Source: Antedon mediterranea (taxonomy: Eukaryota; Echinodermata; Crinoidea; Comatulida; Antedonidae). Taken from it: 64,000 nucleotides of DNA. The stretch lies in contig NC_092679.1 in NCBI RefSeq assembly GCF_964355755.1, forward strand, positions 24,676,432 to 24,740,431, written 5' to 3'. The position numbers and the translations under genes are program-made. Below are positions 1 to 64,000 of the stretch, in pieces (position 1 is the first letter of the stretch; every line of letters starts with the position of its first letter). Below the pieces are notes generated by a model that made no database searches, had not been told where the DNA came from, and worked only from the letters and a program-made list of their open reading frames with translations.

Positions 1-1214
1 GCAAATTGTCAAAATGACTTTTATCTTCAAGTCGGCGGTAAATATTGCCAATTTCATGTGTGTAGTAAACTGTAGTGAATTGTTTTCATCATTATATTAT
101 ACATGATTTAAATATTCATAAAACCATTATCTATGGTAAATATTTCATATTTTGAAAAATTCCTAATATATTTTTTTTTTTGCATTTCTATAAAATCAAC
201 AGATCCAACATTCTAAAATAGAGGAGTGATTTTCGGCTAAATTGCATAAGCTTTTTTGGACAACAACGATTTTGCTGTTTCAATACACATTTTTATCTTG
301 TAATCGTACATTTTAAAGCAGGAACACCAGCAGAGAACACAGTTTCGTTGACGTGCTGCTTAATCTGAAGTTTATGCATCATCCATGTACTGTATAAGCT
401 GGCTAGTGCATAAATCTTCAATGTCCTTTGGTTCATTTACTGTACTCTACTACTTCATCTATCTAGAACTGTTGCTGTCCTACAGTTTGCATTTATTTTT
501 TTTTCTCTGCTGGATTGTTGACCAAAAAGATATCCCTTAGTTTCCATCCATTTCCTTCTTTTATTGGAAGAAACCTGTAAGGATGTGTTGTGTAATACTT
601 TCTTATGCTCAATATATTTGTATGGCATTACCTTTAAAAAAATTGAATGTGATTCCTAAAACTAAACTGCACCTCTGTTATTGTGGCTGACATTGTTAAT
701 GTCTCGCAAACTGTGTACAGTACATTATGTTGGTGGATGGTAAAATTCCGTCAGTTTAGATTGAGGCTTGAGTTTAAAAATTCTAGAAGAAAATTTATAT
801 ATAAAAAATAGGCTGTGTACAGTACGTTGCATACCTTCGACTCATTCGTTAAATGAATGTAAATTCGCTTGAGGTTTTTTTATAATGCTATGTTTGAAAA
901 TTCTTATGCATTTTCCTTTGACCATTTTTTTGTGAAGATTGTTGTGCTATCAAATGATGAATGTGTCGTTGACATATCAAAGCCAGAGTTTTGGTCGCTT
1001 GTTGGAGTAAAGTGCTAGTTGTTTGAGCTTCTCCAGGAAGATGGAGATAAAGTAGATCCCATAGCCGTGCCTTCAGTAATTCTTTTCTTAGCTTGTAAAG
1101 CTAACCTCTCTGACACTGTATGTTCAGCAGGGTTATAGAATTCTATCAGTTTTGATTCAGGAATGTCAAATGCTGACGTTTGGAAAATCTTTGAATTATC
1201 GCTTAAACAAATAT
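1..1214. other. No gene recognised
   Basis: This stretch is AT-rich with no convincing coding exon on either strand. Short open stretches near 920-1010 and 1020-1120 on the plus strand are too short and lack matching splice signals. A degenerate relative of the 111-bp repeat that follows is visible near 865-935. The upstream exons of TASP1 (alpha subunit) were looked for here and up to 5071 but not found, so they may lie left of the window. Confidence 0.5.
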
Positions 1215-1218
1215 AATT

Positions 1219-1450
1219 TGCTTGAGGTTTTTTTTGTAATACTACTACTGTTATGTTTAAAAATCCTAATGCATTTTCCTTTAAACATTGTTGAACTGTG
1301 GTTTCATAACCTGCAAAGTTTGAGAGTTTTGCTTGAGGTTTTTTTTGTAATACTACTACTGTTATGTTTAAAAATCCTAATGCATTTTCCTTTAAACATT
1401 GTTGAACTGTGGTTTCATAACCTGCAAAGTTTGAGAGTTTTGCTTCAGGT
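1219..1450. repeat. 111-bp tandem duplication (two copies plus a diverged third upstream)
   Basis: Two nearly identical 111-bp copies begin with GCTTGAGGTTTTTTTTGTAA at about 1220 and 1331. A decayed copy sits near 868-935. Because 111 is a multiple of three, the repeat stays open in one frame, but the translated product looks like low-complexity hydrophobic sequence and is not taken as a gene. Confidence 0.9.
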
Positions 1451-1651
1451 TTTTGGGTAATAGTATGTATGTTTGATGTATGTATGTATTTTAAGAAACT
1501 ATTGGTTTCAAAGTTCTATTCTATTGTATAGCAAAAGTAATTTTCTCTGTGTGGTTCATGTGGATTACAAGACAGTTTACAAATAGCTGTGGAAACCAAC
1601 TTTCCATCCCATAGAACATCAACTTCTGGGTCATCAGAAATATCCCCCACA

Positions 1652-2133
1652 ATTAATGTGGTCTTGTCAATTCCTTCTCTCCCCATGGAGAATAGGGCCT
1701 AGTATTTCTGTCCTCCACACTCCCATATCTTGGGAATGTACCCAAGTATTAATGTGGTCTTGTCAATTCCTTCTCTCCCCATGGAGAATAGGGCCTTGTA
1801 TTTCTGTCCTCCACACTCCCATATCTTGGGAATGTACCCAAGTATTAATGTGGTCTTGTCAATTCCTTCTCTCCCCATGGAGAATAGGGCCTTGTATTTC
1901 TGTCCTCCACACTCCCATATCTTGGGAATGTACCCAAGTATTAATGTGGTCTTGTCAATTCCTTCTCTCCCCATGGAGAATAGGGCCTTGTATTTTTGTC
2001 CTCCACACTCCCATATCTTGGGAATGTACCCAAGTATTAATGTGGTCTTGTCAATTCCTTCTCTCCCCATGGAGAATAGGGCCTTGTATTTTTGTCCTCC
2101 ACACTCCCATATCTTGGGAATGTACCCAAGTTT
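1652..2133. repeat. 96-bp minisatellite, five copies
   Basis: Five copies of a 96-bp unit starting ATTAATGTGGTCTTGTCAAT at 1652, 1748, 1844 and so on. Copies differ by single bases (for example CTTGTATTTC versus CTTGTATTTT). The period is 32 codons, which keeps several frames open on both strands without being evidence of coding. Confidence 0.95.
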
Positions 2134-3130
2134 GTTTCTTTTCTACAGTTTTCTCCCCACTCTTGCTTTCAAGTGCCCATGTCAATCCTATTCTTGGTGT
2201 ATTATATATTACGGTTCATTCTCAATACATGTCCGATCCATTACCATCTTCCATCGATGCTAAAACTCTCCTCTTCATGGTAATAAACAAGGAAGTTTCA
2301 AAAATTGATGAGCTGAAATTTTAAAACAATATCAGAGAAAAAAAATCTACAGAATGGTACTGTATTTAAACACATCCGACATTTCAGAAACCACTGATTG
2401 GTCTAAATTAATCAAATTATTATGAAAACACAATGGTGAAGTTAGTTTGATTATTTGGCTTTTTTTAACAAAAGGAAATATTGACATTACAAATCATGAA
2501 TTGCATCCTTAATTTTAACCAAGAATGTAGCATTTTGTAATGTTTAGTTACATAATGAATTGGTATTAAGACTTGCCATAAAAATCGGTGAAATAAGTAA
2601 TAAAACTTGTGTAACTAAAAGTCTCTGCCACTTGCAAGGAACTCTGGGTAATCTCCTCTTGCATCAAAGTGTAAATCTTTCGTTGATGAAGGTGAAGTGA
2701 TTGAGATTGTATAGAAAATAGAAATTAATTACGTCACAATTTTTTGTCAAAAGTATACAAAAATGTACGTAGTATTCTTTGGGCAAGATGCCTTTGAAAA
2801 CTGCACATCCATAATAAAACAATAAAGCACGGAATTCAGCAGCTATAAAATATAAATGAATACAAAAGTGAAAGTGAATGTATTTAATTACATTCTAAGA
2901 TTTCATATATTGTTATTATAGTTTGTTTAATGATTTCCTGCCCAAGTCCCTCTATCTTGGGCCAGCCTTCCTGCTTCCTGTAGCAATGGTATTCAAACCA
3001 TTTGTTATTTCGTCTTGATCTGTTCTCAAGGCTAAGATATTTAATTGGGACGAATTATACTTGCTGTTCTCATCAATAGCGCATTGTTGCATGTTGGTTG
3101 GATTTGATGTAGCCACAGCGCTATTCAATA
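2134..3130. other. Unique AT-rich sequence, no gene recognised
   Basis: Nothing supports a gene here. The minus strand between about 2930 and 3390 reads, with stops and frame changes, as a coiled-coil-like segment that resembles ORF1 of a non-LTR retrotransposon. This is weak, and I do not assign it to a family. Confidence 0.4.
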
Positions 3131-3543
3131 GTGTCTATTCTATCAAGCTTTGAGGTAATATGATCAAGGGTGGATAATTTAGCATCCATTTCCTCACTGA
3201 TTCCTGTTTGGTTTGTTGTGATGTTTCTCTAGTCTCTGGACAGCTCATGTTAAAAGCTGTAATATTAAGGAGGTCAGCTACAGCATGCCTACACTTGCTC
3301 AGTACATAATTTAAAATATGTATAAAATTATACATACACTTTCCTAACAAAGTCATAGCAGTATCCATACTCCATTTGAGCATCTATTAATTGAGAAATC
3401 TTTTTATATGATGTTTATTAAACTGATTTAACATACTACAAAATATTTCATGGAAAATGTCTTATTATTAGGAAGACTTTGATTTTCTTCCCACAGCATA
3501 CAGATTGACAGAAGAAGTAACATTGGATTTTTACATATTGTAC

Positions 3544-3986
3544 CTACCTCTGGATGTTACTTGTGCAATTCGTATAAATAGTGTCAATCGCAAATTCCTT
3601 CTTGTTTTCCAAAATAACTAAAGTGTTTGTCAATGTGCTCTGGTTGCACCTTTTTATGAATTCATATATATTTTTTGATTGCGAAGTAAGTACTACAGTA
3701 CTTTTTTCTAGTGTTTCTTTTGTGAAAAGATGAATTAAACCTGCATTACTAAATATTAATTCCTCTAATCCATCTAATCCATCTAACAGAAATACTATTT
3801 TGTCGTCGCAAGCCATCTCTTGAGTCGGCATTTGATTATTTGGAAGTTTTTTGGACTTGTCTTCATATCCAGTTGTTTCAAAATCAGATCCAAGATGTTT
3901 TCATCTTTTTCTAACTCTCTTACATTTATAAAAAATACAATTTTACGGATAAGTCCGTATCCCAGGTGACTGAATACAAGTGTCAA
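3544..3986 (-). pseudogene. Broken NACHT-ATPase (NLR-like) fragment
   Basis: On the minus strand two overlapping frames together read like the core of a NACHT nucleotide-binding domain. The first (3986 to 3795) contains IRKIVFFINVRELEKDENIL and then LDLILKQL, typical of the segment after Walker A. The second (3831 to 3544) contains the Walker B-like KIVFLLDGLDGLEEL and the sensor-like KSTVVLTSQ. A frameshift near 3800-3830 separates them. No start, Walker A motif or downstream repeats are visible, so this is a remnant. NACHT proteins (NLRs) are cytosolic innate-immune receptors and are highly expanded in echinoderms and some other invertebrates; the family call is by motif only. Confidence 0.7.
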
Positions 3987-4164
3987 TCGTATACCAACAG
4001 TGCCCCATCATCCGGGCCTCAGTTCTCCAATTGCTAAAGGCCCACTTGAACCGGGGTCACCGTTATTTTTAACTGATACACTGAATTTATTCACTTAGCA
4101 TAGCTTAAAGCTTTGACCAGCTTGTGTCTTCTCTCTTTACAGTCGCCTGGGAGTGAACATTCAT

Positions 4165-4500
4165 TTGGTGCATTCAGTCCTTGTTTGTATCAATTGTCAA
4201 CATATCTTTCTTGATTAACTAAATCATCAACGTCAGAATAAAGATCAATAATATCATCTAAACCATCTAACAAAAATACTATTTTGTTGTCTTGAGCCAT
4301 TGAGTCATCATTGGATCATTTGTTGACTTGTCTTCATATCCAGTTGTTTTAAAATTAGATCTAAGATGTTATCATCTTTTTCTAACTGTTACATTTTTTT
4401 TTTTAAATGCATTCAGTCCTTGTTTGCATCAATTGTCAACTTGACAAATATCTTTCTTGATAAACTAAATCATCGTCGCAGTAAAGACCAATAATACTGT
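4165..4500 (-). pseudogene. Second and third decayed copies of the NACHT fragment
   Basis: The stretch 4240-4400 repeats the Walker B region of the neighbouring NACHT remnant (minus-strand DNKIVFLLDGLDDI) with extra stops. The motif around 4165-4240 (minus-strand DLYSDVDDLVNQERYVDN) recurs at about 4408-4500. A further short scrap of the same family is at 4793-4830. These look like tandem duplications within a dead NLR gene. Confidence 0.6.
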
Positions 4501-4931
4501 GTTCGTATTTATTCTTTGACAAATTTGAAGCGGTGATCTGTTCCCCATTGTGACAGTGGTGGATTTTTTTTACCCCATTTCTTGTGAAAGAGTACTTCAC
4601 CAGAGATTGTTACAAATTCAGAGGCAAAGTTCAAGCCGTACAAACGAAACTGTGTTCTTGGATGGTTCTCCTCCTAAAACGTACTACAGCAACAAATATT
4701 CAAATTAAGACCCATTTAGGAATCAAGCCTTTAAAAGGTCGAATTGCTGCCTGTTGTCTGTTTACATCCTCATATCCTTTGTTTTACAATTAGATCCAAG
4801 ATGTCTTCATCTTTTTCTCTTAAATTAAACAAAATATATCATCATATATTATATTTCATTATAATGCTGTGCCGTTTTTTTATATTTTAATTATTGTTTA
4901 TCATACTGTGCTGTTTTTTAAAAATATATTT

Positions 4932-5066
4932 TTGGTTAAATGAAAATATTTTTCTGTGAACATAATTTCAATAAAGCTATGTTTAATGTGGTTGTTGTTT
5001 GGTTAAATGAAAATATTTTTCTGTGAACATAATTTCAATAAAGCTATGTTTAATGTGGTTGTTGTC
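4932..5066 (+). repeat. 67-bp tandem duplication before the TASP1 splice acceptor
   Basis: Two perfect or near-perfect copies of a 67-bp unit start at about 4932 and 4999 (TTGGTTAAATGAAAATATTT). They end directly before the acceptor of the first TASP1 exon in the window, so the likely branch-point and upstream acceptor context is duplicated. Confidence 0.9.
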
Positions 5067-5071
5067 CACAG

Positions 5072-6702
5072 GGGTCCAGTTTTCTTATGGATACAGTTGG
5101 TGCAATATGTTTGGATACAAGTGGAAACATTAGTTCAGCTGTTTCTAGTGGAGGAATTTTGTTAAAACATCCTGGACGAATTGGACATGTAAAGACAGTT
5201 TTGTTTTACTTGAACCAAAAGGCTATTATTTAGCACGAAATACAAATAAATATTACATTAATATAATAATATAATTTAAAATTAGTTTTCAGAAAAAGTC
5301 TGTTCTATTTTTACTATTTTATTAAGGTTTAACAATTGTTTTATATTACTTTAGGCAGCTATGTTTGGTTGTGGTTGCTGGTCACATAATTGTGAAGAAG
5401 ATAACTTTGGAGTATCCTGCTCGGCAACCGGTAGTGGAGAACAGATTATACGAACAAACTTGGCTTCAAAGTGTTGCCAGAATGTACTTAATAAAGACAA
5501 CCCTTTTCAAGCTATTCAAGAAACCTTTACTAATGACTTTGTTAGTAAGTGCAACTATTAATATTTTTTATAGAAAGAGTGTTAGTATTGTGGTACAGGC
5601 ACAAGTCTGTGCACGCCAGTTGCACCAGCCTGCTTTTTGCTATTTTCAAGTTATTGAAAACAACCCTGATACTTGTAACTTGTTTACAAGCAGCATGTCT
5701 TTTTTATTTATTTAGGGGGCTGCCCTTTTTTATTGTTATTTATCTAGGGAACTGCCCTGGATAGGTTGTTTACCAGAAGGATCCAGACAGTGGCATGTTA
5801 TTGAAAACAACCCTGATACTTAAAAGCAGCATGTCTAGGGGACTGCCGTGGATAACTTGTTTACCTGCATACTCCTTCCTAAAAGAAGACAGAAAGCCAG
5901 ACAGTGGTTGTTAAAAAAATACTTGTTGATTTGCTCTCAATGAGAGAAGACAAGTTTTGTGCTGAATAAATTCCCTCTAAATACAGAGTAATGATTGTCT
6001 GACTATTTATTTTAACGAATATAACACTATCAAAGATTTATTGTGTCCATTGATTACTGTAGGCCTTTATAATAGACATATAATTTGTCACGTTGATGAA
6101 TTAAGTTGTTTTTATTTTTTTGTATTTACAGATAGCCCACTGCTTTGTAATGATAGTGAGAAGCTAGGTGGTGCTATTGTGTTGAGTTACAATCAAAATA
6201 ATGCTGAACTTGTTTGGGCTCACACAACAGATAGCATGTGTCTGGGTTACATGTCTACTAGAGATAAATATCCAAAGGTATACAAAATTCAAATTCAATA
6301 ACCACATACAACAAAGTGTTCCGTCATGTCTTACAGCTGCCACCAAGCGGCGCTCATTCGGCTGTCCACGACACAGGGCTGTGTTGGACCACCTGGGTGG
6401 TTGAGGAGTACCTTGAACGTACCTGTACCAATTGTATGGTTATTGTTTGCGGCCCCCTGTCTTAACCGCTCATCAACTTGACTCCACCCAAAGAATTGCA
6501 ACATAATTTTTTGGGGTTTTTGTCTTGTTGACATAAATATGTTACATACATTTCCTAGCAAAAAAAAACATAAAATCTAATCGCATTGAAATGAATGATG
6601 GAAACATAGTTTTATATTGTTTAGGTCAAGATGTCAAGACTATCAAAAGAAAGCAAAATGGGTGAATCTCTTTGTCTTGGAGGCTGTGCATTTAAATTAT
6701 GA
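5072..6702 (+). CDS. TASP1: Threonine aspartase 1 (taspase-1), last four exons, complete beta subunit
   Basis: Exons 5072-5188, 5355-5544, 6132-6277 and 6625-6702 join in frame with GT-AG borders (phases 0, 1, 0) and give 176 residues to a TGA stop. Taspase-1 is a type 2 asparaginase-family Ntn hydrolase that autocleaves before a threonine and then cuts nuclear factors such as MLL and TFIIA after aspartate. The first exon carries the autocleavage site MDTVGA with the nucleophile Thr codon at 5093-5095, followed by [14 protein letters not shown]. Next comes [10 protein letters not shown] and GSGEQIIRT, then the conserved [14 protein letters not shown]. The last exon reads [20 protein letters not shown] and ends CAFKL. 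Length from the threonine matches the human beta subunit. The 5' exons (alpha subunit) were not found. The 3' end is unusual: the stop codon lies inside the first unit of an 85-bp minisatellite. Confidence 0.95.
5581..5990 (-). repeat. Dispersed repeat related to the 114-bp array at 19.5-21.3 kb
   Basis: Within the TASP1 intron, segments such as AGCAGCATGTCTAGGGGACT and TTGATTTGCTCTCAATGAGA are reverse-complement matches to 19560-19800 and 21120-21230. It is therefore a second, opposite-orientation copy of the same dispersed family, with two to three degenerate internal subrepeats rather than a long array. Confidence 0.75.
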
Positions 6703-8690
6703 CATCTGGTCACTTCAGTTATGGTAACATGCTGATCACAAATACTGGTTGACTAAGGAGGCTGTGCTTTTCAACTATGACAACATGAGGTCTGGTCACT
6801 TCGGTTAAGGTAACATGCTGATCACAAATACTGGTTGACTGGGAGGCTGTGCTTTTTAACTATGTCAACATCAAATCTAGTCACTTCAGTTAAGGTAACA
6901 TGCTGATCACAAGTACTGGTTGACTGGAAGGCTGTGCTTTTTAACTATGTCAACATCAAATCTAGTCACTTCAGTTAAGGTAACATGCTGATCACAAGTA
7001 CTGGTTGACTGGGAGGCTGTGCTTTTTAACTATGTCAACATCAAATCTAGTCACTTCAGTTAAGGTAACATGCTGATCACAAGTACTGGTTGACTGGGAG
7101 GCTGTGCTTTTTAACTATGTCAACATCAAATCTAGTCACTTCAGTTAAGGTAACATGCTGATCACAAATACTGGTTGACTGGGAGGCTGTGCTTTTTAAC
7201 TATGTCAACATCAAATCTAGTCACTTCAGTTAAGGTAACATGCTGATTACAAGTACTGGTTGACTGGGAGGCTGTGCTTTTTAACTATGTCAACATCAAA
7301 TCTAGTCACTTCAGTTAAGGTAACATGCTGATCACAAGTACTGGTTGACTGGGAGGCTGTGCTTTTTAACTATGTCAACATCAAATCTAGTCACTTCAGT
7401 TAAGGTAACATGCTGATCACAAGTACTGGTTGACTGGGAGGCTGTGCTTTTTAACTATGTCAACATCAAATCTAGTCACTTCAGTTAAGGTAACATGCTG
7501 ATCACAAGTACTGGGTGACTGGGAGGCTGTGCTTTTTAACTATGTCAACATCAAATCTAGTCACTTCAGTTAAGGTAACATGCTGATCACAAGTACTGGT
7601 TGACTGGGAGGCTGTGCTTTTTAACTATGTCAACATCAAATCTAGTCACTTCAGTTAAGGTAACAGGCTGATCACAAATACTGGTTGACTGGGAGGCAGT
7701 GCTTTTTAACTATGTCAACATCAAATCTAGTCACTTCAGTTAAGGTAACATGCTGATCACAAGTACTGGTTGACTGGGAGGCTGTGCTTTTTAACTATGT
7801 CAACATCAAATCTAGTCACTTCAGTTAAGGTAACATGCTGATCACAAGTACTGGTTGACTGGGAGGCTGTGCTTTTTAACTATGTCAACATCAAATCTAG
7901 TCACTTCAGTTAAGGTAACATGCTGATCACAAGTACTGGTTGACTGGGAGGCTGTGCTTTTTAACTATGTCAACATCAAATCTAGTCACTTCAGTTAAGG
8001 TAACATGCTGATCACAAGTACTGGTTGACTGGGAGGCTGTGCTTTTTAACTATGTCAACATCAAATCTAGTCACTTCAGTTAAGGTAACATGCTGATCAC
8101 AAGTACTGGTTGACTGGGAGGCTGTGCTTTTTAACTATGTCAACATCAAATCTAGTCACTTCAGTTAAGGTAACATGCTGATCACAAGTACTGGTTGACT
8201 GGGAGGCTGTGCTTTTTAACTATGTCAACATCAAATCTAGTCACTTCAGTTAAGGTAACATGCTGATCACAAGTACTGGTTGACTGGGAGGCTGTGCTTT
8301 TTAACTATGTCAACATCAAATCTAGTCACTTCAGTTAAGGTAACATGCTGATCACAAGTACTGGTTGACTGGGAGGCTGTGCTTTTTAACTATGTCAACA
8401 TCAAATCTAGTCACTTCAGTTAAGGTAACATGCTGATCACAAGTACTGGTTGACTGGGAGGCTGTGCTTTTTAACTATGTCAACATCAAATCTAGTCACT
8501 TCAGTTAAGGTAACATGCTGATCACAAATACTGGTTGACTGGGAGGCTGTGCTTTTTAACTATGACAACATGAGGTCTAGTCACTTCAGTTAAGGTAACA
8601 TGCTGATCACAAGTATTGGTTGACTAAGGAGGCTGTGCTTTTCAACTATGACAACATGAGGTCTGGTCACTTCAGGTTCATACTGATCAG
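6679..8690 (+). repeat. 85-bp minisatellite derived from the TASP1 terminal exon, about 24 units
   Basis: Units start GGAGGCTGTGCTTTTTAACT. The first unit (6679, 78 bp) is the TASP1 coding end itself: codons for Gly-Gly-Cys-Ala and the stop. Later units begin at 6757, 6842 and every 85 bp to 8628. Edge units carry ATGACAACATGAGGTCTGG, whereas the internal ones are homogenised to ATGTCAACATCAAATCTAG, the pattern expected from unequal exchange in the interior. Each unit keeps a short G-G-C-A-F-stop reading. If the TASP1 transcript runs through, most of the array is 3' UTR. Confidence 0.95.
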
Positions 8691-9490
8691 AAATATACTT
8701 TTTCTGACAAAAAGTTGGTTTGCAACTTTTAATGATCGATATGAAAGGTTTATACATTATTTTATATTATTTTAGTGTGTTTAAAGAACACAGTATTTTG
8801 TGATATACTATACAGGTCAGTGCACAAAAGCGTGAGTACCATATGTCTCTTTTGATACATTATTTATTAGTTATCTTATTTTTTTTTTCTGTATACAAAT
8901 TTTGCAGAAACAAACAACTATTGACTTAAAAAAAAGGCCAGCGCCAAACAGGTAATGGTTCAGTATTATTTACCGGTAGGTACTAACCGCCCTGTTTCCA
9001 ATTGCACCTCCACGTTCTGCACAGAGGCATATGCTGGTTCTTGTGCAAAAATTGTGAATAGGTCCCAGGAAATTGAATGTATACTTTAATATATAACAAA
9101 ATATAGGAGTCTCTCTTTCCTATATTTATATCTTCCTGGTTGTGGCTGAGATAAGAACATTTTAAAAAATAGAGCTGCCAAGTCCTCAATAATCGCACTT
9201 ATACTTTGAAGATGTCAGACCTAGGCCTAAAAAGTGCATGTCATTAAGTTGCGTTTGATTTACTAAAATGTACTCTTGCTGCTCATCCTGAATGCCTACA
9301 GCTTTGAATGCCAAAAATCTAGAATGTGCAGGGGCGGATTCAAGGGTCATATGATCTCTGGCCCCTTCATGTAATCCTGTTTGCAACCTCTTACTGATCA
9401 GTAACCACTGATCTTCTTTCTACTTCCTGTTGAAAGAAATAAGTTTTTTTAGTTTATTTAAAAATATTGGAGTAAGTGATTGCAAGAGGT
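8691..9490. other. No gene recognised; contains a dispersed repeat end
   Basis: No coding exon is supported. A motif at about 9160-9205 (AAAAAATAGAGCTGCCAAGT) recurs at about 29788-29830 in the same orientation and at 39090-39130 inverted, marking the end of a dispersed element family. Confidence 0.5.
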
Positions 9491-9640
9491 TCAATGTTAC
9501 TGGACCGTTCTTCAATTGGTGCAATGTTACTGGACCGTTCTTCAATTGGTGCAATGTTACTGGACCGTTCTTCAATTGGTGCAATGTTACTGGACCGTTC
9601 TTTAATTGGTGCAATGTTACTAGACCGTTCTTTAATTAGT
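9491..9640 (+). repeat. 30-bp minisatellite, five copies
   Basis: Five copies of a 30-bp unit (CAATGTTACTGGACCGTTCT...). It is the short component of the higher-order array that follows; the last copies change TGGACC to TAGACC. Confidence 0.95.
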
Positions 9641-12572
9641 CTAAATAGAGCTGTGCTTGTTCATCAATCATCATGTGGAAATGTTACTAGACCGTTCTCT
9701 AATTAGTCTAAATAGAGCTGTGCTTGTTCATCAATCATCATGTGGAAATGTTACTAGACCGTTCTCTAATTAGTCTAAATAGAGCTGTGCTTGTTCATCA
9801 ATCATCATGTGGAAATGTTACTAGACCGTTCTCTAATTAGTCTAAATAGAGCTGTGCTTGTTCATCAATCATCATGTGGAAATGTTACTAGACCGTTCTT
9901 TAATTGGTGCAATGTTACTAGACCGTTCTCTAATTAGTCTAAATAGAGCTGTGCTTGTTCATCAATCATCATGTGGAAATGTTACTAGACCGTTCTCTAA
10001 TTAGTCTAAATAGAGCTGTGCTTGTTCATCAATCATCATGTGGAAATGTTACTAGACCGTTCTTTAATTAGTCTAAATAGAGCTGTGCTTGTTCATCAAT
10101 CATCATGTGGAAATGTTACTAGACCGTTCTCTAATTAGTCTAAATAGAGCTGTGCTTGTTCATCAATCATCATGTGGAAATGTTACTAGACCGTTCTCTA
10201 ATTAGTCTAAATAGAGCTGTGCTTGTTCATCAATCATCATGTGGAAATGTTACTAGACCGTTCTTTAATTGGTGCAATGTTACTAGACCGTTCTCTAATT
10301 AGTCTAAATAGAGCTGTGCTTGTTCATCAATCATCATGTGGAAATGTTACTAGACCGTTCTCTAATTAGTCTAAATAGAGCTGTGCTTGTTCATCAATCA
10401 TCATGTGGAAATGTTACTAGACCGTTCTCTAATTAGTCTAAATAGAGCTGTGCTTGTTCATCAATCATCATGTGGAAATGTTACTAGACCGTTCTTTAAT
10501 TGGTGCAATGTTACTAGACCGTTCTCTAATTAGTCTAAATAGAGCTGTGCTTGTTCATCAATCATCATGTGGAAATGTTACTAGACCGTTCTCTAATTAG
10601 TCTAAATAGAGCTGTGCTTGTTCATCAATCATCATGTGGAAATGTTACTAGACCGTTCTTTAATTAGTCTAAATAGAGCTGTGCTTGTTCATCAATCATC
10701 ATGTGGAAATGTTACTAGACCGTTCTCTAATTAGTCTAAATAGAGCTGTGCTTGTTCATCAATCATCATGTGGAAATGTTACTAGACCGTTCTCTAATTA
10801 GTCTAAATAGAGCTGTGCTTGTTCATCAATCATCATGTGGAAATGTTACTAGACCGTTCTTTAATTGGTGCAATGTTACTAGACCGTTCTCTAATTAGTC
10901 TAAATAGAGCTGTGCTTGTTCATCAATCATCATGTGGAAATGTTACTAGACCGTTCTCTAATTAGTCTAAATAGAGCTGTGCTTGTTCATCAATCATCAT
11001 GTGGAAATGTTACTAGACCGTTCTCTAATTAGTCTAAATAGAGCTGTGCTTGTTCATCAATCATCATGTGGAAATGTTACTAGACCGTTCTCTAATTAGT
11101 CTAAATAGAGCTGTGCTTGTTCATCAATCATCATGTGGAAATGTTACTAGACCGTTCTCTAATTAGTCTAAATAGAGCTGTGCTTGTTCATCAATCATCA
11201 TGTGGAAATGTTACTAGACCGTTCTCTAATTAGTCTAAATAGAGCTGTGCTTGTTCATCAATCATCATGTGGAAATGTTACTAGACCGTTCTTTAATTGG
11301 TGCAATGTTACTAGACCGTTCTCTAATTAGTCTAAATAGAGCTGTGCTTGTTCATCAATCATCATGTGGAAATGTTACTAGACCGTTCTCTAATTAGTCT
11401 AAATAGAGCTGTGCTTGTTCATCAATCATCATGTGGAAATGTTACTAGACCGTTCTCTAATTAGTCTAAATAGAGCTGTGCTTGTTCATCAATCATCATG
11501 TGGAAATGTTACTAGACCGTTCTCTAATTAGTCTAAATAGAGCTGTGCTTGTTCATCAATCATCATGTGGAAATGTTACTAGACCGTTCTCTAATTAGTC
11601 TAAATAGAGCTGTGCTTGTTCATCAATCATCATGTGGAAATGTTACTAGACCGTTCTCTAATTAGTCTAAATAGAGCTGTGCTTGTTCATCAATCATCAT
11701 GTGGAAATGTTACTAGACCGTTCTCTAATTAGTCTAAATAGAGCTGTGCTTGTTCATCAATCATCATGTGGAAATGTTACTAGACCGTTCTCTAATTAGT
11801 CTAAATAGAGCTGTGCTTGTTCATCAATCATCATGTGGAAATGTTACTAGACCGTTCTTTAATTGGTGCAATGTTACTAGACCGTTCTCTAATTAGTCTA
11901 AATAGAGCTGTGCTTGTTCATCAATCATCATGTGGAAATGTTACTAGACCGTTCTCTAATTAGTCTAAATAGAGCTGTGCTTGTTCATCAATCATCATGT
12001 GGAAATGTTACTAGACCGTTCTCTAATTAGTCTAAATAGAGCTGTGCTTGTTCATCAATCATCATGTGGAAATGTTACTAGACCGTTCTCTAATTAGTCT
12101 AAATAGAGCTGTGCTTGTTCATCAATCATCATGTGGAAATGTTACTAGACCGTTCTCTAATTAGTCTAAATAGAGCTGTGCTTGTTCATCAATCATCATG
12201 TGGAAATGTTACTAGACCGTTCTCTAATTAGTCTAAATAGAGCTGTGCTTGTTCATCAATCATCATGTGGAAATGTTACTAGACCGTTCTTTAATTGGTG
12301 CAATGTTACTAGACCGTTCTCTAATTAGTCTAAATAGAGCTGTGCTTGTTCATCAATCATCATGTGGAAATGTTACTAGACCGTTCTCTAATTAGTCTAA
12401 ATAGAGCTGTGCTTGTTCATCAATCATCATGTGGAAATGTTACTAGACCGTTCTCTAATTAGTCTAAATAGAGCTGTGCTTGTTCATCAATCATCATGTG
12501 GAAATGTTACTAGACCGTTCTCTAATTAGTCTAAATAGAGCTGTGCTTGTTCATCAATCATCATGTGGAAAT
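9640..12572 (+). repeat. Higher-order minisatellite built from 67-bp and 30-bp units
   Basis: The main 67-bp unit begins TAAATAGAGCTGTGCTTGTT and ends CCGTTCTCTAATTAGTC. At about 9905, 10270, 10500, 10865, 11295, 11865 and 12295 a 30-bp unit containing TTTAATTGGTGCAATGTTAC is inserted. Spacings correspond to 3, 5, 6 or 8 copies of 67 bp plus one 30-bp unit, which is a higher-order organisation. No coding potential. Confidence 0.95.
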
Positions 12573-13078
12573 ATTGTTGTAATATTGTATAAATCCACCA
12601 TTTGTATTTGTATACATCTGGATATACTTGTCTAACAATGTCCACCTCTTGACAAAAGTCAACATAAAAGTTATGTAGGCTTTTCCTTTCTGAGATAATC
12701 TTTCGTAACGCCCTGGGTTGAGCAGGCTGTCGGATTTCCCGAATCTTTCTCCCGTCTTTTTAATACCACATGGGCACTCCTGTTTGTTCCATTTCTCTCC
12801 CTACTTGTCGTCAATGGTCACTCTTTATGTGCCTCTTTTCACCTTCTTTGCTTGTATGACGTATTCGTAATTCTTGCTCTACATTCATCTTTGCTATTCA
12901 TTCATCTTTGCTATTCGTATAGTATATCTTGCACACCCATTAAATTTACAAAGTGCTTTCAGTGTATCAATTAAAATTGTTAATAAACACATCTAAAGAA
13001 GAATGCAGTTTTTTTTAATTAAATAAATATTGGTATGTCTGTTGTCCCAAAAATGTATTGAAAAATTTGACTTTAATA
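12573..13078 (-). other. Duplicate of the segment at 14560-14790
   Basis: About 12675-12900 matches 14560-14790 (shared TAATACCACATGGGCACTCC and GTGCCTCTTTTCACCTTCTT) but is more decayed. No intact frame. It may be debris of the same unidentified gene or element. Confidence 0.7.
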
Positions 13079-14099
13079 CATTATGCCTGTGGGTATGGGT
13101 AGTCTAACGCCAAATCCCAATTGTACACTATTTCTTCGATTGTTCTCCTTAAATAAGTACCACAGAATGGATCTCTGGTAATAGCTATTGGAATGAACTT
13201 CCTACACATGCCGTATACCTTTTATCAATATTTAAACTTTCCGATAGATCCTGCTCAATCTCTATGGTCAAGTCCTGGTCACCAAAAACAAAATCCTCGA
13301 GTAACCCAACATCTGGGATATTACCGTCCGATACAATATGGTTTACATTAGCCAGCGAGAGACTAACTATAGCTTCAACAGCTCTTTGGCTTTTGCTAAA
13401 CAAACTAAATGAAAAAATCCCCAAAATTGATTGACAAATTAGACTATAATACATTATGCCTGTGGGTATGGGTAGTCTAACGCCAAATCCCAATTGTACT
13501 CCTCAATTTCTTGGATTGTTCTCCTTAATAAGTACCACAGAGTGGAATCTAGTATAGCTATTAATTAGAATGAACTTCCTACACATGGTGTATCTACGTG
13601 AATAATATGTAAACTTTCCGATAGATTCTGCACAATCTCTATGGCATTATTACAAATATCCATAAGAGAAAGGCTACCGGCTTTAGAAAGACTTTGGCTG
13701 ATGGGCAAATCAAAGTCCTGGTCACCAAAAACAAAATCCTCGAGTAACCCAACATCTGGGATATTACCGTCCGATACAATATGGTTTACATTAGCCCGCG
13801 ACAGACTAACACTAGCTTCAACAGCTCTTTGGTATTCGCTAAACAAACTAAATAAAAATAAATCCCAAAATGTATTGACAAATTAGACTATAATACATTA
13901 TGTCTGTGGGTATGGGTAGTCTTAACGCCAAATCCCAATTGTACTCCTCCTTTTCTTCGATTGTTCTCCTTAATAAGTACCACAGAGTGGAATCTGATGA
14001 ATGAATGAACTTCCTACACATGGCGAGAACTTCACTACCTCTTCTAACACTTCGGTCGGTACGTAGGAAATATTCATCTTTACAACAATACAATAACAA
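13079..14099 (-). pseudogene. Triplicated coding-like segment of unknown family
   Basis: Three tandem, roughly 370-450 bp copies read on the minus strand as related peptides. The best copy (13846 to 13565) includes SLSRANVNHIVSDGNIPDVG, LLEDFVFGDQDFDLPISQSL and SLMDICNNAIEIVQNLSESL. Each is preceded by a segment like STLWYLLRRTIEEKEEYNWD. Splice-like ends and different deletions break them; the copy at 13493-13185 lacks the middle part. I do not recognise the family. It could be duplicated exons of a host gene or of a transposon. Confidence 0.45.
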
Positions 14100-14405
14100 T
14101 AAATTATATTAAACAAATAAATAAAAAAAGGTTGAGAGCTACTCCACAATAACGAAATAAATTTTAAATAGAAAAAAAAAAACTCGCATTAGTGAAAAAA
14201 TTAACTGGAATACCCAAATACGTGTCAAATGGAACGAAACTAATGAAATGAACATCGCTTTGTTGTATGGTTTTTTGTTTTCTCGAAAACTTCTATGTCC
14301 AATAATTATGTCATAATTTTTATAATTAATAAATTTTATAAAGTAAACATCAGGCTAGATTTGACTGACAACGTACGTAGCCAACCATTCAGGGGCTTAT
14401 AAAAA

Positions 14406-14919
14406 TTAATAAAATCTAACCCTTTCAACCTCGCGTCTTCGATATTCTGCAGTCCGAGGCCGCACTCTCCCTTTTTTGGGCCGGGGAGGCCTGCCTTTAC
14501 GGTGGGGTAAGTTTTTATTCTCCGCCTTACTACCACTCCAGTCTTCTGCATGAAAGTTTTGTAGTCTTTTTCTTTCTGAAATTATCTTTCTTGACACGCC
14601 ATGGGTTAAGCAGGCTGTCCCGATTTCCCGAATCTTTTTCCGCCTTTGACATCTCTCCAACAGTTTTATAATACCACATGGGCACTCCTGTCTGTTCCAT
14701 TTCTATTCCCACTTGTTGTTGACGATCACTCCTTATGTGCCTCTTTTCACCTTCTTTGCTTGTATGACGTATTAGTCCTTCTTGCTTAATATAAAAAACA
14801 AAAATCTGTCCAATTAACATAGTTTTTATAATTAATAAATCTGTATTAGGGTCTAAACAACAAATTGATTTTAAATTAAATAAATAAGTTATTGCAAAAT
14901 TTACTTTTTTTGGAATCAT
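14406..14919 (-). pseudogene. Unidentified open segment
   Basis: An open frame of 129 codons (14919 to 14530) contains KEGEKRHIRSDRQQQVGIEM and EQTGVPMWYYKTVGEMSKAE, basic and charged, possibly followed by a spliced second part around 14500-14406. A diverged second copy at 12675-12900 suggests part of a repeated element. No known domain is recognised. Confidence 0.3.
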
Positions 14920-14930
14920 CTCCCATTCAA

Positions 14931-15124
14931 GATCTCAATCCGAATCGGGTTCCTTTCATAGTAGATTTGCATTTATCTTGTCCTTCCAAGCAGCTAACAA
15001 ATTGTTACCATCTCATTCAAATATGGGATTTCCAACAGGTGGTTTGGGAACCCTGGAGTTCCAACTCTGTTGCACTGAAAAAAGATGACCGCATGGACAT
15101 TAGCCAATGCAAAGACTGGATATA
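14931..15124 (-). mobile_element. piggyBac-like transposase fragment
   Basis: Minus-strand reading contains QCNRVGTPGFPNHLLEI and, near 15084-15122, sequence whose inverted second copy at 16861-16905 encodes the piggyBac-like segment WTLANAKTGYVYNQ. It is a broken scrap of the element seen at 16556-16912, in rearranged orientation. Confidence 0.55.
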
Positions 15125-16330
15125 TCTGTAGCACTTCTGTGCTGTCATTTGAACTTATATTTGACATAAATTCCAGGATGATTATAGTTGGCCACAAATA
15201 TAATATCACCTGTGCAATGGGCAACACAAGACCACTCTGTCGTTCTTTTCTGTAATTATATTTCCGACGGCAAAAGTGCGGTTTGTGGATGATGTCCTTT
15301 TCTTGAATTGTTCAACTATGTAAGATTTGATAACTTCAGACATTTTGACATTTTACTCTGTCTTGGAGATTTATGTCTGCTCCTGCATCCAACAGCAGAC
15401 TGCAGCAGGCTGTGTGACCTGCAGACATTTTGACATTTTACTCTGTCTTGGAGATTTATGTCTGCTCCTGCATCCAACAGCAGACTGCAGCAGGCTGTGT
15501 GACCTGCAGACATTTTGACATTTTACTCTGTCTTGGAGATTTATGTCTGCTCCTGCATCCAACAGCAGACTGCAGCAGGCTGTGTGACCTGCAGACATTT
15601 TGACATTTTACTCTGTCTTGGAGATTTATGTCTGCTCCTGCATCCAACAGCAGACTGCAGCAGGCTGTGTGACCTGCAGACATTTTGACATTTTACTCTG
15701 TCTTGGAGATTTATGTCCGCTCCTGCATCCAACAGCAGACTGCAGCAGGCTGTGTGACCTGCAGACATTTTGACATTTTACTCTGTCTTGGAGATTTATG
15801 TCCGCTCCTGCATCCAACAGCAGACTGCAGCAGGCTGTGTGACCTGCAAACATTTTGACATTTTACTCTGTCTTGGAGATTTATGTCTGCTCCTGCATCC
15901 AACAGCAGACTGCAGCAGGCTGTGTGACCTGCAATAGCTGCATAATGCAAAGCTGACGTTAAGTTCTATAATATAAAATAGACAACCTTTCCTTCATTTG
16001 TTGGTAGTGTTGTTCTTTCATTCTTATTTTTAATCGTCTGTTACATAATTTGCACCTTTTTGGCATTTCATTCATGTTGTTTTTCATATTTACCTATATA
16101 AAATAGAAACATTTTTGAAAATAAAAAGTATAAAATTGTTTTGTTTGGTACTTACTTGGCAGTACCGATTAAGATTCCTATTTCCTCCAAGAGATCATTA
16201 TTACCATTTGTACCGAACACAGATGGCATGATTGATTAACATTGCTGTTCTGTACAATAAAAGTAGTTTTCTCTCGATACCGAATCGTGATAGCGACCCG
16301 CGACGGCGTGGAGCAGTAAGTTTACTGTTT
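15124..16330. repeat. Segmental duplication, copy 1 (partner 16914-17920)
   Basis: Starting at TATATCTGTAGCACTTCTGT, about 1.2 kb is repeated at 16914-17920 with nearly the same order: a unique 5' part, the 85-bp ankyrin-derived array, and a shared 3' part (GTTGGTAGTGTTGTTCTTTC through GCGACCCGCGACGGCGTGGA). The arrays differ in copy number (about 7 versus about 4.6). Confidence 0.9.
15337..15942 (-). repeat. 85-bp minisatellite made from an ankyrin-repeat exon, about seven copies
   Basis: On the minus strand the rightmost copy reads HYAAIAGHTACCSLLLDAGA followed by DINLQD, a clear ankyrin-repeat consensus (helix-turn-helix and beta-hairpin start). The unit is 85 bp, so each repeat shifts frame and an ankyrin reading occurs only every third copy. 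It is therefore an amplified fragment of an ankyrin-repeat exon, not a functional ankyrin gene. Confidence 0.9.
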
Positions 16331-16570
16331 ACAAAATGCTATACCAACAAAAGAAATCGTATCCGTTGCAGAAATCTTAATATTATTTATCTTGATAGAG
16401 CCATTGATACTAATGTTTTTATTTCTTGAACGAAAAACAATAAACTTTGTTTTGTCGGTATTAATTTTTAATTTATTGGCGTTACACCAATTAATTACTT
16501 TTTGAAATTTTATGTTAATTTCGTCAAGATTTAACACATTTTCAGATAAAGGTTTAAACCCTGATTGCAT
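16322..16570 (-). mobile_element. Non-LTR reverse transcriptase fragment
   Basis: 82-codon minus-strand frame includes INIKFQKVINWCNANKLKIN and TDKTKFIVFRSRNK, typical of the thumb-side end of CR1/L2/Jockey-type reverse transcriptases. No catalytic YADD box is present, so it is a truncated copy. Confidence 0.75.
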
Positions 16571-16912
16571 CTGGAGTTACAACTCTGTTGCAATGCATTG
16601 TTCCGCATGTCCCCGTAGCTTGGTTTTGTAGGTCTGTGAATAAAGCTGGAGATGAATAAAAATTATCCATATAGACATAATGTTTCTTACCTGCAATTGG
16701 TTGACACAAACGATTTACTGTCCTCCGTGTTGCATGTGGAAGGCCACCTGTACCCAAGAATGCTATAATACTCTCATCTAATGATCGACTTCTGTAGATG
16801 GATAGAAATTTAATTAGATTGGAAGGCCGTCTCCACCTTTATACAATTTTTGGTTATACACATATCCAGTCTTTGCATTGGCTAATGTCCATGCGGTCAT
16901 CTTTTTTTTTAT
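16556..16912 (-). mobile_element. piggyBac-like transposase remnant
   Basis: Minus-strand frames read TAWTLANAKTGYVYNQKLYK (near 16900-16840) and then GKKHYVYMDNFYSSPALFTD with LQNQATGTCGTMHCNR (16757 to 16554), matching the order of motifs in piggyBac transposases (PGBD, DDE_Tnp_1_7). MDNFYSSP contains a catalytic-region aspartate of the family. Frames are broken and both ends are missing. Confidence 0.8.
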
Positions 16913-16913
16913 A

Positions 16914-17920
16914 TCTGTAGCACTTCTGTGCTGTCATTTGAACTTATATTTGACATATAAATTCCAGGATGATTATGGTTGGCCACAAATATAATATCAC
17001 CTGTGCAATGGGCAACACAAGACCACTCTGTCGTTCTTTTCTGTAATTATATTTCCGACGGCAAAAGTGCGGTTTGTGGATGATGTCCTTTTCTTGAATT
17101 GTTCAACTATGTAAGATTTGATAACTTCAGACATTTGTGTCTGCTCCTGCATCCAACAGCAGACTGCAGCAGGCTGTGTGACCTGCAGACATTTTGACAT
17201 TTTACTCTGTCTTGGAGATTTATGTCTGTTCCTGCATCCAACAGCAGACTGCAGCAGGCTGTGTGACCTGCAGACATTTTGACATTTTACTCTGTCTTGG
17301 AGATTTATGTCTGCTCCTGCATCCAACAGCAGACTGCAGCAGGCTGTGTGACCTGCAGACATTTTGACATTTTACTCTGTCTTGGAGATTTATGTCCGCT
17401 CCTGCATCCAACAGCAGACTGCAGCAGGCTGTGTGACCTGCAGACATTTTGACATTTTACTCTGTCTTGGAGATTTATGTCTGCTCCTGCATCCAACAGC
17501 AGACTGCAGCAGGCTGTGTGACCTGCAATAGCTGCATAATGCAAAGCTGACGTTAAGTTCTATAATATAAAATAGACAACCTTTCCTTCATTTGTTGGTA
17601 GTGTTGTTCTTTCATTCTTATTTTTAATCGTCTGTTACATAATTTGCACCTTTTTGGCATTTCATTCATGTTGTTTTTCAGATTTACCTATATAAAATAG
17701 AAACATTTTTGAAAATAAAAAGTATAAAATTGTTTTGTTTGGTACTTACTTGGCAGTACCGATTAAGATTCCTATTTCCTCCAAGAGATCATTATTACGA
17801 TTTGTACCTCAACACAGACGGCATGATTAACATTGATGTACAATAAAAGTAGTTTTCTCTCGATACCGAATCGTGATAGCGACCCGCGACGGCGTGGAGC
17901 AGTAAGTTTACTGTTTACAG
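16914..17920. repeat. Segmental duplication, copy 2
   Basis: Second copy of the 15124-16330 block. It is joined on its left to piggyBac sequence in the opposite orientation from copy 1, so a rearrangement accompanied the duplication. Confidence 0.9.
17131..17536 (-). repeat. 85-bp ankyrin-exon minisatellite, second array, about 4.6 copies
   Basis: Same unit as at 15337-15942, with the first unit truncated (CAGACATTTGTGTCTGCTCC). The intact right-hand copy again reads the ankyrin consensus on the minus strand. Confidence 0.9.
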
Positions 17921-18356
17921 ACATTTCGTGGACTTTGCTGAATAAAATTATAATTATTACTGATAAATGTTGATAACAAATATGATTTGTCTTTAGAATC
18001 ATAATGATGAATTTTGACGATGATTTAATGAATGTAAATGATTATACTATTCACCTTCTAATCACACAAGTTGGAACATCGGTCGGTAAAATGTATCTGT
18101 CACAAAGTTTCAAAAAGTCTAAAGGAAAAAGAATATTTTCTATAAACTGTACCTAATTTTCTATTGCCTTATTTGAAAGTACTCTTCAACATCTGAACAC
18201 AAACTGTGTTTTTCCTCATTCATAGTTACTAATACGATATTAAGTTCACCATCTACTGCAACTTCTTATATTGCTCACTAATTTTTCTTTTTTACAAAAA
18301 TCGTACAAAAATTCTCCCGGATGAGCATCCATAATTGTCATTGCAAAGTGAAAGTA
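17921..18356. other. No gene recognised
   Basis: AT-rich sequence without splice-compatible frames or recognised motifs. Confidence 0.5.
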
Positions 18357-18430
18357 TATAAGGCCTAAAAAAAAAAATTGTTTGTTTGCTGTCAAGTTTT
18401 TTTTTTTTGGTAGTGGGGCGGGTGGAAAAA

Positions 18431-18471
<41 letters not shown>

Positions 18472-19441
18472 GTTAATTTCTCTGTTAATTGTACGCGAAT
18501 TTGAGAGTAACAAAACACACTGAATAAAACAACGAGCTCAAACATCTATTCATAATTTGTTTCACACTTTAATTCTGTTTTGGGCGCGTTACGCCTCGTG
18601 TCTAAACTTGCCTAGGCCTACTACACAGTAGGTCGTTGTTAGCAGGCCTAATTAAATATTTTAGAAGTTAGTGTACCGTATATTTCGGTGTATAAAGTCA
18701 CTGTGTATAAGACGCACCCTAACTGAGAGTAGAATATCGGTATTTTGTATATCGTCGATGTATAAGACGGCCGCACCCAGCCTCAACAAGAAGGGAATTC
18801 CCCCATTCCGTCAGTTCTTTCTAACTTGTTATTCATGAGTTTCGCACCCGCAACATCGAGTGTATGACCGCACGTGTATGTGGGCTAGCCTCGCTCGATC
18901 CTTTTATCGAGAGGCGCACGTTTTCACGGACAATCGTATTCGATTAGTATCTAGGCCTATATATCCTAGAAGTGTGTACGCTAGGTCTATGCTATAACGC
19001 TCCATAATGAACAAATCTTTTCATCATATTTAGTACAAAATCACGCTAGGCCTACTCTTTAGACTTTAGTAATACTAAATACTATTGGCCTAGCCTAGGC
19101 CTTACCTTAAAAAGCCCAGGACTAGCCAACGAGGTGGCGATATCTGTGTGTTGAGGCATTTATGTTCGGTGTATAAGACGCACCCTTAATTTAGAGGTTA
19201 CATTTGCGTGTTAAAAGTGCGATTATACACCGAAATATACTCTACGTTATTATTTTTATTGTTTCATCCTCGCACACTCGATTTTTACACCTTTTCGGCC
19301 AAAAAAAATCATAAAAAAACTTTTTTTTTTAAAGCGCCCTCAACGTAAAAAAAAAACTTTTTCTTATCTCCGCCCCAAATTTTTGGCGAAATTAGGGGCG
19401 GCGGATGACAGCAAACAAACTATTTTTTTTTTTTGGCCTAA
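18357..19441. mobile_element. Foldback element with about 35-bp inverted ends, containing a nested MITE
   Basis: The left end (18360, AGGCCTAAAAAAAAAAATTG then TTTGTTTGCTGTCA) is the inverse of the right end (19405-19439, TGACAGCAAACAAACT then a T-run and GGCCTA). Each end is followed internally by a homopolymer run and a GC-rich GGGGCGG motif. No transposase frame is present. Confidence 0.75.
18673..19252. mobile_element. MITE with TATATTTCGGTGTATAA termini, nested in the foldback element
   Basis: The left terminus GTATATTTCGGTGTATAA (18677) is inverted at 19218-19245 (TTATACACCGAAATATAC). The subterminal motif GTATAAGACGCACCCT occurs twice. The termini resemble a dispersed non-autonomous DNA transposon type common in invertebrates; no coding sequence. 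Confidence 0.75.
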
Positions 19442-19465
19442 TATGCTACCACGAAAATATCTTTC

Positions 19466-21290
19466 TTGGTCAGTCAACACAAATGTGGTCAGTTAAAACA
19501 AAACATCTCCATAGATTTGTTTTTCCACCATGTTATATTGAGATCCGTTAGCACATTAATAAATGGGCAGACAATACCACAAACACATCTTCTCTCATTG
19601 AGAGCAAATCAACAAGTCCGTGTTAAAGGTGCCACTGTCTGGCTTTCTCCCTCCTTAGTATGTGGTAAACAACCAGAAAAAAAAATCTAAATTACCAAGC
19701 AAGCCAAAATTAATAGGTTTACTGAACCTATTTACAGGGCAGTCACCTGTAACTATAACATGAATTTTGTCTGGCTTTCAGTCTCCTTTTAGGAAGGAGT
19801 ACAGGGTAAACAACTTACCCAGGGCAGTCCCCTAGACATGCTGTTGTAAACAAGTTACAAGTATCATGGTTGTTTTTAATAACATGCCACTGTCCAGCTT
19901 CATCCCTCCTTAGTATGTGGTAAACAACTTACCCAGGGCAGTCCCCTAGACATGCTGTTGTAAACAAGTTACAAGTATCATGGTTGTTTTTAATAACATG
20001 CCACTGTCCAGCTTCATCCCTCCTTAGTATGTGGTAAACAACTTATACAGGGCAGTCCCCTAGACATGCTGTTGTAAACAAGTTACAAGTATCATGGTTG
20101 TTTTTAATAACATGCCACTGTCCAGCTTCATCCCTCCTTAGTATGTGGTAAACAACTTATACAGGGCAGTCCCCTAGACATGCTGTTGTAAACAAGTTAC
20201 AAGTATCATGGTTGTTTTTAATAACATGCCACTGTCCAGCTTCATCCCTCCTTAGTGTGTGGTAAACAACTTATCCAGGGCAGTCCCCTAGACATGCTGT
20301 TGTAAACAAGTTACAAGTATCATGGTTGTTTTTAATAACATGCCACTGTCCAGCTTCATCCCTCCTTAGTGTGTGGTAAACAACTTATCCAGGGCAGTCC
20401 CCTAGACATGCTGTTGTAAACAAGTTACAAGTATCATGGTTGTTTTTAATAACATGCCACTGTCCAGCTTCATCCCTCCTTAGTATGTGGTAAACAACTT
20501 ACCCAGGGCAGTCCCCTAGACATGCTGTTGTAAACAAGTTACAAGTATCATGGTTGTTTTTAATAACATGCCACTGTCCAGCTTCATCCCTCCTTAGTGT
20601 GTGGTAAACAACTTATCCAGGGCAGTCCCCTAGACATGCTGTTGTAAACAAGTTACAAGTATCATGGTTGTTTTTAATAACATGCCACTGTCCAGCTTCA
20701 TCCCTCCTTAGTATGTGGTAAACAACTTACCCAGGGCAGTCCCCTAGACATGCTGTTGTAAACAAGTTACAAGTATCATGGTTGTTTTTAATAACATGCC
20801 ACTGTCCAGCTTCATCCCTCCTTAGTGTGTGGTAAACAACTTATCCAGGGCAGTCCCCTAGACATGCTGTTGTAAACAAGTTACAAGTATCATGGTTGTT
20901 TTTAATAACATGCCACTGTCCAGCTTCATCCCTCCTTAGTATGTGGTAAACAACTTATCCAGGGCAGTCCCCTAGACATGCTGTTGTAAACAAGTTACAA
21001 GTATCATGGTTGTTTTTAATAACATGCCACTGTCCAGCTTCATCCCTCCTTAGTGTGTGGTAAACAACTTATCCAGGGCAGTCCCCTAGACATGCTGTTG
21101 TAAACAAGTTACAAGTATCAGGGTTGTTTTCAATAACATGCTGCCGTCTAGCTTTGTGTTTTCTTTTATGAAGGAGTGTGCAGGTAAACAACTTATCCAG
21201 GGCAGTCCCCAAGACAGGCTGCTTGTAATCACATGACAATACCAGGGAAGAGTTAAATTGTAATTTAACTCTTCCTGAAACTACCAATCA
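19466..21290 (+). repeat. 114-bp tandem array inside a dispersed repeat, about 11-12 copies
   Basis: The unit runs GTGGTAAACAACTTATCCAG to TTCATCCCTCCTTAGTGT with a period of 114 bp from about 19790 to 21190. Units alternate between GTATGTGG with ACCCAGG and GTGTGTGG with ATCCAGG, hinting at two-unit exchange. Flanking parts (19470-19790 and 21120-21230) match the dispersed family seen inverted at 5581-5990. Confidence 0.9.
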
Positions 21291-22380
21291 AGATTATTAG
21301 GCAGTTATTTTGAAATAAAATTGTTTAGAAAAAAAAATCATTTATCGACGTAGCTCATCCTGTATTTGCATTTTTATTTAATAAGCCTTTTCTAAACACA
21401 CATTTTTTGCTTTAGCCATTGAGTTGTTATCCAACAGTTAGTATTGTTTTAATATTATGTATTACTATTATTGTTTTGCATCAATTTCTGTTTAAATCTA
21501 CTGTAGTGCAAGTAATTACAGTTGAACTTAAAGGAAACTCCTGTACATAAATTTAATTTTTTACTTCAGTCTTAATTTCAAATGTATAAAGTTAATTGGT
21601 CTTGCACCAGATATTTGAAATAAATGAAATCAAATTTCTATTTTTATGACATGTGTATTATAAATAACATAATGTTCTTGTTCTATGAATGTTATCTATA
21701 TGGTTTAAATATTTTGATTTCAATGCATTTTTTCATTCAATAAATGACATAAACCATGTAGTTTTGGAGTTGCTTATTTTTCTTTTGTCCTGTCTTTTGC
21801 GCGGCCATCTAATGACCTAAATTATTTCTGTTTGAGTGAAAGTTCATACCTGCTGATAGAGAGTACCCTGGGAGATTACGGAATTAGCCATTTACATAAA
21901 AAAAGAAGAGACTAAACCGTGATAAACGATTGGAATTATCGTCCTTGTATAGTGAAATGACACGTCATCAGGAGAGACGGGTCAATGTTTTTTAACTTTG
22001 AGGGGTCCCAAACAGGATGATACCCTTAATTGTGGTTAATAGTTTGTTGGCAGCAAAGTATTGAGATAACATAGTTAATGGGTGTTGGTAGTATTAATGT
22101 TTGAATATTAGGGTGAGAATAAAGGCGGTTGTTTGTGGTACCAATTTAAGGCAAACGCAAGCCTAAGGATTCAATGTGACAAGCGATTAGAATTTGCACT
22201 GCATCACACGCTCTCACATGGTCCTTTCGGCAAATTTATACATTGTCTGTTCTGGCCCTAAAGGCCTCCCATATTTATCATCAACTGCAGAGTATAAAAA
22301 AATAGGCCTTTTAACAATTATAGTAACATTTTTATTGATAATACAGTACATTAGCAGTCATTTATTTGGATCTTATTCTG
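21291..22380. other. No gene recognised
   Basis: AT-rich sequence containing AATAAA-like stretches near 21660 and 21735. No exon is supported on either strand. Confidence 0.5.
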
Positions 22381-22650
22381 GGGAGAATACCATATTTATT
22401 TGAATAAATTGTTCAGAGGAGGAGTAGTCACGGTGCATCCTCAAATAAATACCCCTAGATACAGTACATTAAAATGCTTGGTTAATTGTAGATTCTGTCA
22501 AACATTGAATTCTACACCAAATACATGTGTTTAATGAAAAAAAAAAAGGGCCCCCAAGCGTTTATTGGAGGAGAGGGTGTGGTTGTTTAAAATGATGCAT
22601 TATAAGGGGAATTTTTTTCAAGGGAGGCATTCAAATAAATACGGTACTAC
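22381..22650. repeat. Dispersed repeat with TTTATTTGAATAAA-type ends
   Basis: Inverted motifs ATACCATATTTATTTGAATA (22388) and TTCAAATAAATACGGTA (22629-22645) flank a core with CAAGCGTTTATTGGAG. A related copy (TTTATTCAAAATGGGGCG, TTTATTTGAATAGATGG) is at 44790-44880 in FANCM. It lies immediately downstream of the EAPP stop and could supply its poly(A) signal. Confidence 0.6.
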
Positions 22651-22681
22651 TGTCAATATTAAAATGATGATTGGTATGCTG

Positions 22682-25600
22682 CTAAGCTACGCTAGATAAA
22701 ACATTAAAAAAATGATAAACTTCATCCTTATCATACATTGCAACTTCTGTTTTACATGTACTACAATGAACAGGGTGGAACACCTCCTCTGGCTCTGTGC
22801 AACTCCCTCCTGCAACATCTTTACTTTTTTTCTTTTTCTTGTGTCGGTTCTTTGTAATGTTTGGTTTATATCGCAGTATTTCTGCATGGATAATATTACA
22901 ATTAATAACAAACATTGCCCTAAATTGATGGTGATATTTCTCATGACGTTGACAGTCAATACATAATGTAGTCATACAAGCTGGGCAGTTTAGTACTGCA
23001 TCACTTAGAGGTCCTTTAGATGGGTTGCCGCTGTTGTCACTTGAAGAGCTTGGTCCAACTCCTGGTAGATGCTGATTGGGATGATACATTTTTCTTTGTT
23101 TATCTATCCATTGCTGATTGTCCTCATCAATAGCTGGATCATACATTAGCTCATCATTTGATAATACTTTGTGTTTTATTTTACCTGCACAAAAAAACAA
23201 AATAAATCAACAAAAATTGTTTTTCTAGACTTCTGTTATGGATTATTTTGCACCATATTTTTTTTTATACCTGATTTTGTATCTTCATCATCTGAATCAA
23301 AATAAACATCATCATAACATTCTTCTGCTGGATTCCCAGGGTTCAAGTCACCAGATCTCAAGTCACCAGATTTACCTTTGAAAAAAATTAAATTATGTTA
23401 AAAGGATAGTATATTTAATGGATTTTTTGTGTGTGTTACACACAACATTTAAGAACTATCCTAACAAATTAAGCTTGAGCATATTTGGCCCTTTGTGTGT
23501 CTACTCCTGGCATACTTACTGAGCTGTGCTTTTTCATATTGTTTCATTTTTTCATTTAATTCCTTTTCCATTTCTTTATCAAATTCATCTTCACTTGATG
23601 ATAATTGTAGACTTCCACGACTTAAAGACCGAGTCAGTTTTCTTTTTCTCTCTGGTGTTCCATGAAGAAGAATATCAAGCTCATCTTCAGAACTAAATAT
23701 AATAATAATTAAAATATAAGATATAAGTTATTAAATGAGAATTGCTAATAATATTTAATAAACAAACATTTTTTCCCGATCGTCTCTTGCTGGTTATGAT
23801 GCTTGGCTACAAATCCAAGGGGTCTTGACATCATTTTATATCATAAAACCTTACCACCAGGGCCAGCCCTCTTTACCTAGCTAACTAAACTAGCGAGGAA
23901 TGCCACCTTTCATTTAAAGAAAGGTTAACCTTCTTTAACGCTTTTAATTTATGTTTATCCTTTGAAATTAGAAAAAGAATATATTTATATATATATATAT
24001 ATTCTATTTATAAATCCAAAGGTAAATTACTGAAAAAAATGACAATGCTGTGGGTATCAGTGGCTGGATCTCAATGGAGATACAAAAATAAAAAGCGAAA
24101 AGCTAAATCAAAACGATAAAGTAAACAGCCAGAAAAGTTAGCAGAGCTTTCGGGCAACACTAGCCCTTCATCAGTGCCAGTGAAGGAATTTGGATAACGT
24201 CATAACGGATAACGTCATATATTCTATTTATATATATATATATATATATATAAATCCAAAGGCAAATTACTGAAAACAATGACAATGCTGTGGGTATCAG
24301 TGGCTGGATCTCAATGGAGAAACAAAAAAAAAAGCGAAAAGCTAAATCAAAACGATAAAGTAAACAGCCAGAAAAGTTAGCAGACCTTTCGGGCAACACT
24401 AGCCCTTCATCAGTGCAAGTGAGGGAATTATATATATAAACACATCAGGCAAAGAACATTCTAAACCGCCCGGTGATATACTGAAATTTAATTAACGCCG
24501 TGGTTAGGATTCCGGCACCGGAACTCAACTGCCCACCGTTAGGGAATCCGACACGCTATTGCGCATGCTCAGAGCTCTGGGAAGTGAATAATTATAGCTT
24601 GTGCCACACTGCACACCACACTACCACTGCTGAGGGCCGGCTGAGAGTCGGAGTGTTAGGATTTACTGTAGCCTAGTTAGTCGTTGCGCGAGCGAGAGAG
24701 CGATGGATTAAACTTGGCCTAGGCCATACATGAATTAATAATTAAAATACGAATACGCCAGGCGCCACGCGTTAAAATAATTATTATGATATTAATAAGA
24801 ATCGGTATATCTATCTACCGTAAGAATCGTAATGCTGTATTTAGCGTTGCGACCCCGACTTCCCGAACAGTTTTTTCACATCCACGCGGTGGCTGCCGTC
24901 AATAAATTAACTTGTGATTGCATGTTATGTACAGTTTATAATGCGTTATATGAAATCTTTTATTTTGTACTTGCAAAATCATAAAACTAGTCAACTCATG
25001 TAATTATATAATTCATAATTAGGCCCTATATGAAGTTTATATATGAATGAAGCAACCACTTTTTAATTACAAAATAAATAGGCCCACTGGTCACGTCTAG
25101 CTGGTATTTACTATTAGTGGATCCCGTTATTAGTAGGCATCTACGCTAGTTCGCCGTGGCGGAGCTATGAAATGATCCATCGCTGTTGAGTCACCGATTA
25201 CCGGCGCTCTGGGCATGCGCAATAGCGTGTCGGATTCCCTAACGGTTGGCAGTTGAGTTCCGGTGCCGGAATCCTAACCACGGCGTTTAATTAATTAATT
25301 TGAAACGATCCAGAGTTTGAGTCTCGGTTTGGGGCGACTTTTTCTCATTCTCACAGATTTCCTCATCTTTAACGTTTCAAATTAATTAATTATATACTGT
25401 ATATATATATATATGTTATGCGCGATTTGAACGATTTGCGCAATTTGAAATTGCGCAAAAAAATCTTTGCGCAATTTGAAATTGCGCAAAGAATTCTTGC
25501 GCAATTTAAAATTGCGCAAGGATTTTTTTGCGCAATTTCAAATTGCGCAATCAACTTGCGCAATTTCAAATTGCGCAAGAAAATCTTTGCGCAATTTTAA

Positions 25601-26543
25601 ATTGCGCTGCACAATTTGTAAATTGCGCAAGGTAGTTCTTGCGCAATATGACACCTTTGCGCAATTTGAAAACGAACTGTAAATTTTCCCATACATGGCT
25701 AGGCTAGGCCTAGGCAGAGGAGTTTAAAATTTAGTATTTTATTATATAAATAAGACCATTTCAATGAAGATAATGTTTAATACTCACTTTTTAAGTTTTT
25801 AATATTAGTTTAGCTAGGCCATGTAACCTAGTCAGTATCAGTAGTCCAGACCCTAGCTAGGCTAGAGTAGTAGGCTATAGCCGGCCGCGCCCGCCTGGTG
25901 GAACACCACCGCTTCGTTTTCTTTCGTCGGTTCTTCGACGGTATCAGTCTGGACGGTATGCTAACTTATAACAATATTTACACTACTAAAATAAGGAAAT
26001 GCAATATTTATCTTTAATTTTGAATCATTCTTAGAAATTACTATAAAAATATGGGTGTGCATGATTTCACAATCTGTCGAAAAACCTTGCGCAATTTGCA
26101 GATTACTTGCGCAATTTAATACGTTGCTTGCGCAATTTGAAACATGTTTCAATTCAAATTGCGCAAGGATTTTTTTTGCGCAATTTCAAATTGCGCAAAT
26201 CGTTCAAATCGCGCATAACATATATATATATAAATATGTGGAAAAATCATTTAAAATTTAGTAGGATAGGCCTAGTCTAGCTGGAAATACGGTCGAAGCG
26301 CCCGCCAACCAACAAAGAGGCCTAAGCAGGATACTGTAGGCCTAGCCTCTATCTAGCTATGAGGTCTAGCCGTGACGTGTTGGCTAGAGAGCTGAGAAGT
26401 GTTTATTAATTAGGGCCTGGCCCTAGCTAGGCCTACGTTGTTATACATTTTTACAGGGAGCTCATTTTCTAACAAAAACCTAACCTCTGCTGGTCTTCTG
26501 CTGCCTCTTCATCACTATCTTCGTATATTATATAATCTGTCAT
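22682..26543 (-). CDS. EAPP: E2F-associated phosphoprotein (EAPP), complete
   Basis: Four exons on the minus strand: 26543-26485, 23692-23520, 23375-23271 and 23184-22682, phases 2, 1, 1, giving 279 residues (human about 285). EAPP is a nuclear phosphoprotein that binds activating E2F factors and modulates E2F-driven transcription. The start MTDYIIYEDSDEEAAEDQQR is acidic; then SEDELDILLHGTPERKRKL and SSSEDEFDKEMEKELNEKM match the family. Exon 3 gives YDDVYFDSDDEDTKSG. The C-terminal EAPP domain has DELMYDP, the cysteine cluster CPACMTTLCIDCQRHE (C179, C182, C187, C190), NCNIIHAEILRYK, CSTC (C253, C256) and the family-typical ending DKDEVYHFFNV, probably metal-binding. Exon 3 has a small internal repeat (SGDLRSGDL). 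All splice sites are GT-AG. Intron 1 (2.8 kb) carries several foldback and MITE insertions. Confidence 0.96.
23996..24430. repeat. Two tandem copies of a roughly 200-bp dispersed repeat with a ribozyme-like core
   Basis: Copies at about 23996-24193 and 24231-24425 share AATTACTGAAAA, GTGGGTATCAGTGGCTGGAT and GGGCAACACTAGCCCTTCAT and are separated by (TA)n. On the minus strand each contains CTGATGA, a GGGC/GCCC hairpin, GAAA and, in copy 1, GCTCTGC. This resembles, imperfectly, the catalytic core of hammerhead ribozymes known from Penelope-like retroelements. Confidence 0.6.
24495..25286. mobile_element. MITE with about 85-bp terminal inverted repeats
   Basis: The left end ACGCCGTGGTTAGGATTCCG (24495) and the inverted right end (ending CTAACCACGGCGT at 25286) pair for about 85 bp with only a few mismatches, through GGAATCCGACACGCTATTGC. 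Both flanks carry TTAATTA, which could be the target duplication. The interior (CpG-rich start, then AT-rich) has no transposase frame. Lies in EAPP intron 1. Confidence 0.85.
25287..25396. repeat. Short foldback between two larger elements
   Basis: TTAATTAATTAATTTGAAACG (25287) is repeated inverted as CGTTTCAAATTAATTAATTA ending near 25393, enclosing about 70 bp. It abuts the neighbouring MITE, so the shared TTAATTA may belong to either element. Confidence 0.65.
25412..26220. mobile_element. MITE with palindrome-array ends, inserted in a TA repeat
   Basis: The left end GTTATGCGCGATTTGAACGA (25413) followed by TTTGCGCAATTTGAAATTGC is inverted at the right end (26160-26220), giving inverted termini of at least 60 bp, each bordered by (TA)n. 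The left 250 bp holds about six to seven palindromes of the form TTGCGCAATTT-N-AAATTGCGCAA separated by 5-13 bp. The interior is unique and includes TAGGCCTAGG-rich sequence. No transposase frame. Confidence 0.85.
26230..26484 (-). promoter_or_regulatory. EAPP intron-1 start, rich in TAGGCCTA-type motifs
   Basis: Just inside intron 1, downstream of the EAPP start, are repeated GGCCTAG and CTAGGCCTA motifs. Similar clusters occur upstream of FANCM (39860-40290). Regulatory meaning is not shown by sequence alone. Confidence 0.3.
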
Positions 26544-27037
26544 TCTACTCTAGGCCCTTGGCTGGCTAGCGTAGTAATAGTATTTTAATGACAGTTTCGG
26601 TAACGTCGTTTATAATTCGCGATCACATTTGTAGCGTTTATATTTTACCGACGCAATATGAAACGCCAAAAAGGCAATATAGAAAAAACAAATATTTTTA
26701 TACCTGTTGATTTTCTATTATAATTATATTTCAGCAACAAAAAATGTTGTTCTTTTCAATCGATTTGATTTAATTATTTATTTATTTTATTAAACAATAA
26801 CAGCAGAAACAAATCCTTACAAAACATACGACAACACAAACTCGGAATAACTTTATAATGAATTGTTTATTTTTAATTTAGATTTTTAAATTATAAGAAT
26901 TATTAAAATAATTCTTATAATTTCAACTTCTACTGGTAACATGTATTATTACCCAAATTACTATAAAAACTGCACATTTAAATAAAAACATTTTAAACAT
27001 ATTGCATATCAGTTTTAATGTTAAAAATATCTTGAGA
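26544..27037. other. Upstream region of EAPP; no other gene seen
   Basis: About 500 bp between the EAPP start codon and the stop of the transposase-domain gene on the same strand. The first 120 bp upstream of EAPP include CGACGTTACCG (minus) and must contain the EAPP promoter, but no TATA box at a credible distance is evident. Confidence 0.4.
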
Positions 27038-29019
27038 TTACTGAGGATAAATTTCAGCGATGTGATCAATAATATTTTCAAAACATTGGAGCAGATCCTT
27101 TCCATACTCCTCCCTCCACATAAACTCATCTAAATACTCATTAAGCCATTCTCTCTTAACCCCTTTCATAGCTTTAAACTTGCTCTTAGCTTTGTTCCAG
27201 TAAGATTCTACAATTTGTTTGGTGTAGACCTCACCTACTGGATTCACAAAATGACGGTTGTCGGCGATTCCATGAAGGGTGGAGTCCCTTCTGTAGGTGG
27301 TCCATTTGTCCGAGTGAATGACCGTACCGTCCTGGGTCTTGTCCTCGATGATGGGTAAAAGTGTTGTTGCTTCACGATCTTCCACGTAATGTAGGTAACC
27401 ACGTGCTGGCTTCGTCGACGTATCTACCAGTCCAAAAATCCACTGTTGACCACAACCATTCTGTTTAAAAAATAATAATGATTATTATGATGATGGGATT
27501 AAAGCAAAACCATTTAAATTAAAGCAGCTAAGTATTCATTTAAAAAATTCCGATTTGATCTTCAACACTTAGGGTATGTCTTTTAGTTTTCAAAATGGCG
27601 ATGGAATCAAGAACTCTAATATTTGTGTAGCTTTGTTATTACAAGATAATAATTGTTATTGTTTTAGACATTTTTGGTTAATATAATCAGCTTTAATAAA
27701 ACTGGAGACGTTGACGTCTAAGAATGTCACAGTGAATTATTGCATAATTTGTTTTAGTTTTTTTTTTCTGCCAAATCTACGTTTAACACTTTCTAAAAAA
27801 AACGTGATAGCCTTACCTTTTTACCTTGGCTGAAGCAACGTTCAACGGTCTGTACAGTGATACCAGGGCCCCCAAGTAATGCTGCTGGTGTTGCCAATAG
27901 CTTCCTAGAGCAAAGGTCTCGGAGGAACCGATATTGTTGAATGACCACTTTAGGCTTCAGACCAGTGTGGACAATAGCCTACAAATAAATATTCAAATAC
28001 ATTTTTTAATAGATAAATCAATACGGTGTCATCATACACACCATCAGTCCCTATATTATGTTTGTTGTTATTAATTTTCTTATTTCAATGTGTGTATATT
28101 GTGGATATATGGTTTATATTTATACTAAGACATTATGCACATCCATACAATACAATATAGAATTGATCATCTCATGAGAAAAGGCTCCGCCTTCTAGTAT
28201 GTGGCCCTATCAACAGTTTTTTATTTTCTTTAAAATTATCTTAAACTGTTGATGAATAAATGTATAATGAAAAAATGAAATACTATAAATGACACAGCAT
28301 AATATAATGTACATTATATTTGGGAAATGTTGTTGATTACTTACCTGTTTTACAGGTGTTTCTGCGGCCCAGTAGTAAACCAGATTCAACCAGTTATCCA
28401 TTTCTATTTTTTGGCCAGACAAGAACGTCCCAGTTCGCATTGCAATCGTTCGCCTACAGCGATGACACCGCCAAACCAATCCATCAGAACCTTTAACATT
28501 ATTAGTATTTCATTAATATCAAAAATGTCCTGGGACCACAAAACCAAAAAAAGTCACCATAACATGATATGTCTGGGGCCCCAGAAGAAAACCATATAAT
28601 TACTTATCAATATACATTTCAAAATATATAATGGTAAAAAAAACCCGAATGCACACAGGAGGATTCAACAACATACATCATTTTGCATTTGATTTCTCAA
28701 TAATTAAAAATACAAGGTACAAATTGTATAAGTATGACTTTTATATTTCTAAATCGTAACTCTTAAAAATGTCCTCGTATAATTGGACGTTTTGCCCTTA
28801 CGTATAATTAGTGCATTTGTTTCCGTTCTTAGGCAATAAAAACAACATTATTATTGTAGATGCAAAACAGAAACATAACTTACGATTACGGGTTGACGTG
28901 TACATAGGAATGTTGCAATACCCACAATTCTTCGCTGTGGGGTACAGACCTCTACGTTTGAAAAACTCCATGTAATCATCTAATCCATTGAACGTGTACG
29001 GACCGATCTTTGGTAACAT
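27038..29019 (-). CDS. ISXO2-like (IS1595/Merlin-type) transposase-domain protein, intact, four exons
   Basis: Exons 29019-28884, 28490-28345, 27978-27817 and 27460-27038 (phases 1, 0, 0; all GT-AG) give 288 residues and a stop. The N-terminus has a zinc-ribbon pattern: CGYC near residue 33, then WRCHRC at 52-57, followed by MRTGTFLSGQKIEMDNWLNL. Exon 3 carries the helix-turn-helix-like QQYRFLRDLC. Exon 4 begins NGCGQQWIFGLVDTS and contains candidate catalytic D161, D199 (IHSDKWTTY) and E233 (KQIVESYWNKAKSKFK), plus NRHFVNP, all typical of the ISXO2/DDE_Tnp_IS1595 domain of Merlin transposons. No terminal inverted repeats were seen near the gene. The introns, intact frame and missing ends favour a domesticated or long-resident copy over a young transposon. 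It lies upstream of EAPP on the same strand. Confidence 0.9.
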
Positions 29020-29097
29020 ACTTAAATTGTAGATTTATTGCAATGTGACTTAATTAAATGGTACAAATGGCAAAATTGTTCTGACTTTATACTTTTT

Positions 29098-29274
29098 TTT
29101 AGGGCGGAGCGATGCAATATTTCTATAGCTTTTGTTGTATTATTAAGGAAGGTATTGTGCGATTTACTTTTGTGCACAGATTTAGAACGCGCAAGGCGTG
29201 TTTCAAAAGAATGGGCGCTGTTACATAGACAGGGCGGAGAGCGCTTGAGTGGTACATCAATTAGACACTTTTGA
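29098..29274 (+). pseudogene. Possible exon with an F-box-like helix pair
   Basis: After TTTTTTTTAG at 29093-29102, an open frame to a stop at 29274 includes LLRKVLCDLLLCTDLERARR and VSKEWALLHRQ, resembling an F-box (L-x-L-L plus DL-x-RA-x-VS-x-W). Only this segment is visible; no downstream exon was found. It could be a gene fragment or chance. Confidence 0.25.
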
Positions 29275-29334
29275 TTCTTTGATTTCGTTGTTTAATTTAT
29301 GCTCAAAATGCAAACTAATTTTTTATTATAAGCT

Positions 29335-29470
29335 TACTCGAACCAGTCTTAAAATTGAACACATTTCTATACACTGGACCTAAACTCTGGAATTTACTGC
29401 CTTTATCTCTTAAAAAATCACATAACTGTTCTCTTTATTTAAACGTAAATTTAAACTTATAAATGATTCA
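29335..29470 (+). mobile_element. 3' scrap of a non-LTR retrotransposon ORF2
   Basis: Shifted frames read TRTSLKIEHIS, then YTGPKLWNLLPLSLKKSHNC and FKRKFK, the usual C-terminal tail of CR1/L2-like reverse transcriptase proteins. Decayed. Confidence 0.6.
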
Positions 29471-30056
29471 ATGTTCTTTGTAATTTCTATAATTAGGTCC
29501 TATATTGACATATTTGGATATTATCTTAAATAAATTATCCTAAATAATTTATATAATCTATATTACTTGAAATAAAATAAATATGTTTTAGAGAAAATAT
29601 ATTAGTATTACTATTAGTTAAGAAAAAAATCTTCATTTTTATATGAAGTCTGAACTGCAGTTATTCCTGAGTTCCAATCAGGGGTGACGTTCATTAGCTT
29701 TACGTTAGAAAATCAAAATAGTAAAAAAATGTTTTTGGTCCTGTTGAGTAAACATTCCCTGCAACTCCTACCGTCACAAACATTTAAAAAATAGAGCTGC
29801 TAAGTCCCCATAAATTGCACTTAATCATGTATAGAATAAAATAATCATACTAGCTAGCTACCTGATTTTAGGTTATTAATAGCAATTTCAATTAGCTTAA
29901 TTGTTGTCGACTTTACTTAGTCCTACTGCAAAGACCTGAACCCAGAGAGAGGATCATTAGAATAGTGCCACGACATGGTCACGCTCTGGAATGCATAATT
30001 TTCATAAATCACATATGATAAATTCCTGGTTTAAAGAAGTACCACTGTAGTCTAAC
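29471..30056. other. No gene recognised; dispersed repeat end at 29785-29835
   Basis: Contains AAAAAATAGAGCTGCTAAGT, shared with 9160 and (inverted) 39110. Otherwise AT-rich and non-coding. Confidence 0.5.
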
Positions 30057-30170
30057 AAGGCCAACAGCCATAAGTCGCATCACGCATAGTGATACCGGAC
30101 CGACAGACAGACCGACCGACCGACATAGTGAACTATAGAGTTGCGTCCACGCGACTAAATATCCACAACC
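30056..30170 (-). repeat. Terminal fragment of the CACGCGACT element
   Basis: Reverse-complement of 34058-34140: GACCGACAGACAGACCGACC and GCGTCCACGCGACT are shared. Only about 115 bp of the element is present. The AACAAGGCC flank also occurs at the other copies. Confidence 0.75.
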
Positions 30171-30756
30171 ATTTTTTTATAAATAATAATTATTACAATA
30201 GTGGGATGAGGACTAAAGGAAAAATGTCCTTAATCCATACTCTTTTCGAGTATCGATTTCAGTCCCGCACCAGCACAAGATGTTCTCCGCTGTCTAAATC
30301 TAGACTGGTCCAATACAATATTTCAAACTTCTCGGGCATCTGCCTACTTCCTTTCTAGAAGGAAGAAAATAAATATTTTGTTGAATTGAAGATAAAAATC
30401 CATTCAATTCAATCAAAACAATACAAGAATCCAATGATATGTTTTCAAGCATGAGTAATACAAAGACAACAAGACACCGATTCCATCTCTACCAACAGCA
30501 TTAATATACAGGTATGTTTTATACTTTCCCCAAGTCTGTATATTTTCTTTTTTATTTATTTTTTTTCCCATTTTTGTCTGAAAATACAAGCTCAAGTAGT
30601 ATACGTATGAAACACCACATGTGCCAAAATATTTATCTTTTACTAATAATAAGTCAAAACTTCGTCTGGAAAAGACTAGTATGTTTTTTACCATTGAGTA
30701 ATTATTACTTCATGGTTTTACGTAATAGTTTCTACAAATTAATCACATAAACGATC

Positions 30757-33700
30757 CTACCATTTCGCTTTGTCATTGGACACTATTAGCCAATCACCTT
30801 CTTGCATACAACCAGATGTAGGCCTATTACATTGGTAACCATCGTCGTCATCATCAAATGCGTCATCATCAAATGTAAAATGGATGCATCCTTCATTTAC
30901 GTTCTTAAACGCTTTACATTCAACTATTCGTATACATTGTAAAGCACAGACCAGGGAGTGTCTTGTAAGTTCTGTATTACTCAGAGAACTTTCGGTGCGA
31001 GATGATTTGAAATATGCCGCATGGACCATTACTGTAAAACATAAACATACTGCTTTATGTAATATCTGGTTAGTAGAGATATTTTTTGATGAACACACGC
31101 AATTATATTGGGAACACTCTTAAGCCCTGTCTACACTATCAAACTTTATGGGAAAAAAAACGTGATGTGCCCATGGACATGATGATGTCATATATCACTA
31201 CCATATTTGGGAAAATCACTTGACTTAAATCGTTGAACCTCAATTCTTTTTAATCGTCAATAAATAATTATCTAACTCAACTTAATTAGTAAATAGGGTT
31301 ACATTAGGTGGTTCAAATTAGTGCCGAACGTACGAACCAACTTTATATACCATCGAGTAAATTAATTCTAGAAGTAACGCGCGATTTACCGATTTTTCCC
31401 TTACATTAAATTTATATATAGATTATATGATATATCTGATATTATGGCCTTGTGTCTGTGGATTTGTTGCAATATTGTTTAAGTAGTCTAAGTCTATTGT
31501 TTTTATTGTGGCTTGAGTTGATTGAACTATCGTTATTATAGAACTTACCATCGGCGGCGGCCGCACATCCAAGAATTTCAAATCGTAAGCTAATATGAGA
31601 GTGCCAATTAGTTGGATGAATACGAACAATCCGGGCGTATACAGCACTTGTAAACATGTTTGTAACTAAAGTGTCTTGATCAAAGTTCCCGGGAAATTCC
31701 TATATAGGAAAAAAAGATTATTATCAGAATCATGGTTGTTCTTGTCATTTTGATGTTGATCAATATCTTACAATAAAACATCCTTTTAGTAAACTAATTT
31801 AACACTTTGACTGCCAGAGGTTTTTTCAGTTAGAAACTGCCACCGCCAGCGTTTTTAGCGCAATTCGATGTTTTTATTAAAGCTGATTGAAACTATGTAT
31901 GTGATCTGATTTACATGTAATTTAGACTAAAATAATCATAAAGATTTTAGCTTTACAATGGTACCAAGAACGATTTTCAAATCGCAATATGTAAATCGTA
32001 ATAGTAAAATGAAAGTAACCCACTTTTTTAGTTTTTCGTAGTTTCGCGCAAGAAAGTCGAGATATTCGCGATTTTGTGCAAGACATCACAATGATGAAAA
32101 TATCGCCCGGTGAGATCACCAAACAACGAAAAAGTTACTTACACGGCACCGATAGGCCTATAAAAACAAGTTATCACTATCGAAATATGTATTACATTTT
32201 ATAAATCATAAATCTTACATCAATGTTTCGCCAAAATCCACATAGTAAAGACACCAGGCCTAAATTTGGTCCGGAGCCGTTTTACGACTAGGCTAGGCCT
32301 AGGCTAGCCTAGTACTACGTACTAGCCTAGCTAGTAAACTGATGATAATGTTCATACCATTTCTAAACAAGTTTGTTGCGTTAAACTCGGCCACTTACAG
32401 TGAAACACCAAAACAATTAGGGTATACATACAATAATAAAATTAAAGACTCATATTGAAAAGTCATCCATTATTTTTTATTCAGATAACAAACAAACATG
32501 CCAATCCACATAAACCTTTGTAATGCTTCGTTGACATAGCTAGCGCGCGACCGATACACAATGCGCCAAACTATCGCTGTACGCGCTACTGTGATGCGCG
32601 GTGTATGTTATTTCGACAGGTACCATTTTGACAATCGTTCGTAACCAGATTAGTTACTTTCAAAAAGTAAAATATTCACGGTCCAGACCGAATATAGTGT
32701 CCATATTTATAGTATATACCAATAATTAACCTATCTACCGGATTTCGTAAAAAAAAGCGAAAAACGAAGATCTTCGTGTTTGGCAGTCAAGCGTTGTGTT
32801 TCCAAAAACGAAGATCTTCGTGTTTGGCAGTCAAAGTGTTAAAGGACAGTATATAAAGAGAACACCTTTTTTTTGTGTTATGTAGGATCGACCCACTTTT
32901 ATTTCTTAATCAATAAAATGTTCGTTTACAATGCATTGAGTAATGTAATGATACAATACAATATAACTGACATTAAATAACTTTCAGTACATCTGATATC
33001 TTACTCCTACCATTGCGTTTTATATATAATAGTAAGGAAAGAAGAAGACAAAAAATATTTTCCTCTATGTTATACACTCTTTACACGTTTTTCAATCCTT
33101 AACAATGTACGTATAATTTAACAGGATTCTTTATTTTATAACTCTTTTTATCTCTTTCAGGCAATCAAAAAATAGTTATATTTTACTTTACCTAAATATC
33201 AATTTTATAAACGTTAATTTTATACCTTGCTAAATTGTTACGGTCCATATCTGACCACATTTTTTTTTGCCTTTTCTTTATTTATTAAAAACTCACAATT
33301 GGTTATATCTTCTAACTCAGCAGTAAACATTAACCATGGACATTTTTTAACAAGTCTAAGTCTATGACTGACTTTACTTTTATAAACACAGAAAGTTAAA
33401 ATGGAAAATATTTCATTAATTTTGACATCATATTTTCCAAGTACAATTTTCTCCCATGTAACTTCCTGAGTAAATGCAAAACATGTTTTCAGCATAGCGC
33501 AATATTTTACCCAGCAATGTTTTACTTCTTTGCATGTAAATAACATGCTTTTCATTTTCAATCTCCTCATTACAGTATTCACAATAATTACAGTTGGACA
33601 AATTCCATAATTTTAGCTTACACTTAGTTGGTAATATTTTATGTAGCAACTTAAAATTAAAGAAAGCCACTCTTTTTATGTGCAACATACTCTTAACTTT

Positions 33701-36700
33701 GTTTTTCCAACATAGATTCCAGTCTATAAAACAATTTTGAAGTTGGTTTCCCCATTTATCTTGTGCTTTTGGTATGCACGCTTTATATGCTACATCGGTA
33801 AAAGTGGAATAGATTTGTTTGGCAGTTGTATAATTTAATTTGAAGTAACATTAACATTTTTCTCTATTGTATCAACCTCTTTATGTATAAAACAATAGGG
33901 TTTCTCAACCACTATAACTTTCCAGCTTCTCGGAATAGCGTCAATTAGTACCATATACTGTATATTAAAAATGCATTTCCCTTCGTTTCAACAGTGGAGT
34001 TATTTCATTAATATGCTTAAATCTAGACTTACCCATAATATCTCCTACTGTTTTTAGTCGCGTGGAAGCGACTCTATAGTTTACTATGTCGGTCGGTCGG
34101 TCTGTCGGTCTGTCGGTCCGGTATCACTATGCGTTTTATCGCTTTCTGACCTTATCTTGATATCAGTTTAATCTAGCTAAGTCAATTTTTCACAGTATAT
34201 TCCTTATGGCCAGGAATCGATGTGGTTATGTTTTCACGGTGCGCAATAAAAAATTACGCGGTCTACGCACGATTTAACGAAATCACGTTTGTAATCATAT
34301 CTTCACAACCATGAATCACAATTAAATAAAATTTGGTACTCATAAATTTCAGGGCATAAATCATCATATGGCAATACAATTACGTGCGTAGCGCATGTAA
34401 CGCATGCGTACGGGCGCTTAAAATTTTCAAAATTTATTTTCGACGAAATAAGAGTACGTTTCAGGCAATTTTAAGCGTTTACAAAATTGCCATGAGTGCG
34501 CCGATTTTTGCGCGCGCACTGCGCGTTAAATGTTGTTGCGCACTCTTTTTGCCCGATTTCTGTTTTCTTGACTTACTTTTCAACTCGAAATTACGTTATA
34601 CGAGCACGTCAAAAGTGACAGGCTACGCACGTGTAAATTTAAAAAATATAACTGTTTTTAAACATTTCAACATTTTTAAACATGTTCAGTAATTTCGGTC
34701 AGTTGGTAGGTTGGTCGGTCAGTCGGTAAACACTAAGCACGCGACTGCAGCCATCTATATGGCCTTGTTATACCTGAATTAACCCAAGATTTACAGAATA
34801 GTGATTTTTTTGTTATGCATGACATATATTCTCCCATAACCTCTGAGTTATTATTTCAACATTGAGGTTTTTTAGCATAAATATTATTAAACCGTATGCA
34901 GGCTTTAAGCATATTTATATAGAATGTATTCACACATTTGAGTGCATTATGCTTCTCAAAGTTTGCTTCCGTCATACTTAATATATAATCTTATTGGATA
35001 TAAATTGTATAATGGAATACATTTCCACTTTCCTGGATCCGGGCTTAGCAAACGTTTTACCCAACCTAAACTTTAAAGATTCAATCATAGAGTTAAAGTC
35101 AATCATTTTAACTCCACCATTTCAATGTTTTGTATCAGAGTATTTCTTTTTATTTTTTCTTTATTACCACTCTATAAAAAGTTGTATAAAATCTTGTTTA
35201 TTTCAGGAATAATAGATTTTGGCAAGTCTGCGTGACACTTGCATTATAAATAAGTTTTGATAACGCTAGTGTTTTAATTACCGTGATTTTCCCAAAGAAT
35301 GATATTTTTCTTTTTTCCCAAGTTTTAAGGATCTTTTTTAGATTTTCAATTTTCTCATACCAATTTTTTGTATTACAAATTTATATCCTTATCATAACCA
35401 ATGTAATTACCTAGAAACTTAATAGGTTCTTGATTAAAGGTAATGTTGCAAGAGTTACTAATTTTCTCTTTATCGCAACAAATCCACATTCCCCTTTTCT
35501 TGGATTTATTTAGCATCAGACCTGAAATTTCACAAAAACAATCTATTTCGTTAAAATAACATTGTATGGCTTTTTCATTCTTTGCAAAAATCACAGTATC
35601 TGACGGCAATTTGATACCTTTACACAAATGATTATTTCTTATATTGGTTACCATAACTTCGACTACTAAAATAAATAAAAGCGCTGAGAGTGGACAACCT
35701 TGACGGATTCCTCTATTCATTAAAACACCTTCTGACATCCATCCATTATTTACAATGTAACTTTCAGTATCGTTTAACCCATTGTATAAATTGAATACCA
35801 AAACCAAATTTTTCTGTAGTTTTAAACATAAAATATCTGCCTACAGAATCAAAGGCTTTTTCAAAATCTATAAAAATCAAAGCACCTTCTTGTTTATGTA
35901 CGTCACTATAATTAAGTAAATCTTCTATTAATCTATCTTATGCTTTCACCAGAGAACCTGCCTTTGATATATCTCTTTTGATCATTATTAATTATGGAGC
36001 TAATGACCGAATGTAAACTATTGGCTAACACTTGTGCAATAATCTTATAATCAATATTCAAAAGAGTAATAGGTCTCCAATTATAAAGCTTCTCTCTTTC
36101 ACCTTTTTTATACAGTAATGAAATAATACCTTTACGTTGCGAAGATGTCAGTTTTTTATTCAAGAAACTGAAGTTAACAGAATCACACAATAAATTGCCT
36201 AAGGAATCCCAGAATGTGCGATAAAATTCGTCTGTTAGCCCATCTGTACCAAGACTTTCATTTAACTTCATGTTCAAAAGAGCCATTTTACATTTATAAT
36301 GTATTAACATACCTTCACATTTTTGCTTTTCTTCAAAAGACAGTGTATTGATTTTAGTATTAGGCCTACCAAAATAACTATTAATATTTTCCTGTTTCGA
36401 AGGGGTTTCTTTATACAATTCTTTGAAAAACCTAACTTGCTCGTTAAGAATTTCTTTGGTGTTTGTAGTAATTTTCCCATTAGGTTTAAGAACTGACGTA
36501 ATATGTTTTTTCTTAGCCTTGTTTTTTTCTAAACCTAAAAAGAACTTTTCAATCCATTCTACTCGAGCCGTAATTTGTGCTTTATTCTCCAAAAAACTAT
36601 TGTTGAATTTCCAAGTTCCAGGTCCTTTTTATTCATGACTATTTATAATTTTCAATGAAATAGCTTGATGGTCTGAAAGAACAGAAGGTCTGATATCGGT

Positions 36701-38690
36701 GTCAATAACATCACCATGTTTGTATAATACACTAGATATCAGCCAGTAATCTAACCTTCTATATGTATTTTTACGTCGCCAAGTAAATTGGGTTTTTGTT
36801 TCATGACATATTCTCCAAATATCACAGAGCTTTGATTTATTAATACATTTTTTTACAATTGCAGGAGATTTGTCATAGCTTAGATACAGGCTGTTTCTTT
36901 GGTCAGCATTATGTTGTAAAACACAATTCATGTCACCTCCCCCTCCCCCCCCCCCCCCCACCATTATTATATACTCATCTGTAAAATTGCAAGGATTATC
37001 AATTTTCTTGTCAAGCTTCTTGAAAAAAATTGCTCTCTCTTTATAGTTATTTGGTGCATATACATTTATTCTTAAGTAATATACCAAGTATAATAATTCT
37101 TCCATCTTCGTCAGAATACTTATTTATGAATGATTTCTTTTACATCTAAACCTTTCTTAAATAAAATGGATACTCCTCTACTATTGGTCGTTCCATAACT
37201 ATGGTACGATCTACCTTTCCAATCTGCATCAAATATATGAATTGATTTTTTTATCAAAATGAGTTTCTTGTAATAAAATAATATATAATATAATATAATA
37301 TATAGGAGCATTCTATAAAGAGAACACTTAAAACCATTGTCTGATAAATGATAGACAATTTAAGTATTTTGTACTTTAAATTGCATTTTTGTTTTCAGGT
37401 AATAATATAATAATAATAATAATAATAATATATATAAATAATAATTTTTGTCGATCAACACAAATGTTTAAACAATTAATTTTTAGGAGGACAACATTTA
37501 ATCGGAGCATTTGCGTAGAGTTGAACTATGGCAACTGTTGAATAAATCATAATCTCTAGAGAATAAATTTAAAGGACAACTTGACCGAGGACCATATTTT
37601 TACAACGTATAGGGATGTACATAATTATGATTTCAGAACATTCGCGAGATTAAGAATATCGCCGCACGCTTTCGCCGTACAGCCGTCGCCATAAATTACT
37701 GTGACGTCACAGGTGCATCGCAAAATCTACACAATGAGTCCAGCTAAGCAAAAGAAACAATTAAAAAAATCAACATTTATATTTTTTACGATTTAATTAC
37801 AAAGTATGTTTACTAGATATTTTCGCGATTTTCCAGAAAACTCAATGAGCGTACGAATTAATAGGTTAACTTACCGTAACTTGACCATACGAATTAGTTA
37901 CTGCATCAAACATGTTGTTATCTACACTGTAAAATACTTCATAAGCGGTAACCCATTGATTGAAACGGTTTCTACCTTGAGTAATGACACCTGTGATTGT
38001 TTTCACAGAAATCAAATCGACTTGGATCCATTGGTTTTGATCATTATATAAAGCTGACCAAGCCCCTGTCCCACTCGAGTCTGCTAGAGTGTTGAGTCTT
38101 GCACGTTGGGATCCATGAAATGAATTCCATTCACTTGATGCTGCCAGGTTCTCCGTTAAAACAGACTTATCTTCAATACCAAGTGGCTCGGTGCAAGATT
38201 CTATAAAAACATGTGCATTGAAACATTATTTTATCAAATATTTCAGAGAAACTTTTGTATACTTATCAGGGGCGGTCGCATCAATTGAATTCCATTCACT
38301 TGATGCTATACCAGGTTCTCCGTTAGAACAGACTTCGCCAATACCAAATGGCTATAAAAACATGTGCATTAAAATATTAACTTTGATTTCTTTGTAACAC
38401 CCTGTATGGATAATTGTTTATCTCATTTACATATTGTTGAATAGTTATAATTGTTTTCCTCTGGAATTATTGTTCATTCCTGATGATCAAATAAAGATCG
38501 AAACGTTGAATCATGGCTTGCCTTTTGTTATTTGGAGTCATAGTTTTATAGGAATATTATTTTATCAAATATTTCAGAGAAGCTTTTCTCTATATAAATA
38601 AATATAAAACAAAAACTTACCAGCCATTGCTTGGTGAAGATTAGTTATTTCCAAAAGGCATAGACATAAGACAAAAATAAACAACATCAT
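30757..38690 (-). CDS. Secreted discoidin (F5/8 type C) domain protein with PAN-like C-terminus
   Basis: Exons 38690-38621, 38200-37875, 31699-31549 and 31031-30757 join in frame (phases 1, 0, 1) to give 273 residues. MMLFIFVLCLCLLEITNLHQ plus AMA is a typical signal peptide, so the product is secreted. Residues about 26-177 form a discoidin domain: C26, NLAASSEWNSFHGSQRARLN, QNQWIQVDLISVKTITGVIT, WVTAYEVFYSVDN, then FPGNFDQDTLVTNMF, ARIVRIHPTNWHSHISLRFE and ILGC (C177), with the two end cysteines that normally pair. Such domains bind sugars, lipids or collagen on cell surfaces. The tail RHSLVCALQCIRIVECKAFK followed by an Asp-rich loop and two more cysteines resembles a PAN/apple domain; this part is less certain. 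Intron 2 (6.2 kb) holds a LINE and a MITE. Divergent from FANCM. Confidence 0.87.
31127..31225 (-). mobile_element. Half of a TAAGC(T/C)CTGTCTACACTATC MITE
   Basis: Shares TAAGCCCTGTCTACACTATC, GTGATGTGCCCA and GACATGATGATGTCATAT with the complete copy at 49346-49492 but lacks its other terminus. Lies in intron 3 of the discoidin gene. Confidence 0.7.
31803..32838. mobile_element. TTAA-flanked piggyBac-type MITE
   Basis: Inverted ends CACTTTGACTGCCA (31803) and TGGCAGTCAAAGTG (32825-32838) are each bordered by TTAA (31799-31802 and 32839-32842), the target site of piggyBac elements. The right end contains two copies of ACGAAGATCTTCGTGTTTGG (palindrome CGAAGATCTTCG), the first followed by CAGTCAA. 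No transposase frame, so non-autonomous. Inside intron 2 of the discoidin gene. Confidence 0.85.
33238..37311 (-). mobile_element. Tx1/L1-like LINE, ORF2 broken and interrupted
   Basis: Reading on the minus strand, the order is endonuclease, reverse transcriptase, zinc finger. The endonuclease part (37311 to 36629) has INVYAPNN, GDMNCVL, TQFTWRRKNTYRRLDYWLIS and LSDHQAI. The reverse transcriptase (36592 to 35373) has LGTDGLTDEFYRTFW, LLYKKGEREKLYNWRPITLL and RGIRQGCPLSALLFILVVEV; the catalytic YADD-type box is damaged. Then LWENICHA and LFCKSWVNSG (34990-34780). After a 0.7-kb foreign insertion it continues to the zinc finger CEYCNEEIENEKHV (33688 to 33428). Frameshifts and a G-run (36937-36960) show it is dead. 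It sits in the same orientation as the discoidin host gene. Confidence 0.85.
34058..34775. mobile_element. Non-autonomous element with short CACGCGACT ends, nested in the LINE
   Basis: Begins AGTCGCGTGGAAGCGACTCT and ends GCACGCGACTGCAGCCATCT. It contains (GGTC)n-like arrays at both sides (GTCGGTCGGTCGGTCTGTCG; GGTCGGTCAGTCGG) and a GCGC-rich centre. LINE coding sequence resumes on both sides. Partial copies: 30056-30170 and 52905-53458 (inverted). No coding capacity. Confidence 0.8.
38284..38380 (-). pseudogene. Decayed duplicate of the start of discoidin exon 2
   Basis: GAATTCCATTCACTTGATGC and CCAGGTTCTCCGTTA, present in exon 2 at 38127-38160, recur here with changes and deletions, together with the flanking intron (AAAACATGTGCATT). 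ATCAAATATTTCAGAGAA at 38233 likewise recurs at 38563. A tandem duplication of about 0.16-0.33 kb has left a dead half-exon in intron 1. Confidence 0.8.
38465..38520 (+). repeat. Dispersed motif CTGATGA...GATCGAAACG
   Basis: ATTCCTGATGATCAAATAAA then GATCGAAACGTTGAAT. The GATC pair can form a hairpin and ATTC can pair with GAAT, giving a shape like a minimal hammerhead ribozyme, though stem II does not fit the consensus exactly. It is probably the end of a retroelement. Confidence 0.4.
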
Positions 38691-39227
38691 GCGAAGAACA
38701 AAGTGAAATGTAATGATTCATAATGCATGACGATATTTGCTAGATACCAATTAGGATATCAGTCACAATACCACCGTATAACTGAAGAATATTAAATCGA
38801 TATTTCTAGATAACTTTATTAAGAGTAAACAATGTCACGGAGACCATATTTGTCTAATAATTGAACACGCACTTATAATAACAGTAATGATAATAGTAAT
38901 ATATTGTATTCCTCATAAGTGTTTTTTATTAATAATTATCGACTGAATTCGACCGAAAATAATATTGACGACATTAGTTTTCAATTTATATGAGAGTGAG
39001 AACGTGTGGCAGACAACGAAAATATAATCATCATCATAATCATGCGTCTTTGTGGATATTATGTACGCTTTAGAAATCTTATCTTATGAGGACCTAGCAG
39101 CTCTATTTTTTTTAAATGTGTGTGACTGTAGGAATCGCAAAGATAGCTTACCTATTTCCTAGATTAACCCTCTAAATATATCTCTTACAATAAAAAAAAA
39201 ATATTTATTTTCCATAAAAAAAAACTC
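38691..39227. other. 5' flank of the discoidin gene, no further gene
   Basis: AT-rich. Contains the inverted dispersed repeat end at 39090-39135 (CAGCTCTATTTTTTTTAAAT). The promoter of the discoidin gene should lie in its left part; no clear core element is seen. Confidence 0.4.
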
Positions 39228-39230
39228 CGT

Positions 39231-39303
39231 AGAGATTCGAACCCAAGCTAGAGCTGAGAGAGCACTTAAATTAGAGCATTACCCGTTATTCCACAAAGTA
39301 GGC
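39231..39303 (-). repeat. tRNA-like sequence (pseudogene or SINE head), minus strand
   Basis: On the minus strand ACTTTGT and ACGGAGT can pair as a 7-bp acceptor stem (two G-U), the B-box GGTTCGAATCT is present, and TAACGGGTAATGCTC resembles an A-box region. The D and anticodon arms do not fold well and no anticodon can be assigned, so it is not called a functional tRNA. Confidence 0.5.
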
Positions 39304-39444
39304 CTACATGATGACTGAACAGCTGACAATAGTCTATTTATACGCGCATCATATTACGTAATTCATTGTTACTTCATGAATATGCATATTCATCTACGTT
39401 ATCTTGAGAAAACAAAGCTTGTATTAACCTTTTTATGAACAAGT

Positions 39445-39710
39445 AGACCGGTTAGCTCAGCCAACTGAGCCTCGTGCAAAACGATTAATGTCGTGGGTTC
39501 GAGTCCCACGCCGCTCTGGTGGAATAGAGTTGAAGCTATGTGAGCTACTGTGTTTGGGGTTCACAGAATTATAGCTACGTCCCCCTTTCCACCACACATC
39601 ATGAGGCAGCAACATCAATGCATCTGGTGATGTGGTGGAAACGACCCCAAAAGACTGTGGCAGGGCCTTAGAGCTGTCGAGGCAGGGGCACAAAATAACA
39701 TCTTTTTTTT
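39445..39710 (+). mobile_element. tRNA-derived SINE
   Basis: The head 39445-39517 has A-box TAGCTCAGCCAAC, a GCTC/GAGC D-stem, a perfect GTGGG-TTCGAGT-CCCAC T-arm and a mostly paired acceptor (AGACCGG with CCGCTCT). The anticodon stem-loop is shortened, so it is not a working tRNA. A body of about 190 bp follows (GTGGAATAGAGTTGAAGCTA, then AGCTGTCGAGGCAGGGGCAC) ending in a T-run. SINE family not identified. Confidence 0.65.
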
Positions 39711-40461
39711 CTGTGTAACCCTAAAGCACGTCTGGAAGAAGAGACTAAAAAAGGTGGAACTTTTGTTGCCGTAGAGGGTGCAATTTATGTATAAAAGGTC
39801 GTTTTGTACACATGAAGAGGTCAAATGGCTAACATTGTGTTGCGCGAATTTTGATTTTAAAGTAGGCCTAGGGCCTAGGCTAGGCTAGCTTCAAAATAGA
39901 AGGTATTTTATTAACTAATTTAGCTCTAAATTAAATAAGCTTTAATCCGGGCTTAGTCTAAGCCTATATAATGATAAAATATAATAGTAGCTAGAACGGA
40001 TCGATCCCCTCTATCTAGTAGTAGGCTAGCTAGCTAGACTAGAGCCTAGGCCAGGCTACTACAGGCCTAGAATAGATAGTAGTAGGCTAGAACTAGGAAG
40101 GATAGGGCCTATAGCTAGCTAAATAAGCCTAGCTAGTAGGCGTACCCCATGCCTAATTACTATTAGCTAGGCCAAGGCCTAGACTAGAAGAATCAAAACA
40201 AAGTTTATTTCCCCTTTCCCCGTACTAGCTAGATCTAGGCCTAGAGTAGGTACTATCCTAGGCCTGCTACAGTAGGCCCCTAGCCTAGTAGTAGGGATGT
40301 CAACAATAATGTACATTTGGTCGATCCTCGTATCATTATTGTTAGTAAGTAGGGCCTCAAAAAAATTGGAAAAAATATCTTTAATAATAACAATTGTGAA
40401 ACGTAAATGTGTTTTTTATTATTTTATTATTAATAGATTTTAAAATGATGAAATTTAGAAA
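39711..40461 (+). promoter_or_regulatory. FANCM 5' region with TAGGCCTAG clusters and a 6-codon upstream ORF
   Basis: 39860-40290 is dense in CTAGGCCTAG and GCTAGCTAG motifs. Immediately before the FANCM start, a short upstream ORF (ATG 40445, six codons) ends with a TGA at 40463-40465 that overlaps the FANCM ATG at 40462. No TATA box at a convincing distance. A possible acceptor (TTATTAATAG at about 40436) leaves open a 5' non-coding exon. Confidence 0.4.
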
Positions 40462-41032
40462 ATGAAGAAAGTTCAGTCAACCTTATTTCAGAGCTGGGGA
40501 ACAAATCCGTCTGTCTGTCCGTCTGGCCATTCCTCAAATCCGTCTGGCCATTCCTCAAATCCGTCTGGCCATTCCTCAAATCCGTCTGGCCATTCCTCAA
40601 ATTCTAAAACATCAAGTGAATGCTTTGATGACGCTGAAAATATTAATGACCTTGATGATGAAACGTTACTGGCAGCGTGCCAAAAATGGGACAACAGTGA
40701 CTCTTCTAAACAAACACAAGGCACCCCATTGGAAGATCTACCAGGGTTTGATACATCATCTGGACACATTTGGATCTATCCAACAAACCTGCCTGTTCGT
40801 GACTACCAGTTTAACATTGTTGAACAGTCTCTTTTCAAGAATACATTGGTAACATTACCAACTGGTTTGGGTAAAACTTTCATTGCAGCGGTTGTTATGT
40901 ATAATTTCTATCGATGGTATCCATCTGGGAAGATTGTTTTCATGGCACCAACAAAACCACTGGTAGCTCAGCAAATTGAAGCTTGTTATAATATAATGGG
41001 AATACCACAAAATCACACTGCAGAAATGACAG
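40462..41032 (+). CDS. FANCM: FANCM exon 1: N-terminus, coding minisatellite and Walker A
   Basis: Start chosen at [13 protein letters not shown] because TLFQ-x-WG matches the vertebrate FANCM start. Residues about 20-47 are four perfect PSGHSSN heptads encoded by a 21-bp tandem repeat (40519-40602). After an acidic stretch comes [20 protein letters not shown] (Q motif region) and Walker A LPTGLGKT at residues 132-139, then [20 protein letters not shown] with motif Ia. Donor AACAG|GTATAA style, phase 1. Confidence 0.96.
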
Positions 41033-44000
41033 GTATAAAACAGATCTGGATTGTAAACTCTTCCTTTTAACATAGTACCATATTTGTTTGTTAAACCAGG
41101 AATCATAACTCTTGTCACTTCCCATTGATTAGTAACTGATTTGATTTCACAGTCCAATTTGCTATGACCAATTCCACATTATCATTAGGGATAAGTCATT
41201 CCTTTTTTTAACTAATATTCTTTTTATTTTTGTTATATAATAATAATTTTTTCCTCTTTGTTCTATGTTTATTATGTATGTTTGTGTATTTTGAATGGAA
41301 ATAAGGAAAAAAAGAGATAATAATAATAATACAGTACTAAAAGTGTCAACATGTTTTATGTATATACAGGGAGCATGCATCCACCAGAGAGAAAGCAAGT
41401 TTGGCAGTCAAGAAGGATATTCTTCCTCACACCTCAAGTACTCATGAATGATTTAAGCCGTAAAGCTTGCCCTGCTCATCTTGTTAAATGTTTGGTTGTA
41501 GATGAAGCTCATAAGGCCCTGGGAAATCATTCTTACTGTCAAGTATGTATACCTCACATAAAAGACAGACTTTGCCCTATTTGTATTGTTGATATGTGTA
41601 AAGCATTCAATTGATTATTGTTTTCTTGGCAGGTAGTGAGGGAGCTTTCCAAGTACACAATAAACTTTAGAGTCCTGGCTTTAAGTGCAACTCCAGGCAC
41701 TGATCTTAAGGTACGTTATACCATGTTTAACTCCTTCAAATACATTTTGTTATAGTTACATCTAGTACCGTTTGTTTGTACCAAAGTGTTATTGATTGCA
41801 ATGATTTTTTTTTTCTCGATCCAGTTTTTGGTCAAATTTAATAACTATTATGTGGCATTAAAATGGCATATTAAAAAAAAAATGTAAAAATATTTTTTCA
41901 CGGGGACAACATATCTTTAACAAAAAAAATTTCACTTTTATTATGTATACTGTAGGCTGTACAGCAGGTAATAAGCAATCTACAGATATCACATATTGAA
42001 ATAAGATCTGAAGAAGCAATAGATATTCAGAAATATGTACACAGCAGGACAATAGACAAGTATGTAGTACCATTGGGAGATGAATTACAGGCTGTTCAAG
42101 ATAAGTACATACAGGTTTGTATTTGGTGTAATAGACCACCTTTTTTTTGTGTGTTTTTTTTTTTATTTCATTCAATTTCAGGTACAAACAACAACATGTG
42201 CAACACCCTGGGGATTGCCATGAATGCTAGCACTATCAAATTGGCAAAACAATAAAAATACATTATATAATTTAAAATAAGATAGATAATAATATGGTAT
42301 AGTCATTGAGTCTGGTTCTTTAACCCTAACAAACATTAGTACAAGAAAAAAAGAAAAAAAAAACAAAATGTGATTACTTAACTTTAAAAAATATCTATTA
42401 ATTGTGGACAGTACTTTAGTGTGACCTGTTTCTTGTTAAGTAATTATGAAACAAGGCAGATGTACTAAATAAATATGACATTTTATTTTTCTATTGCAGA
42501 TTATTAGCTATTATGTTAACAGGCTCAATAATGTCAGGTGTCTATACACAAAGAATGTTAAAACATTGACTAAGTACCAAGTACTGATGTGTCGTGATGC
42601 ATTCAGACAAGACCCTCCTCAAAACATGCAGGTTTGTTTAAAGATATATTGTTTTCTAAACATTTTTTTTCAAATTTGTTTTGGAATATGCCATTTTAAT
42701 GTCACATAATAGTTATTCACTTTAACCAAAACTGGATCGGGAAAAAAATGATTTACCTGAAAAATATTTAATTTAAAGCAAGAAATACGCTGTCGGACAA
42801 GTAAAATAATAATTTGTTGTTTACAGAATATTAAAATGGCCTTTTTAAAGTCAAATTTTTCATGTTTTTGGGGACATTACATCTTTAAAAAAATTGATAA
42901 AGGTAGAAATATTGAATTGTTACAGAGAGCTGAGCAAGGTGTAGCAGAAGGTAACTTTGCTATTCTCATTAGTCTGTACCACGGCTATGAGTTGTTACTT
43001 CAACACGGTATGCATTCACTTCAGTGCTTCCTCACAAGCATGGTTGATGGATCCAAAGGACTATCAAGAGCTAAGACAGAACTTATGCGCAGTCATAACT
43101 TCCAAACCTTGATGCGTGATTTGGAAATGAAATTTAGCGTAGAAAAAGAGACTAATGCTGCTGATAGGTAAGATCGTTGATCATTTTATGCTATACCCTT
43201 ACACACACCAATCTAGCTTGTACTCTATTTTAAACGATGTGTTATCAAATTTTAACCTTTTTTAAAGTCATTTTTATATTTTTATGTGAATTTTTAACTT
43301 TGAACAAACGAAAACAATTTCAAACCATCTACTGTATTTTACTGACATGAATAAATGAATACTGAAAGAAATTGTATTGTATAACTATATTCTGCGAAAT
43401 CGGTTAACAGGTCATTAAACTGCTCAAGTTCAGTTGCTAGGAAGCCGTTTGTTTATAGTCATCCAAAACTGAAGAAACTGGAAGAAGTTGTACATTTGCA
43501 TTTTGATAACTTCAAAAATGGTAAGTGCTACAAATGTTTGTATCGTTATTTTAAATTATTTATATTTAAAATGTGATTTAAATTCACAAAACTTAAGATT
43601 AAAGGCAGTTTTTGGAATCTTGTTGTGAGGTGTTTTTCCGAATGATCATACGAACAAAACGGTACTGGGTAGAATGTTTTTGGAATAAATGTAATGCTTT
43701 TTGTTCTATATAGAGACGGAGAACACTTCAAATGCACAAATGAGCACGCGTGTGATGATCTTTACTCAGTATCGTGACAGTGTACATGAAATAACAGATA
43801 TGTTAAATCGACATAAACCAACAATTAAATGCATGTCATTTGTCGGCCAATCATCCGCTGGTAAATCAACTAAAGGATTTACCCAGAAAGAACAACTTCG
43901 GGTAAGCATGTATTAATAAAACCATTTTATCGGCCATTTTTTAACAAATCTCATTTCTTACATTTATTATAAATTCAAATCAAATTTATTGATTATTAAA

Positions 44001-47000
44001 TTGTTTTCCTGACACTAAGAATTCTAATAATGAATATGTTTGCAACCAAGCTGTCCAAATTACCTTTTCAAGATCCTACTTTTTACTGCACATGATATTA
44101 TTTTCCTATATGATGCGTTTAAAGTTTTTCATCTGACATTACTAGAATAAAGTTAGTTATTAATTAAAATTGTTTTGGTTGAATATTTAAATTGAAATCT
44201 AATGATTTTGTTTAGGTTGTGAAAGAGTTTAGGACAGGTGGATACAATACTATTGTTTCTACTTGCGTTGGAGAAGAAGGTTTGGATATTGGGGATGTTG
44301 ATTTAATTGTTTGTTACGATGCTTACAAGAGTCCGATACGCCTAGTGCAGCGCATGGGGAGAACAGGTCGAAAAAGAAAAGGCCGTATCGTAATGTTAGT
44401 TACAGAGGGTAAAGAAGAGCAAGTTTACAATCAGAGTTTGTCAAATAAGAAAGGAATCCATAAAGCACTGCAGAACAGTAGCAAAAAACTTGATCTTTAC
44501 AGGAACAGCCGGCGCATGGTACCAAAGGGCTTGAATCCTAGTGTGCATAAGATGTACCTTACAGTAGCAACAGCCTTCAAGAGTAAAACAGATAAAGCAT
44601 CAAGCTCAGCCTCACGCCAATCTAAAATAAAAAATAACAATTTCCCAGGTAAGGTTATTGTCATTCGATTGGTTAATATCATAATTCATGACGTTTGTAA
44701 TTTTGTTCTATTCAATCAAGTTTTTAACGGTTTCATTCAACAAACTGTTTTTATTGTGACAATTTTGTGTAAAAGTGCATGTGGCCCCAGGGAGTTTATT
44801 TAAGAGGAAAATTTATTCCAAATGATGTTTTATTGGGGCGTTTATTCAAAATGGGGCGTTTATTTGAATAGATGGTATACTTTACTTTATACATTTAGGC
44901 AGAAAAGATGATTCATTCCTAAATGTAGAGGAACTTGCGTATTGGAATCTTCATTACAAACTAGATGATCATAAAAAAAACCTTGTGAAGACCATTCCCG
45001 CTGGCGGGAGGTTCCTGACCATAGGTGACAGAACATCATCTCAAAAGGTAAAATATCTAGCTTATTGGAATGTACTGTACCCTACTATTTAGTTTTATTG
45101 TCTACTTAAAAGCTAATATCAACTAAGTATACAGTTTATACTATTTATTTTTACTTTAGAAACCAAAATGTGTAGCTGGTGAGTTCTCATTATCAGAGTG
45201 GTCAATTTGGCAGACTAAATTTCAGCCAACTAAATTAGTTGACCATTCAAAACGTTGTAGACATTTTGTTGAAATGGAAGAGTTTTTAGAAGTGCAAGGG
45301 TTTGCTGACGGAGAAGATGTCTATGGGATGGAAATGGCTACATTCCTAAATAAAGATGACATCATTAGAAATAAGAGAGGGATTCAGAGATTCTGTATCA
45401 ACAAACAATTGGACGGCAGATGTTCATCGGGAGAAAAGGATAATCGGGAGGAAGATAAGGCGGACAATCATGTTCCAAAGAGTAAATCACATTGGATATC
45501 TGGTGACGGTACAAATAAGACAAATAGCACTGAGAAACTTGTTGCTTTAAAAGACAATTGTGACAGGAATTTTGAGAATCAAGAAGGTGTTTCTGGTAAA
45601 CAAAAATCAAAACCTGAGATTTTGTCACCTGTGTATCCACCTGTGTATTCTGATGAAGTTGATTTTCAATGCAAATATTTGAAAGAAGATGGTAGAATAG
45701 CAGTTTATGAAGGAAATAAAGATTTAAATGAAGAAATGGCAATTTCAACTCAGGTATGGCATTATCTTATCTTTGCTCTGATTACTAGCTGCATTATTAT
45801 AGGAGTTTGTTTCCATATGTTTATGATCCAACAAATAGCCGGGGTAATAATGTGCGGCGCATTGAGAGCTTGATTTTATGTGCTATATAGAATTTACTAT
45901 TATTATTATTGGTATTGTTTTTGTCATTGTTATTAATACAGAAAAAGATGTCAGAATTAGAAGATTCACCAAGACAGGCAAACAATGGCATTTGTGGTAA
46001 ACGAAAAAAGAAAACCAAACATTTATCACCTGTGCATTCTGATGATGATAATGATGATTTTCAGTGTAAAGGTGTACTTTCAAAAGTAGATTTTGACAAT
46101 GGTTTAAATAACGTGGAAGAAAATAAAGAACTTGTAAAATCTTCTTTCTATTCAGAGCAGGTCACTGAGGAATCAGAATGTATGCAGATAAATCAATCAT
46201 TTAAGGGAGCTTTAGATGCTAACATGCCTGATGAGGAATGTGAAATATCTGTTGTATTTCCAAAGACCCAAGTAATTTGTGGGGAAAGATTGCCAGCAGT
46301 TTTAGACAGGGTGACCATTCCTCCTAAAGCGCCAAATATTTCAAGTCTTGATTTTCTTGATGATATTGATGATCTTGAGCAAAGTATTCAAATATCAAAA
46401 AGTACTATTAATTACAACTTGGATTCTTTCAATAAGTCTTTAGTTACATTTGGTGATTTAAGTAAGAAATCTGAACAGATATCAGAGAAAATAAAAGTTT
46501 CAGAAGGAATTGACACTATACAGATAAATCATACAAACGTAGTTTGTGATGTTAAAGAAGCTGTGATGGAGAATGAAAGTGAAGCGATTGAAGTTGTGGA
46601 TCTTGATTCAGAATGGGATTTTGATTTGTCAGATGTTGAGAATGAAGCAAGTGAAAAATCAATTGAAGTTAGGAAAATATCTCCATACATTGCAAATGAT
46701 CACAAATTATGTATTAACAAGACAACAGAAGGCTCAAATATTGATGTTATCTCACTTGAAGATGTAATGTGTAGCACAAACAGGCAAGAGCATCACAACA
46801 TCAAAGACTGTATCTCATCTAAGACAACCATTAAAGATGGTGTGAGAATTATTGGGAGATCACCTCCAACATCTCAGGGATTTATTCCAAATTGTAGTAA
46901 TGTAGATTTGGTAAATAAAGATCACTTTGGACTTAAAGAAGTTGAACGTTCAGGAAATAAACAAGAATTTGATCTACGATTTGATCTAAATGACTTCTTA

Positions 47001-50000
47001 AATGATGATGATGATGAAAATATAGAGGATGATGATGAAATAATTCCACCTTCACCAAACAAATTCAATATTAAGTTAGGGAGATCTTTGTTATCCAGAA
47101 GACATATCAAAGAACCAGCAACTACATTCATTCCGTCAAATTCTTCTGCTCCTAATCACTCTGCACTTCACTTTGGCCAACCTAATGTAAGTGATGCAAC
47201 AGAAGTAAGACAGTCATTGTCACTTGATGAGCTATCAATAAAAACACACCCCGCACAGAATGCATCGCCCAATATGGTACAAAAAGGAAGATTATCCGAG
47301 GACAATACAACAATTCTTAGAAGCACTGTTTTCAACACAAACAAGTGTTTTGAAATATCGACGTCATCTCTAGATGATAAGAAAAATCAAGTAAAAGAAA
47401 CTGAAACAAAAGGAATTAAAAGAAAGAGTGATCCATTACCTGCTGGGCAGAAAAAGAGAAAGATTCTTGCAGACAGGTTTCAGTTGGACACTCCCAAAAT
47501 GCAAGGTATTGCCATTCTATATACATTGTTAATCTGAGATGAATTAATTAATTTAATTACAATAATTAAAATAAAAAAATAATGATATTTCTTATACAGT
47601 AGAAACCCTCCTTTTGTACACCTCTGTTAAGAGTGGAACTGATCATGTTGCAGTCACAGATGAACCCTTTGATCTCCACCTCTGTAATAAGGAGACACTT
47701 TCGTGTGGACTGATCATGTTGCAGTCACAGATGAACCCTTTGATCTCCGGAGCTCGGCATCCTGTTGTTGGAGTGCATTGGTTGAACTGAAGAATGAAAT
47801 AAATGTTTACTATACTTTTTTTCTTGTAGATTCTAAGACGCATATAAACAGTTTACATGACTGTAATGATAGTGAAGATGAAATTCAGCCAAAATTAAAA
47901 AAGAAGAATGTGTTGTCAACTTCCACATTTAAAACACCAACCAAACAAGCAATCATATCTAATGATAGTGAAGATGAAATTCAGCCAAAATTAAAAAACA
48001 AGAGGAATGTGTTATCAACTCCCACATTTAAGACACCAACCAAACAAGCAAAGAAGTCCAAATATGTAGTCATATCCAGTGACAGTGAAGAGGATAAGGT
48101 ATTTTGAGCTTGTCAAATTACACTTGCTATTAGTCAGTGTACATTTGTATTATTTCATTTCTCACACTATCAATAGGATCTTACCCTATCAAGTAGTTCG
48201 TCAGCCACATACCTATAAGAGGGACTATCAATAGGATCTTACCCTATCAAGTAGTTCGTCAGCCACATACCTATAAGAGGGACTATCAATAGGATCTTAC
48301 CCTATCAAGTAGTTCGTCAGCCACATACCTATAAGAGGGACTATCAATAGGATCTTACCCTATCAAGTAGTTCGTCAGCCACATACCTATAAGAGGGACT
48401 ATCAATAGGATCTTACCCTATCAAGTAGTTCGTCGGCCACATACCTATAAGAGGGACTATCAATAGGATCTTACCCTATCAAGTAGTTCGTCAGCCACAT
48501 ACCTATAAGAGGGACTTTTCAATTTGCGTCCACTATGTCGACTGGTACCTTATGACGTTTTTTTGTGCATGGTCAACTTGCTTGCGTTGTATCTTTAGTA
48601 AGATTCAACCGTTCTTAGAGGAATGCTTCACAGATACTCAAATTGAAGTTACTATACAGTGCACACACTGTTGCAGTCAGAAATGAGAATGATGATAAAT
48701 TTAGAGTCGTCTATTAACCATTGCACAATACAGAATAATGAATGTCCCCATTTTCACAGCTATAAATTGATTAATTTTCAGAATATCACTTTATTTTAAT
48801 TCACCTTTTAGGGATTAGTTTTGTGTTTGATTTTATGTATTCTGTTTTTATAATTCGTGACTCTTCAGTGTTAAAGCATTGATTTCCAACAATATACAAT
48901 AGCAAAATTATTAAATCATAAATAATAATTGACAAAGTACAAATTATACAAAAATATTGCTCCCTAATTTTCTCCAAAAACTACCATGGGTAAAAAATAT
49001 AACATGGCAGCAGTGAGCAGGGTGAGAGAGGCGCAGGATGTGTCTGCGGTTGATTGAGCAGTACTAGCAGACAATAGTGACTTGCTGTCTATAAAATAGG
49101 CAACAAGGCATTATTTGTTGTTTTGCCAAATAGGGCTTGAGGTATATTTTTGTCATAGTGATGAATTATCTTGTAGTTTTAATTGAAAGCAAACTAGGAT
49201 AATGCATGGACCACATTTACAGTCACTGATTTTCCTGTCGCTTCAGTCTGGAAAGCTTAATATCTATAAAACCAAAATCCTTGTTTGTTGAGCTAGTACA
49301 GTATTGTAATTTTAAAATTATTTTGCCATTTGTGACTGGATACTGTAAAGCTCTGTCTAAACTATCAAACTAGTTTGACAAACAAAGGGTGTGATGTGCC
49401 CAAATATAGTGGCGATATGACATCATCATGTCCATATATGGGCACATCGCATTTTTTTGTCACATAAAGTTTGATAGTGTAGACAGAGCTTAATGTTTGT
49501 TTTTTACAATTTTGCCTATCAACATGGTAAATGAACTTCACTTTATGGTTTTATGTAAATTTGCATGGAATAAATATTGACCTCCATGTGACCTGGGTAC
49601 AAATAATAATAATTTATTTGAAAGCTATACTTTTGAATCCGTGTCATACATTTTGAATGAAGGTGCATCCAAAGTAAGTAAAATAAAAGTTAAAGAAAAA
49701 GAAATGTGTTTGAAATACAACAACAATAAACTGCTGTTACAATCATACATTTATATCTTTGTCCAGCCTTTGTATGTTTGTTACTAATGTTATCTGAGAA
49801 CTTTCAAGCAATGTTTTACAATTATTGTGCCTGCTTTTTATGGCAACACAGACTTTGACACTGGGGTATCATTTGCACATAAAATACCTTTACCATGAAT
49901 TACCTATTATTATTAGTGACAATTATTTATTGTTTTTGTAATTAATTCTTATATAATGATGTTGTTTCAGATAAGCTGTGATGAATTGACCATTCCCTTG

Positions 50001-53000
50001 AAACAAAGACTACTTAGAAAGTCATCAGAAACAGTATCTACTTTACTTAATCACCTTAGTGATGATGATGAAGATTTTCAAGTTGCTTATGGTAAAATAA
50101 CATAATTTCTCTCTATTCATCTCATAAAACAAACAAAAACACAAAACAAACCAGGAGTAAACATATTTTTAAAGATGAACATAAAAATGTTATAAGATTA
50201 GAATGTAAATAGACAATACATTTTGAGAAATTTTAAATTCCAGATATTGACCATGTACTATATTAAAAATCGAGGAGAATACACTACATCACAGCTTTAA
50301 ACCTTTTTCTTTTAAAATACGACCGTTCAATAGTGCGTATTATATAACACCTAAATAAATTCCTTTCATTTGATTGGACGATTGTGGGTCACATGGCGTG
50401 CATATTTTGCATCATAATTTATGTTCATTTGAATACTTGGATGGTTGTTTTCACAGTAAAATTGAGTTTTTCATTTGTTTATTTAGGGGTTGCTAGAAAG
50501 CCTATCACAACAAAGAAAACTCGAATGGATTCAAATTCTAAATACAAACGAAAACACAGACAGGATAAAAAGGTATTCATATATTTTATTCAGATTTTGA
50601 AAAATTTCCTTAATTATTCTCACTTCAGCTTCACAATCTGAAATTAATTTTAGTTTCTTGTTTCATTCAACTTATTTTGATTAATAAATGCATGCATCAA
50701 TCCTGAGGGGATTTACTACTGTATAATCCTCATTTTTCGTTGAAAATTACCTTTTATGTTTCTAGGGTACGGTGTGTTTACCCTCTTCTAATCGTACAAC
50801 ATGTTAGTGGAATAAATTGTAGTAGTTTAATCAGAATATTAAATTATTGATCTTCTCATCTGTAACCTTAATACAATGACATTGTTACAAGACACTAAAA
50901 AACCATTGTAAAATAGTAGCTTTTTTTATCTATTAATTTATATGATGAATTCTTGGGCAACCGCAAGAGGTTTAGTCAAGTTATTATCATATGATAGTAG
51001 CAACTATGTATGTACATATCAATATGTAGTCTAGGTTCTAGACCATATTTCAAATTAATATTAGCAAAAAGATAAATATTTTTGGCACATTGTATAATAC
51101 GTGAGCTCACGAATACGGTCTAGAGAAAGACACGTTCATGTCACACCTCATGACACCAATTTATAGTGCATTCGATTATCTGGTTGACTAGTTTCAGCCG
51201 GCTACAAACCTTTTTAAATAATGTTAGAGTTTTGAGAAAGGTAAGAACTTAAATTGCGCATACGTTATGTTCAGCAACACAATGGTACTCCAACTCCTTT
51301 CTTTTGTCACGGTGTTTATTATCCTTTACCACTATAGAAAATATGAAAAACAAGATAATTTGTATTTATCATCAGGTTATTTTAGCTCAAACAGCAGCAG
51401 CAGCTGATAAACTCTATATATTGGCAACCAGTCACAACAGCATATTCCCCAGATAATAGATGTCTATAGCAAATGCAATAATGCAGCAAACACACATTTT
51501 TAATTAGATTTTGTTTCACAAATCTGCATGTCTGCAATTTCAGATTTTGACAAATTGTTAATAAATGAAATTCAATCATTGTTTATTCTATGAAATGAAA
51601 ATGACATTTCATTTGAAAATGTTTTATAGTTTAGGTAATATTCAGGTTTGAAATTTATTGATCATTTAGTGCGTTGTGATGATCCAATCTGTTTTTGTTA
51701 TACAATAACTTGGGAACTAATCATCAACATTGACACAGTAACTCATCATTTTTGACAAAAGCCTTGCCAAAAGCTACTCTAGCTTGTTTTATGCATCTTG
51801 AGATAAGTAGGAGTTACGTTTACAGCTGATAACTGTACAAAAAGACATAGCATAGAGGACGTCCAACAATTAAAGGCCAATAATAATGAAAAGAGAATTT
51901 CAAATGTAAAATTGGGATGCCATGGTAATGTCTTAAAAATCCCATTCTTCTTTAGTTTGGCAAAGTAATACTTAGAAAAAAAAGTCCATTTTGAAAAGAT
52001 GTCCACCAAAGGGGTACTTAAAAAAAGAAAAAGCCCATGGCAAGGTTTCTCCGTGGCTTTAGGGTATTCTTTGATTTGATTTGCAATAAAATGATAAGAA
52101 TATATGGATATACAGGGACGGATTCAAGGGATTGGGAGGGTCAGCCTGGGACGGATTCAAGGGATTGGGAGGGTCAGCCTGGGACGGATTCAAGGGATTA
52201 GGAGGGTCAGCCTGGGACGGATTCAAGGGATTGGGAGGGTCAGCCTGGGGCGGATTCAAGGGATTGGGAGGGTCAGCCTGGGGCGGATTCAAGGGATTGG
52301 GAGGGTCAGCCTGGGGCGGATTCAAGGGATTGGGAGGGTCAGCTCGTTCCCCTCTAAATTTCATAAATTATAAAAATAGAACATAAAATTAAGTTCCGCA
52401 CTTCATTTCACTACTTTTAGGCCCCGCCCCTCCCCCCCCCCCCCCCTATTTTAAAATCCTGATATAAGCATGTCAACAACCTGGCTCAAGTCATCTTTAA
52501 AATCGATGATTAATCAAATGTGAATAACTTGAAGTTAATTTGATTTTTAGTCTACTTATTGTTTGAGTGTAAAACAAATATAGATAGTTTGTTACTGTAA
52601 TTATTGTATCTGCTTGTAATTGCTTTAAATTTACTTTATATTGATGTTTAAATGGAGTTTATATTGATGGAGTGATGTTTTACAATGTACAGGTATTGAC
52701 AGTGTTTTTGTTTACAAATTAGTCTTAATTTATTTTAATTTCCTGTAGTGAAATTAAATAGCTTATGCGTGGTTGAATAAGGAAACTGAATCTTAGAATC
52801 TTTTGCAATGGACTTTCAGACATTGACCACTGATACTGTACAATGAAATTCTACTAAGATATTGACTGGGTAGATAATACGCTGTAGTTACTTTGTGAAC
52901 CTATGAGAAACAAGGCCATATAGATGGCAGCAGTCGCGTGCTCATTAGTTTTTACTGACCGACCGGACCGACCAACCTACCAACTGACAGAAATTACTGA

Positions 53001-56000
53001 ACATGTTTAAAAATGTTGAAATGTTTAAAAACATTTATATTTTTTTAATTTACACGTGCATAGCCTGTCACTTTTGACGTGCTCGTATAACGTAGTTTCG
53101 AGTTGAAAAGTAAGTCAAGAAAACAGAAATCGGGCAAAAAAAGCGCGCAATAACATTTAACGCGCAGTGCGCGCGCAAAAATCTGTGCACTCATGGCAAT
53201 TTTGTAAACGCTTAAAATTGCCTGAAACGTACTCTTATTTCATCGAAAATTAATTTTGACAATTTTAAGCGCGCGTACGCATGCGTTACATGCGCTACGC
53301 ACGTAATTGTATTGCCATATGATGATTTATGCCCTGAAATTTATGAGTACCAAATTTTATTTAATTGTGATTCATGGTTGTGAAGATGATTACAAACGTG
53401 ATTTCATTAAATCGTGCGTAGACCGCGTAATTTTTTATTGCGCACCGTGAAAACATAGATTGTGAGAGTGTGTCAGCTTTCAATGACTTTTATAGCTCCA
53501 CTTCGTTGACTTGATAGGTTAGACAGTGTGTCAGCTCTCTAAAGCTTTCAATGACTTTTATAGCTCCACTTCTTTGACTTGATAGGTTAGTTAGTGTGTG
53601 AGCTCTCTAAAGCTTTCAATGACTTTATAGCTCCACTTCTTTGACTTGATAGGTTAGTTAGTTTGTGCGCTCTCTAAAGCGTTCAATGACTTTTATAGCT
53701 CCACTTCTTTGACTTGATAGGTTAGTTAGTGTGTCAGTTCTCTAAAGCTTTCAATGACTTTTATAGCTCCACTTTTTTGACTTGATAGGTTAGTTAGTGT
53801 GTCAGCTCTCTACTAAAGCTTTCAATGACTTTTATAGCTCCACTTCTTTGACTTGATAGGTTAGTTAGTGGGTCAGCTCTCTAAAGCTTTCAATGACTTT
53901 ATAGCTCCACTTCTTTGACTTGATAGGTTAGTTAGTGTGTCAGCTCTCTAAAGCTTTCAATGACTTTTATAGCTCCACTTCTTTGACTTGATAGGTTAGT
54001 TAGTGTGTCAGCTCTCTAAAGCTTTCAATGACTTTATAGCTCCACTTCTTTGACTTGATAGGTTAGTTAGTGTGTCAGCTCTCCAAAGCTTTCAATGACT
54101 TTTATAGCTCCACTTATTTGACTTGATAGGTTAGATAGTGTATCAGCTCTCTAAAACTGACTTGTTGGTTCACTAAAAAGCTGAACTTTTTTGCACGGAA
54201 ATTATTAGATATTTATACTGAACTTTTTTTTAGCATAATAATAAATTGTTATATATCATATCATATATAATATATTGTTATAAATTGTTATATATCATAT
54301 CATATATAATATATTGTTATAAATTGTCTTATACCGTTTTCGCCTCTCGTCAGTGTGTTTTTCAATTTTGTGGAAAACCTCCCGAGATTTCACAGAGGTC
54401 CCCTGTGAAATCTCGGGTGGTTTTTGCAAACCTGGTTTCAACTTGTTCAACAGATGTGAAATGGGTAATTTTTACAATATACATTCTACAATAGTTTTGT
54501 TATTTGTTTTAGCTTGCAATACAAGACCTTTTTGAGTTAGAAGCTGATGTTGATAGTGATGTAGACTGTTCATCTGATGAGAATGATAACAGCCAAGTTG
54601 ATAAATCCATATTGGACTTCATTAACGATAACACAGTCTGTTCTCAAGCTGGTGGTATGTATTGTTAAGTTCTATGTCAATATGTATTAGATAGCTTCTG
54701 TGTATATAATAGATCAATTAAAAAAAATGTTTTCACTCTATCAAACAGAAAGCACAAGCTTGCTAATTACAGAATAGGATTTACTGATTGACCTACGTCT
54801 AAATTGTTAAGGAGTGACTGTGTGATTATAGCTATTACATTTATACGAAACTCTAAAGATACACTGAAAACTACAGTATACAGTATGCTACATGAACATG
54901 TACAGTACTTTATTTAAAAAAAATAAAAACTGTTAGATATAATAATTGTTCATTCTTATATAGCGCATTATAAGCACATTATGACCATAGTCATTTTTGG
55001 ATCAAACATGTATGGAAGCATACTCCCATAATAATGCAGCTAGATCAAACACGTATGGAAGCATACTCCCACAATAATGCAGCTAGATCAAACACGTATG
55101 GAAGCATACTCTCATAATAATGCAGCTAAATCAAACACGTATGGAAGCATACTCCCATAATAATGCAGCTAGATCAAACACGTATGGAAGCATACTCCCA
55201 TAATAATGCAGCTAGATCAAACATGTATGGAAGCATACTCCCATAATAATGCAGCTAGATCAAACACGTATGGAAGCATACTCCCATATTAATGCAGCTA
55301 GATCAAACACGTATGGTTGGAAGCATACTCCCATAATAATGCAGCTAGATCAAACACGTATGGAAGCATACTCCCATAATAATGCAGCTAGATCAAACAC
55401 GTATGGAAGCATACTCCCATATTAATGCAGCTAGATCAAACAAGTATGGAAGCATACTCCCATAATAATGCAGCTAGATCAAACACGTATGGTTGGAAGC
55501 ATACTCCCATAATAATGCAGCTAGATCAAACACGTATGGAAGCATACTCCCATAATAATGCAGCTAGATCAAACACGTATGGAAGCATACTCCCATAATA
55601 ATGCAGCTAGATCAAACACGTATGGAAGCATACTCTCATAATAATGCAGCTAAATCAAACACGTATGGAAGCATACTCCCATAATAATGCAGCTAAATCA
55701 AACACGTATGGAAGCATACTCTCATAATAATGCAGCTAGATCAAACACGTATGGAAGCATACTCCCATAATAATGCAGCTAGATCAAAAACGTATGGAAG
55801 CATACTCCCATAATAATGCAGCTAGATCAAACACGTATGGAAGCATACTCCCATAATAATGCAGCTAGATCAAACACGTATGGAAGCATACTCCCATAAT
55901 AATGCAGCTAGATCAAACACGTATGGAAGCATACTCCCATAATAATGCAGCTAGATCAAACACGTATGGAAGCATACTCCCACAATAATGCAGCTAGATC

Positions 56001-59000
56001 AAACACGTATGGAAGCATACTCCCATAATAATGCAGCTAGATCAAACACGTATGGAAGCATACTCCCACAATAATGCAGCTAGATCAAACACGTATGGAA
56101 GCATACTCCCATAATAATGCAGCTAGATCAAACACGTATGGAAGCATACTCCCACAATAATGCAGCTAGATCAAACACGTATGGAAGCATACTCCCACAA
56201 TAATGCAGCTAGATCAAACACGTATGGAAGCATACTCCCATAATAATGCAGCTAAATCAAACAAGTATGGAAGCATACTCCCATAATAATGCAGCTAGAT
56301 CAAACACGTATGGAAGCATACTCCCATAATAATGCAGCTAGATCAAACAAGTATGGAAGCATACTCCCATAATAATGCAGCTAGATCAAACACGTATGGA
56401 AGCATACTCCCATAATAATGCAGCTAGATCAAACACGTATGGAAGCATACTCCCATAATAATGCAGCTAGATCAAACACGTATGGAAGCATACTCCCACA
56501 ATAATGCAGCTAGATCAAACACGTATGGAAGCATACTCCCATAATAATGCAGCTAGATCAAACAAGTATGGAAGCATACTCCCATAATAATGCAGCTAGA
56601 TCAAACACGTATGGAAGCATACTCCCATAATAATGCAGCTAGATCAAACACGTATGGAAGCATACTCCCATAATAATGCAGCTAGATCAAACACGTATGG
56701 AAGCATACTCCCATAATAATGCAGCTAGATCAAACACGTATGGAAGCATACTCCCATAATAATGCAGCTAGATCAAACACGTATGGAAGCATACTCCCAT
56801 AATAATGCAGCTAGATCAAACACGTATGGAAGCATACTCCCATAATAATGCAGCTAGATCAAACACGTATGGAAGCATACTCCCACAATAATGCAGCTAG
56901 ATCAAACACGTATGGAAGCATACTCCCATAATAATGCAGCTAGATCAAACAAGTATGGAAGCATACTCCCATAATAATGCAGCTAGATCAAACACGTATG
57001 GAAGCATACTCCCATAATAATGCAGCTAGATCAAACAAGTATGGAAGCATACTCCCATAATAATGCAGCTAGATCAAACACGTATGGAAGCATACTCCCA
57101 TAATAATGCAGCTAGATCAAACACGTATGGAAGCATACTCCCATAATAATGCAGCTAGATCAAACACGTATGGAAGCATACTCCCATAATAATGCAGCTA
57201 GATCAAACACGTATGGAAGCATACTCCCATAATAATGCAGCTAGATCAAACACGTATGGAAGCATACTCCCATAATAATGCAGCTAGATCAAACACGTAT
57301 GGAAGCATACTCCCATAATAATGCAGCTAGATCAAACACGTATTGAAGCATACTCCCATAATAATGCAGCTAGATCAAACACGTATGGAAGCATACTCCC
57401 ATAATAATGCAGCTAGATCAAACACGTATGGAAGCATACTCCCATAATAATGCAGCTAGATCAAACACGTATGGAAGCATACTCCCATAATAATGCAGCT
57501 AGATCAAACACGTATTGAAGCATACTCCCATAATAATGCAGCTAGATCAAACACGTATGGAAGCATACTCCCATAATAATGCAGCTAGATCAAACACGTA
57601 TGGAAGCATACTCCCATAATAATGCAGCTAGATCAAACACGTATGGAAGCATACTCTCATAATAATGCAGCTAAATCAAACACGTATGGAAGCATACTCC
57701 CATAATAATGCAGCTAGATCAAACACGTATGGAAGCATACTCCCACAATAATGCAGCTAGATCAAACACGTATGGAAGCATACTCCCATAATAATGCAGC
57801 TAGATCAAACACGTATGGAAGCATACTCCCATAATAATGCAGCTAGATCAAACACGTATTGAAGCATACTCCCATAATAATGCAGCTAGATCAAACACGT
57901 ATGGAAGCATACTCCCATAATAATGCAGCTAAATCAAACACGTATGGAAGCATACTCCCATAATAATGCAGCTAGATCAAACACGTATGGAAGCATACTC
58001 CCATAATAATGCAGCTAGATCAAACACGTATGGAAGCATACTCCCATAATAATGCAGCTAGATCAAACACGTATGGAAGCATACTCCCATAATAATGCAG
58101 CTAGATCAAACACGTATGGAAGCATACTCCCATAATAATGCAGCTAGATCAAACACGTATGGAAGCATACTCCCATAATAATGCAGCTAGATCAAACACG
58201 TATGGAAGCATACTCCCATAATAATGCAGCTAGATCAAACACGTATGGAAGCATACTCCCATAATAATGCAGCTAGATCAAACAAGTATGGAAGCATACT
58301 CCCATAATAATGCAGCTAGATCAAACACGTATGGAAGCATACTCCCATAATAATGCAGCTAGATCAAACACGTATGGAAGCATACTCCCATAATAATGCA
58401 GCTAGATCAAACACGTATGGAAGCATACTCCCACAATAATGCAGCTAGATCAAACACGTATGGAAGCATACTCCCACAATAATGCAGCTAGATCAAACAC
58501 GTATGGAAGCATACTCCCATAATAATGCAGCTAGATCAAACACGTATGGAAGCATACTCCCATAATAATGCAGCTAGATCAAACATGTATGGAAGCATAC
58601 TCCCATAATAATGCAGCTAGATCAAACACGTATGGAAGCATACTCCCATAATAATGCAGCTAGATCAAACACGTATGGAAGCATACTCCCACAATAATTC
58701 AGCTAGATCAAACACGAATGGAAGCATACTCCCATAATAATGCAGCTAGATCAAACACGTATACATCACTTTGGAGTGTACTGGAACACTTGCATGAAAT
58801 AACATGATCTGTAGCCTCTAGAGTGTTATCAATTTGATGATTACATCACTTTGGAGTGTACTGGAACACTTGCATTAAATAACATGATCGGTAGCCTCTA
58901 GAGTGTTATCAATTTGATGATTACATCACTTTGGAGTGTACTGGAACACTTGCATTAAATAACATGATCTGTAGCCTCTAGAGTGTTATCAATTTGATGA

Positions 59001-62000
59001 TTACATCACTTTGGAGTGTACTGGAACACTTGCATGAAATAACATGATCTGTAGCCACTAGAGTGTTATCAATTTGATGATTACATCACTTTGGAGTGTA
59101 CTGGAACACTTGCATGAAATAACGTGATCTGTAGCCTCTAGAGTGTTATCAATTTGATGATTACATCACTTTGGAGTGTACTGGAACACTTGCATGAAAT
59201 AACATGATCTGTAGCCTCTAGAGTGTTATCAATTTGATGAGTACATCACTTTGGAGTGTACTGGAACACTTGCATGAAATAACATGATCTGTAGCCTCTG
59301 AGTGTTATCAATTTGATGATTACATCACTTTGGAGTGTACTGGAACACTTGCATGAAATAACATGATCTGTAGCCTCTAGAGTGTTATCAATTTGATGAT
59401 TACATCACTTTGGAGTGTACTGGAACACTTGCATGAAATAACATGATCTGTAGCCTCTAGAGTGTTATCAATTTGATGATTACATCACTTTGGAGTGTAC
59501 TGGAACACTTGCATGAAATAACATGATCTGTAGCCTCTAGAGTGTTATCAATTTGATGATTACATCACTTTGGAGTGTACTGGAACACTTGCATGAAATA
59601 ACATGATCTGTAGCCCCTAGAGTGTTATCAATTTGATGATTACATCACTGTGGAGTGTACTGGAACACTTGCATGAAATAACATGATCTGTAGCCTCTAG
59701 AGTGTTATCAATTTGATGATTACATCACTTTGGAGTGTACTGGAACACTTGCATGAAATAACATGATCTGTAGCCCCTAGAGTGTTATCAATTTGATGAT
59801 TACATCACTTTGGAGTGTACTGGAACACTTGCATGAAATAACATGATCTGTAGCCTCTAGAGTGTTATCAATTTGATGATTACATCACTTTGGAGTGTAC
59901 TGGAACACTTGCATGAAATAACATGATCTGTAGCCTCTAGAGTGTTATCAATTTGATGATTACATCACTTTGGAGTGTACTGGAACACTTGCATGAAATA
60001 ACATGATCTGTAGCCCCTAGAGTGTTATCAATTTGATGATTACATCACTTTGGAGTGTACTGGAACACTTGCATGAAATAACATGATCTGTAGCCTCTAG
60101 AGTGTTATCAATTTGATGATTACATCACTTTGGAGTGTACTGGAACACTTGCATGAAATAACATGATCTGTAGCCCCTAGAGTGTTATCAATTTGATGAT
60201 TACATCACTTTGGAGTGTACTGGAACACTTGCATGAAATAACATGATCTGTAGCCTCTAGAGTGTTATCAATTTGATGATTACATCACTTTGGAGTGTAC
60301 TGGAACACTTGCATTAAATAACATGATCTGTAGCCTCTAGAGTGTTATCAATTTTTGGAGTGTACTGGAACACTTGCATGAAATACAATGATCTGTAGCC
60401 TCTAGAGTGTTATCAATTTGATGATTACATCACTTGGGAGTGTACTGGAACACTTGCATGAAATAACATGATCTGTAGCCTCTAGAGTGTTATCAATTTG
60501 ACATGATCTGTAGCCTCTAGAGTGTTATCAATTTGATGATTACATCACTTTGGAGTGTACTGGAACACTTGCATTAAATAACATGATCTGTAGCCTCTAG
60601 AGTGTTATCAATTTGATGATTACATCACTTTGGAGTGTACTGGAACACTTGCATGAAATAACATGATCTGTAGCCTCTAGAGTGTTATCAATTTGATGAT
60701 TACATCACTTTGGAGTGTACTGGAACACTTGCATTAAATAACATGATCTGTAGCCTCTAGAGTGTTATCAATTTGATGATTACATCACTTTGGAGTGTAC
60801 TGGAACACTTGCATTAAATAACATGATCTGTAGCCTCTAGAGTGTTATCAATTTGATGATTACATCACTTTGGAGTGTACTGGAACACTTGCATTAAATA
60901 ACATGATCTGTAGCCTCTAGAGTGTTATCAATTTGATGATTACATCACTTTGGAGTGTACTGGAACACTTGCATTAAATAACATGATCTGTAGCCTCCAG
61001 AGTGTTATCAATTTCTAACTTGCCTTTCTTTCAGTTATTAATGTGACATTTAAAACATCTTGTAATTATGTACTCCAAAGGAAAAACAAATTGCCAATAG
61101 AAATGCATATAATTCAAGATGATATAATGAAACGGTTGATTTACAGTTGCCGTACAAACTCATATTTAATTAAACTATAAATTAAGTATAGTTTATTGAT
61201 TAATCTGATTCTAAAATATATTAATATTCGGCTCTTATTTGTCATAATTTCACGCTGTAGGAGTTCTGTCATTCATCATGTCTCTTATATTCACTGTAAT
61301 TGTAAATGACAGTTCAACAATAGTTCATGATCTATTAAAAGCATTATAATTTTTCAATTACAAATTCCTCTGATTACAACTTTAAAGCAAACATTATGAT
61401 CTAATTATTAAACAATAATTTATGTACAAGTTGGTTATATTCAAAATATAAATGGCAGGTAAATAATATAAGTATAGGCCTAAGTAGTTACCGAAAATTA
61501 TAGGCTTTACAGTATATATTAGTATAATAATCCCAAGCTCAGGTATAATCCCACCTCCACTCAAATATATGATAAACGTTGAATTCCATGGTTATAAAAT
61601 CCCACACCTGTAATTCCTATATACGGTATATTTATGAAGAAGATAATCAAGAGATACTGTTAGTTGTTTTTTTGTTTGATATTATCGATATCACATAAAA
61701 CCAGTAGAGAAATTACAAATTTATTGATTTATTTATTCATGTGACTGGATTGCATTTTAACGTAGTACTGCTTTTCAAAATGGTCCAGTTACAAAGTTTA
61801 AACGTAAAGAAAAGTTAATGATACAGAAAAATGAAAGCATAAATAATTTAAAAGACATACTATAACATTTACTATCTAAATTTCAGGAGGTGATGTGCAG
61901 GCGCTTTACTTAAAATCATTAAGGGACTCTGATAACCAGACAACCAACAACAGATATAGACTTGCACCACAAAGAGACGGTGATGATGAGATGATATTCT

Positions 62001-62731
62001 CACAGATACCGCAACAAGATGAGGATTATGGAGATGACAGCTTTGTTGTTTATGAAGAAGATAATCACCAAAAAACTAATAAAGACAATATGTTGGAGAT
62101 GACAATTAATCCTGATAATATTATTGATACAAAAACAAGGCGTGGTATTAAATGTATCAAAAGTAAACAAATACCAACGAATAAATTACAGACTAGGAAG
62201 CGGGTTTTCATGTATGATTCATCCAGTGAAGAGGAGAACATTATAAAATATAAACATTTATCAAATTCTTCAGAACATAGAAACAGTGAGAGCACGCAAA
62301 TAAATGTGTCACCTTCAGTTAAACAACCAGTTAATAATCCAATACAAAATACAGCAATGAAAGCTGTAATTCGTAATGAGGTTTCCAGTTGTAATAAAAC
62401 TTGTGAACAGCTTGTGAGAGAAGAAAGACTGAAAAGACAAAAAGAAAAACAGTTAGAATTCAGGAGGAAAATGGCAGAAAAAGATCAAGTATCTGAAAAT
62501 TCAAATTTTAGAAAATCGGATTTGAAAGATTTATCAACTGATAAGAATCAAATTACCTCTATAAACAGAATAAAAAGTAATGGTAAAATACATGACAATG
62601 ACGACACAAAGATGAGATCAAATAATGACAAAGCTATAACATCAAGTCATCAACTAATTACATCAAAAGGAAAATCAAATGTGGCTGAAGGAATATGTAA
62701 TCTAAAGGAACAGTATGGACTCAGTCAAAAG
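40462..62731 (+). CDS. FANCM: FANCM: DEAH/XPF-family DNA translocase (3' end outside window)
   Basis: Seventeen exons join in frame with GT-AG borders: 40462-41032, 41370-41542, 41633-41710, 41956-42114, 42500-42631, 42926-43167, 43411-43520, 43714-43901, 44216-44648, 44899-45047, 45160-45753, 45942-47505, 47830-48098, 49971-50091, 50487-50572, 54513-54654, 61887-62731. They encode 1,952 residues and the last visible exon ends in phase 0 at a good donor. FANCM remodels stalled forks and anchors the Fanconi anaemia core complex at DNA crosslinks in the nucleus. The helicase, MHF-binding segment and acidic linker with the late LDFLND...YLKSLR region are recognisable in the vertebrate order. The C-terminal ERCC4-like nuclease and HhH domain are not in the window. 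Introns 13, 15 and 16 are swollen by minisatellites and MITEs. Confidence 0.97.
41370..44648 (+). CDS. FANCM: FANCM exons 2-9: rest of the helicase core
   Basis: Exon 2 holds the Walker B DEAH box ([17 protein letters not shown]235-H238) and exon 3 motif III ([13 protein letters not shown]266). Exons 4-7 form the family-specific insert between the RecA-like lobes, including [20 protein letters not shown] and [13 protein letters not shown]. Exons 8-9 carry [44 protein letters not shown] and motif [10 protein letters not shown] (596-603). All catalytic motifs are intact, so ATPase and translocase activity is expected. Confidence 0.97.
44790..44885. repeat. Dispersed GGGGCGTTTATT repeat in FANCM intron 9
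   Basis: TATTGGGGCGTTTATTCAAA and ATGGGGCGTTTATTTGAATA are related to the repeat at 22381-22650. Short and degenerate. Confidence 0.5.
44899..45753 (+). CDS. FANCM: FANCM exons 10-11: MHF-binding region
   Basis: Contains [20 protein letters not shown] and then [20 protein letters not shown] with KRCRHFVEM, the conserved segment that in vertebrates wraps the histone-fold heterotetramer MHF1/MHF2 and enhances DNA binding. Exon 11 (594 bp) continues into a lysine- and acid-rich, poorly conserved linker. Coding stops at the donor at 45753; sequence beyond is intron although the frame stays open to 45873. Confidence 0.93.
45942..47505 (+). CDS. FANCM: FANCM exon 12: large acidic linker exon
   Basis: A 1,564-bp exon, comparable to the single very large linker exon of vertebrate FANCM. 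Mostly disordered and acidic. Near residue 1283, [20 protein letters not shown] followed by EIIPPSP sits where vertebrates have the MM2 motif that binds the RMI1-RMI2 part of the BLM complex, with a similar FDL core; this equivalence is inference. [19 protein letters not shown] (about 46580-46635) looks like a SUMO-interacting motif. Basic clusters ([19 protein letters not shown]) near the end could be nuclear localisation signals. Confidence 0.93.
47593..47755. repeat. Duplicated MITE-like fragment in FANCM intron 12
   Basis: ACAGTAGAAACCCTCCTTTT resembles the end of a Tc1/pogo-type element. GGACTGATCATGTTGCAGTC with the following 22 bp occurs at about 47636 and 47708. Confidence 0.5.
47830..50572 (+). 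CDS. FANCM: FANCM exons 13-15: duplicated acidic-basic linker segment
   Basis: Exon 13 (47830-48098) contains a 96-bp internal duplication (47865 and 47961): [19 protein letters not shown] and a second copy, each with TFKTPTKQA, then [11 protein letters not shown]. Exon 14 (49971-50091) gives [20 protein letters not shown] and exon 15 (50487-50572) the basic [19 protein letters not shown]. Phases 0, 1, 0 fit. No known fold; probably a flexible linker with interaction motifs. Confidence 0.9.
48165..48516 (+). repeat. 58-bp minisatellite, six copies, FANCM intron 13
   Basis: The unit begins ACTATCAATAGGATCTTACC and contains AAGTAGTTCGTCAGCCACAT. Nearly identical copies (one TCGGCC variant). 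Starts about 65 bp after the exon 13 donor. Confidence 0.95.
48517..49345. other. FANCM intron 13, no feature
   Basis: AT-rich unique intron sequence with no recognised element. Confidence 0.5.
49346..49492. mobile_element. 147-bp MITE with TAAAGCTCTGTCTA(A/C)ACTATC ends
   Basis: Left TAAAGCTCTGTCTAAACTAT and right GATAGTGTAGACAGAGCTTA are inverted repeats of about 26 bp. The interior also folds (GATATGACATCATCATGTCC; GTGCCCAAATAT with ATATGGGCAC), so nearly the whole element can form one long hairpin. Partial sibling at 31127-31225. Confidence 0.9.
50573..52113. other. FANCM intron 15, first part
   Basis: Unique AT-rich sequence. No exon fitting phase 0 between exons 15 and 16 was recognised. 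Confidence 0.5.
52114..52345 (+). repeat. 33-bp minisatellite, seven copies, FANCM intron 15
   Basis: The unit GGGACGGATTCAAGGGATTG plus GGAGGGTCAGCCT repeats every 33 bp. It is G-rich on the plus strand and open in all frames because 33 is a multiple of three; no coding meaning. A C-run follows at 52428-52446. Confidence 0.95.
52905..53458. mobile_element. Inverted, truncated copy of the CACGCGACT element
   Basis: Reverse-complement match to 34200-34775, including AACAAGGCCATATAGATGGC at the end, GGCAATTTTGTAAACGCTTA and GCGCACCGTGAAAACAT. It stops abruptly where the next minisatellite begins, so one end was lost. Confidence 0.85.
53464..54160 (+). repeat. 68-bp minisatellite, about ten copies, FANCM intron 15
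   Basis: The unit contains AGCTCTCTAAAGCTTTCAAT and CTTTGACTTGATAGGTTAGT. Copies vary by small indels (TTTATAGC versus TTATAGC, CTCTCTACTAAAGC). Confidence 0.95.
54243..54328. repeat. 50-bp AT-rich duplication
   Basis: ATTGTTATATATCATATCAT with ATATAATAT occurs twice in tandem just upstream of the hairpin and exon 16. Confidence 0.85.
54372..54424. other. Long perfect hairpin in FANCM intron 15
   Basis: CCCGAGATTTCACAG, a 7-nt spacer and CTGTGAAATCTCGGG form a 15-bp perfect stem that extends through one mismatch to AAAACC/GGTTTT, about 22 bp in all. It is 90 bp upstream of the exon 16 acceptor. It may be the core of a small inverted-repeat element or a pre-miRNA-like hairpin; nothing else identifies it. 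Confidence 0.75.
54513..62731 (+). CDS. FANCM: FANCM exons 16-17: conserved late linker
   Basis: Exon 16 (54513-54654) reads [20 protein letters not shown] and continues INDNT; exon 17 (61887-62731) begins [16 protein letters not shown] and has [20 protein letters not shown]. These match a short conserved island in vertebrate FANCM ahead of the nuclease-like domain. [13 protein letters not shown] is another conserved patch, followed by a basic coiled-coil-like stretch ([20 protein letters not shown]). The two exons are separated by a 7.2-kb intron filled by two minisatellites. Confidence 0.93.
54999..58761 (+). repeat. 43-bp satellite, about 87 copies, FANCM intron 16
   Basis: The unit ATCAAACACGTATGGAAGCA plus TACTCCCATAATAATGCAGCTAG repeats for 3.8 kb. 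Variants: CTCTCATA, CCACAATA, AACAAGTATG, TATTGAAG and two units with a 4-bp insertion (GGTTGGAAG). Variant units recur in the same order in places, indicating block duplications. Confidence 0.97.
58762..61013 (+). repeat. 80-bp satellite, about 28 copies, FANCM intron 16
   Basis: The unit begins TACATCACTTTGGAGTGTAC and ends GTGTTATCAATTTGATGAT. It directly abuts the 43-bp array (joined at ACGTATACATCAC). Two shortened units at 60350-60500. GCATGAAAT and GCATTAAAT variants cluster at the ends. Confidence 0.97.
61014..61886. other. End of FANCM intron 16, no feature
   Basis: AT-rich unique sequence leading to the acceptor TAAATTTCAG at 61886. An acceptor-like TTTCTTTCAG at about 61034 is not followed by a plausible coding exon. 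Confidence 0.5.
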
Positions 62732-62804
62732 GTAAGTTGTGATACTGTAGTTTAAATGGAGTTGAGTCAAAAGGTAAGTTGTGATATCTCTTTACTTTAA
62801 TTAG

Positions 62805-62888
62805 ACAACTTTTGTTCTGACGATGCCGCCAGTTTGCCATCAATGCCTTGTAGAATTTAGAAAGCTGAACATTTTCTTCACACTGCAG
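62805..62888 (+). CDS. FANCM: Possible FANCM exon 18
   Basis: Between an acceptor (TTTAATTAG) and a donor (CAG|GTATAA), 84 bp are open in phase 0, matching exon 17, and would add 28 residues (including VCHQCLVEFRKLNIFFTLQ). The peptide is not recognisable as the expected XPF-like domain, so this could be chance. A different frame reads NFCSDDAASLPSMPC but does not fit the phase. Confidence 0.3.
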
Positions 62889-64000
62889 GTATAATATTCA
62901 AGTTAAACATAAACATTTATTTTCTTTCATAAACAATTCCAAAATATAAATTAATGTGGTAATTAGATAATGTTTGTTATTGTATTGTTTTATAACTTTA
63001 ATAAAAGTACAAGTATATTTTATTTTGTTTTTTGATAAATATAAGAGAATAAAATAATGTAATTTCAAATTCTAATTTGATTAGAATCTAATTACAATAT
63101 ATTATGCTAATGGTAAGTGAGCTTTATTGTTTACAGCACTAATTCTAATTGTGGCATACATCAATTTATCAGCTGACAGTAATTGGATTTGTTCGTATAA
63201 AGCACTGTCCTCCTGCTATTAATTCCAATTATTATTAATAATTATTTTGAGTAGCTCAGCTAGAATGTTAGCAAGGCTACTGAGCTTATCAAAAACAAAT
63301 ATTTTTGTTTTCAAAAATCTTTTCTTTATAACCTGCTGATGATCATTTTCTCTTCCAATGTAATTTAAAAGGTCATATTTTTTTATTTTTAACACAATGC
63401 ATCTTATAATAATAAATAAAATAAATCACCATTTCTACAGAAAAATTTCAAATTTTCATTTTTCACTACTGTGGCATTGTGATTTATACGTATTTAATTT
63501 TTTATTTTTTTTTCAATTTTATTTTGTCACAAAATATAAAAAAGTATACAATGATGTAGCATAAAACGTTCACAGTACAATCCACCCACCCACCCCTCCC
63601 CCATGATGGTTTTCAAATGTTATTTTAAAACATTCCCAATACAATTCTGGTTATTTTAATTACTTCCCTGAACCACTAAATCATGAAGTCCCAGAATATT
63701 TTGATAACCCACACGCTCTTTTAATCTATTACATTTCATTGCCATTGTTGCTGGCTGGTTGGGAGTTCCAATCCTTCCTATTTAATATTTATATATTCAA
63801 ATTATTTAAATGTAATTATCATTATGAAAATTTCCTTTCTTTAAATTTGTTATGGATCACACACAATGTTGTGTTTTTAATTTGGAAATACGTACTTCTG
63901 AATCTCTTTCATCTCTTTAACTTTAGAATTGTTTTAGGGCAAGTAGTATAAACCATTCATTTTACACACACATGGAAATAACATGTTAGAGCAAACCTCT
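62889..64000. other. Probable FANCM intron; no exon recognised
   Basis: AT-rich. No segment resembling the ERCC4-like nuclease or HhH motifs was found up to the window end. Confidence 0.5.

Follow-up and report, generated by a model that had tools for sequence, protein, structure and literature searches.

The TASP1 gene end and the array behind it

The window, i.e. the whole stretch of 64,000 nucleotides of Antedon mediterranea DNA that was analyzed, contains the last exons of a gene which runs directly into a tandem array (Table 1). We assign this gene end to TASP1, as its predicted exons combine matches to the Asparaginase_2 family with a TASP1-type C-terminus in the last exon. In a phmmer search against the PDB, the last two exons matched human threonine aspartase 1 at 8.3e-9 to 1e-8, and the HMMER alignment to human TASP1 is gapless and runs into unit 1 of the array as far as GGC. 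When the last exon was compared with human TASP1 over 18 ungapped columns, in an alignment that was anchored by hand at SRL following the phmmer alignment, 6 of the 18 were identical (shuffle p = 0.00015). The last codons are GGA GGC TGT GCA TTT AAA TTA TGA. The A. mediterranea protein thus ends with GGCAFKL-stop, while the human chain has a longer end (EGGVCRLESPVN), which makes the A. mediterranea protein five codons shorter. It should be noted that the seven codons that lie within unit 1, when taken alone, match human TASP1 only weakly, with one G and the L identical and K facing R (aligned by eye).

Table 1 Features of the TASP1 gene end and of the array, in window coordinates.
Feature	Coordinates	Strand	Basis and remarks
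TASP1 exon	5072-5188	+	Pfam Asparaginase_2, E 6e-9, in translation of 5066-5200; splice sites by eye
TASP1 exon, ends NDFV	5355-5544	+	Pfam Asparaginase_2, E 1.3e-7, in joined C-terminal peptide; splice sites by eye
TASP1 penultimate exon, SPLLCND...DKYPK	6132-6277	+	donor AAG/GTATAC; phmmer to human TASP1
TASP1 last exon, coding part	6625-6702	+	stop TGA at 6700-6702; phmmer and shuffle test
Unit 1	6679-6756	+	TASP1 last 7 codons and stop, then 54 bases; private 8-base deletion
Unit 2	6757-6841	+	mainly edge-type; frame 0 reads GGCAFQL-stop
Units 3-22	6842-8541	+	homogenised interior type; frame 0 reads GGCAF-stop; unit 4 has EG, unit 13 has S for C
Unit 23	8542-8627	+	mosaic of interior and edge states (alignment columns)
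Unit 24	8628-8690	+	edge type; a diverged tail follows, to about 8708
Two AATATA hexamers, candidate weak poly(A) signals	9088-9105	+	inferred from hexamer list

A search of the genome for the Asparaginase_2 family yielded ten matches, two of them in the TASP1 gene considered here (C10:24671536 and 24681515), five near C10:22.37 Mb and three on C5. Between the two TASP1 exon matches lie minisatellites of 39, 87, 111 and 96 bp, which are therefore inside the gene (segment L001 7923-8322 and 8597-9515, and window 1217-2131); the 96-bp one is open in frames of both strands. The last TASP1 intron contains a dispersed repeat (window 6310-6500), with at least 12 matches in the genome including itself, the other 11 being partial and 76-88% identical.

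Structure and uniqueness of the array

In the window, TRF reported an 85-bp tandem array at 6704-8675, with 23.2 copies, 97% matches and a score of 3702. Cutting the array at the GGAGGC-type start of each unit resolved it into 24 head-to-tail units that run from 6679 to 8690. The sequence-only reading, in which a 24-copy, 85-bp array beginning within the last TASP1 codons had been noted, was thus correct as to coordinates, unit length, copy number and codons, according to TRF, the splitting into units and the sequence itself. Units 2-22 are 85 bases long, while unit 1 has 78, unit 23 has 86 and unit 24 has 63 (being cut at 8690), and a weakly similar tail continues past unit 24 to about 8708 (shuffle p = 0.0005). 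Identical units account for 13 of the 24. Minisatellites consist of head-to-tail units of about 10-100 bp in arrays of at least 0.5 kb, and the TASP1 array, with 24 units of 85 bp over 2.0 kb, is of such a size.

The start of the array at 6679 can be accepted with some reservation, since shuffles revealed no match between exon and unit upstream of this position (p = 0.99 and 0.85), but in BLAST, 21 of 24 matches extend leftward by another 6-7 bases, to 6672-6673, such that the edge is not sharp. Apart from these few bases in BLAST, earlier units within the exon upstream of 6679 were rejected on the same shuffles. A coding array on either strand can likewise be discarded, as all six frames are rich in stops (48, 47 and 49 on the plus strand, 66, 71 and 69 on the minus strand) and the longest open stretch spans 46 codons.

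To consider copies elsewhere, the 354-Mb assembly was searched with three probes, namely an interior unit, units 23-24 with their flank, and the exon end with unit 1. These yielded 24, 20 and 24 matches, respectively, every one of them at C10:24.683-24.685 Mb, in a search that leaves out masked stretches and words of very high frequency and scores none but the best candidates, so that single far copies could escape it. As the unit was found at one locus only, we consider the array to be a local product, and within the scope of this search a dispersed satellite or a mobile-element repeat is rejected.

Divergence of the units

The units fall into a homogenised interior and diverged edges (units 1, 2, 23 and 24), a combination that is the mark of unequal exchange in minisatellites. 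Units 3-22 depart from their consensus at only 8 of 1700 bases, and 3 of these 8 departures are one and the same state (A at column 72), which is common to units 1 and 2. Compared over 77 positions, unit 1 shows 6 differences to unit 2 and 8 to the interior, and GACAACATGAGG is common to units 2, 23 and 24. We read this pattern as an old duplication that appears to be preserved at the edges, with later amplification in the middle of the array.

Eight bases that are present in all 23 other units are missing from unit 1. The current unit 1 is therefore not the template of the others, and as all the others keep these bases, the simplest assumption is that unit 1 lost them after the duplication. 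Unit 1 would then, on the simplest reading, be the gene-held descendant of the founder rather than the founder unchanged. In their coding part, units 1 and 2 show three base differences, two of them synonymous, a number too small for testing.

Read in frame 0, unit 1 gives GGCAFKL-stop and units 2 and 24 give GGCAFQL-stop, while the other 21 units stop directly after F. It had been proposed that exchange between units could rewrite the C-terminus of TASP1. Since the frame-0 reading of every unit stops early, such an exchange would alter or remove only about two residues and the stop would be kept. At columns 24, 38, 72 and 85, unit 1 shows A, G, A and A as opposed to T, A, G and G in the interior consensus; unit 1 thus displays no interior-type state and no trace of exchange at the columns that can be judged, which excludes those within its 8-base deletion.

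Origin of the array

From what is directly observed, i.e. the array, the homology of the exon, the single locus and the edge/interior pattern, we infer the direction of copying, the mechanism, the transcription of the array and its lack of function as follows. The left breakpoint of a tandem duplication would have fallen, by chance, seven to nine codons within the coding end of TASP1, such that an ancestral segment of about 86 bp, consisting of the coding end, the stop and the proximal 3' flank, was duplicated. The middle may then have been amplified and homogenised by repeated unequal exchange or replication slippage, with both ends, unit 1 with the real stop and units 23-24, left as diverged relics. 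That the gene retained its stop would be due to the position of unit 1 at the outer edge and to the fact that each unit, when read in this frame, has a stop within eight codons. The array probably lies within the 3' UTR and would have no function of its own. We hold it quite likely that the array is such a minisatellite, born by tandem duplication from a breakpoint inside the coding end, with an amplified middle and relic ends. Birth from the stop region of TASP1, as had been suggested, thus agrees with the homology of the exon to human TASP1, with the GGCAF(K/Q)L-stop frame in units 1, 2 and 24 and with the single locus, but unit 1 as it stands, with 8 bases missing, cannot have served as the template. 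The direction of copying and the age of the array are both read from one genome, and this should be considered when referring to them.

The opposite order of events, in which the repeat came first and an array located behind TASP1 entered the end of the last exon by spreading or exchange, supplying the final seven codons and the stop, could explain why these codons alone resemble the human protein so little and why the protein ends ahead of the human one. We regard this as unlikely, as the gapless HMMER alignment enters the unit up to GGC and K-L then faces human R-L (by eye), as unit 1 is edge-type or private at all columns that can be judged, and as none of the three probes found a copy at another locus. 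One might also suspect that the array is real but that its copy number was inflated or collapsed during assembly, as the number of units is difficult to establish without spanning reads when 13 of them are identical. Private or rare states are, however, scattered over units 4, 6, 7, 10, 12, 13, 22 and 23, which a simple duplication error would not yield, and such an artefact seems very improbable. We therefore return to a tandem duplication with its left breakpoint in the TASP1 coding end as the reading to be preferred. The coding nature of the founder allows its segment to be named, and the locus offers a clear case of the birth of a minisatellite in which the gene holds unit 1 in place and the other units are free to drift. 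That each unit stops in the same frame suggests why the array is tolerated.

Transcript end and possible function

No AATAAA or ATTAAA is found on the plus strand between 5965 and 12939, i.e. up to 6.2 kb behind the stop. For the 1536 bases counted as nonredundant, the flanks would predict 4.6 such canonical hexamers (Poisson P0 = 0.010), although this rate is somewhat high, as the flank begins where the next signals lie. The 7 kb from 5966 to 12938 that lack both hexamers on the plus strand belong to an A+T-rich region and consist mostly of two arrays. Using a list of non-canonical poly(A) hexamers, we found AAGAAA at 6647 and TTTAAA at 6691 (inside unit 1) ahead of unit 2, and AATATA at 8692, 9088 and 9100, among others, past the array. 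Since such weak hexamers are present both before and behind the array, they do not settle the end of the transcript. AATATA behind the array, if used, could produce an mRNA with the whole array, while TTTAAA at 6691, if used, could leave most of the array outside the mRNA. That copy number sets the length of the 3' UTR, as was proposed, is accordingly to be seen as possible.

For RNA structure, folding of single units in the sense direction gave z-scores of +0.77, +0.48 and -0.90 relative to shuffles, four units gave +1.91 and one antisense unit gave +1.03, and an Rfam scan of 6000-9300 yielded no match up to E 1. With folding no better than that of shuffles and no Rfam match, a structured RNA was rejected. 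A scan of one interior unit, on the sense strand only, with a list of 32 motifs (two of them identical strings) yielded a single match, a loose CPE-like TTTTAA. Sites that resemble a 5' splice site at 7 of 9 positions number 129 on the plus strand of the window, 22 of which fall in units 2-23. The other 107 correspond to about 1.7 per kb in the rest of the window (a rate calculated by hand), such that chance would place one in an 85-base unit in about 1 of 7 cases, and the presence of a site in each unit is therefore unremarkable. Of the proposal that each unit repeats potential regulatory sites, what was recovered is one 5'-splice-like string per unit in units 2-23 and one loose CPE-like string in the interior unit, but nothing else.

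A functional 3' UTR array, in which the repeats tune TASP1 mRNA through its length, protein binding, or U1 or CPE sites and in which copy number is selected, would draw on these strings and on the lack of a canonical hexamer from the stop to the end of the array, since a transcript ending behind the array would hold all units. Against such tuning stand the unexceptional folding, the empty Rfam scan and the lack of any further match among the motifs, as well as the weak hexamers at 6647 and 6691, which could end the transcript earlier, and the 16 other merged arrays of the same window. Altogether, we find a functional array of this kind distinctly improbable. More specifically, the array could serve as a copy-number dial, in which 22 U1-type AAG/GTAAC sites, in a 3' end that lacks canonical poly(A) signals, restrain cleavage and thereby reduce TASP1 output. 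This site of units 2-23 is presumably able to pair six bases with U1 RNA, and if the dial were true, individuals with different numbers of units would differ in TASP1 level, yet we give this idea very little credence. The consequences proposed for the mRNA and the protein are thus unproven or small, and we return to the array as a minisatellite that is otherwise ordinary for an array-rich stretch of chromosome, with no sign so far of any activity.

Comparison with known minisatellites

The TASP1 array belongs with the minisatellites at gene ends and is best compared with the VNTR in the human dopamine transporter gene (SLC6A3/DAT1). The latter has a 40-bp unit that is repeated 3 to 11 times within the transcribed 3' UTR, and reporters with 9 and 10 repeats showed no difference there, with mixed results elsewhere (PMC549191). 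Both arrays consist of head-to-tail units of tens of bases behind the coding end. The TASP1 array differs in its size (85 bp x 24), in that unit 1 includes the last seven codons and the stop, and in that its presence in the mRNA and its variability would be candidate features. When compared with human minisatellite VNTRs at large, it should be considered that this is another organism, represented by one assembly. No array founded on a stop codon appeared among the papers listed, which is no proof of absence in print.

Human subtelomeres are reported to be rich in VNTRs, according to a title cited in PMC12776774. Contig C10 ends about 360 kb from the TASP1 array, and array density is higher near contig ends, although this likeness to the clusters near chromosome ends is based on 12 samples per class and on contig ends that are not established as telomeres.

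Chromosomal setting and other arrays

In total, 17 merged arrays (period of at least 10 and score of at least 100) cover 25.8% of the window. A random gene end would thus be inside an array in about 1 of 4 cases, when selection against arrays in coding DNA is ignored, and as arrays are common here, that a gene end was caught in one is unremarkable. We compared samples of 10 kb each taken 300 kb from contig ends (n = 12) with samples from contig interiors (n = 12), at fixed rather than random places on C1-C8 and C10. The end samples contained 40 arrays with 19.5% coverage and the interior samples 20 arrays with 6.9% (Mann-Whitney p = 0.007), such that in these 12 + 12 samples, the share of sequence in tandem arrays was about three times larger at 300 kb from contig ends than in the contig interiors.

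Several other arrays of the window deserve mention. At 40518-40602, a perfect 21-bp x 4 array keeps the reading frame of a DEAD-helicase ORF, close to its start, and encodes PSGHSSN repeats; we take this ORF to be FANCM. Two separate arrays, at 15337-15933 and 17133-17527, have one 85-bp unit in common, and their minus strand is ankyrin-like (Pfam Ank, E 0.0015, which is below the cut-off, in an ORF over the second array). Finally, at 55000-61014, an array of 43 bp x 87 adjoins one of 80 bp x 28, forming 6 kb of tandem DNA.
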